Translations under genes and position numbers: made by a program | DNA from: Aquisphaera giovannonii | Lineage (GTDB): Bacteria; Planctomycetota; Planctomycetia; Isosphaerales; Isosphaeraceae | Length of the DNA: 64,000 nucleotides | NCBI RefSeq assembly: GCF_008087625.1 | Contig: NZ_CP042997.1 | Span: 9,362,001-9,426,000, forward strand | Direction: 5' to 3' | Notes under the pieces: generated by a model | What the model was told of the DNA's origin: nothing | What the model saw: the letters and a program-made list of their open reading frames with translations, nothing else | Databases searched by the model: none | Shown: positions 1-64,000 of the stretch, one piece after another | Position numbering within the stretch: the stretch's first letter is position 1 | How the letters are laid out: every line of letters starts with the position of its first letter

Positions 1-1
1 G

Positions 2-2503
2 AAGATCCTCTACGAGTGCGCAACCCCGCAGCGGGGCTGGGAGTGGTACCACGTCCGGCGGCTGGCCCACCCGGAGCTGGACTCGTTCACCAACGACCCG
101 GGCCGGTCGCCGCAGGACGTCTGGTGCCTGGCGCTCTCGCCCGACGGGCGGCGGCTGGCCGCGGGCTCCGGGCCGTGGTTCCAGCCGCACGACGGGCCGA
201 CGGCCGCGCTGACGGTCCGCGACCTGGACAGCGGCCGCGAGCTCTTCGCCCGCCGGGGGGCCCCCGGCGCCGTGCAGGCGGTCGCGTTCAGCCCGGACGG
301 CCGCCGGCTGGCCGCGGCCTCGGGCACCAGCGACGGCGCGGTCCGGGGCGTGATCACCTGCCACGACGCGGCGACGGGGCGGGAGCTCTGGTCCGCGGAG
401 GAGCGGGACGCGAACGTCCTGGGCCTGGCGTTCAGCCCCGACGGCAAGGCCGTGGCCGCGGCCTGCGGGGGCTTCAACAACTACGACGCCGTCGGCTACG
501 TCCGGCTCTATGACGCCGCCGCGGGCCGGCCGCGCGCGACGATCGGGGGCGGCCCGGGGGGCGTGCTCGCGGTCGCCTACAGCCCGGACGGGGCCCAGCT
601 CGCGACGGCCAGCCGCGGGGTCGTGGACGTCTGGGACGCGGCCGGGGGCGCCCCGGCGTTCCAGCTCCGCGGCCACAGGGAGTTCGTCTACGGCGTGGCC
701 TTCAGCCCCGACGGCCGCCGGCTCGCGAGCGCCGGCTGGGACCGCACGGTCCGCCTCTGGGACCGCAAGACGGGGGAGCTGGAGCGCACGCTGAGGGGCC
801 ACCGGGGCTTCGTCCGCGGGGTCTCGTTCAGCCCCGACGGCCGCCGGCTGGCCTCCTGTGGCGAGGACCGGAGCGTGCGGATCTGGGACGTGGAGGAGGG
901 CCGCGCGCTGGCGTCCTTCCACGGCCACCAGGGCTTCGTCCACTGCGTGGCGTTCAGCCCCGACGGCATCCGCGCGGCGTCCGGCAGCATGGACGCCACG
1001 GTCCGGATCTGGCCGGCCGCCACGACCGAGCCCCAGGTGACCTTCCGCAACGGCTCCGGCTGGGTCGGCTCGGTCGCCATCCACCCCGGCGGCGGCCGCG
1101 TCGCCACCGCGCACAACGGCGACGTCCGCGTGTGGGACCCGCGCACCGGGGAGGAGCTCTGGCGGGCCCCCGGGCCCCGCGGGCTGCTCGGCCGGGTCGC
1201 CCTGGCGTACACCCCCGACGGCACGCTGCTGGCCGCCCCGGACCCGGCCGGCCGGATCCGCCTCCGCGACGCCGACACCGGGCGTGCCCTCCGCGCCCTG
1301 GAGGACGACGGCGGCCCGATCGTCGCCGCGGCGGCGGCCCCCGGCGGCGGGCTCCTCGCCGGCGCCGGGGACGACGGCGTCGTCCGCGTCTGGGACCTCC
1401 GCGACGGCTCGATCCGGGCCCGGCTCGCGGGCCACGCCGGGGGGGTCAACGCGGTCTGCTTCTCCCCCGACGGCCGCCAACTCGCCTCCGCGAGCGAGGA
1501 CCGGACCGTCAAGCTGTGGGACCTCGACGCCGGGAAGGAGGCCGCCTCGCTGGCCGGGCACGCCACGGGCGTCCGGGGCGTCGCCTTCGCCCCCGACGGC
1601 CTCTCCCTCGCGAGCGTGGGCGGCCAGTACCGCGGCTCGCCCCCCGCCGAGGTCCTCGTCTGGGACCTGCCCGCGACGGGGGGCGGGCCCCGCCGCCGGC
1701 TCGAGGGCCACACCGGCATGGTCCAGGCCGTCGCCTACTCGCCCGACGGCCGCCGCCTGGCGACCGCCAGCGACGACCGGACCGTCCTGCTCTGGGACGC
1801 GGCCAGCGGCGAGGCGCTGTTCACCCTCCGCGGGCACACGTCCGGCGTGGTCAGCCTGGCGATCAGTGTGGACGGCCGGCAGATCGTCAGCGGCGGCATC
1901 GACTGCACGGCCCGCGTCTGGTCCTCGGAGGGCCCGGAGGTCGCCCCGGCGCGGGTCCGCCGCCGGGCCGCGGTGGAGCTCGTGGGCGCGCTCTTCGAGG
2001 AGAAGCTCCTGAAGTCCGAGGTGATCGCGGCGCTGCGGTCGGACCCGCTCCTCGACGGGACGCTGCGGGACGCCGCCCTGGAGGTCGCCGAAGGCCGGGC
2101 CGAGGACGCCCAGGCCCTCCACGAGGCCGCCTGGCTGACCATCGTCCGCCCGTCGAGCCCCCCCGATCAGCAGGCCCGGGCCGTCGCCTTCCTGGAGGCC
2201 GCCGCCCGCCTCGTCGGGGACGACCCGCCACGCCTGGCCGAGTGCCGCGCCGAGCTCGCCCTGGCCTACTGCCGCGCCGACCGCCCCGCCGACGCCCTGG
2301 AGACCCTGGGCCTGGCCCGCACGCCCGCCGCGCCCTCCCCCCTGCGCCTGGCCGTCCTCGCCCTGGCCAGCCAGCGGCTCGGCCGCTTCGCCGACGCCCA
2401 CGCCGCCCTGGCCGAGCTCCGCTCCCTCGTCCGCACCGCCCCCAACCCCGACCCCGCCGCCGCCGGCTTCCTCCGCGAGGCCGAGGAGGCCGTGCACGAG
2501 TAG
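2..2503 (+). CDS. WD40-repeat protein, C-terminal part (probably of a Ser/Thr protein kinase), 5' partial
   Basis: The open frame is already coding at base 2, so the N terminus lies outside the window. The 833 visible residues hold about 13-14 WD40 blades, seen as repeated F-S-P-D-G and V-R-(L/I/V)-W-D motifs from roughly residue 40 to 555. A helical, TPR-like Ala/Leu-rich tail of about 180 residues follows. The first visible residues (K-I-L-Y-E-C ... R-G-W-E-W-Y) resemble the junction between kinase/TM region and propeller in planctomycete kinase-WD40 proteins. That makes a missing upstream kinase domain likely, but this is inference. A WD40 propeller would act as a protein-binding platform. 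The next gene is 295 bp downstream and has its own promoter-like sequence. Confidence 0.85.
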   Translation, partial: KILYECATPQRGWEWYHVRRLAHPELDSFTNDPGRSPQDVWCLALSPDGRRLAAGSGPWFQPHDGPTAALTVRDLDSGRELFARRGAPGAVQAVAFSPDGRRLAAASGTSDGAVRGVITCHDAATGRELWSAEERDANVLGLAFSPDGKAVAAACGGFNNYDAVGYVRLYDAAAGRPRATIGGGPGGVLAVAYSPDGAQLATASRGVVDVWDAAGGAPAFQLRGHREFVYGVAFSPDGRRLASAGWDRTVRLWDRKTGELERTLRGHRGFVRGVSFSPDGRRLASCGEDRSVRIWDVEEGRALASFHGHQGFVHCVAFSPDGIRAASGSMDATVRIWPAATTEPQVTFRNGSGWVGSVAIHPGGGRVATAHNGDVRVWDPRTGEELWRAPGPRGLLGRVALAYTPDGTLLAAPDPAGRIRLRDADTGRALRALEDDGGPIVAAAAAPGGGLLAGAGDDGVVRVWDLRDGSIRARLAGHAGGVNAVCFSPDGRQLASASEDRTVKLWDLDAGKEAASLAGHATGVRGVAFAPDGLSLASVGGQYRGSPPAEVLVWDLPATGGGPRRRLEGHTGMVQAVAYSPDGRRLATASDDRTVLLWDAASGEALFTLRGHTSGVVSLAISVDGRQIVSGGIDCTARVWSSEGPEVAPARVRRRAAVELVGALFEEKLLKSEVIAALRSDPLLDGTLRDAALEVAEGRAEDAQALHEAAWLTIVRPSSPPDQQARAVAFLEAAARLVGDDPPRLAECRAELALAYCRADRPADALETLGLARTPAAPSPLRLAVLALASQRLGRFADAHAALAELRSLVRTAPNPDPAAAGFLREAEEAVHE

Positions 2504-2676
2504 CCCCGCCGGCCGGCCCGCCCAACATCGGGGCCGCCCGTTGGCGCCGCCGGCCCACCTGCCCCCTCGCCGAGACGCCCTGCGGCGCCCCTTGCCCCCG
2601 CCCGGTGCCGGCCCCCGAGTCGTCATCGGCCCGTCGAGGCCGGTGCAGAAAATTGCGGGCGCGGCCGTATTCCTAC

Positions 2677-2706
2677 TTGAAGCTCAAGCCGGGCTCGACC
2701 TAGTAT
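2677..2706 (+). promoter_or_regulatory. Candidate sigma-70 promoter upstream of a small secreted protein
   Basis: TTGAAG and TAGTAT hexamers are separated by 18 bp, in a locally AT-richer stretch about 95 bp before the ATG at 2799. Pattern only. Confidence 0.35.
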
Positions 2707-2798
2707 TTCTTACCCATCTCACGCATCCGAAACATTGTAGACGGTATCCGTCCGTTACACATCGCCATCCCTCGGTTTCGCTCCCGGAGGACTGCACG

Positions 2799-3314
2799 AT
2801 GACGACCACGATCGTATCCCAGGTTGCGTTCGCTATCACCGCGGTGCTCTTCGTCGTCGAACATCCGCAGGATGCCGGACGGGTTCGGCAAGACGCGCGG
2901 GCATCGGTCCCAAGAATCACCAAGCGTCCGGTGATCCAGGCCCCCGGGAACGACGTCAAGAAGATCATCCGGATCGAGGGTGAGAATCTGGGCAACTGCG
3001 CTTTTGCCATCGTCACGTTCCGAAACAAATCCACGAACAGGCCGACGTTTGCTGCCTTCGAGGCCAAGCACGACGGACAGGACGTGGTCCTCGCCACCAT
3101 CTCCGATGACAAGCCCAGGTTGCCGGTCAGGTTCTTTGAAGACCGACAGGTTCGGATGACGCCAGAGCAGGAGGACGAGCCCACCGCGGTCTGGCTCCTC
3201 GACGCCGAGGGCAAGGCTCTCGCGGTCTCCACGGGGCCGGGCGACGTGGGCACGACGATCCCCCCTTCTCGCCAGGAACCGCTGCCTCCTCCAAAGAATC
3301 CTTACAAGTCGTAG
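2799..3314 (+). CDS. Small hypothetical protein with N-terminal hydrophobic segment
   Basis: 171 residues. The ATG at 2799 was chosen over upstream in-frame starts because GGAGG sits 8 bp before it. Residues about 5-20 (V-S-Q-V-A-F-A-I-T-A-V-L-F-V-V) form a hydrophobic segment that may be a signal peptide or anchor. The rest is a mixed alpha/beta sequence of about 120 residues ending in a Pro-rich tail (P-L-P-P-P-K-N-P). No known family was recognised. Codon use is visibly less GC-biased than in the flanking genes (TTT, GTT, CGA and ATC are common), which could mean a recent arrival. It lies between two signalling genes but shares no operon with them, since the next gene is on the opposite strand. 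Confidence 0.65.
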   Translation: MTTTIVSQVAFAITAVLFVVEHPQDAGRVRQDARASVPRITKRPVIQAPGNDVKKIIRIEGENLGNCAFAIVTFRNKSTNRPTFAAFEAKHDGQDVVLATISDDKPRLPVRFFEDRQVRMTPEQEDEPTAVWLLDAEGKALAVSTGPGDVGTTIPPSRQEPLPPPKNPYKS

Positions 3315-3413
3315 CTCATCGGACCGGGGCCCGCGGGGAGTCGTCCCGGACTTCGTCGCCTCGCCGGTGTAGCCGACCAAGGGGCGCCGCCGATCTCGTT
3401 CGACCACACTCCG

Positions 3414-6401
3414 TCATGGCGTGCCGCTGCGATCAAGCCCCCGCTTCCACGACGAATACGTGTCGACCAACTCTCGATCCCGGGGATGTATCTCGTCGTC
3501 GCCTCCCGGAAGTTCCGCGATCGCGCGATCAATCCATTTCCGTGCACCGGGCACGTCACCTTGGCCCCTCGCGAGCCTGGCGAGGATGAAGTAAGACCGA
3601 CTGGACTCGCGTCGGGCGCGCAATCGCGTGTCGACCAATCCGTCGGATTCCTTGAGGAGCGGCGCCACCACGGTTAGCGCGGTCATGACCTCCTTGTCGG
3701 TGCCGTCGTGCTCCTTTCGGCCGAGCCGGCATTCCGCCCTGTCATTCAGGGTCGCGGCCAGGGCGAGGGCGTATCCTTCGTGCCAGGGGGAGTGCTCAAC
3801 GAGGCCGGTGAGGAGGGAGAAGGCCTCCCGGAAATCGGCTTCGGGCTCATCTCGAGGTGCGCCCGATGAGCCACCCAGCCGGGCTCGCGCATGCAGCATC
3901 TCGGCGAGGAAGTACCTGGCATCGATATTCGACTGAGGGGGCGCGTCCAACTTCCTCAGCTCGGGGATCATCTCGTCGATTTCCCGAGCCAGCCGGGGAG
4001 GGGGCTCTGCTGCCCTGGTGGTGTTGGCCATTCCCAGGATGACCAGGGATCGAAGGACCCAGTCCTCGTTGCCTCGCGGCCGAGATTTCGCCAGGAGCGC
4101 CTCCGCCTGGCTGTAGGTGTCAAGGGCGACGGCCTGAGAGTCGGATTCCTCCTGCAGGGCGCCGAGATAGACCCGGAAACCCGCCTCGTTGCGGGCCATG
4201 GTTTCCCGATCGATCGGTGTTCGCCGGAGGACCTCGAGGAACTCCTTCGCCCCATCGAGCAGGGATTTGGCCTCGCGAATCCGTCCTGCCATCCTGAGCG
4301 TCTCGGCCCTCTCGCACAGCAAGAACAGTTTCTGGGAGTCGAGTTGGAGGTGCTGCTCCGGAGAGGCTGTCGGCCACATCTGGTCGAGGAGATCCATCGA
4401 CCGCGTGTATTGGCCGAGCGCTCCGTCGAGGTCTCGGCTCACCCGCAGGAGGTTCCCGGCCTTCCGATGGACGTCGGCGACGTCGAGCGTCATCCGGTGG
4501 ACGTCGGCGACGGGCAGCGTCACCTGCGGATCGTTCCGCACCCCCTTGAGCACCGCATCCGCCTGGTCGGCGTAGAGGAGAGCCATCCGCTTCTGCAAGT
4601 CCCTCGCCTGGGGTATCCTCGGGACCTCCGCCCCCGCGAGGGTGTCCATCGCCGTGAATACGGAGGCGAGGAGCAGATTCGAGTACAGGACCTTCAAGGT
4701 CCGCTCCCTCAAGAGGCTCCGGTAGAGGCCGCCCGCCGCGAGGGCCAGGATGAGCCCGGCGACCATCGCCGTGGCGAGGACGCGGTGGCGGCGGGCGAGC
4801 CGGGAGAGCCTTGCCGCGACGGGGTCGTGGGCGGACACGCGTTCGCCCGCCAGCCAGCTCTCCACGTCGTCCGCCAGCTCCTTCGGCGAGGGATAGCGCC
4901 GGGCCGGCTCCGGAGCCATCGCCTTGAGGCAGATCGCCTCGAGGGCCCGCGGGACCTTCGGATTCACGCGGCGAGGCGGGGGATAATCGGCCCGCCGCAC
5001 CCGCTCGAGCGTCTCGCCCGGCCCGGCGAGCCGGTCCGCGGCCCGGGGATACGGGGCCGAGCCCGTGAGCGCATGATAGAGCGTCGCCCCCAGCCCGAAG
5101 ATGTCGCTCTGCCTGGACGGCCGGCCCGCGGCCTGTTCCGGCGCCATGTACTGGAGCGTGCCCTGCACGGCCCCGTTCGCCAGGGGGACGGTGCCCTCGC
5201 CGGACCAGACCCCATCCGGGCCATCGGCATCATCCGGGCCGCGGTCCAGCAGGGTGGCCAGGCCCCAGTCGGCGACCAGCGTCTCGCCATACTTGTAGTG
5301 ATCGCGGAGCAGGATGTTGTGCGGCTTGAGGTCGCGGTGCAGGACGCCCCGGCTGTGCGCATAGTCGACCGCGCGGCAGGCGGCGACGAACTGGCCCAGC
5401 AGGGTGCGCACGGCGAGGTTCCGCTCGGCCTGCGAGCGCGGCCGCGCGTCGGCGGCGTGGAAGGCCCGGATCTCGTCGAGCATCGTCGGGCCGTCGATGT
5501 ACCTCATGACGTAGTAGGGCCGGCCGTCCTCGAGCCTGCCCCTCGCGTAGGCCGGCACGATCGACGGGTGTTCCAGCCGGCCGGTGATCTTCGCCTCCAC
5601 GTCGAGCCGCGCCCACAGGTCCGGGTCGGGGGGGAGGCCCGGCCGGACCTGCTTCATGGCCACGATGCGGCCGAATTGCTCGTCGCGGGCCTTGAAGACC
5701 GCCCCCTGCCCCCCCTCGCGGGGCTGAGGATCGATGATCCGGAACCGCCCGTCCGAGGCCGCCCGCTCCCCCTCGCTCGTCCGGAGGGCGGACAGGGCGC
5801 CGCGGAGCTCGGGATCGTCGATCGCCCGGAGCGTCGCCCGGACCGGGGCGGGCAGGCCGATCGCGGTGAGGCCCCGGAGCGGGTCGCCATCGTGCAGCGC
5901 CAGGTGCTCGACGAAGACCCGGTCCAGGAGGTCGAGCCCCTCCGGGCTGATCGCCCGCCGGCCCAGCAGGAGGTGGCCGATCGGCCGCCGCTTCGCGGAG
6001 ACCCACTCGAGGAGCGCGGACTCCAGGTCGACCTGCGACACCAGGCCCAGGCCGGACGCGAGTGCGCCGAAGAGCAGCGCGTGGCGCGGGTCGGGCATGG
6101 CGCCGAACGCCGCACGCACCGCCGCCTCGTGAGTCGGGAAGCGATCGAGGTACTCCCGCTCCCTCGGGGTGTCGCCGCGGCGGCGGCGGTAGCTCAGCTC
6201 CAGGGCCAGCAGGTCGCCGAGCAGCGCGGCCCTGTCGGCCTCGGGCACCTCCGCGAGCAGGTCCTCGATCCGCGGGGACCTCCCTTCCTGCAGCGACTTC
6301 TCGAATCGATCGTAGATCGTATCGTCCCCGCTCCCTCGCGGGGATGCGGCCCCGCGATCGTCGTCGGTCGGCTCGGGGTCTTCTCTTCCCGTGGATTCCA
6401 T
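3414..6401 (-). CDS. Membrane-anchored Ser/Thr protein kinase with C-terminal helical (TPR-like) region
   Basis: 995 residues. The ATG at 6401 has a G-rich ribosome site and lies 14 bp after the stop of the ECF sigma gene, so the two form an operon. An N-terminal region of about 215 residues precedes a PknB-type kinase domain at about 217-500. That domain has a G-G-Q-G-A-V loop, the catalytic H-R-D-L-K-P-H-N, and A-D-W-G-L-A in place of the usual D-F-G, a variant common in planctomycete kinases. One hydrophobic helix at about 540-560 should anchor the kinase in the membrane, with the roughly 430-residue C-terminal helical region on the far side, probably as sensor or docking domain. Intact catalytic residues suggest an active kinase. 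By family precedent it may regulate the partner sigma factor; this is inferred from the operon only. Confidence 0.9.
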   Translation of the reverse strand: MESTGREDPEPTDDDRGAASPRGSGDDTIYDRFEKSLQEGRSPRIEDLLAEVPEADRAALLGDLLALELSYRRRRGDTPREREYLDRFPTHEAAVRAAFGAMPDPRHALLFGALASGLGLVSQVDLESALLEWVSAKRRPIGHLLLGRRAISPEGLDLLDRVFVEHLALHDGDPLRGLTAIGLPAPVRATLRAIDDPELRGALSALRTSEGERAASDGRFRIIDPQPREGGQGAVFKARDEQFGRIVAMKQVRPGLPPDPDLWARLDVEAKITGRLEHPSIVPAYARGRLEDGRPYYVMRYIDGPTMLDEIRAFHAADARPRSQAERNLAVRTLLGQFVAACRAVDYAHSRGVLHRDLKPHNILLRDHYKYGETLVADWGLATLLDRGPDDADGPDGVWSGEGTVPLANGAVQGTLQYMAPEQAAGRPSRQSDIFGLGATLYHALTGSAPYPRAADRLAGPGETLERVRRADYPPPRRVNPKVPRALEAICLKAMAPEPARRYPSPKELADDVESWLAGERVSAHDPVAARLSRLARRHRVLATAMVAGLILALAAGGLYRSLLRERTLKVLYSNLLLASVFTAMDTLAGAEVPRIPQARDLQKRMALLYADQADAVLKGVRNDPQVTLPVADVHRMTLDVADVHRKAGNLLRVSRDLDGALGQYTRSMDLLDQMWPTASPEQHLQLDSQKLFLLCERAETLRMAGRIREAKSLLDGAKEFLEVLRRTPIDRETMARNEAGFRVYLGALQEESDSQAVALDTYSQAEALLAKSRPRGNEDWVLRSLVILGMANTTRAAEPPPRLAREIDEMIPELRKLDAPPQSNIDARYFLAEMLHARARLGGSSGAPRDEPEADFREAFSLLTGLVEHSPWHEGYALALAATLNDRAECRLGRKEHDGTDKEVMTALTVVAPLLKESDGLVDTRLRARRESSRSYFILARLARGQGDVPGARKWIDRAIAELPGGDDEIHPRDRELVDTYSSWKRGLDRSGTP

Positions 6402-6415
6402 GGGGGCCCCCCGCT

Positions 6416-6988
6416 TCACGCGACGTTCTCGGATGCCATCCAGGCCTCGCGGATCTTCCGCAGGTCCCTCTCCACGGTGGCCTCGGAGATCGACAGCTCG
6501 CGCGAGATCTCGTTGTTGCGGAAGCCCTCGAGCCTGAGCCGGGCGACGCGTCGCCGGCGTTCGTCGAGCCCCTCGATCAGCTCGCCCCAGATGGCATCGA
6601 CGACCGCCGGGTCCGGCACCGAGCCGAGGACGGCTTCGAGGTCCTCCGGGGCCATGTCGCCCAGGTCGGAGAAGTTCACCTCCGCACGCCTCCTCATGCG
6701 TCTCATCCGCTTGATCACCTTCCGGATCGTCAGGACGAGGAGCAGCCCCCAGAGGCATTCGCGGTCACCCAGGTCGGGGAAGTGGCCGTCCCGGGCGCGG
6801 CAGACGAACGTGGCCATGGCGCTCCCCGCGGCGCTCTCCGCGTCCAGCGATACGTGCCTCGAACGCATGTAACCGGACGCCACGCCGACCATTCGCCCGA
6901 AATAGGCGTCCCAGAGGGCCTGGGCCGCCGCGGCGTCCCGGCTCCTGAGGTCATGGAGCAATCGGGTCAAGGACGGATCGGCATCCAT
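6416..6988 (-). CDS. ECF-type RNA polymerase sigma factor
   Basis: 190 residues, typical ECF length. The region-2-like part holds A-L-W-D-A-Y-F and a helix-rich core. The region-4 helix-turn-helix is clear near residues 150-180 (A-R-L-R-L-E-G-F, then E-I-S-R-E-L-S-I-S-E-A-T-V). The protein resembles the planctomycete-expanded Sigma70_ECF family, whose members are often paired with a Ser/Thr kinase, as here. It is first in the operon and probably directs polymerase to a small regulon under kinase control. No anti-sigma factor is visible next to it. Confidence 0.9.
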   Translation of the reverse strand: MDADPSLTRLLHDLRSRDAAAAQALWDAYFGRMVGVASGYMRSRHVSLDAESAAGSAMATFVCRARDGHFPDLGDRECLWGLLLVLTIRKVIKRMRRMRRRAEVNFSDLGDMAPEDLEAVLGSVPDPAVVDAIWGELIEGLDERRRRVARLRLEGFRNNEISRELSISEATVERDLRKIREAWMASENVA

Positions 6989-7300
6989 GGTCTACCCCGA
7001 TGACGCGTGTTCATCCCTCAGGCCGCGAAAGGATATTACGGAAATGCGACGGGATTCTATCCCGTTGCGGGCGTCGAATTCCAGCGTCCGATGCAAGGCA
7101 CGCGTCGATCGCCGTCCCCGGCGGATGCCCGGCCCGCCGGCCCCGCCCGCGGCAGGCCCGTGGATCCCGCGCAGGAATTCCTCCGATTCGGTGAGGGATC
7201 GCGGCCGGCCGCGGCCATCTGACTGATGGCGGGACCTGGCGGCGAGCGTCGCCGTGCCTTCGCACCCGCCCGATCGGCCAACCACGGGAGGTATGCTTCG
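6989..7300. other. Intergenic, divergent promoter region
   Basis: 312 bp between the divergently transcribed ECF sigma gene and a secreted-protein gene. No conserved ORF was recognised. It must hold both promoters, but no unambiguous -35/-10 pair could be chosen. Confidence 0.5.
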
Positions 7301-8560
7301 ATGTGCCGTACGACGCGGGCAAGTTCGACGATCGAGCGTCAGCCTCGGACGAAGTCCTGGCGAGTCGGGTCCCCGGTCGAGCGTGGACGGATCGCGCTCG
7401 CGATCCTCGCGGCGTGGTGGGTCTTGACCACGCCGATCGAGTGCCACGCCTATGGCCCGGACGGCCCGGGCTCATCGAATCGTGGCGGACCTTCCCCTCC
7501 CCGGATCCGGGTAGGCTGGACCGGGTGGGGATGGGGATGGCCCGGGTGGGGATGGGGATGGCCCGGGTGGGGGTGGGGCGGGCCGGGGCGGGGGCCGTGG
7601 ACGGCCGAGACGCCGGAAAGCGCGGCGTTGCACGGGCTCGGCGACGCCGCGTCCGGCTTCGGCGACTGGGCCAGGGGGACGGGGAGCTTCCTCCACGATC
7701 TCGCCCTCGCAACCTCCATCCAGGCGGAGACGGCGATCCGCGTCAACCAGTACCAATGGGGCTGCTACCTCGAGACGGCACGCAGGCACCGGGAGGATCT
7801 GGCACGCCGGAAGTGGAGCCGCGATTGCGCCCGGCTCCGGATCGACGAGCGGCTCCTGTACCATCCCGAGCCGCGTGACATCGAGTCGGGGGACGCCCCC
7901 AACGCCCTGATCCGGTACCTCTCCGGCCCGGACGTCAGCCCCTCGGCCCTCCGTGCCCTCGGGCTGCCCATGCCGCGCTCGACCTGCGACCGGCTCCCGT
8001 TCGTCCTGAATCGGGGTGGCAACCTCATCATCGCCCCCTGCCGCCTGCGGGTGGGGCCTCGCTGGCCCGACCTCCTGCGCGATCCCAGCTTCGACCGGCA
8101 ACGTCGGAGCGTCGAGCTCCTGGTCGACGACTGCCTGGCCAGGGCGACCAGGGGGGCGTCCCTGGCGGCCCCGAGCTCGGCCCTCGATCGCGCCCTCGCC
8201 GCCCTGCGGGATCGCATCGATCGGCGCCTCGCCCCCGAGGCATCCCCGGAGCGGGCCCAGGCGAGGGCGTTCCTGGACCGGCTCGCCGCCTCGGCCCGGA
8301 TGCTCCACGATCCGGCCGCGACGCAGGTCCTCCGCCAGCTGAGGAGCCACCCCCCGGCGACGGTGGCCGAGGCCGTGGTGCAGATGACGCGGCTCCACCT
8401 CCAGCTCCCGCCCGCCGCAAGCCCGGAGGAGGCGGACCTCTACGGCGAATTCCATCGCATGCTCCTCGAGCAGCGGGACCGCCTCGTCACCGCTCGCGTC
8501 GCGCCCGCCGAGGCTCCGGCCCCGGTCGTCTCGATGGCGGGGCGGGCGCGGCGCCCCTGA
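7301..8560 (+). CDS. Secreted hypothetical protein with Trp/Gly-rich N-terminal repeat
   Basis: 419 residues. The start at 7301 is supported by GGGAGG 10 bp upstream and by the signal-peptide-like segment it creates (basic residues, then I-A-L-A-I-L-A-A-W-W-V-L-T, with a probable cleavage after C-H-A). The mature N terminus carries three W-P-G-W-G-W-G-type heptads encoded by a tandem DNA repeat. A helical, charged domain of about 330 residues follows. No known family was recognised. The Trp/Gly run could form a flexible aromatic surface segment. It precedes a STAS gene by 86 bp on the same strand and may be co-transcribed with it. Confidence 0.75.
   Translation: MCRTTRASSTIERQPRTKSWRVGSPVERGRIALAILAAWWVLTTPIECHAYGPDGPGSSNRGGPSPPRIRVGWTGWGWGWPGWGWGWPGWGWGGPGRGPWTAETPESAALHGLGDAASGFGDWARGTGSFLHDLALATSIQAETAIRVNQYQWGCYLETARRHREDLARRKWSRDCARLRIDERLLYHPEPRDIESGDAPNALIRYLSGPDVSPSALRALGLPMPRSTCDRLPFVLNRGGNLIIAPCRLRVGPRWPDLLRDPSFDRQRRSVELLVDDCLARATRGASLAAPSSALDRALAALRDRIDRRLAPEASPERAQARAFLDRLAASARMLHDPAATQVLRQLRSHPPATVAEAVVQMTRLHLQLPPAASPEEADLYGEFHRMLLEQRDRLVTARVAPAEAPAPVVSMAGRARRP
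7521..7583 (+). repeat. Tandem 21-bp repeat, three copies, in coding sequence
   Basis: Two identical 21-bp units and a third degenerate one encode the Trp/Gly heptads. In-frame units mean copy-number change would lengthen the protein without a frameshift. Confidence 0.85.
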
Positions 8561-8646
8561 CGCGACGCCGCGGGCGGACTCCCGCCCTCCGGGCCCACCG
8601 CATTCCCCGACGCCCTCCATCCCGTGACCGACCTGGAGAGTTGACG

Positions 8647-9111
8647 ATGTGGTTCATGCCAGCAAGTGTGACGAATCGACCCGAGGCCATCGATGAGGCC
8701 GCTCCACGGCCGGAGTTCCTCGCCCCGGCGTCCGCCCCCACGCCCCCGGCACTGCGACCCGGCCCATGCTTCCGCACCCGGCTCGTCGAGCGGACCATCA
8801 TCGTCCGCCTCGACCCGGAGTTGCATCTCGGAGACGGGGCCGCCGAGGAGGCCAGGAAGGAGATGATGTCCCTCCTCCGCGACCAGGGGGCCGTCCGGAT
8901 CCTGCTCAACTTCGGGGGGGTGCGATACCTCTCGAGCGAGATGCTGGGGGTCCTCTCCCACTCCTGCCGCGAAGTCCTCGACCGGGGAGGCCATGTGCTG
9001 GCCTGCGGCCTCGATCCGCTGATGCGGGATGTCCTCCACCTCACGGGCCTGGTGCAGTCCCTCGAGATCTGCTCCGACGAGGCGGAGGCACTCGGCCTCT
9101 TGCTCCATTGA
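8647..9111 (+). CDS. STAS-domain protein (anti-sigma-factor antagonist-like)
   Basis: 154 residues. The ATG at 8647 has GGAGAG 6 bp upstream. After about 45 disordered Pro/Ala-rich residues comes a STAS fold: T-I-I-V-R-L-D, then V-R-I-L-L-N-F-G-G-V-R-Y-L-S-S-E-M-L-G, then G-H-V-L-A-C-G-L. The S-S-E-M-L-G segment is where SpoIIAA-type proteins carry the phosphorylatable serine (D-S-x-G type), so control by a kinase/phosphatase is plausible. A matching RsbW-like kinase is not in the window. The Pro-rich N-terminal extension is longer than in classical 110-residue antagonists. The other start, TTG at 8641, would add only two residues. Confidence 0.85.
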   Translation: MWFMPASVTNRPEAIDEAAPRPEFLAPASAPTPPALRPGPCFRTRLVERTIIVRLDPELHLGDGAAEEARKEMMSLLRDQGAVRILLNFGGVRYLSSEMLGVLSHSCREVLDRGGHVLACGLDPLMRDVLHLTGLVQSLEICSDEAEALGLLLH

Positions 9112-9675
9112 ATGGCCGGTCGGCGGGGGGGGCGTCGCGGGGAAACCTCCGGCGCCCGGGCCCTCGCCGAGAGAGATTTGACGCGCCTTCGATCCCGGGC
9201 CCATCCCGTGCAGCGACCCTCGCCAACCCGCGGCGGGCCGGCCCCTCGCGATGGTCGCCCGCCGCGGCGGCGTTCGCGCCGTGGACGCGGCCGGCTCGGC
9301 ATGCTGGCCCATGCCCCGTCCGAGCCGCCGGGCTCATCATGAAGAGGATCTCATGACCAGGGGCCACCCACGCCGGAGGGTCGGGCCAGGATGGGCCCGG
9401 ACTGGCCGTCGCCTCGGAGGCACGAGTCGATCGCCGCGGAGCGTGGGGCTCGCGCCGTGGTCGCTCGATCCGATGGCCCTCACCGCGGCGCCTTCCCGAA
9501 CGCCGGTGCCATGGCTTGCCGGGGCATCGGGTTGCTGCGGGCGCAGCCCATCCTGCGCGTGAGCGGATGGCCCGACCGGCTACCGGGCTGACGATCGCGG
9601 GCATCCGCGAACGCAGCATCGTGCCACGGGAGTCGCGGCATGGTTCGACGCGGAGATTCGTCGAGGCGGATCGCC
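9112..9675. other. Intergenic region without recognisable gene
   Basis: 564 bp between a plus-strand STAS gene and a convergent lipoprotein gene. Several reading frames are open on both strands, but none has a ribosome site, GC3-consistent codon use or a recognisable family. No repeat or terminator hairpin stands out. Confidence 0.5.
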
Positions 9676-10467
9676 TCAGCGGGCGCCTCCTTCGCGAGTC
9701 GCCTCCGGCCCGGCGGCCCGGTATCCCTTGGTCTCCGATCCGGCCTTCCACTCGAGTTGGGGGACCTGGCCCCGCTCCCAGGCATTGACGCCGGGCGCCA
9801 GCCTCGGCCCGGGGATGTCCGAGCGGCTTCGCCGCTTCGCGGCGGTCGAGACGCCGAACCGGCCGTCACGGCCGGCGAGCTTCTCCGGGATGATCTGGCC
9901 GTCAGCGGTGAAGCCCATCATCAATTGCGGCGCGCCCAGAGGGAGGGCGTCGCCGCGGTCGACCTGCCAGGTGTGGATCGTCTTGCCGTAGGTCGCGACG
10001 AACTTCTCCATCAGCGCGTGCTCGGCGGCCTCGGGCAGCCCCGGCGCGATCAGCTCGCCCGATTTCACCTCGTAGTCGTGGCTGTGCCAGTAACGCCGCT
10101 CATCCTCGGGCAGGCCCTCGAAGAGCCGGGCGCCGATGATGTACTCCAGGCCGATCAGCTTGGCGTCCTTGCCGTTGCCCGAGAAGATGAGGCACTGGTG
10201 GAAGTCCTCGCCGGACTGGATGCAGTAGTGGTGCGCCTCCACCTGGCGGGTCATGTCGCCGTTGTAGAAGTGGAATCCGCAGACGTACATGTGCACCTGG
10301 TCCACCGGGGTCCGGTCCTGCATGACCATGGCCCCGGCCTCCAGGGCCTTGCTCTCGGGCGACGCCTCGCGTCCCGGGGTGTCGACCGTCGGCGCGGTGT
10401 TGCGCCCGCCGCAACCCGCGAGGATGGCGGCGGCGATGAGGGCGTGGTGCGCGGGGGGGCGTCGCAT
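9676..10467 (-). CDS. OBAP (DUF1264) family lipoprotein
   Basis: 263 residues. The start at 10467 gives a lipoprotein signal peptide with lipobox I-L-A-G-C followed by G-G-R. The mature region matches the oil-body-associated-protein family (DUF1264): F-H-F-Y-N-G-D, a His-rich A-H-H-Y-C, E-D-F-H-Q-C, L-I-G-L-E-Y-I-I, W-H-S-H-D-Y-E-V-K-S-G, the Y-G-K-T-x-H-T-W-Q motif and P-L-G-x-P-Q-L-M-M-G-F-T. Plant members locate to oil bodies; the function of bacterial members is not established. The cluster of conserved His residues hints at metal binding, which is inference. The Arg/Lys-rich C terminus beyond about residue 205 is poorly conserved. Confidence 0.88.
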   Translation of the reverse strand: MRRPPAHHALIAAAILAGCGGRNTAPTVDTPGREASPESKALEAGAMVMQDRTPVDQVHMYVCGFHFYNGDMTRQVEAHHYCIQSGEDFHQCLIFSGNGKDAKLIGLEYIIGARLFEGLPEDERRYWHSHDYEVKSGELIAPGLPEAAEHALMEKFVATYGKTIHTWQVDRGDALPLGAPQLMMGFTADGQIIPEKLAGRDGRFGVSTAAKRRSRSDIPGPRLAPGVNAWERGQVPQLEWKAGSETKGYRAAGPEATREGGAR

Positions 10468-10820
10468 CGTGGGGACCTCTCCCTGTTCCGGTGGCGGTGG
10501 CGGGGCGTGGCGGCGGGGAGGCTCCGGGCCCGGCGATCGGGCGGGAGCCCCCGCGAGGATCACCGCAAATGGCGGACCCGATCGCCCCGCCGGATCGTCC
10601 CCGGCGGGGCTCGCCGGCGGCGTCGGCGGCGGGCGCGTCCGGCCCGGATTCCCGCCACTCGCCTTCCCGGACGGGGGCGTCCTGGCGTATCATTTCGAGG
10701 ATAGGTGCAGGTGCGGACGGTGCGGATCGCCGCGGGGTGATCCGGCCGGCGGGGCGGGGGCGGAGGCCCTCGCGGGCCCGGCCGGCCGCGGCGGGTCCGA
10801 GGCGGAAGGCTGAGTTGATC
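10468..10820. other. Intergenic, divergent promoter region (lipoprotein / nusB)
   Basis: 353 GC-rich bp between divergent genes. A TATCAT hexamer at 10688-10693 could be a -10 for nusB, but no good -35 accompanies it. No gene was recognised. Confidence 0.35.
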
Positions 10821-11444
10821 ATGACGCGACGCTCCCGAGGACGCGAAGTCGCACTCCAGGTGCTCTACCAGGTCGAGCAGAACTCCGGGCTACCCGCCGC
10901 CGAGGTCCGCCAGTTCATCAACCGCCGGCTCCTGGGCGACCCCCGGCTCATCGAGTTCACCCAGTCCCTCATCGCCGGCGTCCGCGAGCACCAGCCGCGG
11001 ATCGACGCCATGATCGAGGAGGTCGCCGAGAACTGGCGGCTCGACCGCATGGCGGCCATCGACCGCAACATCCTCCGCCTGGGGGCCTTCGAGGTCCTCT
11101 ACGGCCCCGAGGAGGTCCCCGCCAAGGTCGCCATCAACGAGGCCCTGGAGCTCGCCAAGCGGTACAGCACCGCCCAGTCCAGCCGGTTCGTCAACGGCAT
11201 CCTCGACCGCGTGCTCCAGCTCCACGAGGAAAGCCAGGCGAAGGCCAACGCGCCGGCCGAGGCCGAAGCCTCGGCGGAGTCCAACGCGCCGGCGGAGGTC
11301 GAGGGCGAGGCCCCGGCGGCGACGGGGTCCCCGGCCGGCGAGCCCGGGGCGAAGGCGGAGGCTCCGTCGGACGCGGAAGCCGAGGGCGAGGCCCCCGGCG
11401 GCGAGGGCGAGGCCCCCGGCGGCGAGGGCGAATCCGCCTCATGA
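10821..11444 (+). CDS. nusB: Transcription antitermination factor NusB with acidic C-terminal tail
   Basis: 207 residues, against about 140 for typical NusB. Residues 1-137 are the all-helical NusB domain: R-R-S-R-G-R-E-V-A-L-Q-V-L-Y-Q at the N terminus, then D-R-N-I-L-R-L-G-A-F-E, then the signature S-S-R-F-V-N-G-I-L-D. NusB pairs with NusE (S10) on boxA RNA to prevent early termination in rRNA operons. The last roughly 65 residues are a low-complexity Ala/Glu/Gly tail ending in repeated G-E-A-P-G units, which is unusual. Its stop overlaps the start of the next gene by 4 bp, so the two are translationally coupled. Confidence 0.96.
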   Translation: MTRRSRGREVALQVLYQVEQNSGLPAAEVRQFINRRLLGDPRLIEFTQSLIAGVREHQPRIDAMIEEVAENWRLDRMAAIDRNILRLGAFEVLYGPEEVPAKVAINEALELAKRYSTAQSSRFVNGILDRVLQLHEESQAKANAPAEAEASAESNAPAEVEGEAPAATGSPAGEPGAKAEAPSDAEAEGEAPGGEGEAPGGEGESAS

Positions 11445-12277
11445 CCGCGGCCGGCGGCGCGGACCTGCACGTCCACACGACGCATTCCGACGGCGTCTGC
11501 TCGCCCTCGGAGGTCGTGAACGCGGCGGCCGGCGTGGGCCTGTCGGCGGTCGCGATCACCGACCACGACACGACGTCGGCCCTGGCGGTCGCCCGCCCGG
11601 AGGCGGCGAGGCTGGGGGTGGAGCTGGTCCCGGGCGTGGAGCTGACCTGCGGGCTCGAGGGCCGGGAGGTCCACCTGCTGGGCTACTTCTTCCGCGAGGA
11701 CGACCCGGGCCTGGCCGCCGCCATGGCCGGGCTGCGCGAGGGCCGCGACGCGAGGATGCAGGCGATGGCCGAGGAGCTGGGCCGCCGGGGGCTCTCCCTG
11801 GACGTGGCCGCCCTGCGGGCGCTCTTCCCCCGGGCCGTGCTCGGCCGCCGCCACGCCGCCGAATACCTGGCGAGGACCCGCCAGGTCCCCAGCGTCCGCG
11901 ACGCCTTCGCCTCGCACCTGGGCGACGGCCAACCCGCGAGCATCCCCAAGCCGCGCCTGGACGTGCTCGAGGCCATCCGCCTGGTCCGGTCCGCCGGGGG
12001 CGTCGCGGGGCTGGCCCACCCGCCGTACAACCTCCGCCTGGAGACCCTGCGGGGCCTCGCCGAGGGGGGCCTGGCGGCCATCGAGGCCGCCGGGCCGGGG
12101 ATCACCAAACGCCTCGGCCGCCGGTTCCGCGACTGGGCCGACCTGCTGGGCCTGGTCCCCACCGCCGGCAGCGACTTCCACGTCCCGGACCGACCCGGCC
12201 GCTGGGTCGGCGCCGTCACCACCCCCCTGCCCGACCTGGAACGCCTCCGCGCGGCGAGCCCGTCGCCGGGCGGATGA
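11441..12277 (+). CDS. PHP-domain phosphoesterase (RNase AM / YciV-like)
   Basis: 278 residues. It starts with an ATGA overlap on nusB. All metal-binding PHP motifs are present: D-L-H-V-H-T-T-H-S-D-G near the N terminus, I-T-D-H-D-T, P-G-V-E-L-T-C, G-L-A-H-P-P and the C-terminal S-D-F-H. The closest characterised relatives are the YciV/TrpH group, 5'-3' exonucleases or nucleoside 3',5'-bisphosphate phosphatases using three divalent metals. Coupling to nusB would fit an RNA-processing role, since E. coli RNase AM trims rRNA 5' ends. The exact substrate cannot be read from sequence. Confidence 0.9.
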   Translation: MTAAGGADLHVHTTHSDGVCSPSEVVNAAAGVGLSAVAITDHDTTSALAVARPEAARLGVELVPGVELTCGLEGREVHLLGYFFREDDPGLAAAMAGLREGRDARMQAMAEELGRRGLSLDVAALRALFPRAVLGRRHAAEYLARTRQVPSVRDAFASHLGDGQPASIPKPRLDVLEAIRLVRSAGGVAGLAHPPYNLRLETLRGLAEGGLAAIEAAGPGITKRLGRRFRDWADLLGLVPTAGSDFHVPDRPGRWVGAVTTPLPDLERLRAASPSPGG

Positions 12278-12472
12278 CGGCGGGCCGACGTGACCCGTTG
12301 CGCGGGCGGGCCGCCGTCCCCGCCCCCGCGACGGGACGGCGGGATGGAGGCCCCCGGTCGCACCGGCCGGCGTCCCGAGCCCGCGCGCCAGGGCCCGGCC
12401 CCGACGCGGCGCCGCCGGGCGTCGGGGCCGCTCGCCCGCGCCCCGGTCGGCGTGGGCGTTCGTCGGCACGAG

Positions 12473-14800
12473 CTACGGCACCCGCTTCAGGTCCGGGCCC
12501 AGGACGGACTCCTGGCCCGCCGGGATCGCCAGCGTCACGAGCCGGTCGCCGAGTTGGACCTCGCAGGGGTTGCCGAGCTCGGAGCGGATCGTCGCGCGGT
12601 CGAGCTTGCCGTCCTTCCAGGCGAGGTCCACCGCGAAGCCGCCGCGGGCGCGGAGGCCCTTGACCGAGCCGGTGGGCCAGGCCTGCGGCAGGGCGGGGAG
12701 GAGGTGGATCCGGCCGTTCTGGGTCTGGAGGAGCATCTCGGCGATGCCCGAGGTCGCGCCGAAGTTGCCGTCGATCTGGAACGGCGGGTGGGTGTCGAAC
12801 AGGTTCGGCAGCGTGTTGCCGGCCAGCGCCTCGACGAGCATCTTGTGCGCGTGGTCGCCTTCCAGCAGCCGCGCCCACAGGTTGATCTTCCAGGCCTTGG
12901 ACCAGCCGGTGCCGCCGTCGCCGCGGAAGACCAGGGACTGCCGCGCGGCCTTGAACAGGTCGGGCGTGTCGTCCGGCGTGATCTCGGAGCCGGGGAACAG
13001 TCCCCAGAGGTGCGAGACGTGCCGGTGCTCGTCCTTCGGGTTGTCCTTGTCCTCCAGCCACTCCTGGAGCTGGCCGTGCCGGCCGACCTTGTTGGGCGCG
13101 ATGCGGGGGATCATCCCCTTGAGCTGCGCGGCGAAATCCGAATCGAGGCCGAGCACCTCGGCGGCCGCGGCCGTGTTGGCGAAGAGGTCGCGGATGATCT
13201 GGTGGTCCATCGTCGGCCCCATGACGAGCCCGCCCTGCTCGGGCGAGTTCGACGGCCCGCTGATCAGCTTGCCGGTCCTCGGGTCCTCGACCAGGAAGTC
13301 CACGAAGAACTCCGCCGCGCCCTTCATGATCGGGTACGCCCGATCGGCCAGGAAGGCGCGGTCGCCCGTGTACAGGTAGTGGTCCCAGAGGTGGTGGCAG
13401 AGCCAGGCGCCGCCGGTGACCCAGATGCCGTGGTCCGAGGCGTTGATCGGGGCGGCCCCGCGCCAGATGTCGGTGTTGTGGTGCAGGACCCAGCCGCGGG
13501 CGCCGTACTGCTCCTTCGCGACGCTCCGGCCGGTCTGGGAGAGGTCCGCGATCATGTCGAAGAGCGGCCCCGCGCACTCGGAGAGGTTCGCGACCTCGAC
13601 GGGCCAGTAGTTCATCTCGGTGTTGATGTTCACGGTCCACTTGCTGTCCCACGGGGGGCGCAGGGACTCGTTCCAGATCCCCTGGAGGTTCGCCGGCTGG
13701 CTGCCGGGCCGGCTGCTGGCGATCATCAGGTAGCGGCCGTACTGGAAGAAGAGGGCCGCGAGCGCCGGGTCGGCCGCCTTCGCGACCGACTTGAGCCGCA
13801 GGTCGGTCGTCAGTCGGGCGGAGTCGCTCGTCCCCAGGTCGATCGAGACGCGGCGGAAGAGCGCCTGGTGGTCGGCGATGTGGGCCGACCGCAATGCTTC
13901 GAACGGCTTGCCGGCCGCGGCGGCGAGCGCCTCGCGGTTCTTCGCGGCGGGGTCGCCGGAGACGTCGTTGTAGCTCTTGAAGTTCGTCGCCCCGGCCAGG
14001 ACCAGGGTGACGGCATTCGCGCCCCGGACATCGATGCCCTCGGCCGTGACCTGGGCCTGGCCGCCGTCGGCGATCGCGCGGAGGCGGGCCTCGAACCGGA
14101 TCGCGCCGGGGACGTCGGCGTTGATGCCGGCGAAGCCGACCCGCTTCGGGCCGACCTTGCCGTCGAGCACGAGCGTGCCGTCCTGGGCCTCGACGCGATG
14201 ATCCTTGTGGGGGCTCGAGAGTATCGCCCGGAAGGAGAGCTTGCCGGGCTGGTCGGCGGAGAGGCGGACGACGAGCACCCGGTCGGGGAAGCTGCTGAAG
14301 GCCTCGCGGCGATGGGTCACGCCGTCGAGCTTGTAGGCGACCGAGGCGACGGCCTGGTCGAGGTCGAGCTCGCGCCGGTAGTCCTGGACGCGGTCGTGGC
14401 CCTCGAACCGGAGCTTCACGTCCACGAACGGCTGGTAGGGGAGCTGGACGAGCGGGACGCTCATGAACTCGCGCATGGCCAGGCGCTCGGCCTCGCGCTG
14501 CTTGCCCTCGAAGAGGAGGCGGCGGATCTCCGGCAGGTGCTTCGCGGCCCCCTTGTGGGCGTAGTCGTGCGGCTCGCCGGCCCAGACGGTGTCCTCGTTG
14601 ACCTGGAGGCGGTCCTCGGCCGTCCCGCCGAAGACCATCGCGCCGAGGCGGCCGTTGCCGACCGGCAGCGCCTGATTCCAGTTCCTCGCGGGCTCGTCGT
14701 AGCGGAGGACGAGGGCGTCGTCGCCCCGGGCGGCGACCGGGCCGAGCGCGATGGCGACGAGGAAGGCCAGTGCGGAGCCCAGACGGCCGGTACGCGCCAC
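12473..14800 (-). CDS. Glycoside hydrolase family 95 (alpha-L-fucosidase-type), secreted
   Basis: 775 residues from GTG at 14800. An in-frame ATG at 14986 would add 62 residues, most of them translated from a palindromic repeat. The GTG is preferred because a clean signal peptide follows at once ([16 protein letters not shown], cleavage near V-A-A-R-G). The GH95 layout is clear: an N-terminal beta domain with [11 protein letters not shown], then an (alpha/alpha)6 barrel. Family catalytic positions are intact: [17 protein letters not shown] and Q-I-D-G-N-F-G. GH95 inverting enzymes remove terminal fucose or related L-galactose units. A GH3 gene lies directly upstream on the same strand, so joint polysaccharide breakdown is likely. 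Confidence 0.92.
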
Positions 14801-14801
14801 G

Positions 14802-14917
14802 CGTGGGAGCCGCCTCCGTGCGGCGACCGGGTGGGCCTCGGCCGGCGCGTATCCCCGTGACGGCCGGGCGGCGTGAGCCGAGGTCGGCGCGGTCGCCGCA
14901 CGGAGGCGGCTCCCACG
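14802..14917. repeat. Palindromic element, family A copy 1 (28-bp perfect arms)
   Basis: Left arm 14802-14829 and right arm 14890-14917 are exact reverse complements, with a 60-bp loop. The arm begins CGTGGGAGCC and ends GGCGACCG. It ends 2 bp before the preferred GTG of the GH95 gene. A related element is at 37966-38055. Confidence 0.92.
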
Positions 14918-15074
14918 GGGCGTGGTCCTCAGGCACCATATCGCTGAGACGCGCTCGGACAGGGAGGAGATTCGGTGCGGCTTCATTCGGGAACGGCCTC
15001 GGCTGGTTCGGGGAAGAGGACGAGGGACCGGGCAAGGGGGCCGGAGCGGTTGCCCCGGCCCCGCTCTCGCGCGT

Positions 15075-17765
15075 TCACGGCCTGGCGAGGACCTGCTCCT
15101 GCGGCAGGTCGCACGGGAGCGTCGCCCCGACGGCGTTGGCGGCGAAGCCCGGCTGGCCGCCGCCGACGGAGACGGCGATCTCGCCGGGCTTCAGCACCCG
15201 CTCGCCGGCCTCGTTGACGTGGGTCAGGGCGAGGGGCGGCAGGTCGAAGGTGAGCGTGCGCGTCTCGCCGGGTTGCAGGTGCTCACGCTTCAGCCCGCGG
15301 AGCTGGCGGATCAGGTTGGTCCCCGCGCCCTTCGGCGGCGCGAGGTAGAGCTCGGCGATCTCGTCGCCCTCCACCCGGCCGGTGTTCGTCACGTCCACGG
15401 TGACGCGGACGGGCGCGGCGGAGGTGAGCCGCGCGGGCTCGACCTTCAGGTTGGCGTAGGCGAACGTGGTGTAGCTCAGGCCATGCCCGAACGGGTAGAG
15501 GACCGGCCCCGCGTAGTAGCGGTAGGTCCGGCCGTTCATCGAGTAGTCCTCGAACGCGGGCAGGTCCTTCTCGCCGCGGTAGAAGGTGACGGGGAGGCGG
15601 CCACCCGGGTTGTAGTCGCCGACGAGGGCGTCCGCCACGGCGTCCCCGCCGCGCTGGCCGGAGTACCAGGCGAGCAGCACGGCGCCGGCCGGCTGCTGGT
15701 CGAAGGCCAGGGCGCTGCCGCCCGTGAGGACCACGACCGTCGGCTTGCCGACCGCCGCGACCGCCTTGAGGATCCGCTCCTGCGAGGCCGGCAGCGCGAG
15801 GGTCGTGCGGTCGCCCCCCTTGAAGCCGACGGCGTCCACCCGCATCTCCTCGCCCTCCAGCTCCGGCGTGATGCCGAGCGTGAGGATGACCGCGTCGGCC
15901 TCGCGGGCGAGCGCCACGGACCGCTCGACGGCCCGGTCCACCGCGGGCGTCTTCCACGAGAGGTGGAGCGAGGCGCTGTCCCCCTGGTGCGTCAGCTCGA
16001 CCCGGATGGGATACGCCTTCCCCGCCTCGAGGTCCACCGCCTCCGCGGCCGACCGGAAGCCCTGGCCCGTCCACCGGTCGAGGAGCGGCTTGCCGTCCAG
16101 CCAGACGCGGAACCTGCCCTCGCCCGAGGCGCCGATCTCGTAGCGGCCGGCCTCCGGCGGGACGAGCGAGCCGCTCCATCGCAGCGAGGAGTCCTCCAGC
16201 GGCACGTCCGGCAGCGGATTGTACTTGTTCCAGACGATGTCCACCGCGCGGTCGGCACGGGCGGAAGCCGGGGTGCCCACCAGGTCGCGGTTGTGGAAGA
16301 CCTCGCGCAGCAGTCCCGGCCCCTTCCCATACTCGGCGACGAGCGAATCCTCGCCGATGATCTCGCGGTTGTCCCGGAAGCCGTCCACGAGCGGGATCGG
16401 CGGGCCGCTCAGCACCTTCACCCCGCGCGGCTCCAGCTTCCTGCGGATCCCCTCGAAGAGCGTGACGGGCTTCGACGGGATGCCGTGGTAATTGCCGAGC
16501 AGCACCGGCATGCTCTTCGCCACGGGCCCGATGACGGCCACCGTCTTGAGGTCCTTCTTCAGCGGCAGCGTGCCGTCGTTCTTGAGCAGGACGAGGCTCT
16601 GCCGCGCGGCCTCCAGGGCCATCCGGTCGTGCTCCGGGGTGTCGTTCTCGGAGTAGGGGATGCGGGCGTAGGCGACGCGGTCCGGCGGGTCGAACAGGCC
16701 CAGGCGGAAGCGGACTCGGAAGAGGCGCTTCACGGCCTGGTCGAGGTCCGCCTCGGTGAGCAGGCCGCGCTTGAGGGCCTCGGGGATGGCCCGGAAGCTC
16801 GTGCCGCTGCACTCGTCGTCCCCGGCGCGGACGGCGATGGCGGAGGCCTGGGCCAGGTCGGTGGCGAAGTGGTGGCCCTGGAAGATGTCGCCGACCGAGT
16901 CCACGTCCGAGACCACGGCGCCGTCGAAGCCCCACTTGCCGCGGAGGATGTCCGTGAGCAGCTTGCGGCTGCCCGTGGCGGACTCGCCGTTGACGGCGTT
17001 GTACGCCGACATCAACGACGCGGCCTTCCCCTCGCGGATGGACGCCTCGAAGGCGACGAGGTAGGTCTCCCAGAGGTCCCGCGGCGAGGCGATGGCGTTG
17101 AAGCCGTGGCGCGCGGGCTCCGGCCCGCTGTGGACGGCGAAGTGCTTGGGAGTGGCCACGGCCTTCAGGTACGTCGGGTCGTCCCCCTGGATGCCCCGGA
17201 CGAAGGCGACGCCGAAGCGGCCCGTCAGGTACGGGTCCTCGCCGTAGGTCTCCTGCCCCCGACCCCAGCGCGGGTCGCGGAAGATGTTGATGTTCGGGGA
17301 CCAGAGCGTGAGGCCCTGGTAGATGTCGAACTTGCCCTGCCGGGCGGCCTCGTGGTGCTTGGCCCGGGTCTCGGTGCTGATGACGTCGGCGATCTTCCGG
17401 TGGAGCTCGGGATTCCAGGTCGCCGCCAGGGCGATCGCCTGGGGGAAGACGGTGGCGCGGCCGGCCCGGGCGACGCCGTGGAGCGCCTCGTTCCACCAGT
17501 GATAGGCCGGGATGCCGAGCCTCGGGATCGCGGGCGTCGCCATCATCATCTGCGCGACCTTCTCCTCGACCGTCAGCCGAGCGACCAGGTCGTCCACCCG
17601 CTTCTCCAGCGGCAGGTCCGGGTTCCGCCACGGCTGGCCCGCGAGGCCCGGCTCCTGGGCCCTTGCGGGGATGGCCGCGAGGGCGACGAGGAGCAAGCAC
17701 GGGAGGGGGATGAGCCTCGGCGATGCGATCGCGATGCGCCCGGTGGGCGCTCCTGGGATGGCCAT
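15075..17765 (-). CDS. Glycoside hydrolase family 3 with PA14 insertion (beta-glucosidase / beta-xylosidase type), secreted
   Basis: 896 residues. The ATG at 17765 gives a signal peptide ([18 protein letters not shown]). The GH3 N-terminal barrel holds [19 protein letters not shown] and the nucleophile region G-A-V-V-S-D, where V follows D instead of the common W. The second domain starts near [16 protein letters not shown]14-like carbohydrate-binding insertion ([14 protein letters not shown]) follows at about residues 460-590. The C-terminal fibronectin-III-like domain carries [12 protein letters not shown]. Exact sugar specificity cannot be told. It is probably co-transcribed with the GH95 gene 274 bp downstream. 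Confidence 0.93.
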
Positions 17766-17970
17766 CAGAATCCGGCGGGGGCCGTCGCCGTCGCGACGGT
17801 CGATGCGCCGCTCCTTCCACGGGACAGGGACACGTCCGATCCGACCTCGACCCCTCGCACCGTCGGGCCCGGCCGTGCGACCCGCCGGGGCTCCGGGGCG
17901 AGACGTCACGAGCATATCCCAGGCGCGGCCCGCCCGGTAGGACCGACCGGCTCGCGGCGTGGCGGCCCCT

Positions 17971-19563
17971 TCAGGGGTGCCTCGCCGCCGGTGCGGGCCG
18001 GCGGACCTCGTACAGGACCGCGTAGGATCGGGTCGAGCGGGCGGAGGAGATTTCCCTCAGCGACGTCCCCCGCCGCACGTTCGCGTAACGGCCCAGGGGG
18101 GTGGTGGCGGCGTTCAGGTAGCGGTCGTTGTCGACGAGGACGTAGGCGACCCCGTAGCGCTCGATCAGCCGGTCGATCTCCTCCGGCGAGGCGTCCGCGT
18201 CGCCGGGGCGCTCGGACGTGGAGACCTCGAGAGCCTGCCGTCCTGTCGCCAGGAAGACCTCGCCGGGATGGCGAGTCAGCACCGGCCCGGGGTGATTGCC
18301 GGCCTTCTTCAGCAGATCGGCGCACAAGCCGTCGAACTGACTTGCGCCCGCGGCCAGGGCTCGCGAGCGGCCCGTGGCCACCAGGTAGCCGGTGTAGGGG
18401 ACCGAGAGGGCCAGCAAGGTGACGGCCGCGAGCCTCCGCGTCCGGGCGGTCGTCGGGAACTGCCTGGCGCCAAGGAGCCTTCGCATCCCCGCCCGTCGGG
18501 CGGCCGACAGGCCCTCGACGGCGCCGACGAGGAGGGGCGGGATCAGGGGGATCAGGAACCGACCGGCCTCCGTGTAGGGCCAGGCCAGGAGCATCGGCAT
18601 CGTCAGCAACGGGACGAGGCCCGCGAGCCGCCGCCTCCGCCCGCGGGCCGCGACGATCCAGCCCAGCACCACGGCGCCGGAGGCGATCGCGACCCAGGCC
18701 GCGGCCGGCCCGGCCGCCCGCGGGGAAGGACGGATCACGGTGGCGATCTCCACGAACGGCCCGGTCACCTGGTCGGGGATGCGCTGGAGGTAGAACCACG
18801 CCTGCGACGCGACCCGCCTCGCCAGGCCCGACGCGCCTTCCCCCGCCAGGAGCAGGCCGGCCTGCGACCGCCCGCCGACCGCGGCCGACCAGGCGACCCA
18901 GGGCCCGACCAGGGCCGCCGCCGTCGCCGCCGCGATCCCGAGCGCCCGCCATCGCCGCCTCGACCCGAGGTCGGCGAAAACCGCCAGGGCCAGGCCGATG
19001 GCGACCTGGCGCGTGAGCAAGCAGGCGGCGATCAGGGCGCCGAGCCCGGCCGCCCGGGCCGCCGTCGGCCGGTCGCCGGGCCTCATCGTTGCCGCCAGGA
19101 TCGCCGCCTGGCCGAGCAGCAGGAACAGCGGCTCGGACTGGATGCCCGAGCCGGTCCTGGTCCAGATCCAGTTCGCGGCCAGGGCCAGGCCCAGGAGGAA
19201 CGCGGCGTCCCTGGAATAGAGGCGCCGGAACCAGAGCCAGGCCAGGAGCGTCGCGGCGACCGTGCAGGCGCACGAGGCGAGGTGCGCGGCCCGCCACGAG
19301 GTCCCGGTGACGGCCCAGACCGCCGCGAGGAAGGCCGGGTACCCGGGCGGGAAATGGGCGTGCCGCGGCCGGTCCGGGTGGTCGATCGCCCGGTAGCCGC
19401 TCCCCTCGCCCAGCGACCGGGCGAGGACGGCATAGCCGGCGCCGTCGAATCGGGGCGGGGCCGAGAGGGCCGCCTGGCCGATCGTCGCCGCCGCCGCGAC
19501 GGCCGCGATCAGGCAGGCGGCCGCGGCGGTGGACTTCGGCGCGAGGGTCATCGTCCGCATCAA
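17971..19563 (-). CDS. Multi-pass membrane glycosyltransferase, GT39/ArnT-like
   Basis: 530 residues with about 10-12 hydrophobic helices spread over residues 10-400 and a soluble C-terminal part of about 130 residues. The first loop holds P-R-F-D-G-A-G-Y-A-V-L-A-R-S-L and H-A-H-F-P-P-G-Y-P, matching the acidic/Pro-rich first periplasmic loop of polyprenyl-phosphate-sugar-dependent transferases of the PMT/ArnT clan. Such enzymes move a sugar from a lipid carrier to protein or lipid on the outer face of the membrane. The acceptor is unknown. Start choice among M-M-R-T-M-T-L is uncertain by five residues. It lies 205 bp upstream of the GH3 gene on the same strand. Confidence 0.8.
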   Translation of the reverse strand: MMRTMTLAPKSTAAAACLIAAVAAAATIGQAALSAPPRFDGAGYAVLARSLGEGSGYRAIDHPDRPRHAHFPPGYPAFLAAVWAVTGTSWRAAHLASCACTVAATLLAWLWFRRLYSRDAAFLLGLALAANWIWTRTGSGIQSEPLFLLLGQAAILAATMRPGDRPTAARAAGLGALIAACLLTRQVAIGLALAVFADLGSRRRWRALGIAAATAAALVGPWVAWSAAVGGRSQAGLLLAGEGASGLARRVASQAWFYLQRIPDQVTGPFVEIATVIRPSPRAAGPAAAWVAIASGAVVLGWIVAARGRRRRLAGLVPLLTMPMLLAWPYTEAGRFLIPLIPPLLVGAVEGLSAARRAGMRRLLGARQFPTTARTRRLAAVTLLALSVPYTGYLVATGRSRALAAGASQFDGLCADLLKKAGNHPGPVLTRHPGEVFLATGRQALEVSTSERPGDADASPEEIDRLIERYGVAYVLVDNDRYLNAATTPLGRYANVRRGTSLREISSARSTRSYAVLYEVRRPAPAARHP

Positions 19564-19864
19564 CCTTCGGGAGCCCGCGGGCCGGCACGCCCCGGCGCCC
19601 GGGGCTTCGGCCGATTATTCTACCCTCCCCGCGGGGACGTGGCCGCGGACGACGACGCAATATCCCCCGACATCGGGCGGGCCGAGGTATTGCGGGCGCC
19701 CCGCCCGACCGCGGCGTCGCCGCGCTCCGCCGCAGCCGGGCGGAGCACGGTCAAGCCGATCCGGGTGGCTGCGGCAGAGCCGGAGGCGATGCCGCGGGAC
19801 CGGCCGGGCCCGCGAGCGAGGCCGCGGCCGGCACCTATGCTCGTGCAGGCGCGGCCCCGCGGGC
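19564..19864. other. Intergenic, no gene recognised
   Basis: 301 GC-rich bp between two minus-strand genes. It would hold the promoter of the membrane glycosyltransferase. No conserved ORF or strong repeat was seen. Confidence 0.4.
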
Positions 19865-20797
19865 TCAGGCGGAGTGGCTGACGGCGAGCTCGCGGCGGGC
19901 GGCGATGCGGCGAGGGCCGCGGCGGGGGGCGGAGGCCTTGGCGGAGGAGCAAGGGGCGGAGCCGGCCGGGGCGGCGGCGGCGGCGGCGAGCTTGCTGACG
20001 GCGCGGACCTCGATCTTGCGGACCCACTCGCGGGTCACGCCCATCCGCCGGCCGATCTCGGTGAGCGTCTGGGGCACGTTGCCCTCGAGGCCGAACCGCA
20101 GCTGCAGGACCATCCGCTCGCGGTCGTCCAGGCGGCCCATCCGCTTCAGGACCTCGGCCCGCTCGTCGGCCCGGTCCAGGTCGATGTTCGGGGTCTCGGA
20201 GGTGTCCACCGCCTCGTCGGGCGACCAGGAATCGCCGTCGTCGCCGAGGTTGCTCTCGAGCTTGAGCTGGCCGGCCCGCCTCGCCTTGTCTACCATACCC
20301 TTCTGGACCTCGCTGAGGCCCAGGTGGGCGGCCACCTCGTCGAAGCTCGGCATCCGGCCCCGCTCGCGGCAGAGGGCCCTCTCGGCCCGCCGGAACTTCG
20401 CGAGCAGGCCGTACAGGTGGGCGGGCAGGCGGATGGTGGAGGTCGTGTTGATCAGGGCGTGGCGGATCGCCTGCTTGATCCAGTAGCTGGCGTAGGTGCT
20501 GAAGCGGGTGCCGAATCGGGGGTCGTAGTCCTCCGCGGCCCGGATCAAGCCGAGGTTCCCCTCGCCGATCAGGTCCTCCAGGGTCATGCCGCGGTGGAGG
20601 AACTCGCGGGCGATCTTCACCACCAGGCGGAGGTTGGACTGGATCAGCCGCCCGCGGGCCCCATCGTCGCCGCGGCGGATGGCCTCGGCCAGCTCCCGCT
20701 CCTCGAGGGCGGTGAGCAGCCCGGACTCATTGATCTCGCGGAAGTAGGTCTGCATCGGGTTCGCGACGCCGCATTCCTTCGCCCGGATCGGATACAT
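19865..20797 (-). CDS. RNA polymerase sigma-70 family factor (group 2/3, RpoD-like without region 1.1)
   Basis: 310 residues. The ATG at 20797 has GGGAG upstream. It opens at region 1.2 (P-M-Q-T-Y-F-R-E-I-N), so it lacks the acidic region 1.1 of primary sigma factors. Region 2 is textbook: N-L-R-L-V-V-K-I-A, D-L-I-G-E-G-N-L-G-L-I-R-A, F-S-T-Y-A-S-Y-W-I-K-Q-A-I. Regions 3 and 4 follow, with a region-4 helix-turn-helix (T-L-T-E-I-G-R-R-M-G-V-T-R-E-W-V-R). A basic Ala/Arg/Pro tail of about 40 residues follows region 4, which is unusual. It is probably an alternative sigma for general stress or growth-phase genes. It is divergent from an ECF sigma gene. Confidence 0.94.
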   Translation of the reverse strand: MYPIRAKECGVANPMQTYFREINESGLLTALEERELAEAIRRGDDGARGRLIQSNLRLVVKIAREFLHRGMTLEDLIGEGNLGLIRAAEDYDPRFGTRFSTYASYWIKQAIRHALINTTSTIRLPAHLYGLLAKFRRAERALCRERGRMPSFDEVAAHLGLSEVQKGMVDKARRAGQLKLESNLGDDGDSWSPDEAVDTSETPNIDLDRADERAEVLKRMGRLDDRERMVLQLRFGLEGNVPQTLTEIGRRMGVTREWVRKIEVRAVSKLAAAAAAPAGSAPCSSAKASAPRRGPRRIAARRELAVSHSA

Positions 20798-21303
20798 CGG
20801 AGGGCTCCCAGCTCGTTGTCGCCATCATTGGTAGGAGATCGATGCCCATCCGCGTCGCCGCGATCCGTCCCGATCCTCGGGCCCGGCCGGGGGGTCGCCC
20901 CGGCCGGATGCCCGGCCTCCCCGCCATGGGAGCCGACGCTTTCCAAGGCAGTTGAAATCTCTTTCGAAAACCGGCAGAAAAAAATTGCAGCAGCCGATGA
21001 TGGAGGGATGAGTCGCACGGGAGCCCCCGCCTTTCACCCCGGAAATCGCCGGGCCGGCGCGATCCCGCCCGCTCCTCGGGGGGCCGCCGCGCCTCAGGGA
21101 CTCGGGAATCTTCGCCCGGGCTCGCGGATTTTCCTGGCTTTTCCCGAACGTGGCTCGTCTAATTAGAACCTGGCAGACTGACGACGTTTTGTCAGCGGCG
21201 TGGCCCCCCCGGGGCCGGGCCGACGAGGGGCGGATCGGCGGACCGGTGGCCGGCACCTGTCTCGATGGCGAGCGGGTAGGCGACGCGTGGGGGGGGCCGA
21301 GGG
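20798..21303. other. Intergenic between two divergent sigma-factor genes
   Basis: 506 bp with no recognisable gene. It includes AT-rich islands unusual for this genome near 20985-20995 and 21159-21166, the likely promoter zones. A short inverted repeat CTGAC-N8-GTCAG lies at 21178-21195, upstream of the ECF sigma start. Confidence 0.5.
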
Positions 21304-21891
21304 ATGCGAGAACTCCCGGACATCTCCGAGCTCCTCTCGAGGGCCAAGGCGGGGGACGAGGCCGCGATCCGCGAGTTCGTGGCGGAGTTCGAGCCGGAGG
21401 TCCGGATCATGGTCCGCGGCCGGCTGCCGCGGCTGCTCCGCACCCAGTTCGACTCGATGGACTTCGTGCAGTCGGTCTGGGAGAGCTTCTTCACGGACCT
21501 TCGGGAGCGGTCGCAGGACTTCGAGAACGTCCGGCACCTCCGCAAGTTCCTGGCGGCGGTGGCCCGCAACAAGGTGTTCGAGCAGCACCGCCGGCTGACG
21601 CGGACCGAGAAGTACACCCTGGCGAAGGAGGAGCGGCTCTACGTCCGCCGGGGGGGCCGCGAGGTGGGTCGCGACTTCCCGTCGCCGGAGCCGACGCCCA
21701 GCCAGGCGGTGCAGGCGGCGGACCGGATGGCGCAGCTGACCGCCGGCTGCACCCCGAAGGAGGTGGAGGTCATCCGGCTCCGCCACGACGGCCTGACCAA
21801 CGAGGACATCGCGGAGCGGACGGGCCTCGGCGAGCGGACCGTGCGGCGGATCATCGAGGCGGCGAGGGCACGGATGGAGGGCCGGCGATGA
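21304..21891 (+). CDS. ECF-type RNA polymerase sigma factor
   Basis: 195 residues. Region 2 holds D-S-M-D-F-V-Q-S-V-W-E-S-F-F and the F-L-A-A-V-A-R-N-K-V helix. Region 4 has V-I-R-L-R-H-D-G-L-T-N-E-D-I-A-E-R-T, then R-T-V-R-R-I-I-E-A-A. It belongs to the planctomycete ECF group that pairs with kinases. Its TGA overlaps the ATG of the following Ser/Thr kinase by 4 bp, so the two are translationally coupled and likely one regulatory unit. The N-terminal helix D-I-S-E-L-L-S-R-A-K-A-G-D-E-A-A is typical of the group. Confidence 0.93.
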   Translation: MRELPDISELLSRAKAGDEAAIREFVAEFEPEVRIMVRGRLPRLLRTQFDSMDFVQSVWESFFTDLRERSQDFENVRHLRKFLAAVARNKVFEQHRRLTRTEKYTLAKEERLYVRRGGREVGRDFPSPEPTPSQAVQAADRMAQLTAGCTPKEVEVIRLRHDGLTNEDIAERTGLGERTVRRIIEAARARMEGRR

Positions 21892-24800
21892 CGGCGGGAT
21901 CCCGGCAGGCGACGGCGGGGGCGTCCGGGTTCGCGGCGGGGGGCCCGGGGGGGGCGACCTCGCCCCGCCGGATCCAGCGCGTGCTCGACGACTTCACCCG
22001 GCGGCGGGGCGACGGCGAGGTCGGGGACGTCGAGGGCTACCTCGCCGAGGCCGGCCCCCTGCCGGACGACCTGGTGGTCGAGCTCGCCTACCGGGAATAC
22101 TGCCTCCGGGAGGAGGAGGGGGAGGAGGCCGACGAGGAGTCCTTCCTGGCGCGGTTCCCGGCCCACCGTGCGGCCCTCGGGAGGCTCCTGGCGGTGCACC
22201 GGGCGTGGCTGGCCGCCCCCGAGGGCGAGGGCGAGGGCGACTGGACCCGGCCGGTGGCCGGCGAGCTCGCGTTCGAATCCGGGGTCGGCCCCGGGCTCGA
22301 GGAACTCCCCGGCGCCGGCGACGAGATCGGCCCCTTCGTGCTCCGCCGCGAGATCGGCCAGGGCTCCTTCGCCCGCGTCTTCATCGCCGAGCAGGCGGAC
22401 CTGGAGAACCGCCTGGTCGTGGTGAAGGTCTCCACCCGGCGGACCCGCGAGCCCTGGCTGCTGGCCCGGGTCCGGCACGCCCACATCGTCGAGATCCTCC
22501 TCCACGCCGAGGTCAACGACGGCGCCTTCCAGCTCCTCTGCATGCCCTTCGAGGGCGGCGCGACGCTCGCCGCGGTCCTCGAGCGGGGCCGCGCGGCCGG
22601 CGGGCCGCCCAGGCACCGCGGGGCGCTGCTCCAGGACCTGGACGCGGTGGCCGCCCCGGAGTACGCGGCCGTGGCCCCGGCCGGCCCGGCCCGCGAGCTG
22701 CTCGGCCGCCTCGGCGACGCCCACGCCCTGGCCTGGATCGCCGCCAGGCTGGCCGAGGCGCTCGACTACGCCTTCGGCCGGGGGGTCGCGCACGGCGACG
22801 TCAAGCCCTCGAACATCCTGCTGACCGCCGACGGCAACCCCCTGCTCCTGGACTTCAACCTCTCCCAGGATTGGTCGGCCCGGACGGACCCCCGGGGGGC
22901 CGACGCCGGCGGCACGCTCGCGTACATGGCCCCGGAGCGGCTCCGAGCCCTGGCGGCGCGGGCCGACGGCGACCATGGCGAGGGCGCCGGGGCCGACCCC
23001 GACGCCGACACCGAGGCCCGGCCCGCCGACGCCGGCGAGGGCCAGGCCGCGGCGGACGCGACGGCGGCGGGGATCGACGCGCGCCGGGCGGACATCTACT
23101 CGCTGGGCATGGTCCTGCTGGAGGCCCTCGCCGGCTCGGCCGCGGGCGTGCCGGGCCGCGGCGAGGGGCGTGCCGGCCTCGCCGACCTGGCCAGGGCCCA
23201 CGCCGCGCCCCGCGAGCGCGGCGCCGGGGCGCTGATCCGGGACGCCGAGGAGCGGGGGGGCCGGCGGATCCCGCGGGGCCTCCGCCACGTGCTGGAGCGC
23301 TGCCTCGCGGCCGACCCCGAGGCCCGCTACCGCCGGCCGATGGAGCTGGCGGAGGACCTCGACCGCTGGCGATCCGACCGGCCCCCCGCCTACGCCCGCG
23401 AGCCGTTCTGGTCCGAGGCCCTGCCCCGCTGGGCCCGCCGCCGCCGCCGCGCCCTGGCCGTCGCCGCCGTGGCCCTGGTCGTCTCCCTCGCGACCGCGGG
23501 CCTGGCCAGGCTGGCCTCGCATTGGGTCCTCCGCGGCCAGTCCCTGAGCCAGCTGGCGCGGATCTGGGACCTCCAGGAGGCGGGCGTCTACCAGTACCGC
23601 CGCCCCTACGGCATGCCGCTGGCGCCCCGCGAGTCCCCGGACGTCCTGGCGACGGCGGCCGCCGCGCTGCGGGACTACAGGGTGCTCGGGCCCGAGGACT
23701 GGCGGCGGGGGGAGGAGTACCTCAGCCTGCCCCCCGCCGACCGCTTCGACCTGGAGGCCTGGCTCATGGAGGAGGCGTTCCGCTACGCCGCGGCCCTCAG
23801 CCGCCAGGCCGATTCCCCCGTGGACTGGCTCCAGGCGACGGCCGCCCTCGACCGCGCCGACCCCACGCTCCGCCTCCCCGCGCTGGAGCCCCTGCGGCGG
23901 CGGCTCGGCGAACGGCTCGGCCGCTCCAAGTCCGCCTCGCGGGTGGCCCGGATCCTGGACCCCGGCAAGGCCGGCCCGGCGACGCCCCCGGGGCCCGACG
24001 CCGCCGAGTACCTGCTGGGCGTCGCGGACGAGCTGGCGGACGAGTCGTACGAGGGCGACCCGGCGCTGGCCGCCCGGGCCCTGCGCCACTACCAGGCCGT
24101 CCTCGACCGCCACCCCGACTCGTTCTGGGCCCACTACCGCTCCGCCGTCGTCTGCTTCCGGCTCTGGCGGTGGTCGGAGGCGGCCCGGCACGTGGAGCAC
24201 TGCCTCGCCAGGAGGCCGGGCAACGGCGCCCTCCGCGGCCAGCTCGCCGCCTGCCTCTCGGAGCTCAGGCTCTACGACCGGGCCCGGCGGGAGTGCGACC
24301 TGGCCATCGAGCTGTCCCCGAACCACGGCGAGTTCTACCGCTCGCGGGCCTTCATCCGGGCGGCCCTGGGCCAGGCCGAGGGCGTCGGCGAGGACATCCG
24401 GACCTTCGAGGTCCTCGCCGGCCTCGCGGACCGGCCCTCGCCCGCCGAGGCCGCCCCCCTCGACGTCGACGGCGGGGCGGCCGATCGCGGGCTCCCGCTC
24501 ACCTTCGAGGCCCTCGCGGGGCCGCAGCGCGGCCCCGTCCTCCGCGACGACCTCGGGGCGATCGCCCGGGGCGAGCTCGACACCCGGGTCCAGCTCGCGT
24601 CCCGGATCACCTGGCTCGGCATCTCGGGGGACCCCGGCAGCCCCCGGCCCGCCCCCGCCGACGACGGCGGCGGGATGCTCGGGATCGCCCAGGAGGAGCT
24701 CGACAAGATCCTCCGCCTCGAGCCGCGCCACCTCAACGCCCGGATCCTCCGCATGATGCAGCACCTGGAGCGGGGCCGGCAACGGGCCGCATGCGACGAC

Positions 24801-25184
24801 CTCCAGGGCGTCCTGGAGCACGCCGACCTCGACGCCTACCTGCTCAAGGACGACCAGCGCGAGGAGTTCCTCCACGGCGCGCACCGGTTCGCCACCCGCG
24901 GCCTGATCGACGAGGCCTTCGAGATGGTGCAGCGCGTGTTCCGCGCCACCCGCCACACCGACGTCCCGCTCGGCCGCACGCGCTACTACATGGCCCGGAT
25001 CCTGGCCGTGTCCGGCCCGGCCGACGCCTGGCGGGTCCAGCTCGCCGCCCGGCACCTGTTCCGGGCCATCGAGAGCCATCCCCGCTTCCGCGAATGGTAC
25101 CGGCAGGACCGCGACTTCGACGCCGTCCGGGGCGAGCTCGACGTCATCCTCCGGGGCATGCGCGAGGCCGAGGTCACCGAGTAG
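21888..25184 (+). CDS. Membrane Ser/Thr protein kinase with TPR-like C terminus and variant catalytic motifs
   Basis: 1098 residues from the ATG overlapping the sigma-factor stop. The N-terminal 145 residues hold an acidic helical region (R-R-I-Q-R-V-L-D-D-F-T-R-R). The kinase domain spans about 148-500: G-Q-G-S-F-A-R-V loop, V-V-V-K-V-S lysine, then A-H-G-D-V-K-P-S-N instead of H-R-D, and L-D-F-N-L-S instead of D-F-G. An acidic Ala/Asp/Glu insertion lies in the activation-segment region. One transmembrane helix is at about 517-545. The C-terminal roughly 550 residues contain TPR-like pairs (A-R-A-L-R-H-Y-Q-A-V-L-D-R-H-P). The catalytic Lys and Asp residues are kept, so it may still be active despite HGD/DFN. 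Confidence 0.92.
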   Translation: MTAGSRQATAGASGFAAGGPGGATSPRRIQRVLDDFTRRRGDGEVGDVEGYLAEAGPLPDDLVVELAYREYCLREEEGEEADEESFLARFPAHRAALGRLLAVHRAWLAAPEGEGEGDWTRPVAGELAFESGVGPGLEELPGAGDEIGPFVLRREIGQGSFARVFIAEQADLENRLVVVKVSTRRTREPWLLARVRHAHIVEILLHAEVNDGAFQLLCMPFEGGATLAAVLERGRAAGGPPRHRGALLQDLDAVAAPEYAAVAPAGPARELLGRLGDAHALAWIAARLAEALDYAFGRGVAHGDVKPSNILLTADGNPLLLDFNLSQDWSARTDPRGADAGGTLAYMAPERLRALAARADGDHGEGAGADPDADTEARPADAGEGQAAADATAAGIDARRADIYSLGMVLLEALAGSAAGVPGRGEGRAGLADLARAHAAPRERGAGALIRDAEERGGRRIPRGLRHVLERCLAADPEARYRRPMELAEDLDRWRSDRPPAYAREPFWSEALPRWARRRRRALAVAAVALVVSLATAGLARLASHWVLRGQSLSQLARIWDLQEAGVYQYRRPYGMPLAPRESPDVLATAAAALRDYRVLGPEDWRRGEEYLSLPPADRFDLEAWLMEEAFRYAAALSRQADSPVDWLQATAALDRADPTLRLPALEPLRRRLGERLGRSKSASRVARILDPGKAGPATPPGPDAAEYLLGVADELADESYEGDPALAARALRHYQAVLDRHPDSFWAHYRSAVVCFRLWRWSEAARHVEHCLARRPGNGALRGQLAACLSELRLYDRARRECDLAIELSPNHGEFYRSRAFIRAALGQAEGVGEDIRTFEVLAGLADRPSPAEAAPLDVDGGAADRGLPLTFEALAGPQRGPVLRDDLGAIARGELDTRVQLASRITWLGISGDPGSPRPAPADDGGGMLGIAQEELDKILRLEPRHLNARILRMMQHLERGRQRAACDDLQGVLEHADLDAYLLKDDQREEFLHGAHRFATRGLIDEAFEMVQRVFRATRHTDVPLGRTRYYMARILAVSGPADAWRVQLAARHLFRAIESHPRFREWYRQDRDFDAVRGELDVILRGMREAEVTE

Positions 25185-25287
25185 TCCGCCCCCCGGCACG
25201 CCCCGCGACACGGCCGCCCGCCGGCACCGCCCCGGCCCCATGCGCCCGCGCCGCCGGCCTCCCCCATGGCCGGCCCGCCCGGTCCGT

Positions 25288-26202
25288 TCAGAACTCCTGC
25301 CCGTATGCCGCCCTGCGGAAGATCCTTGTCGCCTCCTCGACCGGGATCCCGACGACGGCCAGCCGGCCCTTGCCGGACTCGCCGCCGACCGGCGTGAGGG
25401 GGACGCCCAGGCCGAGCTCGGCCGCCTGCCGGATGTGCTGGACGGCCAGCGTCTCGAAGCCCAGGAGGTGCGCCCCCACGGAGTCCACCGAGACGGGGTT
25501 GCGGCCCGCGATCACCAGCCCGGTGTCCACCGCCTTGCCGCCGATCGGGCCCTTGCCGATCATCGCCGGCTGCCCAACCACGATCCCCAGGTCGATCGGG
25601 AACCGCATCAGCATCCCGACCAGGAACGCCTGCTTGTCCACCAGGATGTTGTGCGGGTGCCGCTCCTGCTTCACCCGCGGGTACCCGTAGAAGTCGGCGC
25701 AGGGGAAGCTCATCGCGACGTTCTTGATCGAGAGCGTCACCGTCGCCGTCGAGTGGACCTTGAGCTGCGCCAGGGACACGACCTTCTCGTAGGTCAGCAC
25801 GCGGGGGTTGACCACGATCTTGCGCTGGGGGCCGAACGCCAGGTCCACCGCCTCGAAGGGGGGCTGATTGTGGTCGAACCACTCGACGCCCTCGGAGGCG
25901 ATGACCTCGGTATAGCCCATGACCTTCGCCACGTCCTCGGACTTCATCGCGCCGGCGCCGCCGGTCACGACGATCGACTTCGGGTGCAGCCTCTTGACGA
26001 ACCGGATCGTCGCCCGCAGCGACTCCGCCGACGTGCAGGCCGTCCTGTCGTCGGCGTGCGCGGTGGTGTCGTTGGGCTTGATGGCGACGACCTTGTCGCG
26101 GAAGTCGTCGAGCGTGAGCTCGCCGAGGGCCCGCTCGATGGCCCCGGCGATGTCCTTCGGGTCGTGGGCGATGGCGACCTTGAGCGAGTCTTCGGGCTTC
26201 AT
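25288..26202 (-). CDS. DUF362 domain-containing protein
   Basis: 304 residues. The DUF362 fold is recognisable from V-A-I-K-P-N-D at about residue 45, the C-x-S-A-E-S-L-R region, I-V-V-T-G-G-A-G near 80, L-A-Q-L-K-V-H-S-T-A-T-V-T-L-S-I-K-N around 150, and the C-terminal D-T-G-L-V-I-A-G-R-N-P-V-S-V-D-S-V. Many family members carry a ferredoxin domain or link to iron-sulfur or cofactor biology; this one has no Cys-rich cluster. Function is unknown. Its stop lies about 100 bp from the convergent kinase gene. An ATG at 26202 with GGGAGG upstream supports the start. Confidence 0.85.
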   Translation of the reverse strand: MKPEDSLKVAIAHDPKDIAGAIERALGELTLDDFRDKVVAIKPNDTTAHADDRTACTSAESLRATIRFVKRLHPKSIVVTGGAGAMKSEDVAKVMGYTEVIASEGVEWFDHNQPPFEAVDLAFGPQRKIVVNPRVLTYEKVVSLAQLKVHSTATVTLSIKNVAMSFPCADFYGYPRVKQERHPHNILVDKQAFLVGMLMRFPIDLGIVVGQPAMIGKGPIGGKAVDTGLVIAGRNPVSVDSVGAHLLGFETLAVQHIRQAAELGLGVPLTPVGGESGKGRLAVVGIPVEEATRIFRRAAYGQEF

Positions 26203-26274
26203 GGGAGGGCTCCCTGGAGAGGAAGGGGCGCGGGGCCGGCGGCCGAGTGGTCCCCGCCGGCCCGGCGCGGCCGG

Positions 26275-26493
26275 TCAGCTGCGATCGATCCGGAATTCGC
26301 GGTCCGTCGGCGGCCCCGACGGGGCCTGCACCGTCCGGATGCTGCGGGCGAGGTGGGCGCGGCGGGCGCCTCGCCGGCCCTGCCGGGACGAGCCGTCCCA
26401 TTCGAAGATGCCGGCCGTCGCCGGGTCCGGGTCGATGTGGCACGCGTGGCCGCGTACTGTCGTGGAGGTGCGATCCGTGGATCCCCGGTGCAT
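26275..26493 (-). CDS. Small hypothetical protein (72 residues)
   Basis: Chosen because the ATG at 26493 has GGAGGG 7-8 bp upstream. The product has a readable middle part, G-H-A-C-H-I-D-P-D-P-A-T-A-G-I-F-E-W-D-G, followed by a basic stretch (R-Q-G-R-R-G-A-R-R-A-H-L-A-R). No family was recognised. It sits 72 bp upstream of the DUF362 gene on the same strand and could be its operon partner. Its reality depends mostly on the ribosome site. Confidence 0.4.
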   Translation of the reverse strand: MHRGSTDRTSTTVRGHACHIDPDPATAGIFEWDGSSRQGRRGARRAHLARSIRTVQAPSGPPTDREFRIDRS

Positions 26494-26632
26494 CGTCCGT
26501 CCCTCCGGGGCCGCGCCCCTCGACATCCCTCCGCGCCCGCCGGCCCGACTCATCCCGCCGCCCGCCCCGGTTGAGGGCGGAGGCAAACGATATTCCAACC
26601 GGGGCGTCCCGCGGCGTGCCGGTGTACGGGCG

Positions 26633-26661
26633 TTGACAGGGGGCGGGCCCTCGGGTCCAAT
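26633..26661 (+). promoter_or_regulatory. Candidate promoter for the DinB gene
   Basis: A perfect TTGACA at 26633-26638, a 17-bp spacer and TCCAAT at 26656-26661 (four of six -10 bases). It lies 68 bp before the DinB start and outside any gene. Confidence 0.5.
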
Positions 26662-26729
26662 CCCAACGTCCGCGATCGCGGCTTCCGCGGACGCGGAGGA
26701 CCCTCTTCATGGAACCAGGGAGACATGCC

Positions 26730-27230
26730 ATGTCGTATGCCGAGACGCTGCTGCCGGAGTTCGACCAGGAGATGGCGAGCACCCGCAAGGTCCTGGAACG
26801 GCTCCCGGACGACAAGCTCGACTGGAAGGCCCACCCGAAGTCGCACACGATCGGCTGGAACGCGAACCACGTGGCGGACATCCCGCACTGGATCGTCGAG
26901 GTCCTGACGAAGCCGGCCCTGGACATCGCGCCGGCGGACGGCCCGCGGTACCAGACGCCGGCCCTGACCAGCCGGCGGGAGATCCTCGAGAACTTCGACC
27001 GGAACGTCGCCGAGGCCCGCGCCGCGATCGCCGCGGCGAAGGACGAGGACGTGCGCCAGCCGTGGTCGCTCCTCAGCGGCGGCCAGCCGATCATGGCCAT
27101 GCCCCGCGCCGCGATGATCCGGGGCATGGTCCTCAATCACCTGATCCACCATCGCGCCCACCTCTGCGTCTACTACCGCCTCAACGAGATCCCCGTCCCG
27201 GGCATGTACGGCCCCTCGGGCGACGATTGA
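26730..27230 (+). CDS. DinB-family protein
   Basis: 166 residues. The start at 26730 (M-S-Y-A-E-T-L-L) has AGGGAGA about 8 bp upstream; an in-frame ATG at 26709 lacks one. The four-helix DinB bundle is supported by length and by the metal-ligand histidines: I-G-W-N-A-N-H-V-A-D in helix 2, and N-H-L-I-H-H-R-A-H-L in helix 4. DinB-like proteins include bacillithiol or mycothiol S-transferases and many of unknown function. The substrate here cannot be named. Despite the name there is no relation to DNA polymerase IV. Confidence 0.9.
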   Translation: MSYAETLLPEFDQEMASTRKVLERLPDDKLDWKAHPKSHTIGWNANHVADIPHWIVEVLTKPALDIAPADGPRYQTPALTSRREILENFDRNVAEARAAIAAAKDEDVRQPWSLLSGGQPIMAMPRAAMIRGMVLNHLIHHRAHLCVYYRLNEIPVPGMYGPSGDD

Positions 27231-27265
27231 ACGCGCGGGCGGGCCGGGGCCGCCGCCCTCGCGCG

Positions 27266-27295
27266 TTGCGGATCGTGCCGGCATGTTGCTAAAGT
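27266..27295 (+). promoter_or_regulatory. Weak candidate promoter for the thioredoxin-like gene
   Basis: TTGCGG, an 18-bp spacer and TAAAGT, about 85 bp before the ATG at 27380. Partial consensus match only. Confidence 0.3.
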
Positions 27296-27379
27296 GTGCT
27301 CGCCTCTCCGGGACGTTTCGTCGGCCCGCCCCAGGGACGGAGCCGCGGGCTCACATCCTCGCAATGACGGGAGCGACAC

Positions 27380-28489
27380 ATGCGGACGTATCTCCTCGCG
27401 GTGGCGGCCGGCCTCGCCTGCACCGGCGCGATGGCCGGCGACATCCTGAACCTGGGCGACGCCGCGCCCAAGCTCGCGGTCTCGAAGTTCGTCAAGGGGG
27501 AGAAGGTGGAGGGCTTCGAGCCCGGCAAGACCTACGTGGTCGAATTCTGGGCGACCTGGTGCGGCCCCTGCCGCGCCAGCATCCCGCACCTGACGGAGCT
27601 GGCCCACAAGTACAAGGACAAGGGGGTCCGGTTCATCGGCGTGGACGTCTGGGAGCGCGACCTCTCGAAGGTCGAGCCGTTCCTGAAGGAGATGGGCGAC
27701 AAGATGGATTACTCCGTCGCGCTCGACGACGTCGCGGACCCGAGCAACCCGAGCGCCGGCAAGATGGCCACCGGCTGGATGGAGGCCGCCGGCGAGAACG
27801 GCATCCCGACGGCGTTCGTGATCCGCGACGGCAAGGTCGCCTGGATCGGCCACCCGATGAGCATGGACGAGCCGCTGGCCAAGATCACCGCCGGCGACTG
27901 GGACGCCAAGGCCAAGGCGCCGGAGCGGCTCGCGGCCAAGGCGAAGGAAAAGAAGATGATGGAGGTCCAGGCGAAGGTCTACGGGCCCCTCCGGAAGAAG
28001 GACTTCAAGGCCGGCCTCGCCGCCATCAAGGAAGTCACCGCCAGCGACCCCGAGCTGGCCGGCGCGTTCGACGACGTCAAGCTCATGTGCCTCAATCAGG
28101 TCGGCGAGGCCGACGAGGCCGCGGCCCTGGCCGGCAAGATGCTCGAGGCGAACAAGGACAACGCCATGGCCCTGAACGGCCTGGCCTGGACCATCGTCGA
28201 CCCGGACCTGAAGCAGGACGTGGACCCGCGCCTGGCCCGCGTCGCGCTCGACGCCGCCCGCAAGGCGAACGACCTGACCGGCGATAAGGACATGGCCGTC
28301 CTGGACACCCTCGCCTGCGCCGAATACCGCGCCGGCAACGCCGAGGCCGCCGTCGCCGCCGAGGAGAAGGCCCTCAAGGCCCTCGAGGCCGCGGTGAAGG
28401 AGAAGGCCAAGGACCACCCGTATTACAAGCAGTTCACCGGCCGCATCGAGCTGTTCCGCAAGTCCGGCAAGAAGGCCGAGGCGAAGTGA
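27380..28489 (+). CDS. Secreted thioredoxin-like (TlpA/ResA-type) protein with helical C-terminal domain
   Basis: 369 residues. The N-terminal signal peptide (Y-L-L-A-V-A-A-G-L-A-C-T-G-A-M-A) exports it. The thioredoxin domain (about 25-175) has the active site W-A-T-W-C-G-P-C-R and the cis-proline loop G-I-P-T-A-F-V-I, matching TlpA/ResA-like thiol-disulfide oxidoreductases. The C-terminal half (about 185-369) is Ala/Lys-rich and helical with TPR-like periodicity (A-L-N-G-L-A-W-T-I-V-D). That arrangement is common in planctomycetes and Bacteroidetes. It likely reduces disulfides of exported proteins. Transcription probably ends at the hairpin just downstream. Confidence 0.92.
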   Translation: MRTYLLAVAAGLACTGAMAGDILNLGDAAPKLAVSKFVKGEKVEGFEPGKTYVVEFWATWCGPCRASIPHLTELAHKYKDKGVRFIGVDVWERDLSKVEPFLKEMGDKMDYSVALDDVADPSNPSAGKMATGWMEAAGENGIPTAFVIRDGKVAWIGHPMSMDEPLAKITAGDWDAKAKAPERLAAKAKEKKMMEVQAKVYGPLRKKDFKAGLAAIKEVTASDPELAGAFDDVKLMCLNQVGEADEAAALAGKMLEANKDNAMALNGLAWTIVDPDLKQDVDPRLARVALDAARKANDLTGDKDMAVLDTLACAEYRAGNAEAAVAAEEKALKALEAAVKEKAKDHPYYKQFTGRIELFRKSGKKAEAK

Positions 28490-28510
28490 CCCGACCGATC
28501 CGTCGCCCCC

Positions 28511-28536
28511 CGCGGCCCGTCATGCGACGGGCCGCG
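28511..28536 (+). terminator. Terminator-like hairpin after the thioredoxin-like gene
   Basis: 11-bp perfect GC-rich stem (CGCGGCCCGTC / GACGGGCCGCG) with a 4-base loop, 21 bp past the stop codon. No T-tract follows, so rho-independent function is uncertain. Confidence 0.5.
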
Positions 28537-28615
28537 GCGCCGACAGACGTCGCCGCGGGCGAGCGGGGGGCGTCAGCCGCCTGTCCGCGCCGACCGGCGG
28601 GATCGACCAGAAAGT

Positions 28616-28755
28616 CTCGTAGGGTGCGTCTTGACGCACCGGACCGGCTCGGCACCGCGAAGAACCCCGGCCGTCCCGCGCGGCGGGGCAAGCCCCCTAT
28701 CGCTGCATCGCCCGCATGACGCGGCGGTCCGGTGCGTCAAGACGCACCCTACGAG
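28616..28755. repeat. Palindromic element, family B copy 1 (31-bp perfect arms)
   Basis: Arms 28616-28646 and 28725-28755 are exact reverse complements (core GTAGGGTGCGTC ... GGACCG) around a 78-bp loop. The loop is homologous to that of the copy at 43465-43611. Confidence 0.95.
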
Positions 28756-29055
28756 GGTCGGTGACCCGCCTCCAGGGTTTACCCCAACGCGTGTGCGTCC
28801 GCGCCGCGTCTGAAGCGCCCTGCAAAAGTCGGATCGTGCCGCCACGGATCGACCCGGCGTCGCGCTCGAAGTGCGCATCGGGTGAAGAGGGGCGGGGCCG
28901 GCAGCCGATGACCTCATCTGGATTTCCGGCGAAGCCGGGGCGAACGGGAGGATTTTGCCCTCGCCCTCCTCGGGGGAGAGGATAGAATCGCGGCCTCACA
29001 TCGACGCGCGCCCCGAAGGTGCGTTCGGCCTCGGCCAGGTCAGGGAGGACAGGAG
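28756..29055. other. Intergenic, no gene recognised
   Basis: 300 bp between palindromic element B1 and the LEPR-XLL gene. It should hold that gene's promoter. AGGACAGGAG at about 29047-29056 serves as its ribosome site. Confidence 0.4.
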
Positions 29056-29895
29056 ATGCCGTGGTTCCGTTGGCGGGCGGCCCTGCGCGAGCGCCTCGCC
29101 GCGCGCCCGGGGCGCGGGAGGTCGCGGCCGGGCTGCGAGTGCCTGGAGGGCCGGGCCCTGCTGAGCGGCGTCTCGTCGTTCCTCGGCGGGGGGAAATCGA
29201 CGAGCCTTTCGTCGTACCTCTTCCCCAAGCCGCCGGACCGCAACCCGGTGACGGTCAAGGTCGTCTTCCCGGACGGCATGGACGGCCGCACCAACGCCCT
29301 GATGGAGCTGAGCAAGACGGACGCCCCCCTGCGCCAGAAGATCCAGGGGAGCAAGGTCCTCAAGGTGCCCCGGTTCCCGCTCGCCTACAACGGGCCGAAG
29401 CAGCTGGACCTGAACGTGATCGGCTCGACGGCCGCGATCCGCCGCGACCAGGGCTTCTCCCTGACGGGCCGGCTGCTCGGGCCGACGACCGCGAGCGACG
29501 AGGCGGTGTACTCATTCCTGATCAATCGCGGCGGCGCGACGGCCCTCGGCCCGGCGGGCGGGGCGAGGTCGGTCCGCTACGACGCGGTCGTGCAGGTCAC
29601 CAAGGGCACCGCCGGCGTGACGGCCGTCCGCGTGGACCTGGTGGGCCCGTCGGGGCGGGTCCTCTCCTCGACCGCGCTCCCCACCGCCCTCGCAAGCCTG
29701 TCCGGCGATTCCGTGAGCGTCAGCGTGCCGGCCGGCCTGCTCCCGTCCACCTCCGCCTCGGGCACGCCCCGCTATTCCTACTCGTTCCTCGCCGCCACGC
29801 CCGGCGGCCGGAAGACCGACATCGCCGGGTATTCCCCCGAACGCACGATGACCATCATCTCCGGCGCGGCCCCCGGGGGGGCCCCGACGAGCTGA
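29056..29895 (+). CDS. Surface protein with LEPR-XLL-like N-terminal motif
   Basis: 279 residues. The N terminus is very basic (R-W-R-A-A-L-R-E-R) and leads into C-E-C-L-E-G-R-A-L-L-S-G. This matches the planctomycete LEPR-XLL-type motif (L-E-x-R-x-L-L-S) found at the start of many large extracellular proteins. The rest is beta-rich and Ser/Thr/Gly-rich, with no catalytic motif. It is short for its class; many relatives exceed 1000 residues and carry repeats. A scaffold or surface role is likely from the motif alone. It ends 91 bp before selB. Confidence 0.7.
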   Translation: MPWFRWRAALRERLAARPGRGRSRPGCECLEGRALLSGVSSFLGGGKSTSLSSYLFPKPPDRNPVTVKVVFPDGMDGRTNALMELSKTDAPLRQKIQGSKVLKVPRFPLAYNGPKQLDLNVIGSTAAIRRDQGFSLTGRLLGPTTASDEAVYSFLINRGGATALGPAGGARSVRYDAVVQVTKGTAGVTAVRVDLVGPSGRVLSSTALPTALASLSGDSVSVSVPAGLLPSTSASGTPRYSYSFLAATPGGRKTDIAGYSPERTMTIISGAAPGGAPTS

Positions 29896-29986
29896 GGCGT
29901 CGGGCCCTCCCCCAGTCGCCAGGGCCTCCCGGACCGGTTAGACTGGCCGGGGGCTCCCGGGATGGCGGCTTGGGGATGACGCATCG

Positions 29987-31918
29987 ATGGAAAGCGGCGG
30001 TCGCAACCTGGTCCTGGGGACGGCGGGGCACATCGACCACGGCAAGACGGCGCTGGTGCGGGCGCTGACGGGCGTGGACACGGACCGCCTGCCGGCGGAG
30101 AGGCAGCGGGGGATCACCATCGACCTGGGGTTCGCCTCGCTGGAGCTGGGCGAGGACCGGCTGGCCGTGGTGGACGTGCCGGGGCACGAGCGGTTCATCC
30201 GCAACATGCTGGCGGGCGCCTCCGGGCTGGACCTGGCGATGCTGGTCGTCGCGGCCGACGACTCGGTGATGCCGCAGACCCGCGAGCACCTGGAGATCCT
30301 GGAGCTGCTGGGCCTCTCCGGCGGCCTCGTCGCGCTGACGAAGTGCGACCTGGCGGACGCCTCGTGGACCGGCCTGGTCGAGGACGAGGTCCGCGAGCTC
30401 GTCCGCGGGACGTTCCTGGAAGGCGCCCCGATCGTCCGCACGGCCGCCACGACGGGCCTGGGGATCGACGCCCTCAAGGCGGAGCTGGCGGCGCTCTGCG
30501 GGTCCGCGACGATCCGGCCGGACCCGGGGCTCTTCCGGATGGCCGTGGACCGCTCGTTCACGGTGGCCGGGCACGGCACCGTGGTCACGGGCACGGTGGC
30601 CTCCGGCGAGGTCGCCGTCGGGGACGAGCTGGAGTGGCAGCCCGAGGGGCGCGTCGTCCGCGTCCGCGGCCTGCACCGCCACGACCGGCCCGTCGATCGC
30701 GTGGGCCGCGGCTCGCGCGCGGCGATCAACGTGGCGGGCGTGCACCACGAGGAGGTCCGCCGCGGGCACGAGCTGGCGGCGCCCGGCTACCTCCGCGCGT
30801 CGAAGGTCCTGAGCGTCCAGCTCTCCGCGGCCGAGGACGCCGCGCGGCCGCTGCGGCACCGCGGGCGATATCGGGTCCACCTGGGCACGGCCGAGGTCTC
30901 GGCGACGCTCGCCCTGCTGGAGGGCAACGCCCTGGCGGCCGGCTCCGGCGGGCTCGGCCAGCTCTTCCTGGCGGAGCCCGTGGTCGCCGTGCACGGCCAG
31001 CCGCTGGTGATCCGCGAGGAGAGCCCGCCGGCGACGCTCGGCGGCGGCCGCGTGGTCCAGCCCCTCGCCCGGAGGCTCCGCCGCCGCGACGAGGCCTCCA
31101 TGGATCGCCTCCGCCGCCTCCGTTCGGCCGACCCCAAGGAGCGGGCCGCCGCGGCGCTCGCCTTCCTGGGCCTGAATCCCGCGTCCGACCGGGAGCTCTG
31201 CGCCCTGGCCGGCATCCCCATCGGCGAGGTCCCGGGCGTGCTCGACGAGCTCACCCGGTCCGGCGCCCTCGTCGAGGTCCCGATCGGGCCGAGGCGGACG
31301 ACCCGGGTCCTGGCCGAGTTCGTCGCCGACCTGGAGGACCGGGTCCTGCGGGCCCTCTCCCGGCTCCACGCCGCGCGGCCGAGGCACTCGGCGATCCCCC
31401 GCGCCCACCTCGCGGCCGAGCTGCCGGACCTCTCCAGCGAGGCCCTGATCGCCGGGGTCATCGACCGGCTGAAGGCCCGGGGCGAGGTCCTCGCCGAGGC
31501 CCGCACCGTCGCGGCGAAGGGCCATTCGCCGAAGCTCAGCCAGGGCGAGCGGAAGCTCAAGGAGGAGTTGCACGCCGCCATCCGCGCCGGGGGCATCAGC
31601 CCGCCGGAGGTGTCCGACCTCGCCGCGACGGCCGGCTCGCGCGCGGCCGTCGTCCCCGACCTCCTGGCCCTGCTCCGGGACGAGCAGCGCGCGGTCGAGA
31701 TCTCCCCCTCGCTCTTCCTCGACTTCGACGCCGCGGCCGACCTCCGCCGCCGCGTCCGCGAGCACCTGGAGGGGGGCCGGACGATGACCATGGCCGACCT
31801 CCGCGACCTCCTGTCCACGACCCGCAAGTACGCCGTGCCCATCGGCGAGTACCTCGACCGCATCGGCCTCACCCGCCGCGAGGGCGACGTCCGCCGCCTG
31901 GGCGACGCCGAAGCGTGA
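29987..31918 (+). CDS. selB: Selenocysteine-specific translation elongation factor SelB
   Basis: 643 residues, the usual SelB length. The GTPase domain holds G-H-I-D-H-G-K-T (G1), G-I-T-I-D-L-G-F (G2), D-V-P-G-H-E (G3) and T-K-C-D (G4). [10 protein letters not shown] in the second beta-barrel domain is typical of SelB, not EF-Tu. The C-terminal winged-helix repeats (about 380-643) should bind the SECIS hairpin: [10 protein letters not shown], and near the end the diagnostic [14 protein letters not shown]. It delivers Sec-tRNA to UGA codons. selA, selC and selD are not in this window. Confidence 0.95.
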
Positions 31919-32366
31919 GCGCAGCCGGAAGCGGGGAAGGACGCCGCGGCGAGCCGCGCATCCGGGCCGGGCGGTCCGCCGCGGAGGACTCCGGCCCGCT
32001 GGGGGCGAGTGGCCATCTCGGCCCCCACTTCATTTCCGGGCATAAGTAACTTGAGCAAGTTCTCGGACCCGGGTGGCTGGGGCAGAGCGCAGCGATGCCC
32101 CGGCCCTCCAGCTCACGCACCGGGGCATCGCTGCGCTCTGCCCCAGCCACCCACCAATAGGACCAAGCACGAACCCGATGAGTTTATTCTCGCCCGGGCC
32201 CATTACGGGGCTCTCATCGCCCGCGGGTCGGGGGGCGAGATCGCGGTCCATACACCCGTAACGGGGGGGAGGGGACGGAGGCTCGCCTCCCACCTGTGGA
32301 TGGTCACAGGTTTTCTCCCGAAGGATGAATCTCGCCCGCAGAGGCCTGGCCCGACCCTCGCCCGGC
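31919..32366. other. Intergenic between convergent selB and carboxypeptidase genes
   Basis: 448 bp with no gene. Its main content is the 33-bp-arm palindrome at 32071-32152, which sits where a bidirectional terminator would act. Confidence 0.5.
32071..32152. repeat. Palindromic element, family C (33-bp perfect arms)
   Basis: Arms 32071-32103 and 32120-32152 are exact reverse complements with a 16-base loop. The arm contains GGCAGAGCGCAGCGATGCCCC. It could work as a strong bidirectional terminator between two convergent genes. No second copy is in the window. Confidence 0.95.
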
Positions 32367-33551
32367 TCAGGGCTGCTTCCACGCCCAGCGGAACAGGTTC
32401 CGCGCGTCGGCGTAGCGGCCGTCGCTGCTGGGTGCGCCGAGGATCACGACGATCCGACGGCGCTCGCCGCGATGGCCGCTGGCGACGAGGCAGTTGCCGG
32501 CGCCGTTCGTGGTGCCGGTCTTCACGCCGTCGTAGCCCTCGGTGTCGAGCAGGCGGTTGGTGTTGGTCCAGACGACGTTCCGCGACTTGCTGTCGGGGCC
32601 CTCGAGGGCGGCGCCTCGCCTCGGCGTGGAGACGACCCCGGCGAGCGTCGGGTCGGCGACGACGGCCGCGGCGAGGACCGCCAGGTCGGCGGCGCTCGCG
32701 TGGTGCCCCTTCGCGGGGAGCCCGTGGGGGTTGGCGAAGTGCGTCCGCCCCAGGCCGAGCGACTTCGCCGCGCGGTTCATCTCGGCCACGAACCGGGCGA
32801 GCGGGTCGGCCTCGCCGGGCGAGCCCTCCGGCGGCGCGAACCGGCCGCCGAAGTGCTCCGCGAACGCGGTCGCCGCGTCGTTGCCGGAGGGCAGGAGCAG
32901 GCCGTACAGCAGCTCGCCGGCCTTCACCGACTCGCCCTCCCTCACGCCCGAGGTCGAGCCCGGCGTCCTGTCGGCCCGGCGGCTGAAGACGATCGCCTCG
33001 CCCAGGGCCTTGGGGTCGTCCGCGGCGAGCCTCGCGACGAGGAGGGCCGTCATCATCTTGGTGGTGCTCGCCATCTCCAGGGGCGTCTCCGCCTCGTGGC
33101 CGAGGATCAGGCGGCCGGTCCTGCCGTCGGCGACGGCCCAGGCCTTCGCGGTCGTGAACGGCGGGCCGTCGAGCGGGTCGGCGGGCTTCTTCGCGGCCTT
33201 CTCCGCGTTGACGACCTCGGGCGCCGGCACCGGGGGATCGGCCCCCTCGGCCGGGCCCAGCGTGCCGAGCGCCGACCACGTCCCCGGGTCGGCCCGGCCC
33301 GTCTCCGGCAGCCCCTTCTCCTTCTGGAACCTCTGCAGGGCCGACTGCGTCCCATTGCCGAAGTCGCCGTCGACCTCGAGCCCCGGCGAGGGTTTCAGCC
33401 GGGCATTCAGGAGCCGCTGGAGCGTCTCGACCGCCGGGCCCTCGTCCCCCAGCTTCAGGGCGGGCGTCTGCCCGAGAGCGGAGGCCGCTGCGAGGAGGGC
33501 CGTGGAGATCACGAGGCCATGGAATACGCGGAGAATTGCCGATCGCTGCAT
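32367..33551 (-). CDS. Serine-type D-alanyl-D-alanine carboxypeptidase (S11) with N-terminal peptidoglycan-binding domain
   Basis: 394 residues. A signal peptide (V-I-S-T-A-L-L-A-A-A-S-A-L-G-Q) is followed by a peptidoglycan-binding domain at about 32-95 (L-Q-R-L-L-N-A-R-L, V-D-G-D-F-G-N-G-T-Q-S-A-L-Q-R-F-Q). The S11 peptidase at about 130-394 has all three motifs: S-T-T-K with the nucleophile, S-G-N, and K-T-G-T. Such enzymes trim the terminal D-Ala of peptidoglycan stem peptides in the periplasm. Placing the binding domain at the N terminus is less common than the DacA C-terminal layout. It fits the view that planctomycetes make peptidoglycan. Confidence 0.94.
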   Translation of the reverse strand: MQRSAILRVFHGLVISTALLAAASALGQTPALKLGDEGPAVETLQRLLNARLKPSPGLEVDGDFGNGTQSALQRFQKEKGLPETGRADPGTWSALGTLGPAEGADPPVPAPEVVNAEKAAKKPADPLDGPPFTTAKAWAVADGRTGRLILGHEAETPLEMASTTKMMTALLVARLAADDPKALGEAIVFSRRADRTPGSTSGVREGESVKAGELLYGLLLPSGNDAATAFAEHFGGRFAPPEGSPGEADPLARFVAEMNRAAKSLGLGRTHFANPHGLPAKGHHASAADLAVLAAAVVADPTLAGVVSTPRRGAALEGPDSKSRNVVWTNTNRLLDTEGYDGVKTGTTNGAGNCLVASGHRGERRRIVVILGAPSSDGRYADARNLFRWAWKQP

Positions 33552-33601
33552 GGAAGGACTGCCTCGGTCGCGTCGGGGGCTGGCTGGTGCATCGAGTGTA
33601 G

Positions 33602-33799
33602 CGACTTCGTCGGATCACGGACACCGGTCCGATCCGCACCATCCTAGCGGCCTACCACGCCGACGCCGAAGCCGAGGCAAGCACTCCTCGGGAAGTCGCC
33701 CTCCACGCCTGGCTCCGGCGATGGCACGAGCACGCGGCCATCCGGCCGTGGCTGCCGGATGATCCCGATCGCCTCCCGCCGGGGCTGGAACGGCAGTAG
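33602..33799 (+). pseudogene. Possible gene remnant without start codon
   Basis: A 65-codon open frame reads like protein (A-A-Y-H-A-D-A-E-A-E-A, then A-L-H-A-W-L-R-R-W-H-E-H) and ends at TAG 33797. An in-frame TAG directly precedes it and there is no ATG, GTG or TTG near its beginning. It may be the 3' end of a gene cut by rearrangement. No family was recognised. Confidence 0.3.
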
Positions 33800-33943
33800 G
33801 CCTCGCCTTCGCGGGACGACCCGCGATCAGCGCTGGCCCACGACGGACCGCGAGATGTCCATCCCCTCTTGCGGCCTTCGACTACCCTTCGACCCGTGCT
33901 CCCATGTACGGGCCCTGAATGAGGACTGATCGTCCCCATTTTT

Positions 33944-34129
33944 TCATGGCTCCGGAATCCCCAGGTCGCGGCAGATCTTGCGAGCCAGGGGATTGGGGAT
34001 CTCGGTGTGCCGCGGGACCGCGGAACGCCGGCCATTGGCCGGATTGCCCCACCACGAATGTCGTCGCCCCTCCCGGACGAGATGGCATCCCTGTTGCTGG
34101 AGGTGGTGAATCGGGTCGTGCCTCTTCAC
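33944..34129 (-). CDS. hicA: HicA-type mRNA interferase toxin
   Basis: 61 residues from GTG at 34129, which overlaps the hicB stop by 4 bp (GTGA). The small dsRNA-binding-like HicA fold is supported by its length and order of motifs: V-K-R-H-D in place of the usual M-K-x-x-E, Q-Q-G-C-H-L-V-R-E-G-R-R-H-S-W-W (the His is the expected catalytic residue of the G-S-H motif), V-P-R-H-T-E-I, and C-terminal A-R-K-I-C-R-D-L-G-I. HicA cleaves mRNA when released from HicB. The usual G-S before the catalytic His is R-R here. Translational coupling to the antitoxin fits the type II pattern. Confidence 0.8.
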   Translation of the reverse strand: MKRHDPIHHLQQQGCHLVREGRRHSWWGNPANGRRSAVPRHTEIPNPLARKICRDLGIPEP

Positions 34130-34338
34130 CGGACCAGGCTCACTTCCTCGAACTCCCCGTCCGCCGCCGCTCGAGCGTCCAGGCGGTTCATCTCCAGCGC
34201 CTCCTCCAGGGCGTCCCGCAGGTTCTCCAGCAATTCGTCGCGGGTCGCCCCCTGCGAGTTCACCCCGGGCACCTCCTCGACCCAGCCGATCCACCATTCA
34301 TCATGTTGCTGGATGACGGCCGTATAGCGAGCCTCCAT
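34126..34338 (-). CDS. hicB: HicB-family antitoxin
   Basis: 70 residues. The ATG at 34338 has a strong AAGGAGG 7 bp upstream, much better than most sites in this window. The partial RNase-H-like HicB fold shows as Y-T-A-V-I-Q, W-I-G-W-V-E-E-V-P-G-V-N-S-Q-G, then T-R-D-E-L-L-E-N-L-R-D-A-L-E-E-A-L. It lacks the C-terminal DNA-binding domain of longer HicB proteins, so autoregulation by itself is doubtful. Antitoxin-first order with a weak GTG start for the toxin favours antitoxin excess. Confidence 0.85.
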   Translation of the reverse strand: MEARYTAVIQQHDEWWIGWVEEVPGVNSQGATRDELLENLRDALEEALEMNRLDARAAADGEFEEVSLVR

Positions 34339-34742
34339 CGGGCCCTCCTTATGATTGAGCTTGTTGCCACTGCGAGTCCAGCAGAACGTCGAGCAGCGAG
34401 GCAGGCCAGCCGCCTCCGGCACGACCGCGCCCATCGTCTCGATTCTCCACGCGATAGGGCAGACGGATGACGTGTGACCGACCGAGCCGACTCCCGGCCG
34501 AACACGAGCACCTGACGCAGCGATCGTGTCCACATCCTCCGCCATGGAGGTGGAGGCGGGCAACTCCTCGAGACGGTATGGCCAGCGGGGTGGCGGAGGT
34601 CCCGCCCCGGAAGATCGCCGGGCGGGGTTGCCCCGCGATCGTGCGATCGGCTCGAATGGTCGATCTTCCGAACTCTCAAACCAAGGGGCGGCGAGATCCG
34701 TGGCCGGGAGGCGACGGCCCGCTCGCCGGATGAAGGATGAGC
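34339..34742. other. Intergenic, no gene recognised
   Basis: 404 bp between the divergent hicBA and SDR genes. Short frames are open but lack ribosome sites or familiar motifs. Confidence 0.4.
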
Positions 34743-35483
34743 ATGAAGCGTCTTGACGGGAAGGTGGCCCTGGTGACCGGCTCGTCGCGGGGGATCGGCC
34801 GGGCGATCGCGGTGCGGCTGGCGGGCGACGGGGCGGCGGTGGTGGTGAACTACGCGGGCAACGCGGAGGCGGCGGACGCCGTCGTCGGCGAGGTCGAGGC
34901 GCTCGGCGGGCGGGCCGTCGCGGTGAAGGCGGACGTGGCCTCTGTCGCCGAGGTCGCCCGGCTGTTCGACGAGGCGATCGGCCATTTCGGCAAGCTCGAC
35001 ATCCTCGTGAACAACGCGGGGGTCATCCTGTACAAGCCCCTGGCGGACGTGACCGAGGCGGAGTTCGACCGCATCTTCGCCGTCAACGTGAAGGGGACGT
35101 TCTTCTGCTGCCAGCAGGCGGCCAGGCGGCTGGCCTACGGCGGCCGGATCGTGAACTTCTCGTCGTCCACGACGGCCCTGATGCTGCCGACCTACTCGAC
35201 CTACGTCGCCACCAAGGGGGCGGTCGAGCAGCTCACCCACGTCCTGGCGAAGGAGGTCGGGTCGCGGGGCATCACCGTCAACGTCGTCTCCCCGGGCCCC
35301 ACCGACACGGAGCTGTTCGGCCAGGGCAAGACGGAGGAGGACAAGAGGCGATTCGCCCAGATGGCCGCGCTCGGACGCCTCGGCCAGCCGGGGGACCTCG
35401 CGGACGTCGTCGCCTTCCTGGCGAGCGACGAGGCCCGCTGGATCTCCGGGCAGAACATCCGGGCCAACGGCGGCTTGATATGA
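34743..35483 (+). CDS. Short-chain dehydrogenase/reductase (FabG-like)
   Basis: 246 residues. The start at 34743 (M-K-R-L-D-G-K-V) has GAAGG 6 bp upstream; an ATG at 34737 has no room for a ribosome site. Classical SDR motifs: cofactor-binding T-G-S-S-R-G-I-G, V-N-Y-A-G in the NADP(H)-type position, N-N-A-G at about 88, the catalytic S-S-S then Y-S-T-Y-V-A-T-K, and P-G-P-T-D-T. The C-terminal N-G-G-L-I is typical. It most resembles 3-oxoacyl-ACP reductase/glucose dehydrogenase-like SDRs. With no fatty-acid genes nearby, the substrate remains open. Confidence 0.9.
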   Translation: MKRLDGKVALVTGSSRGIGRAIAVRLAGDGAAVVVNYAGNAEAADAVVGEVEALGGRAVAVKADVASVAEVARLFDEAIGHFGKLDILVNNAGVILYKPLADVTEAEFDRIFAVNVKGTFFCCQQAARRLAYGGRIVNFSSSTTALMLPTYSTYVATKGAVEQLTHVLAKEVGSRGITVNVVSPGPTDTELFGQGKTEEDKRRFAQMAALGRLGQPGDLADVVAFLASDEARWISGQNIRANGGLI

Positions 35484-35567
35484 GTGCCTGTCTCATAAGT
35501 CCGCGTCGAGGGTCCCTCGAACTCCTCGGAGTGCCCCGGTTCTCGCGGAGGGCCGGAGCCGCTTCCC

Positions 35568-35772
35568 CCCTTACGAAGCTATGCTTTACCCACAAGTCGC
35601 AAGTTCTTTCCGGCCGGGCCCTTGCGGGGTCGCATCGGGGTAGGGTGGGTCAGCCGACGGAGTCGGCGCAACCCACCGAAATGCGGTGGGTTGCGCCTCG
35701 CAAGCTCGGCTGACCCACCCTACCCGGGAGCCCGCACGTTCGACTTGTGGGTAAAGCAAAGCTTCGTAAGGG
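35568..35772. repeat. Nested palindromic element, family D
   Basis: Three nested inverted repeats share one centre. Outer arms are 35568-35599 / 35741-35772 (32 bp, one mismatch, containing GCTTTACCCACAAGTCG). Middle arms are 35638-35657 / 35706-35725 (20 bp perfect, GGGTAGGGTGGGTCAGCCGA). Inner arms are 35665-35678 / 35684-35697 (14 bp perfect) with a 5-base loop. No gene lies inside. Confidence 0.92.
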
Positions 35773-35875
35773 AGAGAACCGGGATCGACTCCCCTGCTCG
35801 GGAAGGATTCCAGGAATCGTTGCTTATGGGACCGACTCCGAGCGGCTCGACGCGCCTCGCGTCGACGCATCGCGT

Positions 35876-37261
35876 TCAGCCCCGGCCCGGCCCGCCCCCG
35901 GGATCTGCGGCCGGCCGGGCGGCCTGCGTCCGTGCCCTGGCCTTCTCCTTCGCCTCGCGGTCGGCCTTCGCCCGGTCGAGGAGCAGGAGGATCCGCTCGC
36001 CGACGACCTCGGCCCACAACTCGGCGCCGGCGGCGGAGAAGTGGTCGTCGATCGGGTTGTTGTAGAGCGGGCTGCCCTCCACCGGGCGGCCGCCCCGGAG
36101 GCCGGCGACCTCGGCCGCGAGGTGGGCGCTGGCGAAGGCGTCGAACGGGTCGAGGATCGACGTGCTCTCGTCGTCGAGGATGTTGAGCAGCGAGCCGGGG
36201 TAGTGGCCCGAGAACCGCCGGGCCAGCAGGTGGGCCTCGTACGGGACGGGGACGATCAGGTGGGGCCAGCCGCGGGCCTTGCAGAACGCGATTGTCTTCT
36301 CCAGCCAGTACTTGCCCTCCCGCCAGTCGCCGACGCCCCGGTTGGCGACGGTCGGGATGTCGCCGCCGAAGTCGTTGGGGAAGACGCTGACGACCACGAA
36401 GTCCGGCGCGAAGCGGTCGGCGAAGGCGACCAGCGAGTGGTAGTACTGCTCGGCCGAATAGCCCATGACGCCGGTGTTGAGGATCGACGCCCGGATGCCG
36501 AGCCGGCCTTCCAGCCGCCGCCTCAGGCACTCCGGCGGCGTCTGCTCCTCGCCGAGGAACATGCCCTGCATGTAGGAGTCGCCCAGGACGATCCCGCGGA
36601 GCGGGGCGTCGCGATCCGGCTCCGGCCCCCGCAGTCCCCACGAGTTGGTCACCTGCCGCGAGCGCTCGAGCACGGTCGCCGAGGTCCCGCGGATGGCCTC
36701 GTCCAGGCCGGGGCCGTCGGGCACCAGGAAGAACATCGGGACGCCGCTGGGCAGCGGCAGCCCGCGGAGCCAGACGGACCGCGTCCGGGGCCGGAACCGG
36801 AACGACCGGCCCTCGTCGTCGTCCTCGAAGACCTTCGAGGAGAGCAGCATCGTCCAGTCGTAATTCCCCCACCGCAGCACCGCGTGCTCGGGATCCATGC
36901 CCGCGTACCGCAGGAGCCTCTGATGGGCGGAGCTTGCCTCGTCGTAGAAGCGGGCCACGCGCGGCCGCGTCTGCTCGATCCGGAGCTGCCGGAACCTCCG
37001 CCAGGACGCGTCGATGTCCGCCCGGGTGCTCGGCATCCCGACCGCCTGCCGGCCGGTCTGCACGACCGCCATCAGCGAGGACTCGGCGATGTACCGCCCC
37101 CAGGGCACCAGGCCCGCGACGAACGCGACGGCCAGCGCGGTCGCCAGGACGATCCCGCGCTTGAACCGGCGCTCCATCCGAAGCCGACGCTCCAGCGAGG
37201 GCAGCAGGCGTTGGCGCAGCCGCGGCCGCACCGGCATGAGCCGGGCGAATGGGCGTCTCAT
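35876..37261 (-). CDS. Membrane-anchored SGNH-hydrolase-like protein
   Basis: 461 residues. An N-terminal basic segment and one transmembrane helix at about 36-53 (G-I-V-L-A-T-A-L-A-V-A-F-V-A-G-L) put the bulk outside the cytoplasm. SGNH/GDSL blocks are visible: I-V-L-G-D-S-Y-M-Q-G (block I Ser), V-F-P-N-D-F-G-G-D (block III Asn region) and D-D-H-F-S-A-A-G (block V Asp-x-His). They indicate an intact catalytic triad, fitting an O-acetyl- or acyl-esterase acting on surface polysaccharide. A flexible Lys/Arg/Ala and Pro/Gly tail ends the protein. The acceptor is unknown. Confidence 0.8.
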   Translation of the reverse strand: MRRPFARLMPVRPRLRQRLLPSLERRLRMERRFKRGIVLATALAVAFVAGLVPWGRYIAESSLMAVVQTGRQAVGMPSTRADIDASWRRFRQLRIEQTRPRVARFYDEASSAHQRLLRYAGMDPEHAVLRWGNYDWTMLLSSKVFEDDDEGRSFRFRPRTRSVWLRGLPLPSGVPMFFLVPDGPGLDEAIRGTSATVLERSRQVTNSWGLRGPEPDRDAPLRGIVLGDSYMQGMFLGEEQTPPECLRRRLEGRLGIRASILNTGVMGYSAEQYYHSLVAFADRFAPDFVVVSVFPNDFGGDIPTVANRGVGDWREGKYWLEKTIAFCKARGWPHLIVPVPYEAHLLARRFSGHYPGSLLNILDDESTSILDPFDAFASAHLAAEVAGLRGGRPVEGSPLYNNPIDDHFSAAGAELWAEVVGERILLLLDRAKADREAKEKARARTQAARPAADPGGGPGRG

Positions 37262-37678
37262 CGAGGGGCAACCCCGAGGGGAATCGGCGGGCCCGCGGGC
37301 GTCACGACGGCTCGCGGGGATGCGTCACCACGCCGGGTGGAGGATCCTCGTCATGCCAAGTCCCATCATCCCCTCCCCTCGACTCCCGCGCCAAGGTCCC
37401 GCGCGCTCGCCCGGCGCCCGGCGCGGAGGCCCGCGAGAGGACTGGCGCCCCTCGGGGGGAACCGCAACGGCGAGCCGACCGGCGCACCTACGGCGAGATG
37501 AGCTCGTCGTTCACCCGCTTGCCATCGCTATAGCGCCGAGATGGAGCAAGCAGGCCGGGAGAGGGCCGACCACGGGACGCTTCCCGAGCGGCTTTTCAGG
37601 TCGGCTCAAGTCCGACTTCGGTAGCGGCTCCGCCCGTCGGACCCCTCCATGATGCGGGCCTTCTACCGGCTCTGACCG

Positions 37679-37703
37679 ATTCTTGACGCGGTGCGTCAAG
37701 AAT
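37679..37703. repeat. Small perfect hairpin
   Basis: 11-bp arms (ATTCTTGACGC / GCGTCAAGAAT) with a 3-base loop. The core TTGACGC/GCGTCAA recalls the arm core of the family B palindromes. Confidence 0.7.
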
Positions 37704-37965
37704 GTCCCGGGATCGCGCACATCAGGCCAGGGCGGTTTTCCCCCGGGCCGAGGGCACAGGTCGGGCCCATGCCCCATAGGGGCCGGCTCCGCCCGCCGCC
37801 CGGACGGGCCGATGCCGGCGTACATCCCGGTAGGAGCCGCCGCCAGCACATGCGGACGATCTGCCCGGCCCATCCCCAATGCGACGCGGTGCGGCGCGTA
37901 TTGCCCCGGCGCCATGGACATCATTATAACCCGCCGGGGGAATAACGATGTCGGCGAGGGGCGAT

Positions 37966-38055
37966 CCCCGTGGGAGCCGGCTCCGCCCGGCGACCGAGGT
38001 TGACCCCGGCCGACGCGGCTCACCCGGTCGCCGGGCGGAGCCGGCTCCCACGGGG
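37966..38055. repeat. Palindromic element, family A copy 2 (31-bp perfect arms)
   Basis: Arms 37966-37996 and 38025-38055 are exact reverse complements with a 28-bp loop. The arm shares CGTGGGAGCC and GGCGACCG with copy 1 at 14802-14917 but differs inside, with both arms changed in step. Confidence 0.93.
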
Positions 38056-38098
38056 CGGGCGGATCTCCCGCGGCCCGGCCTCCAGGCCTCGGCCCACC

Positions 38099-38128
38099 CG
38101 GTCGCCACGCGGAGCCGGCTCCCACGGG
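38099..38128. repeat. Solo arm of palindromic family A
   Basis: A 30-bp segment starting CGGTCGCC and ending GGCTCCCACGGG matches the right arm of family A, with an internal variant (ACGC where copy 2 has GGGC). No matching left arm of this variant lies next to it, so it may be a half-element or a remnant. Confidence 0.75.
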
Positions 38129-38170
38129 ACGGCCCGTGTCCTCCGCTCAGGGGAGATGCGGCTTATCCTG

Positions 38171-38554
38171 ATGCGTTTGCGTCGCGTCTTGTACCGGATT
38201 CGCGATCGGCTCATCCTTCGCGTCGACGAGCCCGAGACGCGGTCGTTCAACCGGGCCGAGGCGATCCAGGCTCGCTGGTCGGCCGGGGAGCTCCGGGCGG
38301 CAGATCCCTTCGACACTCTTCGAGCGGCTGGCTCCCACAGCCGCGACGAGGCCGGCGTGATAGCCCCGGCCCGGGGGACACCCGATCCGCGAGCCCAGGG
38401 AAATTGTGGCTGCATCGGGGCCTCTCGGGAGCGGGCGAGCCCCCGCCGTCGAGCGGCGGCGAGGCGGAGCCCTGAGGCCTCCGCGCGGGGCAATCGGGAT
38501 TCCCCTTCGCCCCCACGAAACCGGGCCGGGCGTCCCGGGGACCGTATTGGGTGA
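38171..38554 (+). CDS. Doubtful small ORF
   Basis: The first part reads plausibly (R-V-L-Y-R-I-R-D-R-L-I-L-R-V-D-E-P-E-T-R, then A-I-Q-A-R-W-S-A-G-E-L). AGGGGAG lies near an alternative in-frame ATG at 38156. The second half is Arg/Ser/Pro-rich and looks non-coding. It might be a decayed gene. No family was recognised. Confidence 0.2.
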   Translation: MRLRRVLYRIRDRLILRVDEPETRSFNRAEAIQARWSAGELRAADPFDTLRAAGSHSRDEAGVIAPARGTPDPRAQGNCGCIGASRERASPRRRAAARRSPEASARGNRDSPSPPRNRAGRPGDRIG

Positions 38555-38597
38555 TTCATGCGAAAGTCCGCGCATGGACTTCCCCGGAGACCCACCC

Positions 38598-39014
38598 ATG
38601 GCCACCGCCGCCCAGATCGCCGCCAATCGCCGCAACGCCCAGAAGTCGACCGGCCCCCGTACCAAGGCCGGCAAGGCGCGGAGCAGGCTGAACGGCCTGA
38701 AGCACGGGCTCTGCGTCCGGCATCCCGTGATGCCCGCCCCCTACATGCGCGTCGCCGTCGAGAAGTACCGCAAGGCCGCACTGGCCCGAGGGCTGGAGGT
38801 GCCCCGGGGCCTCACGGCCCTGCTGCAGATGGCCGCGGAGGTCCTGGGCGTCGCCCCCGCGGCCGCCGGCCCGGGGGGCCAGGACGCGACGCCGACGCCG
38901 GCGGGGGCGGGCGCCCTTTCGCGAGGAACGCGACCATCCGAGCCGGCCGAGGATACGGCGGATGGTCCGACGTGGGTTTACGTTGCGACGACGCACGGGC
39001 TCGAGCGGCCGTGA
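38598..39014 (+). CDS. Small hypothetical protein with N-R-R-N-A-Q-K-S-T-G-P motif
   Basis: 138 residues. The ATG at 38598 has GGAG 9 bp upstream. Residues 5-37 contain A-A-N-R-R-N-A-Q-K-S-T-G-P-R-T followed by K-A-R-S-R-L-N-G-L-K-H-G-L. This recurrent motif opens many small planctomycete and proteobacterial hypothetical proteins and suggests nucleic-acid binding by its basic, helical character (inference). The middle is helical; the C-terminal 50 residues are Ala/Gly/Pro-rich and probably disordered. The functional class is unknown. Confidence 0.65.
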   Translation: MATAAQIAANRRNAQKSTGPRTKAGKARSRLNGLKHGLCVRHPVMPAPYMRVAVEKYRKAALARGLEVPRGLTALLQMAAEVLGVAPAAAGPGGQDATPTPAGAGALSRGTRPSEPAEDTADGPTWVYVATTHGLERP

Positions 39015-39276
39015 CGAACAGAGCCAATTCCGCGGCCCCGCCCGCCCCCACGCCCGCGAGCGGCGGGGGGTCGGCGGGACGCCGGGCCGGGGGCGTCGCG
39101 AGGACGCCCGGTCCGGCCCGGAGGGGGTGCGGCCAGTCCCTTCCGGAGGGCGCGGGGGGCCTGTAGGATGAGGGCGATTGCACCGCAGGCGTGCTGCGGA
39201 CGTACGGCCCGATCGACGGCCGTCGGTCGTCCGCTCGGCGGGCCGGCCGGCCCCGCGTCCAGGAGACGTCGTCATC

Positions 39277-42200
39277 ATGGCAGGATCCCTCCCGCTCCGT
39301 CCGAGGCCGGCCGCGTCGCGGCTCGCCCCGTCCCTCGTCGTCGGCCTCGCCCTCGTGGGCCTGTGCCTCGTCCCGTCCGGCGGGCCGATCCGGGCCCAGG
39401 TCTCCGGGCCGGGGGGGCCGGCCGGCGCGATGTCGAAGATGGCCGGCCGGCGGCCGACCGCCGTGGACGAACGGATCAAGTCGCCCCGGGCCATGCAGGT
39501 CTTCCAGCGCGACGCCAACAACCGGGCCACGATCCCCATCGCGTTCGAGGACCCCGACGGCGGGGCGACCGTGGTCTCGGCGACCGTCCTGGGCGGCGGC
39601 ATGGGGGCGCCCGGGTTCAACAACGCCGCGGCCGGCGATCGGACCCGGTTCGAGGACGGCAAGCTCGTGGGCGTGCCGACGGGCGGGCCCTACACCATCC
39701 GGCTCCAGGTGAAGCGGGGGAACAACCAGGAATTCGCCACCGTCGGCCCGGTGTTCGTCGGCGACCTCTGGGTGCTCGCGGGCCAGTCGAACATGGAGGG
39801 CGTCGGCGACCTGGTCGACGTCACCCCGCCGCATGCGTCCGTCATGGCGCTCGGCATGGACGGCAAGTGGGCCCAGGCCGAGGAGCCGCTGCACTGGCTG
39901 GTGGACTCGCCCGACCCGGTCCACTCCGGCGACCCGGCCACGCGCGCCAATCGCTCGGCCGAGCAACACCGGACCCGGGCCAAGGGGGCGGGCCTCGGCC
40001 TCCCCTTCGCCGTCGCCATGGTGGAGGCGACCCGCGTGCCCGTCGGCCTGGTCGCCACCGCCCACGGCGGCACGAGCATGGCCCAGTGGGATCCCGCGAA
40101 GAAGGGCGAGGGGGGCAACAGCCTGTACGGCTCGTTCCTCCGCCAGGTCCAGCTCGCCGGCGGCAAGGTGAAGGGCGTGCTCTGGTACCAGGGCGAGAGC
40201 GACGCCAACCCCCAGGCCGCGAAGGTCTACCACAAGGTCTTCGCCGACTTCATCGCCGCCGTCCGGTCGGACCTGAACCAGCCGGACCTGCCCTTCTACT
40301 TCGTCCAGATCGGCCGGTTCATCATCCCCGGCTCGCCGGATCCGAAGGACTGGAACCTCGTCCAGGATGCCCAGCGGCGGCTCCCCGACCGCGTGCCCAA
40401 CACGGCGGTGATCTCGGTCGTCGACCTCGAGCTCGACGACCTGATCCACGTCGGCACCCAGGGCCTGAAGCGCGCCGGCCAGCGGCTGGCGAGGATCGCC
40501 CTCCGCGAGCAGTTCGGCCAGGTCGGCGCCACGACGCCCACGTTCGATCGCGTGGCGGCGGGCTCGCACAACACGCTGCTGGTCAAGTTCAAGGGCGTGA
40601 ACGTCCAGCCGAACGCCGCGATGAACCGACGCGGCATGGGCGGCATGATGGGCGGCCCCGCGGGCATGGGCGGCATGGGCATGGGCGGCATGGGCATGGG
40701 CGGCATGGGCATGGGCGGCGGTTCCAGCCCCGGCGAGGACGCCGGCGCGGGGCTGCGGCCGGAGCGGCACGTCGGCGGGTTCTCCATCCGCAAGGAGGAC
40801 GGCACGGCCATCCCCCTGATCTTCGAGGCGAAGGTCGGCAAGTCGAACGACTCCGTGGTCCTCAAGCTCACCGGCGCCATCCCGCCGCACTCGTTCCTCT
40901 GGTACGGCTACGGCCACGACCCGTACTGCAACCTGGTGGACGGCCTCGACATGGCGGTCCCCGTCTTCGGCCCGATCGGCCTGGATAACCTGGGCTCCGA
41001 GGCCGAGGCCGCCGCGGCCCCCGCCGCCTCGCCGACGCCCGCCCCCGCGCCGGTGGCGGCTGGCGCGCCGAAGCCCTCGTCCGCGGCCGCGCCCGTCGCC
41101 TCGGCGACGAAGCCCGCCGGGCAGCCGGGCGCGGCCTCGACGGCCGGGCCGATCAAGGTCCTGATCATCACCGGCGACAACTACCACGACTGGAAGGCGA
41201 CGACGGAGTACCTGAAGTCGAAGGTCCTCACGCCGCCGAACTTCGACGTGGACGTCACGGCCACGCCGGCGAAGGACCTGACGGAGTCCAACCTGGCGAA
41301 GTACGACGTCCTGCTCCTCAATTACATGAACACGAACAAGGGCGGGCCGGAGACCCAATGGTCGGACGCCAACAAGCAGGCCTTCCTGGACGCCGTCCGC
41401 GGCGGCAAGGGGCTGGTGAGCTACCACTTCGCCTCGGCCGCGTTCACGAAGCCGAACTGGGCGGAGTTCGAGAAGGCCATCGCCGGCGGCTGGCGGTCGC
41501 AGGGCTTCCACGGCCCGAAGCACGTCTTCACGGTGAAGAAGGCCGGCCCGAAGCACCCGATCTCCGAAGGCCTCCCGGCGGAGTTCGTCCACGCGATCGA
41601 CGAGCTCTACCAGAACTCGGTCATCACCCCCGGCAGCACCGTGCTCGCCACCGCGTACTCCGACCCCAAGAAGCCCCGGGGCACGGGCAAGGATGAGCCC
41701 GTGATCTGGGTGAACACGTACGGCAAGGGCCGGGTCTACGTCAACGCGCTCGGCCACGACGTCGAGGCCATGTCCGACCCGAACTTCGCCGCCTGGCTCC
41801 GCCGCGGCGTCGTCTGGGCGGCGACCGGCGAGGTCCCGCCCGGCCCGGCGCTCGGCGTCGGGGGCGGCCAGCAGGGGGCGGCTAAGGCCGAGCGGCGGAT
41901 CGCGCGGGCCGAGTACATCGACAAGATGAAAGGGGGCTGGATCGGCCAGATGGCGGGCGTCGCCGTCGGCGGGCCTACGGAGTTCCGCTACCAGGGCGAG
42001 ACCGTCCCGGCCGACAAGGTCCCGGCCTGGAAGCCGTCGATGATCAACCAGTACGACCAGGATGACCTCTACGTCGAGATGACCTTCCTGAGGACCCTGG
42101 AGCAGCACGGCCTGGGCGCGACGGCCCGGCAGGCGGGCATCGACTTCGCCAACAGCCGGTACCCGCTCTGGCACGCCAACAAGGCCGGCCGCGACCTGCT

Positions 42201-43077
42201 GAGGAAGGGGATCGCCCCGCCGGACTCCGGCCATCCCGCGCTGAATTCGCACGCCGACGACATCGACTACCAGATCGAGGCCGACTTCTCCGGCCTGATC
42301 GCCCCGGGCCTCCCCAACACGGCGATCGCGCTGGGCGAGACCTTCGGCCGGCTCATGAACGCCGGCGACGGCCTCTACGGCGGCCAGTTCATCGGGGCCA
42401 TGTACGCCGAGGCGTTCTTCGAGGCGGATCCCGAGGCGATCGTCCGGGCGGGCCTCAAGGCCATCCCGCAAGGATCCCAGTACGCCGAGGCCATCCGGGA
42501 CGTCCTCGCCTGGTACAAGGAAAGCCCGGACAACTGGGAGGCGACCTGGCGGAAGGTGGACGCGAAGTATCAGAAGAATCGCGACTACCGGCGCTTCTCG
42601 TGCAGCAAGGACGAGAAGGAGCCGTACAAGTTCAACATCGACGCCAAGCTCAACGGGGCCTACCTCGTGATGGGGATCCTCTACGGCAAGGGGGACCCGG
42701 ACCGGACGATCGTCGTGGCGACGCGGTGCGGCCAGGACTCGGACTGCAACCCCTCGAGCGCCGCGGGCGTCGTATTCACGACGATCGGCTACTCGAAGCT
42801 GCCGAGGAAGTACGTCGAGGGCCTGGACGCGAACACCAAGTTCAACTCCACGCCCTACACGTTCTCCCGGCTGATCGCCGTCTGCGAGGACCTGGCCGAC
42901 CAGGCCGTGAAGGCGGCCGGCGGCCGGATCGAGCGGAGCGCCGACGGGTCCCAGATGTACGTCATCCCCGTGGAGGCCCCGCGGCCGAGCCCGCTCGCCT
43001 CGTGCTGGGAGCCGGGCCCGAAGGCGAACAGCACCTTCAGCGCCCGGGAGAAGGGGCAGATCGTCGAGAAGCCCTGA
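39277..43077 (+). CDS. Secreted trimodular enzyme: sialate O-acetylesterase (SASA) - ThuA - ADP-ribosylglycohydrolase fusion
   Basis: 1266 residues. The start at 39277 has AGGAGA upstream and creates a signal peptide (L-A-P-S-L-V-V-G-L-A-L-V-G-L-C-L). Module 1 (about 60-560) is an SGNH-type sialate O-acetylesterase: A-G-Q-S-N-M-E-G-V near 168, G-G-T-S-M-A-Q-W-D, W-Y-Q-G-E-S-D-A. A Met/Gly repeat near 452-485 interrupts it. An Ala/Pro linker (about 575-623) leads to module 2, a ThuA-like glutamine-amidotransferase-fold domain (about 625-856; I-I-T-G-D-N-Y-H-D-W-K). Module 3 (about 868-1230) is an ADP-ribosylglycohydrolase-like domain with metal-site acidic motifs (Y-D-Q-D-D-L-Y-V-E at its start, T-R-C-G-Q-D-S-D-C-N-P at the end). 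All three recur in polysaccharide-utilising planctomycetes, so a glycan substrate is likelier than ADP-ribosylated protein. Confidence 0.9.
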   Translation: MAGSLPLRPRPAASRLAPSLVVGLALVGLCLVPSGGPIRAQVSGPGGPAGAMSKMAGRRPTAVDERIKSPRAMQVFQRDANNRATIPIAFEDPDGGATVVSATVLGGGMGAPGFNNAAAGDRTRFEDGKLVGVPTGGPYTIRLQVKRGNNQEFATVGPVFVGDLWVLAGQSNMEGVGDLVDVTPPHASVMALGMDGKWAQAEEPLHWLVDSPDPVHSGDPATRANRSAEQHRTRAKGAGLGLPFAVAMVEATRVPVGLVATAHGGTSMAQWDPAKKGEGGNSLYGSFLRQVQLAGGKVKGVLWYQGESDANPQAAKVYHKVFADFIAAVRSDLNQPDLPFYFVQIGRFIIPGSPDPKDWNLVQDAQRRLPDRVPNTAVISVVDLELDDLIHVGTQGLKRAGQRLARIALREQFGQVGATTPTFDRVAAGSHNTLLVKFKGVNVQPNAAMNRRGMGGMMGGPAGMGGMGMGGMGMGGMGMGGGSSPGEDAGAGLRPERHVGGFSIRKEDGTAIPLIFEAKVGKSNDSVVLKLTGAIPPHSFLWYGYGHDPYCNLVDGLDMAVPVFGPIGLDNLGSEAEAAAAPAASPTPAPAPVAAGAPKPSSAAAPVASATKPAGQPGAASTAGPIKVLIITGDNYHDWKATTEYLKSKVLTPPNFDVDVTATPAKDLTESNLAKYDVLLLNYMNTNKGGPETQWSDANKQAFLDAVRGGKGLVSYHFASAAFTKPNWAEFEKAIAGGWRSQGFHGPKHVFTVKKAGPKHPISEGLPAEFVHAIDELYQNSVITPGSTVLATAYSDPKKPRGTGKDEPVIWVNTYGKGRVYVNALGHDVEAMSDPNFAAWLRRGVVWAATGEVPPGPALGVGGGQQGAAKAERRIARAEYIDKMKGGWIGQMAGVAVGGPTEFRYQGETVPADKVPAWKPSMINQYDQDDLYVEMTFLRTLEQHGLGATARQAGIDFANSRYPLWHANKAGRDLLRKGIAPPDSGHPALNSHADDIDYQIEADFSGLIAPGLPNTAIALGETFGRLMNAGDGLYGGQFIGAMYAEAFFEADPEAIVRAGLKAIPQGSQYAEAIRDVLAWYKESPDNWEATWRKVDAKYQKNRDYRRFSCSKDEKEPYKFNIDAKLNGAYLVMGILYGKGDPDRTIVVATRCGQDSDCNPSSAAGVVFTTIGYSKLPRKYVEGLDANTKFNSTPYTFSRLIAVCEDLADQAVKAAGGRIERSADGSQMYVIPVEAPRPSPLASCWEPGPKANSTFSAREKGQIVEKP
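40666..40719 (+). repeat. Tandem 15-bp repeat encoding Met/Gly pentads
   Basis: Three identical 15-bp units (ATGGGCGGCATGGGC) and a partial fourth encode M-G-G-M-G repeats inside the esterase module. Repeat-number change stays in frame. Confidence 0.9.
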
Positions 43078-43113
43078 TGGAGTGATCTCATCCCGGAGGA
43101 CGCCGCCCCCGCC

Positions 43114-43461
43114 ATGCCACCCGCCGGCCAGCGAGACTACAGCAAGGTCCGACTCACGCGGCATGCGATGGAGCGGTTCGTCGAGCGGTTCGAGGCCGAG
43201 CCCGGCTCGGCCGAGCCGCTCCTCCGCGAGGCCCTGGCGCGGACCCGCCGCCTGGGCCGCAACCCCGAGAACGGCGCGATCGCCGTGCTGGCGCTGCACG
43301 CCGGCCGCGTCCTGGTGGCCGTCCTCCAGGACGACGCCTGCCTGACCGTCCTGACCTGGAACCAGTTCGAGCCCCGCCTCCAGGAGTTCGGCCGCCCCCG
43401 CATGCCCCGCAAGTGGGGCCGGATGCTCGGCCGCCTGGAGAAGGAAGCCGACGAAGAGTAA
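43114..43461 (+). CDS. Small hypothetical protein
   Basis: 115 residues starting 36 bp after the trimodular enzyme gene, with GGAGGA about 12 bp upstream. The N-terminal L-T-R-H-A-M-E-R-F-V-E-R-F recalls the T-R-H-A-x-x-R-x-x-E-R start of DUF4258-type small proteins. The next part, A-V-L-A-L-H-A-G-R-V-L-V-A-V-L, looks like the following beta-hairpin, so a distant relation is possible but unproven. It ends 3 bp before palindrome B2, which may serve as its terminator. Confidence 0.6.
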   Translation: MPPAGQRDYSKVRLTRHAMERFVERFEAEPGSAEPLLREALARTRRLGRNPENGAIAVLALHAGRVLVAVLQDDACLTVLTWNQFEPRLQEFGRPRMPRKWGRMLGRLEKEADEE

Positions 43462-43464
43462 GCA

Positions 43465-43611
43465 TCTTTTGTAGGGTGCGTCTCGACGCACCGGACCGGC
43501 TCGGCATCGCGAAGGGCCCGGCCGCCTCACACGGCGGGGCGCGTCACCCGTATCGCCGCATCGTCCTCATGACGCGGCGGTCCGGTGCGTCGAGACGCAC
43601 CCTACAAAAGA
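43465..43611. repeat. Palindromic element, family B copy 2 (34-bp perfect arms)
   Basis: Arms 43465-43498 and 43578-43611 are exact reverse complements with a 79-bp loop homologous to that of copy 1 at 28616-28755. It lies between convergent genes, 3 bp past the plus-strand stop. Confidence 0.95.
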
Positions 43612-43663
43612 GGCTTACACATCGAGGGCTTGCCCGAGGGCCGGGGCAATCCGCGGGGGCTCC

Positions 43664-45247
43664 TCACGCGTTCACGGGGAGCAGTTCGGAGAGGGCCTCC
43701 TGGACCTGCTTGAGCTTGATGGGCTTGCAGAGGACGCGGCTGCGGCAGCCCTCCGGGAGCTTGTCCTTGAGGGCCGCCTGGCGGGGCCCCAGGAGCAGGA
43801 GGAGGACGAGGGAGGTGCCGTCCTCCTCGGCCCGGTCCTGCATGTCGGCGACGGCGTCCATGCCCTGGGGGCCGATGCCGTCGGCGTCGAACAGGACCGC
43901 GTCGGTGGGGGCCTCGCGGTACCGCTCGGCGGCGCGCTCGGGGTCGCCGACGATCAGGGCGCGGTAGCCCAGCTTGGAGAGGTTCTTCCGCAGGGCGTCC
44001 TGGATCTCGGCCTGGGTCTCGACGCAGAGCACCGTGCGGGCGGAGCCCTTGATCGCCCTCTGGGCCGTCGAGGACCCCGAGCCCCCCTCCGGCTCCGCCC
44101 CGTCGGCGCCCCCGGCCCCGGCCCCGGCCTCCGGGGCCATCTCGATGAGGTCGGTGGGGGACAGGAAGACGTCGTCGTAGGAGATCGCCGGGCCCTCGTA
44201 CTTGCGGGCGAACTCGCGGGCCTCGGCCGCGGCGGGGTCGATGCTCGCCTCGTACTCCTCCAGCGCGGCGACGACCTCGCGCATGCCCTGGTACCGGGCC
44301 TTCACGTCGACCTTCATCATCCGGTCGACGATCGCCGCGAGGGGCTCCGGCGGGGCATACGGGTGGTCGCCGATCGGCTTGATGTTGCCGAAGGACCGCT
44401 TGAGCATCTTCTTGAGGGGATCCTTGCTCTCGGAGTCCTCCAGCGGGACCTGGCCGGTGAGCATGTGGTAGAAGACGCAGCCCAGGAAGTAGATGTCCGA
44501 GCGGGGGTCGCCCTTGGGGCTGTTGCAGCTCCGCTCCAGGGCGGAGTAGTCCACCGTGCGCTGGCTCGTCACGCCGTGCTTCGAGTCGTCCCCCTCGATG
44601 GTGGCCAGGCCGAAGTCCACGAGCTTGGCCTGACCGGAGTTGGAGATCAGGACGTTGGTGGCCTTGAGGTCGCGGTGGGTGACGCCCTGGTCGTGGGAGT
44701 ACTCCAGCCCCCTGGCCAGGCCGAGCATCAGCGGGAGCGCCTTGTCGGCGCCGATGCGGGTGCGGCTGCGGAGCAGCTCGCGGAGGTTCATCCCCTCCAC
44801 GAACTCCATGATGATGAAGTGGCGGTTCTCCTGCTGCCCCTGGTCGAGGATCCGGACGATGTTCTCGTGGCGGAGCCGCATGCCGGCCTCCGCCTCCTTG
44901 TGGAAGCGGGCGACGGCCTCCGGGATGTTCGCCAGGCGGTTCCGCAGCGCCTTGATGGCCACCGGGGCGCCGCTGTCGTTCTGGCTGCCCCGGTAGACGC
45001 GGGCGAAGGTCCCCTCGGCGAGGAAGAACATCGCCCGGTAGTTGCCGTAGAAGAAGCTCAGCGCGTCGTTCTTCTTGATCCGCTCGAGCTGCCAGCTCGT
45101 GAGCCAGCCCTTGCGGAGCAGGACGCGGATCAGGGCCTCCGGGGAGCCGTCGTCGGCCTCGGCCCGGGCCTCGCGGAGCTGGTCGCGGCTGATCAGCCCG
45201 ATGAGGTCTAACTGGTCCACGACCGATGCGAGCTCGAGTTCCGCCAT
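43664..45247 (-). CDS. Ser/Thr protein kinase fused to a C-terminal receiver-like domain
   Basis: 527 residues from the ATG at 45247 (M-A-E-L-E-L-A-S); a start at 45328 would add 27. A helical N-terminal region (about 1-45, Q-L-D-L-I-G-L-I-S) precedes a complete kinase domain: A-E-G-T-F-A-R-V-Y, V-A-I-K-A-L, T-H-R-D-L-K-A-T-N and V-D-F-G-L-A. After a Gly/Ala linker comes a CheY-like domain (about 404-527). Its phosphoacceptor candidate is D in L-F-D-A-D-G and its conserved Lys is in L-C-K-P-I-K. The N-terminal acidic pair reads V-E-T instead of D-D, so phosphoryl transfer may be impaired. No transmembrane helix is seen; the protein should be cytoplasmic. Confidence 0.9.
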   Translation of the reverse strand: MAELELASVVDQLDLIGLISRDQLREARAEADDGSPEALIRVLLRKGWLTSWQLERIKKNDALSFFYGNYRAMFFLAEGTFARVYRGSQNDSGAPVAIKALRNRLANIPEAVARFHKEAEAGMRLRHENIVRILDQGQQENRHFIIMEFVEGMNLRELLRSRTRIGADKALPLMLGLARGLEYSHDQGVTHRDLKATNVLISNSGQAKLVDFGLATIEGDDSKHGVTSQRTVDYSALERSCNSPKGDPRSDIYFLGCVFYHMLTGQVPLEDSESKDPLKKMLKRSFGNIKPIGDHPYAPPEPLAAIVDRMMKVDVKARYQGMREVVAALEEYEASIDPAAAEAREFARKYEGPAISYDDVFLSPTDLIEMAPEAGAGAGGADGAEPEGGSGSSTAQRAIKGSARTVLCVETQAEIQDALRKNLSKLGYRALIVGDPERAAERYREAPTDAVLFDADGIGPQGMDAVADMQDRAEEDGTSLVLLLLLGPRQAALKDKLPEGCRSRVLCKPIKLKQVQEALSELLPVNA

Positions 45248-45446
45248 GGCACGCTGGTCCTGTTCCTCGGGGAACCGGGGGGCCAAGCCGTCGGGCATCC
45301 GTACCCGACCCGCGTGGGCGGACGCCATCCGGGGGGACGCCCCAGTCTAACGGATACCGGCTGCCCGGGGCCACCACGCCGGGCCCGACCCCATCGGAAG
45401 TCTACGGGCCGTGCCCGTCGCGGTGACGGCCCGCCCGGAAGTTGCC

Positions 45447-45498
45447 CCCGGGCAACGGGAAGATCCCCCCCGGTGATCCCGGGCAACGGGAAAATCCC
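45447..45498 (+). promoter_or_regulatory. Candidate operator: 21-bp direct repeat spaced by 31 bp
   Basis: 45447-45467 and 45478-45498 share CCCGGGCAACGGGAA-x-ATCCC with one mismatch. Start-to-start distance is 31 bp, about three helical turns, so both copies face the same side of the DNA. Confidence 0.55.
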
Positions 45499-45513
45499 GA
45501 AGAAAATTCGAGT

Positions 45514-45532
45514 GTGACATCCTGCCTGTCAC
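45514..45532. promoter_or_regulatory. Candidate operator: GTGACA-N7-TGTCAC
   Basis: Perfect 6-bp inverted repeat with a 7-bp spacer in the divergent promoter region, 156 bp before the start at 45688. It has the look of a dimeric regulator site; the regulator is unknown. Confidence 0.45.
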
Positions 45533-45687
45533 CGGCGCGAGTTAGGTTGCTGTCGTGGGGCCTGGCGAAGACGCTCTCCCCGCCGGAGACGGCCTCACGG
45601 GGTGCCGCCGCCGAAGGACGAGATCCTCTCCAAGGCATGGCCCGACGGTCCAGACGATCCGAGTCGGAGCAACGAGGAGTTCCCAGG

Positions 45688-46053
45688 ATGTACCAGGTCA
45701 AGGCCGAAGCCGGCGTCGCGTCCGCCACCTCCACCGCCACCGCGTCCCGGGGGACGACGCCCGCATGCCCCGAATGGACCGACCGCCGCGCCACCGACCA
45801 GGCCTCGCGGGCGGCCCGGGCCCGGCAGGCGAGCGGGCGCCGGCGGTTCGTCGACCCGACGACGTGCGAACGCGACTACAACGACGCCGAGATGGAGTTC
45901 ATGATGGCGATGAACGAGTACAAGAAAGCGTCGGGCCGGATGTTCCCGACCTGGAGCGAGGTCCTGGAGGTGCTCCGCTCCCTCGGCTACGAGAAGGTCG
46001 CCCCCCACATCCCCGCGGCCGAGGCGTCCCGCCGGACGGCCGCGTCCGCCTGA
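45688..46053 (+). CDS. Small conserved hypothetical protein
   Basis: 121 residues; GAGGAG lies 8 bp before the ATG. The first 45 residues are Ala/Thr/Ser/Arg-rich and likely disordered. The C-terminal part (about 50-110) is well ordered in appearance: [12 protein letters not shown], then [10 protein letters not shown], then [16 protein letters not shown]. It resembles small planctomycete proteins of unknown function. It is convergent with the P-type ATPase gene, with only 19 bp between the stops. Confidence 0.75.
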
Positions 46054-46072
46054 TCGGCCCCGCGGCGCGGGG

Positions 46073-48259
46073 TCAAGGCCGCGTGCGGAGCAGGCGGAGG
46101 GAGTTGGCGACGACGACCAGGGTGGTGCCGACGTCGGCGGCGATGGCCATCCACAGGTTGGCCCGGCCCGCCACGGCGAGCGCCAGGACGACGGCCTTGG
46201 TCGCCAGGGCCAGGACGATGTTCTGGCGGATGTTGGCCAGGGTGGAGCGGCTGAGGCGGATCAGCCAGGGGAGCCGCCCCAGGTCGTCGGCCATGAGGAT
46301 GATGTCCGCGGTCTCCAGCGCCGCCCCGCTGGAGATGCCGCCCAGCGAGACGCTCACGGCGGCGGCGGCCAGGGCGGGGGCGTCGTTCACGCCGTCGCCG
46401 ACCATGCCGGTCGGGCCGTGCGTGGAGGCCAGGTCGGAGATCGCCGAGACCTTGTCCGCCGGCAGCAGCTCCGCCCGCTGCTCGCCGACGCCGAGCTGCG
46501 AGGCCATCGCCGCGGCCGTCCGCGCGTTGTCGCCGGTGAGCATGATCGTCCGGAGGCCCAGCCCGTGGAGCTGGGCCAGGACGTCGGCCGCCTCCGGGCG
46601 GGGGCTGTCGGCCAGGCGGATCCAGCCGACCGGGCCGGAGGAGGCCGTCACCGCCACCGCCGTTCCCGCGGACTTCTCCGCCTCGCCGAGCTCGTCGTGG
46701 AAGCCCGGGTGGCAGAGCCCGGCCTCGTCGATGTAGCGGTGGCTCCCGAGGTGATACTCCACCGAGCCCACGGTCCCGAGGGCCCCCTTCCCCGGGATGG
46801 CCCGGTAGTCGTCGGCCGCCGGGACGTCCAGGCGGAGGTCCCGCGCGTGGCGGGCGATCGCCTTGCCCAGGACGTGCCCGCCGCGGTCCCCGAGCGCCGC
46901 GGCGATCCGCAGGACCTCGTCCCGGCCGCCCTCGTCCGGCCCGGAGGCGGAGACGACCTCCACGACGTCCGGCCGGCCCAGGGTGAGCGTCCCCGTCTTG
47001 TCGAAGGCGAGCGCCCGCAGCCGGCCGACCTCCTCCAGGAACTCGCCCCCCTTGATCAGCACGCCCCCGCGCGCCGCGGCGGCCAGGCCGCTGACCACGG
47101 CCACCGGCGTGGCGATCACCAGGGCGCACGGGCAGGCGATCACCAGGATGACCAGCGCCTTGTAGAACCACTCGTGCCAGAGCGGCCAGGCCGGCAACGC
47201 CCCCGTCGAGGCCCACGAGCCGAGCGGCGGGCCCAGGAGCACGAGCAGCGCGACCGCCACCACGGCCGGCGTGTACACGGCCGCGAACCGGCCGATCCGG
47301 CGCTCCACAGGCGCCCGGCCCGCCTGCGCGGCCCGGACCTGCTGGACGATCCGCGCGATGAGCGAGTCGGAGACCGGCCCGGACGCCTCGACCTCGAGCG
47401 CCCCGTCGCCGTTGACCGTCCCCGCGTAGACCGGGTCGCCGGGCCCCCGGTCGACCGGGACCGACTCCCCGGTGATCGCCTTCTGGTCCACGCCCGAGCG
47501 GCCCTTGACGATCCGGGCGTCGCTCGGGATCGTGTCCCCCGCGCGGACGAGCAGCCGGTCCCCCTTGGCGATGAGGGACGCGTCGATGGCCTCCACCTTG
47601 CCGTCGGGCCCGATCCGCTCCGCGGCCCGGGGCGCGACCTCGAGCAGCCCTCGGATCGCCCGGCGGGCCCGCTCCAGGCTCATCGCCTCCAGCGACTCCG
47701 ACAGGCCGAAGAGGAAGGCCACCGTCGCCGCCTCGTCCCACTGGCCCAGGCCGATCGCCCCGAGGATCGCCAGGCCCATCAGGACGTCGATGTCCAGCCG
47801 CAGCCGGCCCAGGGCCCGCACCGCCCGGGGATACAGCCAGACGCCGCCGCAGAGGACCGCGAGCGCGTAGCACCAGACCGCCGCCCGGGCCGCCATCCCG
47901 GAGTCCGCACCCAGCCTCGGCCCCAGCCAGTCGATCGCCGTGCCGACTCCCAGCGCGACCCCGGCCCCCGCCGTGGACGCCCAGCGGCCGTTCCGGGCCC
48001 ACCACGAGGCCTGGGGCTCGCCCGGGGCCTCCGCCGCCCCCACGAGGCTCGCCTGCATGCGGGCCTTCTCCGTCACCCGGCGGAGGACCGCATCCGGCGA
48101 GGTCACGCCGGCCTCGTAATCGACCGTCATGAGGCCGTTGATCAGGTCGAATCCGAGGTCCCGGACGCCGGGCATCCCGCGCAGGGCGTCGCGCAGGATG
48201 GCGACCTCGTTCGGGCAGTCCAGGCCCTGCACGTTGAGCGTGCACCGCGATTGGCTCAT
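46073..48259 (-). CDS. Heavy-metal P1B-type ATPase, Zn/Cd/Pb class
   Basis: 728 residues; the ATG at 48259 has GGAG upstream. An N-terminal HMA domain (about 5-70) has G-L-D-C-P-N-E, so the second Cys of the usual C-x-x-C is Glu. Eight membrane helices are expected. Catalytic marks: T-G-E-S in the actuator domain, C-P-C in helix 6 (I-A-C-P-C-A-L-V-I-A-T-P), D-K-T-G-T-L-T with the phosphorylated Asp, and G-D-G-V-N-D-A-P. The last helix has A-A-D-V-G-T-T-L-V-V-V, whose Asp is the ligand typical of the P1B-2 ZntA class. It pumps Zn, Cd or Pb out of the cytoplasm. No MerR/ArsR regulator is adjacent. Confidence 0.95.
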   Translation of the reverse strand: MSQSRCTLNVQGLDCPNEVAILRDALRGMPGVRDLGFDLINGLMTVDYEAGVTSPDAVLRRVTEKARMQASLVGAAEAPGEPQASWWARNGRWASTAGAGVALGVGTAIDWLGPRLGADSGMAARAAVWCYALAVLCGGVWLYPRAVRALGRLRLDIDVLMGLAILGAIGLGQWDEAATVAFLFGLSESLEAMSLERARRAIRGLLEVAPRAAERIGPDGKVEAIDASLIAKGDRLLVRAGDTIPSDARIVKGRSGVDQKAITGESVPVDRGPGDPVYAGTVNGDGALEVEASGPVSDSLIARIVQQVRAAQAGRAPVERRIGRFAAVYTPAVVAVALLVLLGPPLGSWASTGALPAWPLWHEWFYKALVILVIACPCALVIATPVAVVSGLAAAARGGVLIKGGEFLEEVGRLRALAFDKTGTLTLGRPDVVEVVSASGPDEGGRDEVLRIAAALGDRGGHVLGKAIARHARDLRLDVPAADDYRAIPGKGALGTVGSVEYHLGSHRYIDEAGLCHPGFHDELGEAEKSAGTAVAVTASSGPVGWIRLADSPRPEAADVLAQLHGLGLRTIMLTGDNARTAAAMASQLGVGEQRAELLPADKVSAISDLASTHGPTGMVGDGVNDAPALAAAAVSVSLGGISSGAALETADIILMADDLGRLPWLIRLSRSTLANIRQNIVLALATKAVVLALAVAGRANLWMAIAADVGTTLVVVANSLRLLRTRP

Positions 48260-48313
48260 TCCGATCCACTCCAGTCCGTCCGCAGCGGGGGTCCCCGGCG
48301 ATCGACGAGTGGA

Positions 48314-48343
48314 ATTATAGGGGGAAAGGCCCGATCGGTGCAG
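48314..48343 (-). promoter_or_regulatory. Candidate promoter of the metal ATPase gene
   Basis: A perfect minus-strand TATAAT occupies 48314-48319, 55 bp before the ATG. An 18-bp spacer leads to CTGCAC, a poor -35. A weak -35 could mean activator dependence. Confidence 0.45.
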
Positions 48344-48490
48344 CGGAACCGCCGGATCGGATCGCGTGCCCCGCATTCGAGGGCGCCCGCGCGGGGCACC
48401 GGCCGCAGGCTTCCGCTTGCCACGGCCGCCGCATTCGAGTCGAATGCAGGGAGAGGGACTTCGAAGGGGCATCTCCGGGAGGGTGAGTCC

Positions 48491-49129
48491 GTGGGCGAAG
48501 GGCCGGGTTGCCTGGTGCGTTATGGCCTGACGGGGCACGTCGGACGATTCCCGGTCGATCCGTCGAGCGGGCTCGGGGCCGCGCGCGGGCAGGCGGTCGT
48601 CGTCCGGACGGATCGCGGCCTGGAGCTGGGCGAGGTCCTCGTGCCCTCCGCGGCCGGCGCGGAGGCCCCGGGCGACGGCTCGCATCGCGTCCTCCGCGCG
48701 GCGGGGCCGGACGACCTGGCCGCGGCCCGCCGGGGCGAGTCGCTCCGCGCCGAGCGGTTCGCCGCCTGCCGCGAGGTCCTCGACGGGGCGGGGCCGGGCC
48801 TCGACCTGGAGCTGCTGGACGTCGAGCCTCTGCTGGACCCGGAGACGACCGTCCTCCACGTCCTCGGCGTCGCGGCCGGCGACCTCGCGTTGCTCCGCGC
48901 CCGCTTCCGGAGCCTCATGGACATCGACGTCGTCTTCGAATCCTGCGGCGCCGACCCGCTCGCCGCACCGGCCCCCCCGCCCTCATCCTCGCGCGGCGGC
49001 TGCGGCGACTGCGACTGCGGGGCGGGCGGCTGCGGCTCCTCCCGCAAGGCCGAGCCGGGCCCCGCCGCCTCGTGCGGCACCGCGACGGCCCACGCGGGAT
49101 GTGCGAGCTGCGGCCTGCATCGCCGTTGA
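48491..49129 (+). CDS. PSP1-domain protein with Cys-rich C-terminal tail
   Basis: 212 residues from GTG at 48491, supported by GGGAGG 8 bp upstream. The PSP1 domain (about 5-150) shows V-R-Y-G-L-T-G-H-V-G-R-F, V-V-V-R-T-D-R-G-L-E-L-G-E-V, V-L-R-A-A-G-P-D-D-L and L-E-L-L-D-V-E. The relative RicT (YaaT) of Bacillus belongs to a complex carrying Fe-S clusters that acts in RNA maturation and development. The family motif C-C-G-R-x-x-C-C is absent. Instead the last 45 residues have nine Cys in G-G-C-G-D-C-D-C-G-A-G-G-C, A-S-C-G and A-G-C-A-S-C-G-L-H. Metal or cluster binding there is inference. It is divergent from the metal ATPase gene. Confidence 0.85.
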   Translation: MGEGPGCLVRYGLTGHVGRFPVDPSSGLGAARGQAVVVRTDRGLELGEVLVPSAAGAEAPGDGSHRVLRAAGPDDLAAARRGESLRAERFAACREVLDGAGPGLDLELLDVEPLLDPETTVLHVLGVAAGDLALLRARFRSLMDIDVVFESCGADPLAAPAPPPSSSRGGCGDCDCGAGGCGSSRKAEPGPAASCGTATAHAGCASCGLHRR

Positions 49130-49244
49130 CGGGCTATTGTCCCCTGGCCGTCGTACTCTCTTCCCCGAGGCGGGGTCGCGTCTCCTGTCCCATGCCCGCA
49201 CCGCTGGCTTGTCATGACCCACAGGTGGAGATCCGGAGTTCTGG

Positions 49245-49272
49245 TCCCCTCCCCCCACCGCGGGGGAGGGGA
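49245..49272. terminator. Terminator-like hairpin
   Basis: Perfect 11-bp arms (TCCCCTCCCCC / GGGGGAGGGGA) with a 6-base loop, 115 bp after the PSP1 gene. No T-tract. It may instead be a dispersed G/C hairpin repeat. Confidence 0.4.
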
Positions 49273-49372
49273 TGAGTAGGGCCACTCGGCTTGAGTTGTG
49301 GGCAACGACGAGCCACGGCGGAGGGCATGTCTACGCATTCACTCGCAGTGATCAGATGGCCAAGGATCTCCA

Positions 49373-49726
49373 ATGTCACCCTGGCATGTCGTCCCCGACG
49401 AATGGAAGCCCCGCCTCCGCGCCCACCTTCGAGCCACCCGAGGCGAGGACCGCGACCGGCTGTCGGCTCAGGACTTCCGCGGAGAGCAGTCGGTCCATCT
49501 GACCTTCGCCGACGGCTCCTTCGCCCTGTTCCGCTACGCCTTCGCGATCCTCGACGAGGCGGGTGAGCGCTGCATCGTGTTCACCGAGCACTGCGGCTAT
49601 CACGTCTTCCCGGTCGGTGCAGACGGCGTGGAGATCATGCGGACGGTGTCGCCACAAGCGAGCCCAGACGCCGCGCCAGCCCCATCCAGAGGCGAGGACC
49701 AACCCCCGGCACCTACGGCGTCATGA
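49373..49726 (+). CDS. Small hypothetical protein
   Basis: 117 residues; AAGGA lies 7 bp before the ATG. Residues 1-85 look like a compact alpha/beta domain: D-E-W-K-P-R-L-R-A-H-L, V-H-L-T-F-A-D-G-S-F-A-L-F-R-Y-A-F, V-F-T-E-H-C-G-Y-H-V-F-P. A Pro/Ala-rich tail of about 25 residues follows. No known family was recognised, though the conserved-looking core suggests a real protein. Its 3' end overlaps the convergent oxidoreductase gene by 14 bp. Confidence 0.65.
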   Translation: MSPWHVVPDEWKPRLRAHLRATRGEDRDRLSAQDFRGEQSVHLTFADGSFALFRYAFAILDEAGERCIVFTEHCGYHVFPVGADGVEIMRTVSPQASPDAAPAPSRGEDQPPAPTAS

Positions 49727-50687
49727 CGATCGACCCGACCGTCTTGCGGCCCTCCAGGTCGCGGTGGACCTGGGCGGCGTCGGCGAGCCCGTAGCGGTGG
49801 CGGATCTCGACCTTGATCGTGCCGGCGAGGATCGCGTCGAAGACGTCCTTCGCGGTCGCCTCCAGGTCGGCCCGCGTGGCGGTGTAGCTCGCCAGGGTCG
49901 GCCTCGTCAGGTAGAGCGAGCCCTTGGCCGAGAGGATGCCGATGTCGAACGGCTCGACCTTGCCCGACGCGTTGCCGAAGCTGACCATCAGGCCCAGCGG
50001 CTTCAGGCAGTCGAGCGACGCGAGGAACGTGTCCTTCCCGACCGAGTCGTAGACGACGGGCACCTTCGCCCCGCCGGTGATCTCCTTGACCCTCGCGGGG
50101 ATGTCCTCCCTCGTCGAGATAATCACGTGGTCGCAGCCGTGGGCGCGGGCGATCTCCGCCTTCGCGTCCGAGCCGACGGTGCCGATCACCGTCGCGCCGA
50201 TCGCCTTGAGCCACTGGCAGGCGATCAGCCCCACGCCCCCGGCCGCCGCGTGGAAGAGGACCGTCTCGCCGGCCTTCACCGGGTACGTCCGGCGGATCAG
50301 GTACTGCGACGTCATCCCCTTGAGCATGATCGCCGCGGCGACGTCGTCCGCGATGCCCTCGGGGACGTGCACCAGCAGGTGCGCCGGGATCAGCCGGGCC
50401 TCGGCGTACGACCCCGGCGGCCCTCCGGCATACGCCACGCGGTCCCCGGGCTTCACCGCGGTCACACCCGGCCCGACCGCCTCCACCACCCCGGCCGCCT
50501 CGCTCCCCAGCCCGCCCGGCAGCGGGATCGGGTACAGGCCCGAGCGGTGATAGGTGTCGATATAATTGACCCCGACCGCCGTGTGACGGATCCGGGCCTG
50601 CCCCTCGCCCGGCTCGCCGACCTCGACCTCCTCCCACCGGAGCACCTCGGGCCCGCCCGTCTGCGTCAGGCGGATGGCTTTCGGCAT
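49713..50687 (-). CDS. Zinc-independent NADPH:quinone oxidoreductase (MDR family)
   Basis: 324 residues; the ATG at 50687 has GGGGAG upstream. The quinone-reductase type of the medium-chain dehydrogenase family is clear: an N-terminal GroES-like domain with V-N-Y-I-D-T-Y-H-R-S-G and G-D-R-V-A-Y, then a Rossmann domain with A-A-A-G-G-V-G-L-I-A-C-Q-W and G-T-V-G-S-D-A-K. The Cys/His zinc ligands of alcohol dehydrogenases are absent. It reduces quinones or enones using NADPH. It overlaps the convergent plus-strand gene by 14 bp, so neither stop region has room for a separate terminator. Confidence 0.94.
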   Translation of the reverse strand: MPKAIRLTQTGGPEVLRWEEVEVGEPGEGQARIRHTAVGVNYIDTYHRSGLYPIPLPGGLGSEAAGVVEAVGPGVTAVKPGDRVAYAGGPPGSYAEARLIPAHLLVHVPEGIADDVAAAIMLKGMTSQYLIRRTYPVKAGETVLFHAAAGGVGLIACQWLKAIGATVIGTVGSDAKAEIARAHGCDHVIISTREDIPARVKEITGGAKVPVVYDSVGKDTFLASLDCLKPLGLMVSFGNASGKVEPFDIGILSAKGSLYLTRPTLASYTATRADLEATAKDVFDAILAGTIKVEIRHRYGLADAAQVHRDLEGRKTVGSIVMTP

Positions 50688-50830
50688 GACGTCTCCCCTT
50701 TGAGAAACAACCTGGATTCCCGCGTCCACACCTCGCCGACGAGGACCGTCGCGGCCCATTGTATCGGGGCGGGCAACGCGACGAGATGGTACAATGTCAG
50801 TGAGATCTGAGTGTACCGGAGAGCGCGACC

Positions 50831-50892
50831 ATGCGAGCGATCCACGCCATCCATGAGAACGGCGTCTTCCCGTCGTCTCACCGACCCGGCGA
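50831..50892 (+). pseudogene. Decayed DUF104 (AF2212-like) antitoxin N terminus
   Basis: M-R-A-I-H-A-I-H-E-N-G-V-F matches the invariant start of DUF104 antitoxins (I-x-A-I-Y-E-N-G-V-F-x-P). After F the frame no longer fits the family. A +1 shift gives R-R-L-T-D-P, closer to the expected continuation. The fragment stops where the next gene begins on the other strand, so it looks truncated. Confidence 0.5.
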
Positions 50893-51309
50893 TTACGACG
50901 GTACGAGTTCCCTCAGGAGCCGCTCGTACTTCGGAAGGTGCTCTGCCTCGAGCCGTGTGCGTTCCTGACGGAGGAGGGCTGCCCTCTCGAAGTCCTGCGC
51001 CAGAACCGGCTCCATCATGGCATCGTGAGCGTCGCGTTCCGACCTCGCGAGGCGATGCACTTCACTCCACTGCGGGAAGCAATCGAGGCAGACCCAATGC
51101 GGAAGCCTGGATCGCTTGACGACAAGGCTTCCAACGACCAGAGTCGGATCCACCGATGTGAAATAGCCAGAGCTGAGCCCTAGAAGCGCCTCGCCGTCCG
51201 CAAGAGCTTTCAATTCTTCCTGACGCAGGCATGAATGAGCCCAGAACACCCGCACGAGTCGATCTCCCCGGCACCTCTCGCAGCACTCGGGCTTCGGCTG
51301 ACTTCGCAT
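50893..51309 (-). CDS. Zinc-ribbon/UVR-motif protein
   Basis: 138 residues. Two Cys pairs, C-C-E-R-C at the N terminus and W-V-C-L-D-C at about residue 72, could form one split zinc site. Near the C terminus, A-Q-D-F-E-R-A-A-L-L-R-Q-E-R-T-R-L is a UVR motif as in UvrB, UvrC, McsA and ClpC. McsA-like proteins combine zinc fingers with a UVR motif and modulate protein quality control, and the layout here is similar but not identical. No mcsB or clpC is adjacent. Function stays open. Confidence 0.75.
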   Translation of the reverse strand: MRSQPKPECCERCRGDRLVRVFWAHSCLRQEELKALADGEALLGLSSGYFTSVDPTLVVGSLVVKRSRLPHWVCLDCFPQWSEVHRLARSERDAHDAMMEPVLAQDFERAALLRQERTRLEAEHLPKYERLLRELVPS

Positions 51310-51548
51310 GGACTGACTCCCTCCACATCGAGGGGATTACCGTCGCTCACGCGAGGCCTCTCGACTCGGCTGATCCCCTATCATGCTCGCCGGAAATGAT
51401 GACTTCGACGAGCATACCTCCGTCCGACACCTTCGTGCACGGCCATCCGTCCGGGATAATGAAGTGTCCAGGCAGTGAAGGCGATCGCAGGCCGCGATCG
51501 AGGCGACAACCCGCTGCCCCCCGCCGAACCAAACAAGGAGTGTTCGCG

Positions 51549-54005
51549 ATGGACCGATCCCGCCCCCGACCCGTCGTCCTGGCCCTGACGCTGGCGAGCC
51601 TCGGGCTCGGCGTCGGGGCGATGGGGCAGTCCCGCGCGGCGGACGCCGCCGCGGCGGAGCGTGTCTCAACGCCCGCGGAGCTGTACCCTCTGACATCCGT
51701 CCGCCTGCTCGACGGCCCGTTCACGGCGGCGGTGGAGTCGAACCGCAGGTACCTGCTCGCGGTCGATCCGGACCGGCTGCTCGAGCCCTTCCGACGCGAG
51801 GCCGGCCTGAAGCCGCGGAAGCCGCCGTACGGGAACTGGGAGAGCGGCGGGCTGGACGGGCACATCGCGGGGCATTACCTCTCCGCGCTGGCGAACATGA
51901 TCGCCGCCGGGCAGGACACGAAGGACGGCGAACTCCGCCGCAGGCTAGACCACATGGTGGACGAGCTGGACGCCTGCCAGCAGAAGAACGGCGACGGCTA
52001 CGTCGGCGGGGTGCCCGGAGGTCGGGCACTATGGAAGGAGGTCGCCTCGGGCAACGTCGGCGCCGTGAACCGCAAATGGGTGCCCTGGTACAACGTCCAC
52101 AAGACCTTCGCCGGGCTCCGGGACGCCTACCTCGTCGCCGGCAACGCGAAGGCCCGCGACGTGCTCCTCCGCCTGGGCGACTGGGTCGGCCGCGTCACGG
52201 GGGGGCTCTCCGATGCCCAGATGCAGCGGATGCTCGGCCAGGAGCACGGCGGCATGAACGAGGTTCTCGCGGACGTCTGCGCCATCACGGGGGACGAAAA
52301 ATACCTCAAGCTCGCGCGGCGGTTCAGCCACCGGGCCGTGCTCGACCCGCTGGGGCGAGGGGAGGACCGCCTCACCGGGCTGCACGCGAACACGCAGATC
52401 CCCAAGGTCGTCGGCCTGGAGCGCATCGCCACGCTCGCCGGGGACACGCAGGCGGACGCCGGGGCCCGGTTCTTCTGGGAGACCGTCAGCGGGCGCCGCT
52501 CGGTCGCCTTCGGCGGGAACAGCGTGTCGGAGCACTTCAACGACCCGAAGGATTTTCATGGCCTGCTCGAGCACCGCGAGGGGCCGGAGACCTGCAACAC
52601 CTACAACATGCTCCGCCTGACCGAGCAACTCTTCGACGCCGGCCCGAGGGCGGCCTACGCGGACTACTACGAGCGGGCCCTCTTCAACCACATCCTCGCC
52701 TCGATCCACCCGGATGTCCCCGGCTACGTCTACTTCACGCCGATCCGGCCGGGGCACTACCGCGTCTACTCGCAGCCGGACAAGGGCTTCTGGTGCTGCG
52801 TCGGGTCGGGCATGGAGAACCCCGGCAAGTACGGCCGCTTCATCTACGCCCGCGCCAAGGACGGGCTGTACGTCAACCTCTTCCTCGCGTCCGAGCTCGA
52901 CGCCCCGGAGCTCGGCCTGAAGCTGCGGCAGGAGACGGCCTTCCCGGACGAGGAGCGGACGAGGCTGACCCTGCATCTCGAGCGGCCCTCGACCTTCACG
53001 CTGCACGTCCGCAATCCGGGCTGGACCGCCCCCGGGGCCTTCGCCGTCGAGGTCAACGGCGAGCCCGTGAAGGTTGACTCCGCCCCGTCGTCGTACGCCG
53101 CGATCCGCCGCGAGTGGAAGGACGGCGACCGCGTGGAGGTCCGCCTGCCGATGCGGACGACCGCGGAGGGCCTGCCCGACGGCTCGGCCTGGTACGCGAT
53201 CCTCCGCGGCCCGATCGTGCTGGCGTCGCCGAGCGGGACCGATCACCTGGACGGCCTCCGCGCCGGGGCCGGCCGGGGCGACCACATCGCCGGCGGGCCG
53301 TACGTCCCGCTGGACGCGACGCCGGCCCTGCTGACGACCGCGGCCGAGCTACCCTCGCACGTCGTCCCCGACCCATCCGCCGGCCCGCTCCGGTTCCGCC
53401 TGATGGACGTCGTCGAGCCGCCGACGAAGGACGGCCTGCCGCTCCTGCCCTTCTTCCGCCTGCACGACGCCCGCTACCAGATGTACTGGCCGCTCACGAC
53501 CCGTGCGGAGCTGGCCGCGAGGAAGGAGCGCCTGGCGGCGGCCGAGAGAGAGAAGCTCGCCCGCGACGCCGCCACCATCGACTTCGTCGCCGTCGGCGAG
53601 CAGCAGCCCGAGGCCGATCACGGCCTGGCCGGCGAGGGGATGGATTCCGGCACCTTCCAGGGCCGCCGCTGGCGCCACGGCCGATGGTTCCAGTACACGC
53701 TCCGGACCCGGGGCGCGAAGGCCGCCGAGCTCGCCATCACCTACTCGGGCTGGGACCGCGGCCGCGACTTCGACGTCCTCGCCAACGGCAGGACCCTCGC
53801 CACCGTGCACCTGGACGGCTCGCGGCGCGGCCGGTTCTTCGAGGCCCGCTACCCGATCCCGGCCGACCTCCTCGCGGCCGCGCCCGACGGCCGCCTCACC
53901 ATCAAGCTCGCCGCCCCGTCCGGCCTGGCCGGCGGCATCTTCGACATCCGCCTCCTCCGCCCCGACGCACCCGGCGCGAGGCCGACGACGGGCTCATCCG
54001 ATTGA
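51549..54005 (+). CDS. Glycoside hydrolase GH127/GH146-type beta-L-arabinofuranosidase, secreted
   Basis: 818 residues; AAGGAG lies 9 bp before the ATG. Signal peptide: V-V-L-A-L-T-L-A-S-L-G-L-G-V-G-A. The (alpha/alpha)6 barrel domain (DUF1680) holds the Zn-thiolate catalytic site: E347 and C349 in G-P-E-T-C-N-T-Y, and C416/C417 in F-W-C-C-V-G-S-G. These align with Glu338, Cys340, Cys417 and Cys418 of Bifidobacterium HypBA1, where Cys417 is nucleophile. Two beta-sandwich domains follow, the last being a DUF4986-like C-terminal region. It should release beta-L-arabinofuranose from plant glycans. Family assignment between GH127 and GH146 needs a tree. It is monocistronic, with a palindromic element 50 bp downstream. 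Confidence 0.93.
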   Translation: MDRSRPRPVVLALTLASLGLGVGAMGQSRAADAAAAERVSTPAELYPLTSVRLLDGPFTAAVESNRRYLLAVDPDRLLEPFRREAGLKPRKPPYGNWESGGLDGHIAGHYLSALANMIAAGQDTKDGELRRRLDHMVDELDACQQKNGDGYVGGVPGGRALWKEVASGNVGAVNRKWVPWYNVHKTFAGLRDAYLVAGNAKARDVLLRLGDWVGRVTGGLSDAQMQRMLGQEHGGMNEVLADVCAITGDEKYLKLARRFSHRAVLDPLGRGEDRLTGLHANTQIPKVVGLERIATLAGDTQADAGARFFWETVSGRRSVAFGGNSVSEHFNDPKDFHGLLEHREGPETCNTYNMLRLTEQLFDAGPRAAYADYYERALFNHILASIHPDVPGYVYFTPIRPGHYRVYSQPDKGFWCCVGSGMENPGKYGRFIYARAKDGLYVNLFLASELDAPELGLKLRQETAFPDEERTRLTLHLERPSTFTLHVRNPGWTAPGAFAVEVNGEPVKVDSAPSSYAAIRREWKDGDRVEVRLPMRTTAEGLPDGSAWYAILRGPIVLASPSGTDHLDGLRAGAGRGDHIAGGPYVPLDATPALLTTAAELPSHVVPDPSAGPLRFRLMDVVEPPTKDGLPLLPFFRLHDARYQMYWPLTTRAELAARKERLAAAEREKLARDAATIDFVAVGEQQPEADHGLAGEGMDSGTFQGRRWRHGRWFQYTLRTRGAKAAELAITYSGWDRGRDFDVLANGRTLATVHLDGSRRGRFFEARYPIPADLLAAAPDGRLTIKLAAPSGLAGGIFDIRLLRPDAPGARPTTGSSD

Positions 54006-54054
54006 AGCGGGCCGGGCCTCCGAGTGGCATACCGCCTGGCCTGGGAGAGTTCCC

Positions 54055-54217
54055 ACCACGGATGGCACGGATAACACGAATGAAATCCAATTTTATTAAA
54101 GTCATTACCATTGATCGCATGTTCGTAGGATTTCCTCCCAACTCGTCCCGCTTGCGGCCGCAGTCCGCGGCCGACCGCGTTCGGGTCTTCATCCGTGTTA
54201 TCCGTGCCATCCGTGGT
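54055..54217. repeat. Palindromic element, family E copy 1 (29-bp arms, one mismatch)
   Basis: Arms 54055-54083 and 54189-54217 (starting ACCACGGATGGCACGGATAA) are reverse complements except for one base, around a 105-bp loop. The arm is itself built of repeated CACGGA words, as in element E2 at 57792-58044. Confidence 0.92.
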
Positions 54218-54348
54218 AGGAAAGGTCTTCCCACGGGTTGCGACCTCGGTGTCGCCTCAGCCTCCCGGATCCGATCGGCCGCGGGCCATCCGGCCGTGAC
54301 GCCTGGCTGACGACGGGTGTCCGTGCGTCCGGGCCTCGTCCGCGGCGG

Positions 54349-54377
54349 TTGACAGCCGCGGTCGGACTCCCTATCGT
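54349..54377 (+). promoter_or_regulatory. Sigma-70 promoter of gltX
   Basis: A perfect TTGACA (54349-54354), a 17-bp spacer and TATCGT (54372-54377, four of six), 111 bp upstream of the ATG. Confidence 0.65.
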
Positions 54378-54488
54378 GAACGCGACCCCTTACCGCCCTG
54401 GCGCTTCGGTCCGGCCGGCCGATGTTGGGCGCCTCGGGCCTTCGGCCGACGCACGCCGAAGACGTTCTCGAAAGTCGAAGACGCTCCC

Positions 54489-55982
54489 ATGACTGTACGC
54501 ACCCGGTTCGCACCCAGCCCCACCGGCTATCTCCACATCGGCGGGGTGCGGACGGCCCTGTTCAACTGGCTATTGGCGCGCCACTCCGGCGGCCAGTTCC
54601 TCCTCCGGATCGACGACACCGACGCCGAGCGGCACGTCGAGGAGGCCACGAAGAAGATCCTCGACGGCTTCCGCTGGATCGGCATCGACTGGGACGAGGG
54701 GCCGGAAGTCGGCGGGATGTACGGGCCGTATTTCCAGTCCCAGCGCAAGGATAAGTACAAGGCCGCCGTCCAGGCCCTCATCGACGCCGGCCACGTCTAC
54801 CGGGACTACAGCACCGAGGCCGAGCGCGCCGCCGAGAAGTCCGCCGCGGAGAAGGCCAAGCGGGCCTACCGCTTCCGCCGCCTGCCCGCGACCGACGAGC
54901 AGCTCGCCCAGTACGAGAGGGAGGGCCGGCCCTATGCCCTCCGCTTCCAGGTGCCGACCGGCCGCACGCTGGTGCTCAACGACCTGATCAAGGGCGAGGT
55001 TTCGTTCTCGACCGACGAGATCGGCGACTTCGTGATCGTCCGCCCCGACGGCTCGCCGCTGTACAACTTCGCGACCGTCGTGGACGACGCCGACATGAAG
55101 ATCACCCACGTCGTCCGCGCCGAGGAGCACCTGTCCAACACCTTCCCCCAGCTCCTCGTCTTCGAGGCCCTGGGCGTCCCCCTGCCCGCCTTCGCCCACA
55201 TCCCGTACGTCGCGGAGCCCGGCTCCAAGACGAAGATGTCCAAGCGGAAGACCGAGGAGTACGAGAAGAAGGGCGTGCTCGTCTACCTCCACCAGTACAT
55301 CGAGCGCGGGTACCTGCCGGACGCGGTGCTCAACTACCTGTCGCGCCTCGGCTGGAGCTACGACGCTTCCCAGGAGATCTTCACCCGCGCCGAGCTCATC
55401 GAGAAGTTCACCCTCGACCGCGTGAACAGCGCGCCGGCCAGCCACGACCAGGACAAGCTCTTCTGGATCGAGGGCGAGTGGATGAAGACCCTCCCCATCG
55501 AGCAGAAGGTCGCCGGCGTGCTCCCGTTCCTCCGCGCCGAGGGGCTCCTCTCCGACCCCGACGGCGACGCCGACCGCGGCCGGATCGAGGCCGTGATCCT
55601 GGCCCTGGGCGACCGGCTCAAGGTCTTCTCCGACATCCTCAAGCTCGGCCGCTACTTCTTCACGAAGGAGCTGACGTACGACGTCGACGCGGTGAAGAAG
55701 CGGCTCCGCAAGGAGGGCGTGCCGCAGATGCTCCGCGAGCTCGACGAGGTCCTCGCCGGGGTGGAGCCCTACGACCTGGCCACGCTGGAGAAGGCCGTCC
55801 ACGAGTACGCCGAGCGCACCGGCCGGAAGATGGGCGACGTGGTCAACCCGCTCCGCGTGGCGACGACCGGCCAGGGCGTCGGCCCGGGCCTGTACGACTG
55901 CCTCTTCATCCTCGGCCGCGAGGCCTGCCGCGCCCGGATCGCCGGGACGATCGCCATGCTCGAGGCGGGCGGCCAGGGCTGA
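54489..55982 (+). CDS. gltX: Glutamate--tRNA ligase
   Basis: 497 residues. It is a class I synthetase: the H-I-G-H-like motif is in P-T-G-Y-L-H-I-G-G at the N terminus, and K-M-S-K-R-K lies near residue 250. Between them are the tRNA-acceptor insertion and D-G-S-P-L-Y-N-F-A-T-V-V-D-D. The C-terminal helical anticodon-binding domain ends normally, near A-C-R-A-R-I-A-G-T-I. It charges tRNA-Glu and perhaps, if non-discriminating, tRNA-Gln, which sequence alone does not decide. It is likely first gene of an operon with the PfkB kinase (69 bp on) and aat. Confidence 0.97.
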   Translation: MTVRTRFAPSPTGYLHIGGVRTALFNWLLARHSGGQFLLRIDDTDAERHVEEATKKILDGFRWIGIDWDEGPEVGGMYGPYFQSQRKDKYKAAVQALIDAGHVYRDYSTEAERAAEKSAAEKAKRAYRFRRLPATDEQLAQYEREGRPYALRFQVPTGRTLVLNDLIKGEVSFSTDEIGDFVIVRPDGSPLYNFATVVDDADMKITHVVRAEEHLSNTFPQLLVFEALGVPLPAFAHIPYVAEPGSKTKMSKRKTEEYEKKGVLVYLHQYIERGYLPDAVLNYLSRLGWSYDASQEIFTRAELIEKFTLDRVNSAPASHDQDKLFWIEGEWMKTLPIEQKVAGVLPFLRAEGLLSDPDGDADRGRIEAVILALGDRLKVFSDILKLGRYFFTKELTYDVDAVKKRLRKEGVPQMLRELDEVLAGVEPYDLATLEKAVHEYAERTGRKMGDVVNPLRVATTGQGVGPGLYDCLFILGREACRARIAGTIAMLEAGGQG

Positions 55983-56051
55983 ACGCCCCGCCCCACCCCG
56001 CGCCGCGACTTGCTCACGACTTGATTTGTACGACACCACCAGGAATCGCAC

Positions 56052-57020
56052 ATGCGGATCTTCGTCACGGGCTCGATTGCTTACGACTACATCATGGTGT
56101 TCCCGGGCAAGTTCCGGGACCACATCCTCGCGGACAAGATGCACGTCCTGAGCGTGTCGTTCCTGGTGGACTCGCTCCAGCGGCGGCGGGGCGGGACGGC
56201 GGCGAACATCGCGTACAACCTCGCCCTGCTCGGCGAGAGGCCGGTCCTCGTGGCCACCGTCGGCGAGGACTTCGGCGACTACCGCGCGCAGCTCGAGGCC
56301 GCCGGCGTGGACACCGCCGGGGCGAAGGTCGTCCCCGCCGAGACCACGGCCTCGTGCTTCGTGAACACCGACCTCCAGGACAACCAGATCATCGCCTTCT
56401 ACCCCGGCGCCATGGCGAAGGCCGCGACGGTCTCCCCGGCCGAGCTGGGCGCGGGCAAGGGTGACATGGTCATCATCGCCCCGAACGACCCGGCGGCCAT
56501 CGCCCGGTACGTCGAGGAGTGCACCGCGGCCGGCGTCCCGTACCTGTACGACCCGTCGATGCAGCTCCCCCGCCTCACCAAGGCCGACCTCGAGGCCGGC
56601 TGCAAGGGGGCGAAGATCCTCGCCGGCAACGACTACGAGTTCGGCATGATGGCCGAGAAGATGGAGATCCCCGAGGCCGACCTCCGGAAGCGGGTGCCGA
56701 TCACCGTCATGACCCGCGGCGAGGCCGGCTCCTTGATCACCGTGGACGGCCAGGAGCACGAGATCCCGCCGGCGAAGCCCGAGAAGGTCGAGGACCCCAC
56801 CGGCGCCGGCGACGCCTTCCGCGCGGGCTTCATGGCCGGCTACCGCCGCGGCTTCTCCTGGCCGGTCGTCGGCCGCCTCGCGGCGCTCACCGCCGTCTAC
56901 GCGATCGAGCACCGCGGCCCCCAGGAGCACTCCTACACGACCGACGAGTTCCTGGCCCGCTACAAGGCGAACTTCGGCGGCTCCGACGAGGCCGAGTCGC
57001 TGCGGTCGGCGAAGGGCTGA
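56052..57020 (+). CDS. PfkB-family carbohydrate/adenosine kinase
   Basis: 322 residues. PfkB signatures: the N-terminal R-R-R-G-G-T-A-A-N-I-A-Y-N-L (signature 1 region) and D-P-T-G-A-G-D-A-F-R-A-G-F (signature 2, catalytic Asp and anion hole). G-S-I-A-Y-D at the start and the lid region T-A-S-C-F-V-N-T-D agree with bacterial members annotated as adenosine kinase. The missing ribokinase-specific features also favour that. The substrate (adenosine or a sugar) is not proved. It lies 69 bp after gltX and 58 bp before aat on the same strand, with no hairpin in the gaps. Confidence 0.92.
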   Translation: MRIFVTGSIAYDYIMVFPGKFRDHILADKMHVLSVSFLVDSLQRRRGGTAANIAYNLALLGERPVLVATVGEDFGDYRAQLEAAGVDTAGAKVVPAETTASCFVNTDLQDNQIIAFYPGAMAKAATVSPAELGAGKGDMVIIAPNDPAAIARYVEECTAAGVPYLYDPSMQLPRLTKADLEAGCKGAKILAGNDYEFGMMAEKMEIPEADLRKRVPITVMTRGEAGSLITVDGQEHEIPPAKPEKVEDPTGAGDAFRAGFMAGYRRGFSWPVVGRLAALTAVYAIEHRGPQEHSYTTDEFLARYKANFGGSDEAESLRSAKG

Positions 57021-57078
57021 CGAGGCGACGGGGGAGAGACTTCGATCGGGTTCACGCGGGGCCCAAGCGGAGCGAGCC

Positions 57079-57747
57079 ATGCCGGTCTTCCGCCTCGGCC
57101 CCGAGCCGATCTTCCCGCCGCCGGCGCTCGCCGATCCCGAGGGGATCCTCGCGATCGGCGGCGACCTCGAGCCGGGGAGGCTGCTGGCCGCCTACCGCGA
57201 GGGCATCTTCCCCTGGTACGAGGCCGGCGGACCGATCCTCTGGTGGTCGCCGGATCCCCGGGCGGTCCTCTTCCTCGACGAGCTGAAGGTGAGCCGCCGC
57301 CTCGCCCGGACGATCCGCTCGGGGCGGTTCGAGACCCGCCACGACACCGCCTTCGCCGCCGTCATCCGGGCCTGCGCCGAGGCGTCGCGCCCCGGCGAGG
57401 ACGGCACCTGGATCACCGCCGAGATGCAGCGGGCCTACATCCGCCTGCACGAGCTCGGCCACGCGCACTCGACGGAGGCCTGGCGCGACGGGAAACTCGT
57501 GGGGGGCATCTACGGCGTCCGCGTGGGCCGCTGCTTCTGCGGCGAGTCCATGTTCCACGCCGAGACCGACGCCTCGAAGGTCGCCCTCGTCGCCCTCGTC
57601 GGGCGGCTCAAGGCCGAGGGCGTGACCATGATGGACTGCCAGGTCGCCAGCGGCCACATGCTCAGCCTGGGCGCCCGCGAGATCCCCCGCCGCCGGTTCC
57701 TCGAGGAGCTCGCCGCGGGGCTGCGGGCGGACGGATCCACGGAATGA
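57079..57747 (+). CDS. aat: Leucyl/phenylalanyl-tRNA--protein transferase
   Basis: 222 residues, normal length. Family landmarks: F-P-P-P-A-L-A-D-P-E-G-I-L-A-I-G-G-D-L near the N terminus, Y-R-E-G-I-F-P-W-Y, W-W-S-P-D-P-R-A-V-L, then G-T-W-I-T, G-H-A-H-S-T-E-A-W and G-E-S-M-F. The enzyme adds Leu or Phe to proteins with N-terminal Lys or Arg, marking them for ClpS-ClpAP degradation (N-degron pathway). Neither clpS nor clpA is in the window. Its start lies 58 bp after the PfkB kinase. Confidence 0.96.
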   Translation: MPVFRLGPEPIFPPPALADPEGILAIGGDLEPGRLLAAYREGIFPWYEAGGPILWWSPDPRAVLFLDELKVSRRLARTIRSGRFETRHDTAFAAVIRACAEASRPGEDGTWITAEMQRAYIRLHELGHAHSTEAWRDGKLVGGIYGVRVGRCFCGESMFHAETDASKVALVALVGRLKAEGVTMMDCQVASGHMLSLGAREIPRRRFLEELAAGLRADGSTE

Positions 57748-57791
57748 GGAAATCAGGAAATAAGAATGACAGGCAAAATTCAAGGAATACA

Positions 57792-58044
<253 letters not shown>

Positions 58045-58184
58045 GTGATTTTTTCGTTTGCTTACATCTTTCATTCCGTGGATCCTCCTTGCCGCCCGCG
58101 AGGCGGCGCGGGATCCTTGACTGGAGAGCGTCGCGGGTGGAGCCTCCGCGGCCGGTGGCCCCGAGGTCGAGGAGCGAGCCCAGC

Positions 58185-58640
58185 ATGTCCCGCCGGAGCC
58201 GGATCATCCTGGTGGCCGTCGTGCTCGCCCTGGCCGTCGGGGGCGAGGTCGCGGTGCGGTACGCCCGGGGAGCGCGGGGGAACGTCCAGGTCGTCAACGC
58301 GGGGGCGGAGCCCCTCGAGGGCCTGGTCGTCGCCTTCGGCGGCGGCAAGGTGGCCGTCGGCCGGCTCCCGGCCGGCGACTCGGCCCGGATCCGCCTCGAG
58401 GGCGATTCGCCCGGGCCGATCGAGCTGGAATTCGCCCAGCGGGGCAACCCTCTGAACAGCCTGCGGGTCGAGGACTACGACCCCCGCGAGTCGAACGGCA
58501 AGGGCGTCCGGACGGTCATCGAGATCCGCCCGGGCGAGGTCTCGAAGTACATGGAGGACGACGACACTCTCACCCCGGCGGGCCGGATCCGCGACCGCAT
58601 CCTCGAGTGGTTCGGGATCGAGCACGGCCTCGCCCCCTGA
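58185..58640 (+). CDS. Membrane-anchored small hypothetical protein
   Basis: 151 residues; AGGAG lies 10 bp before the ATG. One N-terminal hydrophobic helix (I-I-L-V-A-V-V-L-A-L-A-V-G-G) after basic residues is a signal anchor. The outer part is a beta-rich domain of about 110 residues (V-Q-V-V-N-A-G-A-E-P-L-E-G-L-V-V-A-F) followed by an acidic segment, R-V-E-D-Y-D-P-R-E. The fold is unknown; the hydrophobic/acidic alternation suggests an immunoglobulin-like sandwich, but this is a guess. It is followed by thpR after 58 bp on the same strand. Confidence 0.7.
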   Translation: MSRRSRIILVAVVLALAVGGEVAVRYARGARGNVQVVNAGAEPLEGLVVAFGGGKVAVGRLPAGDSARIRLEGDSPGPIELEFAQRGNPLNSLRVEDYDPRESNGKGVRTVIEIRPGEVSKYMEDDDTLTPAGRIRDRILEWFGIEHGLAP

Positions 58641-58698
58641 CTGCGTCCCCTTCGGTCCCCCGTCATCCCGATCGCAGCCACCCTCGAAGGCCACCCCG

Positions 58699-59316
58699 AT
58701 GCCCAAGAGCACCCGCACGTTCGTCGCCATCGCCCTGCCCCCGCCGGCTGCCTCCCGGCTCAGGCGGCTCCAGGAGGAGCTCGCGCCGGCCTTCCCCGCG
58801 GCGCGGTGGTCGCCCGGCGAGGCGTTCCACCTGACCCTCGCCTTCCTCGGCGACGTCCTCGACTCCGACCTGCACGCCGTCTGCCGCCGGGTCGCCGAGG
58901 CCGCCGCCCCGCTCCGGCCCTTCGAGCTGTCCCTGGAGGGGGTCGGGGTCTTCCCCGACCCGAGGCGCCCCCGCGTCATCTGGGCCGGGCTGACCGCCCC
59001 GGACCTCGCCCCGCTCCAGGCCGCGCAGCGGGCCGTCGCGGAGGCCTGCAAGGCGGCCGGCTATCGCCCCGACGACCGCTTCACGCCCCACGTCACCCTG
59101 GGCCGGATCCGCCAGGACCGCCGCCGGCCCCGCCCGGCCCCCGCGGATGCCGCCCCGGCCGACGACCCGACCGCGCCGTTCCGGGGCTGGACCGGGGGCT
59201 CATTCCGCGCCTCGTCGGTCGTCACCTTCAGCTCCACGCTCGACCCCGAAGGCCCCGTCTACACGCCCCTTGCGACGGCCCCGTTCGCCGGGAAGAAAAT
59301 CGACGCATCGCCTTGA
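58699..59316 (+). CDS. thpR: RNA 2',3'-cyclic phosphodiesterase (2H family)
   Basis: 205 residues. The N-terminal R-T-F-V-A-I-A-L-P fits the 2H fold. The two catalytic H-x-T-x motifs are H-L-T-L at about residue 49 and H-V-T-L at about 132. The spacing and the intervening G-V-G-V-F-P match ThpR (LigT). Such enzymes open 2',3'-cyclic phosphates of RNA to 2'-phosphates. A Pro/Arg/Asp-rich insertion after the second motif is longer than usual. The stop codon overlaps the -35 box of the recA promoter, so the two genes are probably separate units. Confidence 0.93.
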
Positions 59317-59341
59317 CTGCCCTGGACATCCATGTTATATT
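59313..59341 (+). promoter_or_regulatory. Strong sigma-70 promoter of recA
   Basis: TTGACT (59313-59318), an exact 17-bp spacer and TATATT (59336-59341): five of six matches in both boxes. It overlaps the thpR stop and lies 50 bp before the recA start. Confidence 0.85.
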
Positions 59342-59343
59342 AG

Positions 59344-59365
59344 TGTTCGTAAGAACAGTAGTTCG
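59344..59365. promoter_or_regulatory. Candidate LexA/SOS operator of recA
   Basis: Two overlapping inverted repeats: TGTTC-GTAA-GAACA at 59344-59357 and GAAC-AGTA-GTTC at 59353-59364. The second has the GAAC-N4-GTTC layout of Gram-positive-type LexA boxes. They cover the expected transcription start of the recA promoter, the usual place for LexA repression. Confidence 0.7.
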
Positions 59366-59390
59366 ATGGGACACTGAGAGGAGAGTCGAC

Positions 59391-60476
59391 GTGGCCAAGC
59401 GACAAGCGACGCAAGAGGCCAAGCCGGCCGCGCAGACGGCCGAGACGAAGGCGCTGAACAACGCGATCAGCCAGATCGAGAAGGCCTTCGGCGCCGGGTC
59501 GATCATGAAGCTCGGGGAGGGGAGCCACCTCGAGGTGGAGGGGGTCTCGACGGGGGCGCTGTCGCTGGACCTGGCGCTGGGGGGCAAGGGGCTGCCCCGG
59601 GGCCGGATCGTGGAGCTGTTCGGGCCGGAGTCGAGCGGCAAGACGACGATCGCGCTGCACGCGGTGGCCAACGCGCAGCGGAACGGGGGCGTGGCGGCGT
59701 TCATCGACGCGGAGCACGCGCTGGATCCCTCGTGGTGCAAGCGGCTGGGCGTGGACATCGAGTCGCTCCTGGTCAGCCAGCCGGGCAGCGCCGAGGAGGC
59801 GCTCCAGATCGCCGAGATGCTGGTGATGTCCAACGCGGTGGACATCGTCGTGGTCGACTCGGTGGCGGCCCTGGTGCCCAAGGCGGAGATCGAGGGCGAG
59901 ATCGGCGACAGCCACGTCGGCCTCCAGGCCCGGCTGATGTCGCAGGCGCTGCGGAAGCTGACCGGCGGCGTCTCGCGGTCGAAGTGCGTGCTGATCTTCA
60001 TCAACCAGATCCGCGAGAAGATCGGCGTGATGTTCGGCAGCCCGGAGACGACGCCCGGCGGCCGGGCCTTGAAGTTCTACAGCTCGTGCCGGATCGACGT
60101 CCGCCGGATCGGCCCGGTGAAGGACGGCGAGGAGGTGACCGGGTCGCGGGTGAAGGTCAAGGTCGTCAAGAACAAGGTCGCCCCGCCGTTCCGGGTCTGC
60201 GAGTTCGACATGATGTACAGCCACGGCATCTCCCGCGAGGGGGACCTGCTGGACCTGGCGCTCGCCGACAAGCTCGTGGAGAAGTCGGGCTCCTGGTTCA
60301 ACTTCGGCGACCTCCGCCTGGGCCAGGGCCGCGAGAACGCCAAGCAGTACCTCCGCGACAACCCCGAGCTGGCCGACCAGATCTCCGCCCAGGTCATCGC
60401 CAACCGCCAGGGCCACGTCGACACCTTCCTCGCCAACGGCGCGGCCGACGACGGCGAGCCGGACGAGGAAGAGTGA
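59391..60476 (+). CDS. recA: Recombinase RecA
   Basis: 361 residues from GTG at 59391, with GAGAGGAGAG upstream. RecA core: Walker A in G-P-E-S-S-G-K-T-T, Walker B around [12 protein letters not shown]1/L2 DNA loops near [12 protein letters not shown] and [15 protein letters not shown]. The acidic C-terminal tail (D-D-G-E-P-D-E-E-E) tunes DNA binding. It drives strand exchange and LexA autocleavage. It is monocistronic, with no recX next to it, and its operator suggests SOS control. Confidence 0.98.
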
Positions 60477-60618
60477 TCGCGACATCCGGAGGCATCGCCC
60501 GGCGGGGGCCGTCGCGGATGGCCCCCGGCCCGTCGCCGAGGAGGGCTCCCGCGCGTTGCAGTCCAAGATCGCCGCGGCCGGCGGGGCGTGGGGCCGGCCC
60601 CGCCGACGTCATGGGCTA

Positions 60619-60639
60619 CCCGCGGGGAATGCCCGCGGG
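60619..60639 (+). terminator. Possible recA terminator hairpin
   Basis: Two CCCGCGGG octamers separated by 5 bases, about 140 bp past the recA stop. No T-run follows, so this is weak evidence. Confidence 0.3.
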
Positions 60640-60705
60640 CTAGAATGCTCCGTCGGGGCCGGGTCTTGACGATCATCGTGCGCGGGATCGGACGGGGCGG
60701 AATCG

Positions 60706-61308
60706 ATGGCGGACGGGGACGCCCGGACGACGGTCCTGGTCAACTTGCTCGACCGCATGAGGGCCGGCGACCGGGCGGCGGTCGACGAGCTGGTCCGGGC
60801 CTTCCAGCGCCGGCTCGCGCACCTCGCGCGGAAGATGCTGCGTCGCTATCCCGGCGTCGAGCGGTGGGTGGAGGATGACGACGTCCTCCAGGCATCGCTC
60901 GTCCGGCTGCTGCGGGCGCTCGAATCGGTGCGTCCGGCATCCACGTCGGCCTTCTTCGGGCTGGCCGCCGAGCAGATGCGCCGGGAGCTGCTGGACCTGG
61001 CCCGCCATTTCTTCGGTCCGCAGGGGATCGGGGCCAACCACGCGAGCCGGGCCGGGCCCGACGAGGTCCGGTGTGGGGCCGACGTGCCGGACCCTCGCGA
61101 CGGCCTCGACGGGGACCTCGATCGCTGGACCCGCTTCCACGAGGAGGTCGCGAAGCTGCCCGCCGAGGATCGGGCGGTCGTCGACCTCCTTTATTACCAC
61201 GGCTGGAAGCAGGCCGAGGCCGCGGAGCTGCTCGGCGTCCACGCGAAGACCGTGCGGCGACGCTGGGAGGCCGTCCTGATCAACCTGCACGGCATCCTGA
61301 AGGACTGA
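60706..61308 (+). CDS. ECF-type RNA polymerase sigma factor
   Basis: 200 residues. Region 2 includes V-E-D-D-D-V-L-Q-A-S-L-V-R-L-L and an F-F-G-L-A-A-E-Q-M-R-R-E-L-L-D helix. Region 4 has L-L-Y-Y-H-G-W-K-Q-A-E-A-A-E-L-L-G-V and T-V-R-R-R-W. It is the third ECF factor in the window that directly precedes a Ser/Thr kinase gene (66 bp gap, same strand). The region-2/region-4 linker holds an acidic P-D-P-R-D-G-L-D-G-D-L-D. Confidence 0.92.
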   Translation: MADGDARTTVLVNLLDRMRAGDRAAVDELVRAFQRRLAHLARKMLRRYPGVERWVEDDDVLQASLVRLLRALESVRPASTSAFFGLAAEQMRRELLDLARHFFGPQGIGANHASRAGPDEVRCGADVPDPRDGLDGDLDRWTRFHEEVAKLPAEDRAVVDLLYYHGWKQAEAAELLGVHAKTVRRRWEAVLINLHGILKD

Positions 61309-61374
61309 CGCAACGGCCGCGGGGCCGTCGCGGCCCGGCCCGGCCGGTCGAGGGGCGGAACCCAGGGGGCACGC

Positions 61375-64000
61375 GTGGACCATCAGCCGGGCGCCGACGA
61401 GCTCCTGCGGCGATGGCGGAGCCTTCACGAGGAGGCCGCCCCGCCGACGATCGAGGGGCTCGGCGACGGCCCGCCCGGGGGGGCCCCGGGGCTCCGGGAT
61501 CGGTTCCGCGCCCTGGCCTCGATGATGTCCTTCCTGGGCGTCGAGCCGGAGCCCGCGGCGGGGGAGGGCTTTGTCGCGGCCCCCGGCGGGGCCGAGGTCC
61601 CGGGTTACGAGCTGCTGGGCGAGATCGGCCGCGGCGGGATGGGGGTCGTCTACCTGGCCCGCCAGCGGAGCCTCGACCGCGTGGTCGCCCTGAAGCGGAT
61701 CCTCGTCGGGGCGAACGCGAGCCCGGCGCACGTGCAGCGGTTCCGGCGCGAGGGGCTGACGCTGGCCCGGCTCCGGCACCCGAACGTGGTCCAGGTCTTC
61801 GACGTGGGCGAGCACGACGGCCTGCCGTACATCGCGCTGGAGTACGTCCGTGGCAGCAGCCTGGACCGTCGCCTGACCGGCGGGCCGCTCGCCCCCGCGA
61901 CGGGGGCCGCCCTGGTGGCCGCCCTGGCCCGGGCGGTCGCCTCGGCGCACGAGCTGGGGGTCGTGCACCGCGACCTGAAGCCCGCGAACGTGCTGCTGGA
62001 CGACCAGGCGCCGGGGGTCCCCGGCCTGGGCATCCCCAAGGTGACGGACTTCGGGCTGGCCAAGCTGGTCGACGACGCGTCCGGGCTGACCCAGACCGAC
62101 GCCGTGCTCGGCTCCCCCAGCTACATGGCGCCGGAGCAGGCCTCGGGCAAGGCCCGCGAGGCGGGCCGCGCCGCGGACGTGTACAGCCTGGGCGCGATCC
62201 TCTACGAGCTGCTGACCGGCCGGCCGCCGTTCCGGGGCCCGACGACGTTCGACACGATCCGGCAGGTCCTCCACGCCGAGCCGGTGCCCCCGTCGCGGCT
62301 GGCGGCGGACGTCCCCCGGGATGCGGAGACGATCGCGCTGAAGTGCCTGGCCAAGGATCCGGCGGCGCGGTACGCGACGGCCGCGGACCTGGCCGACGAC
62401 CTGGAGCGGTTCCTCCGGGGCGAGCCGATCGCCGCCAGGCCGGTCTCGGCGCTGGGCCGGGCCGCGCGGTGGTGCAGCCGCAATCGCGCGGTCGCCGCGC
62501 TCATCGGCGGCGTGGCGGCGTCGCTGCTCGCCGGCTCGGTCGTCTCCCTCGGCTTCGCCCTGGCGGCCGGCGCCCAGCGGCGGGCGGCCGAGCGGGCCCG
62601 CGAGGACGAGGCGGCCCAGCGGCGGGTCGCCGGCCGCGAGCTCGTGGAGCTGAACGCCTCCTCGGGCCTGGCCGCCTCGCGGCGGGGGGATGAGGACCTG
62701 GCTTTGCTCTGGTTCGCCCGCGCCGCCGGGCTGGCGGGCGACCTGCCGGAGCTGGAGGCCCTCAACCGAACGCGCGTCGCCAACTGGTCCCGGCACGTCG
62801 CGACGCCCGTCGCGACGTTCGCGGTCCCCGGCTTCCGCTACCTGAAGGACCGCTTCCGCGTCTTCGCCTTCCGCCCCGGCGGGCACCACCTCCTGACGCT
62901 GACCGACGCCGGCCGCTGCGACGTGTGGGACGCGGCCGCCGGCGCGAGGGTCCCGCTGCCGGGCGAGCCCCGCGACGTCACCGCGGCGGCCTGGTCGCCG
63001 GACGGGCGGGCGCTGGCCCTCGGACTGGAGGGCGGGGAGGTGGAGGTCGCCCGCTTCCCGTCCGGCGAGCGGCTCGATCGCTGCGAGTTCCCGCCCGCGG
63101 CCCGCGTGCTCGCGTTCGGCGGCGACGGCCGGCGTCTCGCCTGCGGCGGGGCCCCGGGCGTCCGCATCCGCGACGTCTCCCGGCGGGGGTGGGCCGGGCC
63201 GCCGCTCGGCCTGCCGCGCGAGGTCGCGTCGCTGTCGTTCGACCCCGCCGGCGCCCGCGCGATCGCCGCCTGCGAGGACGGCCTGGCCCGCGTCGTCTCC
63301 GCCGCCGACGGCGCGGCGATCGGCAAGCCGATCCCGCACGTCTTCCGGCTCCACAGCGAATCCCACGGCGGGACCGAGCTGGGGGCGCCGCTCTGGGTCG
63401 ACGACGGCCGCCAGGTCCTCACCCTGGACATGGACGCCGGCACCCTGGTGCGCGGCCTGCTCTGGTCGGACCCGGCCAGCGGCCGGGAGCTCCGCCGGAT
63501 CCCGCTGGAGCTCCCCTCGCAGAACGTCCTGGCCATGGCCGCGGGGGCGGGGGGGAAGGTCGTGGCGCTCGGCCTGCACCAGGGGCTGCGGCTGTTCGAC
63601 GCCTCCAGCGGTCGGACGCTCGCCGCCTTCGACCCGGGCCACGAGTTCACGGAGGACGTCCAGTTCCACCCGTCCGGCCGGTATTACGTCTCCTGCGGCC
63701 ACGACTCCGCGGTGAAGTCCTGGAGGATGCCCGGGCCCTCCGGCACCCGCGACGCGCCGCCGCGGCACCCGGCCCGCCACCCGGGGATCGTCGTCCGCGC
63801 CCGGTTCGCGGACGGGGGGGACCTGTTCGCGACCGCCCAGTGGGACGGTCGGATCGTCGCCTGGCGGCCGGAGGTGGGCGAGCCGCCGGCGCACGAGGTG
63901 CCCGCCGGCGGGTTCACCCTCCTGGCCTCGAGCCCGGACGGCCGGTTCGTGCTCCCGGCCTCCACGAGCTTCCGCTCCGCGACCATGCGGACGACGCAGG
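61375..64000 (+). CDS. Ser/Thr protein kinase with WD40-like C terminus, 3' partial
   Basis: The frame from GTG at 61375 (GGGGG upstream) stays open to the last base, so 875 residues are visible. The kinase domain (about 75-345) is canonical: G-R-G-G-M-G-V-V-Y, V-A-L-K-R-I, H-R-D-L-K-P-A-N, T-D-F-G-L-A and S-Y-M-A-P-E-Q. A transmembrane helix lies at about 377-400 (A-V-A-A-L-I-G-G-V-A-A-S-L-L). A helical segment (D-L-A-L-L-W-F-A-R-A) leads to a degenerate WD40 propeller from about 490. It has all features of an active membrane kinase whose outer propeller senses or docks. It lies 66 bp after an ECF sigma gene. Confidence 0.93.
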   Translation, partial: MDHQPGADELLRRWRSLHEEAAPPTIEGLGDGPPGGAPGLRDRFRALASMMSFLGVEPEPAAGEGFVAAPGGAEVPGYELLGEIGRGGMGVVYLARQRSLDRVVALKRILVGANASPAHVQRFRREGLTLARLRHPNVVQVFDVGEHDGLPYIALEYVRGSSLDRRLTGGPLAPATGAALVAALARAVASAHELGVVHRDLKPANVLLDDQAPGVPGLGIPKVTDFGLAKLVDDASGLTQTDAVLGSPSYMAPEQASGKAREAGRAADVYSLGAILYELLTGRPPFRGPTTFDTIRQVLHAEPVPPSRLAADVPRDAETIALKCLAKDPAARYATAADLADDLERFLRGEPIAARPVSALGRAARWCSRNRAVAALIGGVAASLLAGSVVSLGFALAAGAQRRAAERAREDEAAQRRVAGRELVELNASSGLAASRRGDEDLALLWFARAAGLAGDLPELEALNRTRVANWSRHVATPVATFAVPGFRYLKDRFRVFAFRPGGHHLLTLTDAGRCDVWDAAAGARVPLPGEPRDVTAAAWSPDGRALALGLEGGEVEVARFPSGERLDRCEFPPAARVLAFGGDGRRLACGGAPGVRIRDVSRRGWAGPPLGLPREVASLSFDPAGARAIAACEDGLARVVSAADGAAIGKPIPHVFRLHSESHGGTELGAPLWVDDGRQVLTLDMDAGTLVRGLLWSDPASGRELRRIPLELPSQNVLAMAAGAGGKVVALGLHQGLRLFDASSGRTLAAFDPGHEFTEDVQFHPSGRYYVSCGHDSAVKSWRMPGPSGTRDAPPRHPARHPGIVVRARFADGGDLFATAQWDGRIVAWRPEVGEPPAHEVPAGGFTLLASSPDGRFVLPASTSFRSATMRTTQ

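Follow-up and report, generated by a model that had tools for sequence, protein, structure and literature searches.

The locus of Aquisphaera giovannonii examined here encodes a carbohydrate esterase domain (SASA), a ThuA-like domain and an ADP-ribosylglycohydrolase (RGH, here module 3) within one chain that is predicted to be exported, and it raises the question of what module 3 would cleave outside the cytoplasm. The answer that we consider moderately probable is a stepwise-fused, exported three-enzyme protein, in which module 3 acts as a metal-dependent ribosyl hydrolase and is of the sort encoded in ribose-scavenging operons.

Architecture and origin of the fusion

The gene was delimited within the window (the whole stretch of 64,000 nucleotides that was analysed), and its start site matches that of the counterpart in Aquisphaera insulae (MAGF...RPRP). 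The features are as follows.

39277..43077, + strand: gene of the three-domain exported protein (1266 aa; begins with ATG at 39277, last base of the stop codon at 43077)
39277..39396, + strand: putative signal peptide, read from the sequence as a basic n-region, a hydrophobic h-region and IRA|Q (about residues 1-40)
39760..40503, + strand: SASA carbohydrate-esterase core, PF03629, residues 162-409 (Pfam E 2e-53, 181.8 bits)
40747..41001, + strand: C-terminal beta portion of the esterase (residues 491-575), placed by aligning two further SASA esterases
41002..41142, + strand: linker 1, Ala/Pro, residues 576-622, from the sequence and its dN/dS of 0.43
41155..41820, + strand: ThuA domain, PF06283, residues 627-848 (Pfam E 6e-37; solved relative 4e5v, E 3e-30)
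41836..41901, + strand: linker 2, residues 854-875, at the site of the signal peptide in stand-alone relatives
41902..43074, + strand: module 3, exported-type RGH, residues 876-1266 (PF03747 at 41932-42807)

All three Pfam matches far exceed their gathering scores; the ThuA profile was matched over its full length (128.3 bits against a cut-off of 33.4), and PF03747 (ADP_ribosyl_GH) was matched on residues 886-1177 (E 9e-27, 95 bits against 26.2), while an NCBIfam search of the protein returned only noise. The nucleophile motif GQSNME is present in the SASA domain, with Ser171 conserved, and the two linkers are Ala/Pro- or Gly-rich. By eye, the N-terminus appears signal-like, passing from RPRPAASR through a hydrophobic stretch to IRA|Q, and no such signal precedes module 3; from these residues, a signal peptide and export of the whole fusion protein are predicted. 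Pfam and sequence reading thus bear out the arrangement proposed in the earlier note on this DNA, in which one signal peptide is followed by SASA, ThuA and RGH domains joined by linkers. Large antisense ORFs over the gene (e.g. 38812-43530) were set aside as mirror frames of GC-rich DNA, because the homologues lie in the + frame. The solved SASA esterases 9h4u (carbohydrate esterase FI8), 7kmm and 9ega (both sialate O-acetylesterases) share the SASA core, GQSNME and the C-terminal beta-domain, but are without ThuA, RGH or the Met/Gly loop described below. The ThuA-like 4e5v, a stand-alone protein, aligns over nearly the full length of the ThuA domain.

The same three-domain fusion was found in A. 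insulae (84% identity, in a frame of 1284 codons), and its conservation there in an independent assembly indicates that it is neither a product of chance nor an assembly error, which the earlier note had considered. Codon comparison between the two species gave dN/dS values of 0.25 for SASA, 0.22 for ThuA and 0.24 for RGH (domain range 0.22-0.26), with 0.43 for both linkers, from which it follows that all three domains are selectively kept while fused and are under similar purifying selection. It is hardly credible that the fusion arose through faulty sequencing or assembly, or that module 3 is a degenerate passenger domain: the source genome of 10.5 Mb lies in 3 contigs with the fusion gene on the 10.4-Mb contig, the A. 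insulae assembly refutes an artefact, no point in its favour was found, and a passenger domain is at odds with the dN/dS range of the domains and with intact catalytic residues. The full SASA-ThuA-RGH architecture has so far been seen only in Aquisphaera.

Intermediate states were encountered elsewhere in the Isosphaeraceae. Among the sampled genomes of the family, ThuA stands alone in six (L172-L177), SASA and ThuA are adjacent separate genes in six (L166-L171), and the two are fused in another six (L160-L165). Three genomes of a single sister genus (L012-L014), including that of Paludisphaera soli, have an RGH gene after the SASA-ThuA gene; this pair resembles the fusion in its domains and their order at 67-76% identity, but differs in that its RGH is encoded separately and carries a signal peptide of its own. 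In the Aquisphaera fusion a 22-residue linker takes the place of that signal peptide. The order of events, read from gene states in relatives and not from a reconciled species tree, would be a stepwise fusion of neighbouring genes, beginning with ThuA, then SASA, then RGH, such that an RGH of the ribose-scavenging type would have joined an older SASA-ThuA unit. The family offers a natural record of the passage from operon to multi-domain enzyme, with every step surviving in living relatives. A further element of these loci lies immediately downstream.

43114..43461, + strand: small ORF, 115 aa, of a conserved family that follows a ThuA gene, a SASA-ThuA gene or the fusion gene

Members of this small-ORF family directly follow one of these genes in 15 Isosphaeraceae loci, the window included, and a Pfam search with the 115-aa product was without match.

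Fold, active site and clade of module 3

The AlphaFold2 model of module 3 (pLDDT 94.6) has the all-helical ARH/DraG fold, and compared with ARH3 (6g1p) it gave a Z of 29.5 and an rmsd of 2.8 over 297 aligned residues at 13% identity. Across ARH3, DraG and ARH1 the fold matches ranged over Z 25-29 at 12-15% identity. With module 3 alone, phmmer found no related solved structure, while a profile built from 57 relatives reached solved structures weakly. Five residues are invariant in these 57 sequences (Glu40, Asp67, Asp68, Asp292 and Asp294 in module numbering, to which 862 is added for the full protein), and all five align with MJ1187 and other solved relatives. They fall in three motifs.

41980..41982, + strand: Glu902 (GGPTEF), the putative catalytic residue, which aligns with the MJ1187 Glu
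42058..42066, + strand: metal motif 1, Gln928-Asp929-Asp930, where the classic family has Thr/Ser-Asp-Asp
42736..42750, + strand: metal motif 2, Asp1154-Ser-Asp1156-Cys1157-Asn1158, where the classic family has Asp-x-Asp-Thr/Ser

In ARH3 and DraG the aligned Glu is catalytic and the Asp residues are metal ligands, and we take Glu902 to be the equivalent of ARH3 Glu41. The catalytic Glu and the metal Asp residues are kept in module 3, whose metal site the earlier note had marked as a point to check. The classic motifs T/S-DD-T and G-x-D-x-D-T/S are missing, with QDDL and DSDCN found instead, so that two ligand positions are changed relative to ARH3, DraG and ARH1, from Thr/Ser to Gln and from Thr/Ser to Cys. 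These substitutions at the metal site could alter its chemistry.

A tree of 48 rows placed module 3 in a clade of 39 rows, named DCN after its motif GxDxDCN (from which a few rows deviate), separated with 100/99 support from nine classic rows that include the three other RGH genes of this genome. The split is present in all bootstraps, and the inner order of the classic group is unsure because several of its branches are long. The expectation that module 3 would fall outside the classic DraG/ARH clade has thus been confirmed.

The fold raises the idea that the exported RGH strips ADP-ribose from extracellular proteins or nucleic acids as a defence against ADP-ribosylating toxins. The matches to ARH3 and DraG, the retained catalytic residues and the existence of immunity-type ARH proteins (6dre) speak for it, but we regard it as very improbable: module 3 stands apart from the classic clade, no toxin or immunity context was seen among the loci examined, and the link of its own clade to sugar uptake recurs. 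The ADP-ribosylhydrolases ARH3, DraG and ARH1 are not known to be exported.

Gene neighbourhoods and candidate substrates

Scanning about 85,000 genomes recovered more than 570 relatives of module 3, and the best 80 of these came from Planctomycetota, Verrucomicrobiota, Hydrogenedentota, KSB1, Bacteroidota, Lentisphaerae and others; these 80 loci are best matches and not a random sample, with a few contigs counted twice. An export signal was called in 76 of 85 homologues by a simple, heuristic rule and four more appeared signal-like by eye, and the fusion would use its N-terminal signal. Beside these genes, as checked with Pfam, a PfkB ribokinase and a GRP sugar transporter recur, joined in some loci by a nucleoside hydrolase or RbsA/RbsB-like ABC genes. 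A PfkB kinase, GRP transporter or nucleoside hydrolase was found within about 8 kb in 14 of 87 module-3 loci (some counted twice) against 0 of 18 control ThuA loci, a small set from one family. Two planctomycete proteins (L064 and L086, 64-68% identity) are fusions of a nucleoside hydrolase with an RGH. Ribokinase-linked and nucleoside-hydrolase-linked rows interleave around module 3 in the tree.

The fullest Bacteroidales loci have the order PfkB-SusC-RGH-RGH-RGH-GRP, resembling the rus loci known from Bacteroides thetaiotaomicron. Glowacki et al. in 2020 reportedly described ribose scavenging through rus in this species, with a role for its RGH, presumably the protein named RusGH. In P. distasonis, Spirosoma and Flammeovirga, annotated loci on plasmids carry rbsK and a GRP transporter, the P. 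distasonis locus with a nucleoside hydrolase as well, and alphaproteobacterial members lie beside sugar ABC transporters, accompanied in Agrobacterium by a ribokinase. The rus PUL of B. thetaiotaomicron, a ribose-scavenging locus, and its transporter RusT have been treated previously (PMC12596196). Bacteroidales RGHs of the rus type belong, like module 3, to the DCN clade, are exported and have the GxDSDCNP motif in common with it, and they are linked to a ribokinase, a GRP transporter, a nucleoside hydrolase and SusC. Unlike module 3, to which they are about 40-42% identical, they are not fused to SASA or ThuA, and the window gene lies outside any rus operon.

The recurring partners, together with the two nucleoside hydrolase fusions, point to ribosides and ribose scavenging, and the membership of module 3 in an exported family found with ribose-uptake genes suggests that it probably frees ribose and does not perform a novel polysaccharide cleavage. 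Most likely, judging by these neighbourhoods, module 3 acts on extracytoplasmic ribosides, freeing ribose or a ribosyl unit. Outside the cytoplasm it would cleave the bond between ribose (or ADP-ribose) and its aglycone, and the freed ribose would be taken up and then phosphorylated by ribokinase. The SASA domain would probably O-deacetylate the same sugar compound or one that accompanies it, and the ThuA-like domain would probably process a sugar intermediate. What module 3 acts on, what ThuA contributes, why the genes fused and whether the three domains cooperate are inferred, as is the export route. None of the findings accounts for an acetylesterase and a ThuA domain acting on a riboside.

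Several observations count against the ribose reading. The majority of the 87 module-3 loci have no ribose-type neighbour, and neither the window fusion gene nor the Paludisphaera pair has an adjoining ribokinase, transporter or nucleoside hydrolase. In its favour, the genome of the window encodes a ribokinase above cut-off, away from the fusion gene, and a signal-bearing nucleoside hydrolase on a 132-kb contig that is 61% identical to that of the L126 operon. When co-occurrence of this type of nucleoside hydrolase with RGH was examined among 59 relatives, only the genome of the window had it, the next best match being at 39%.

The glycan substrate suggested by the earlier note is supported in part: the RGH is exported and its family lies beside sugar-metabolism genes, but the recurrent partners indicate ribosides and not an oligo- or polysaccharide. 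In that reading, a glycosidase of a so far unassigned sort would act on an O-acetylated oligosaccharide, the glycosidic bond being cut by the RGH after deacetylation by SASA. The fusion with a carbohydrate esterase would fit, as would a Saprospiraceae locus (L118) in which two RGH genes are accompanied by two SASA genes and one for a sialidase-like BNR protein, a GH5 gene downstream in L119, and the C-terminal extension of about 130 aa that many stand-alone relatives carry and that might bind sugar. Against these stand the clade's recurring ribokinase, GRP transporter and nucleoside hydrolase in place of glycan-degrading enzymes, and the existence of nucleoside hydrolase-RGH fusions. We consider this reading unlikely, although the glycan-type contexts (L118 and four Sedimentisphaerales-type loci) leave a glycan substrate some probability, and a new glycan hydrolase is less likely than a ribosyl hydrolase. 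Among the papers that a literature search covered, none linked RGH to ThuA in a pertinent manner, or to polysaccharide utilisation loci.

The four Sedimentisphaerales-type loci (L070, L073, L077 and L078), in which ThuA and a 3-keto-disaccharide hydrolase lie beside the RGH, bring in a 3-keto-sugar pathway, where ThuA and its partners would process oxidised sugars and the RGH would hydrolyse a keto-glycoside. Their gene order (ThuA, a sugar isomerase-like TIM barrel, 3keto-disac_hyd-ThuA, RGH) and the GFO/IDH/MocA neighbours in 8 loci are consistent with it, but genes for a 3-keto-disaccharide hydrolase or a dehydrogenase were found neither beside the window gene nor across the series of Isosphaeraceae loci, and ThuA genes are common in planctomycetes, so adjacency to them may be weak evidence. 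This pathway seems to us decidedly improbable. It is also conceivable, though doubtful, that the one exported polypeptide first removes acetyl groups from an acetylated compound containing a ribosyl or furanosyl unit and then cleaves it, through an RGH-fold hydrolase that has Gln and Cys at its metal site and a glycosidase specificity not yet described, after which ThuA would process the product.

In the ribosyl-hydrolase reading that we prefer, the operons and nucleoside hydrolase fusions tie a widespread exported RGH clade to ribose scavenging in several phyla, and a handful of purified proteins would now suffice to test its substrate directly.

A variable loop in the esterase domain

The esterase domain also contains one element of low complexity.

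40615..40746, + strand: Met/Gly low-complexity loop, about residues 447-490, in the C-terminal beta-domain of the esterase, variable in relatives

Tandem Repeats Finder (TRF) detected a 15-nt unit repeated 3.9 times at 40662-40719. By alignment, the loop sits between VKFKGVN and GLRPE and is short in other SASA esterases. The repeat lies outside the Pfam SASA match, so the earlier statement that it interrupts the esterase domain holds for the C-terminal beta-domain only. It is absent from a SASA-ThuA fusion (L165) and from a member of the Paludisphaera group (L014), and its length and sequence vary among relatives; rather than a functional signature, it is a fast-changing surface loop.

Nucleoside hydrolase-RGH fusions and a nucleoside hydrolase in Aquisphaera

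The ADP-ribosylglycohydrolase (RGH) domain was found fused to a nucleoside hydrolase (IU_nuc_hydro) at two loci from Sedimentisphaerales and Phycisphaerales MAGs, with 64-68% identity between these RGH domains and module 3, the RGH domain of the SASA-ThuA-RGH protein. A signal-like N-terminus was present in the L086 fusion; the L064 fusion begins at a contig end. It was noted that the Aquisphaera genome itself encodes a signal-bearing nucleoside hydrolase sharing 61% identity with its counterpart in the ribose-type operon of locus L126, and no close match to it was found among 58 related genomes.

L086:6915-9602, nucleoside hydrolase-RGH fusion
L064:1-2184, nucleoside hydrolase-RGH fusion
L184:6681-7694, signal-bearing nucleoside hydrolase (Aquisphaera contig C2, 132 kb)

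Surroundings of the fusion gene

The 115-aa ORF had no match in Pfam, and its family is kept directly 3' of ThuA or SASA-ThuA genes at 15 Isosphaeraceae loci. In the Paludisphaera-group locus L013, the gene immediately 5' of SASA-ThuA encodes a relative of the GDSL-lipase-like protein.

43114-43461, 115-aa ORF
35876-37261, minus strand, GDSL-lipase-like protein, hydrophobic segment at N-terminus
57838-57900, tandem AG repeat with 31 copies of the dinucleotide and 79% matches, elsewhere in the window

RGH genes in other groups

The Saprospiraceae locus L118 (1-14468) contained two RGH genes, two SASA esterases and one BNR sialidase-like protein, together with several secreted proteins resembling each other; the one examined had no Pfam match. 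Across four Sedimentisphaerales-type MAG loci (L070, L073, L077, L078), we observed a conserved cassette of ThuA, a sugar isomerase-like TIM barrel, a 3-keto-disaccharide hydrolase-ThuA fusion and RGH. In the Bacteroidales operons L213, L214, L215 and L217, SusC was followed by three RGH genes in tandem, with one copy distant from the others (about 30-34%).
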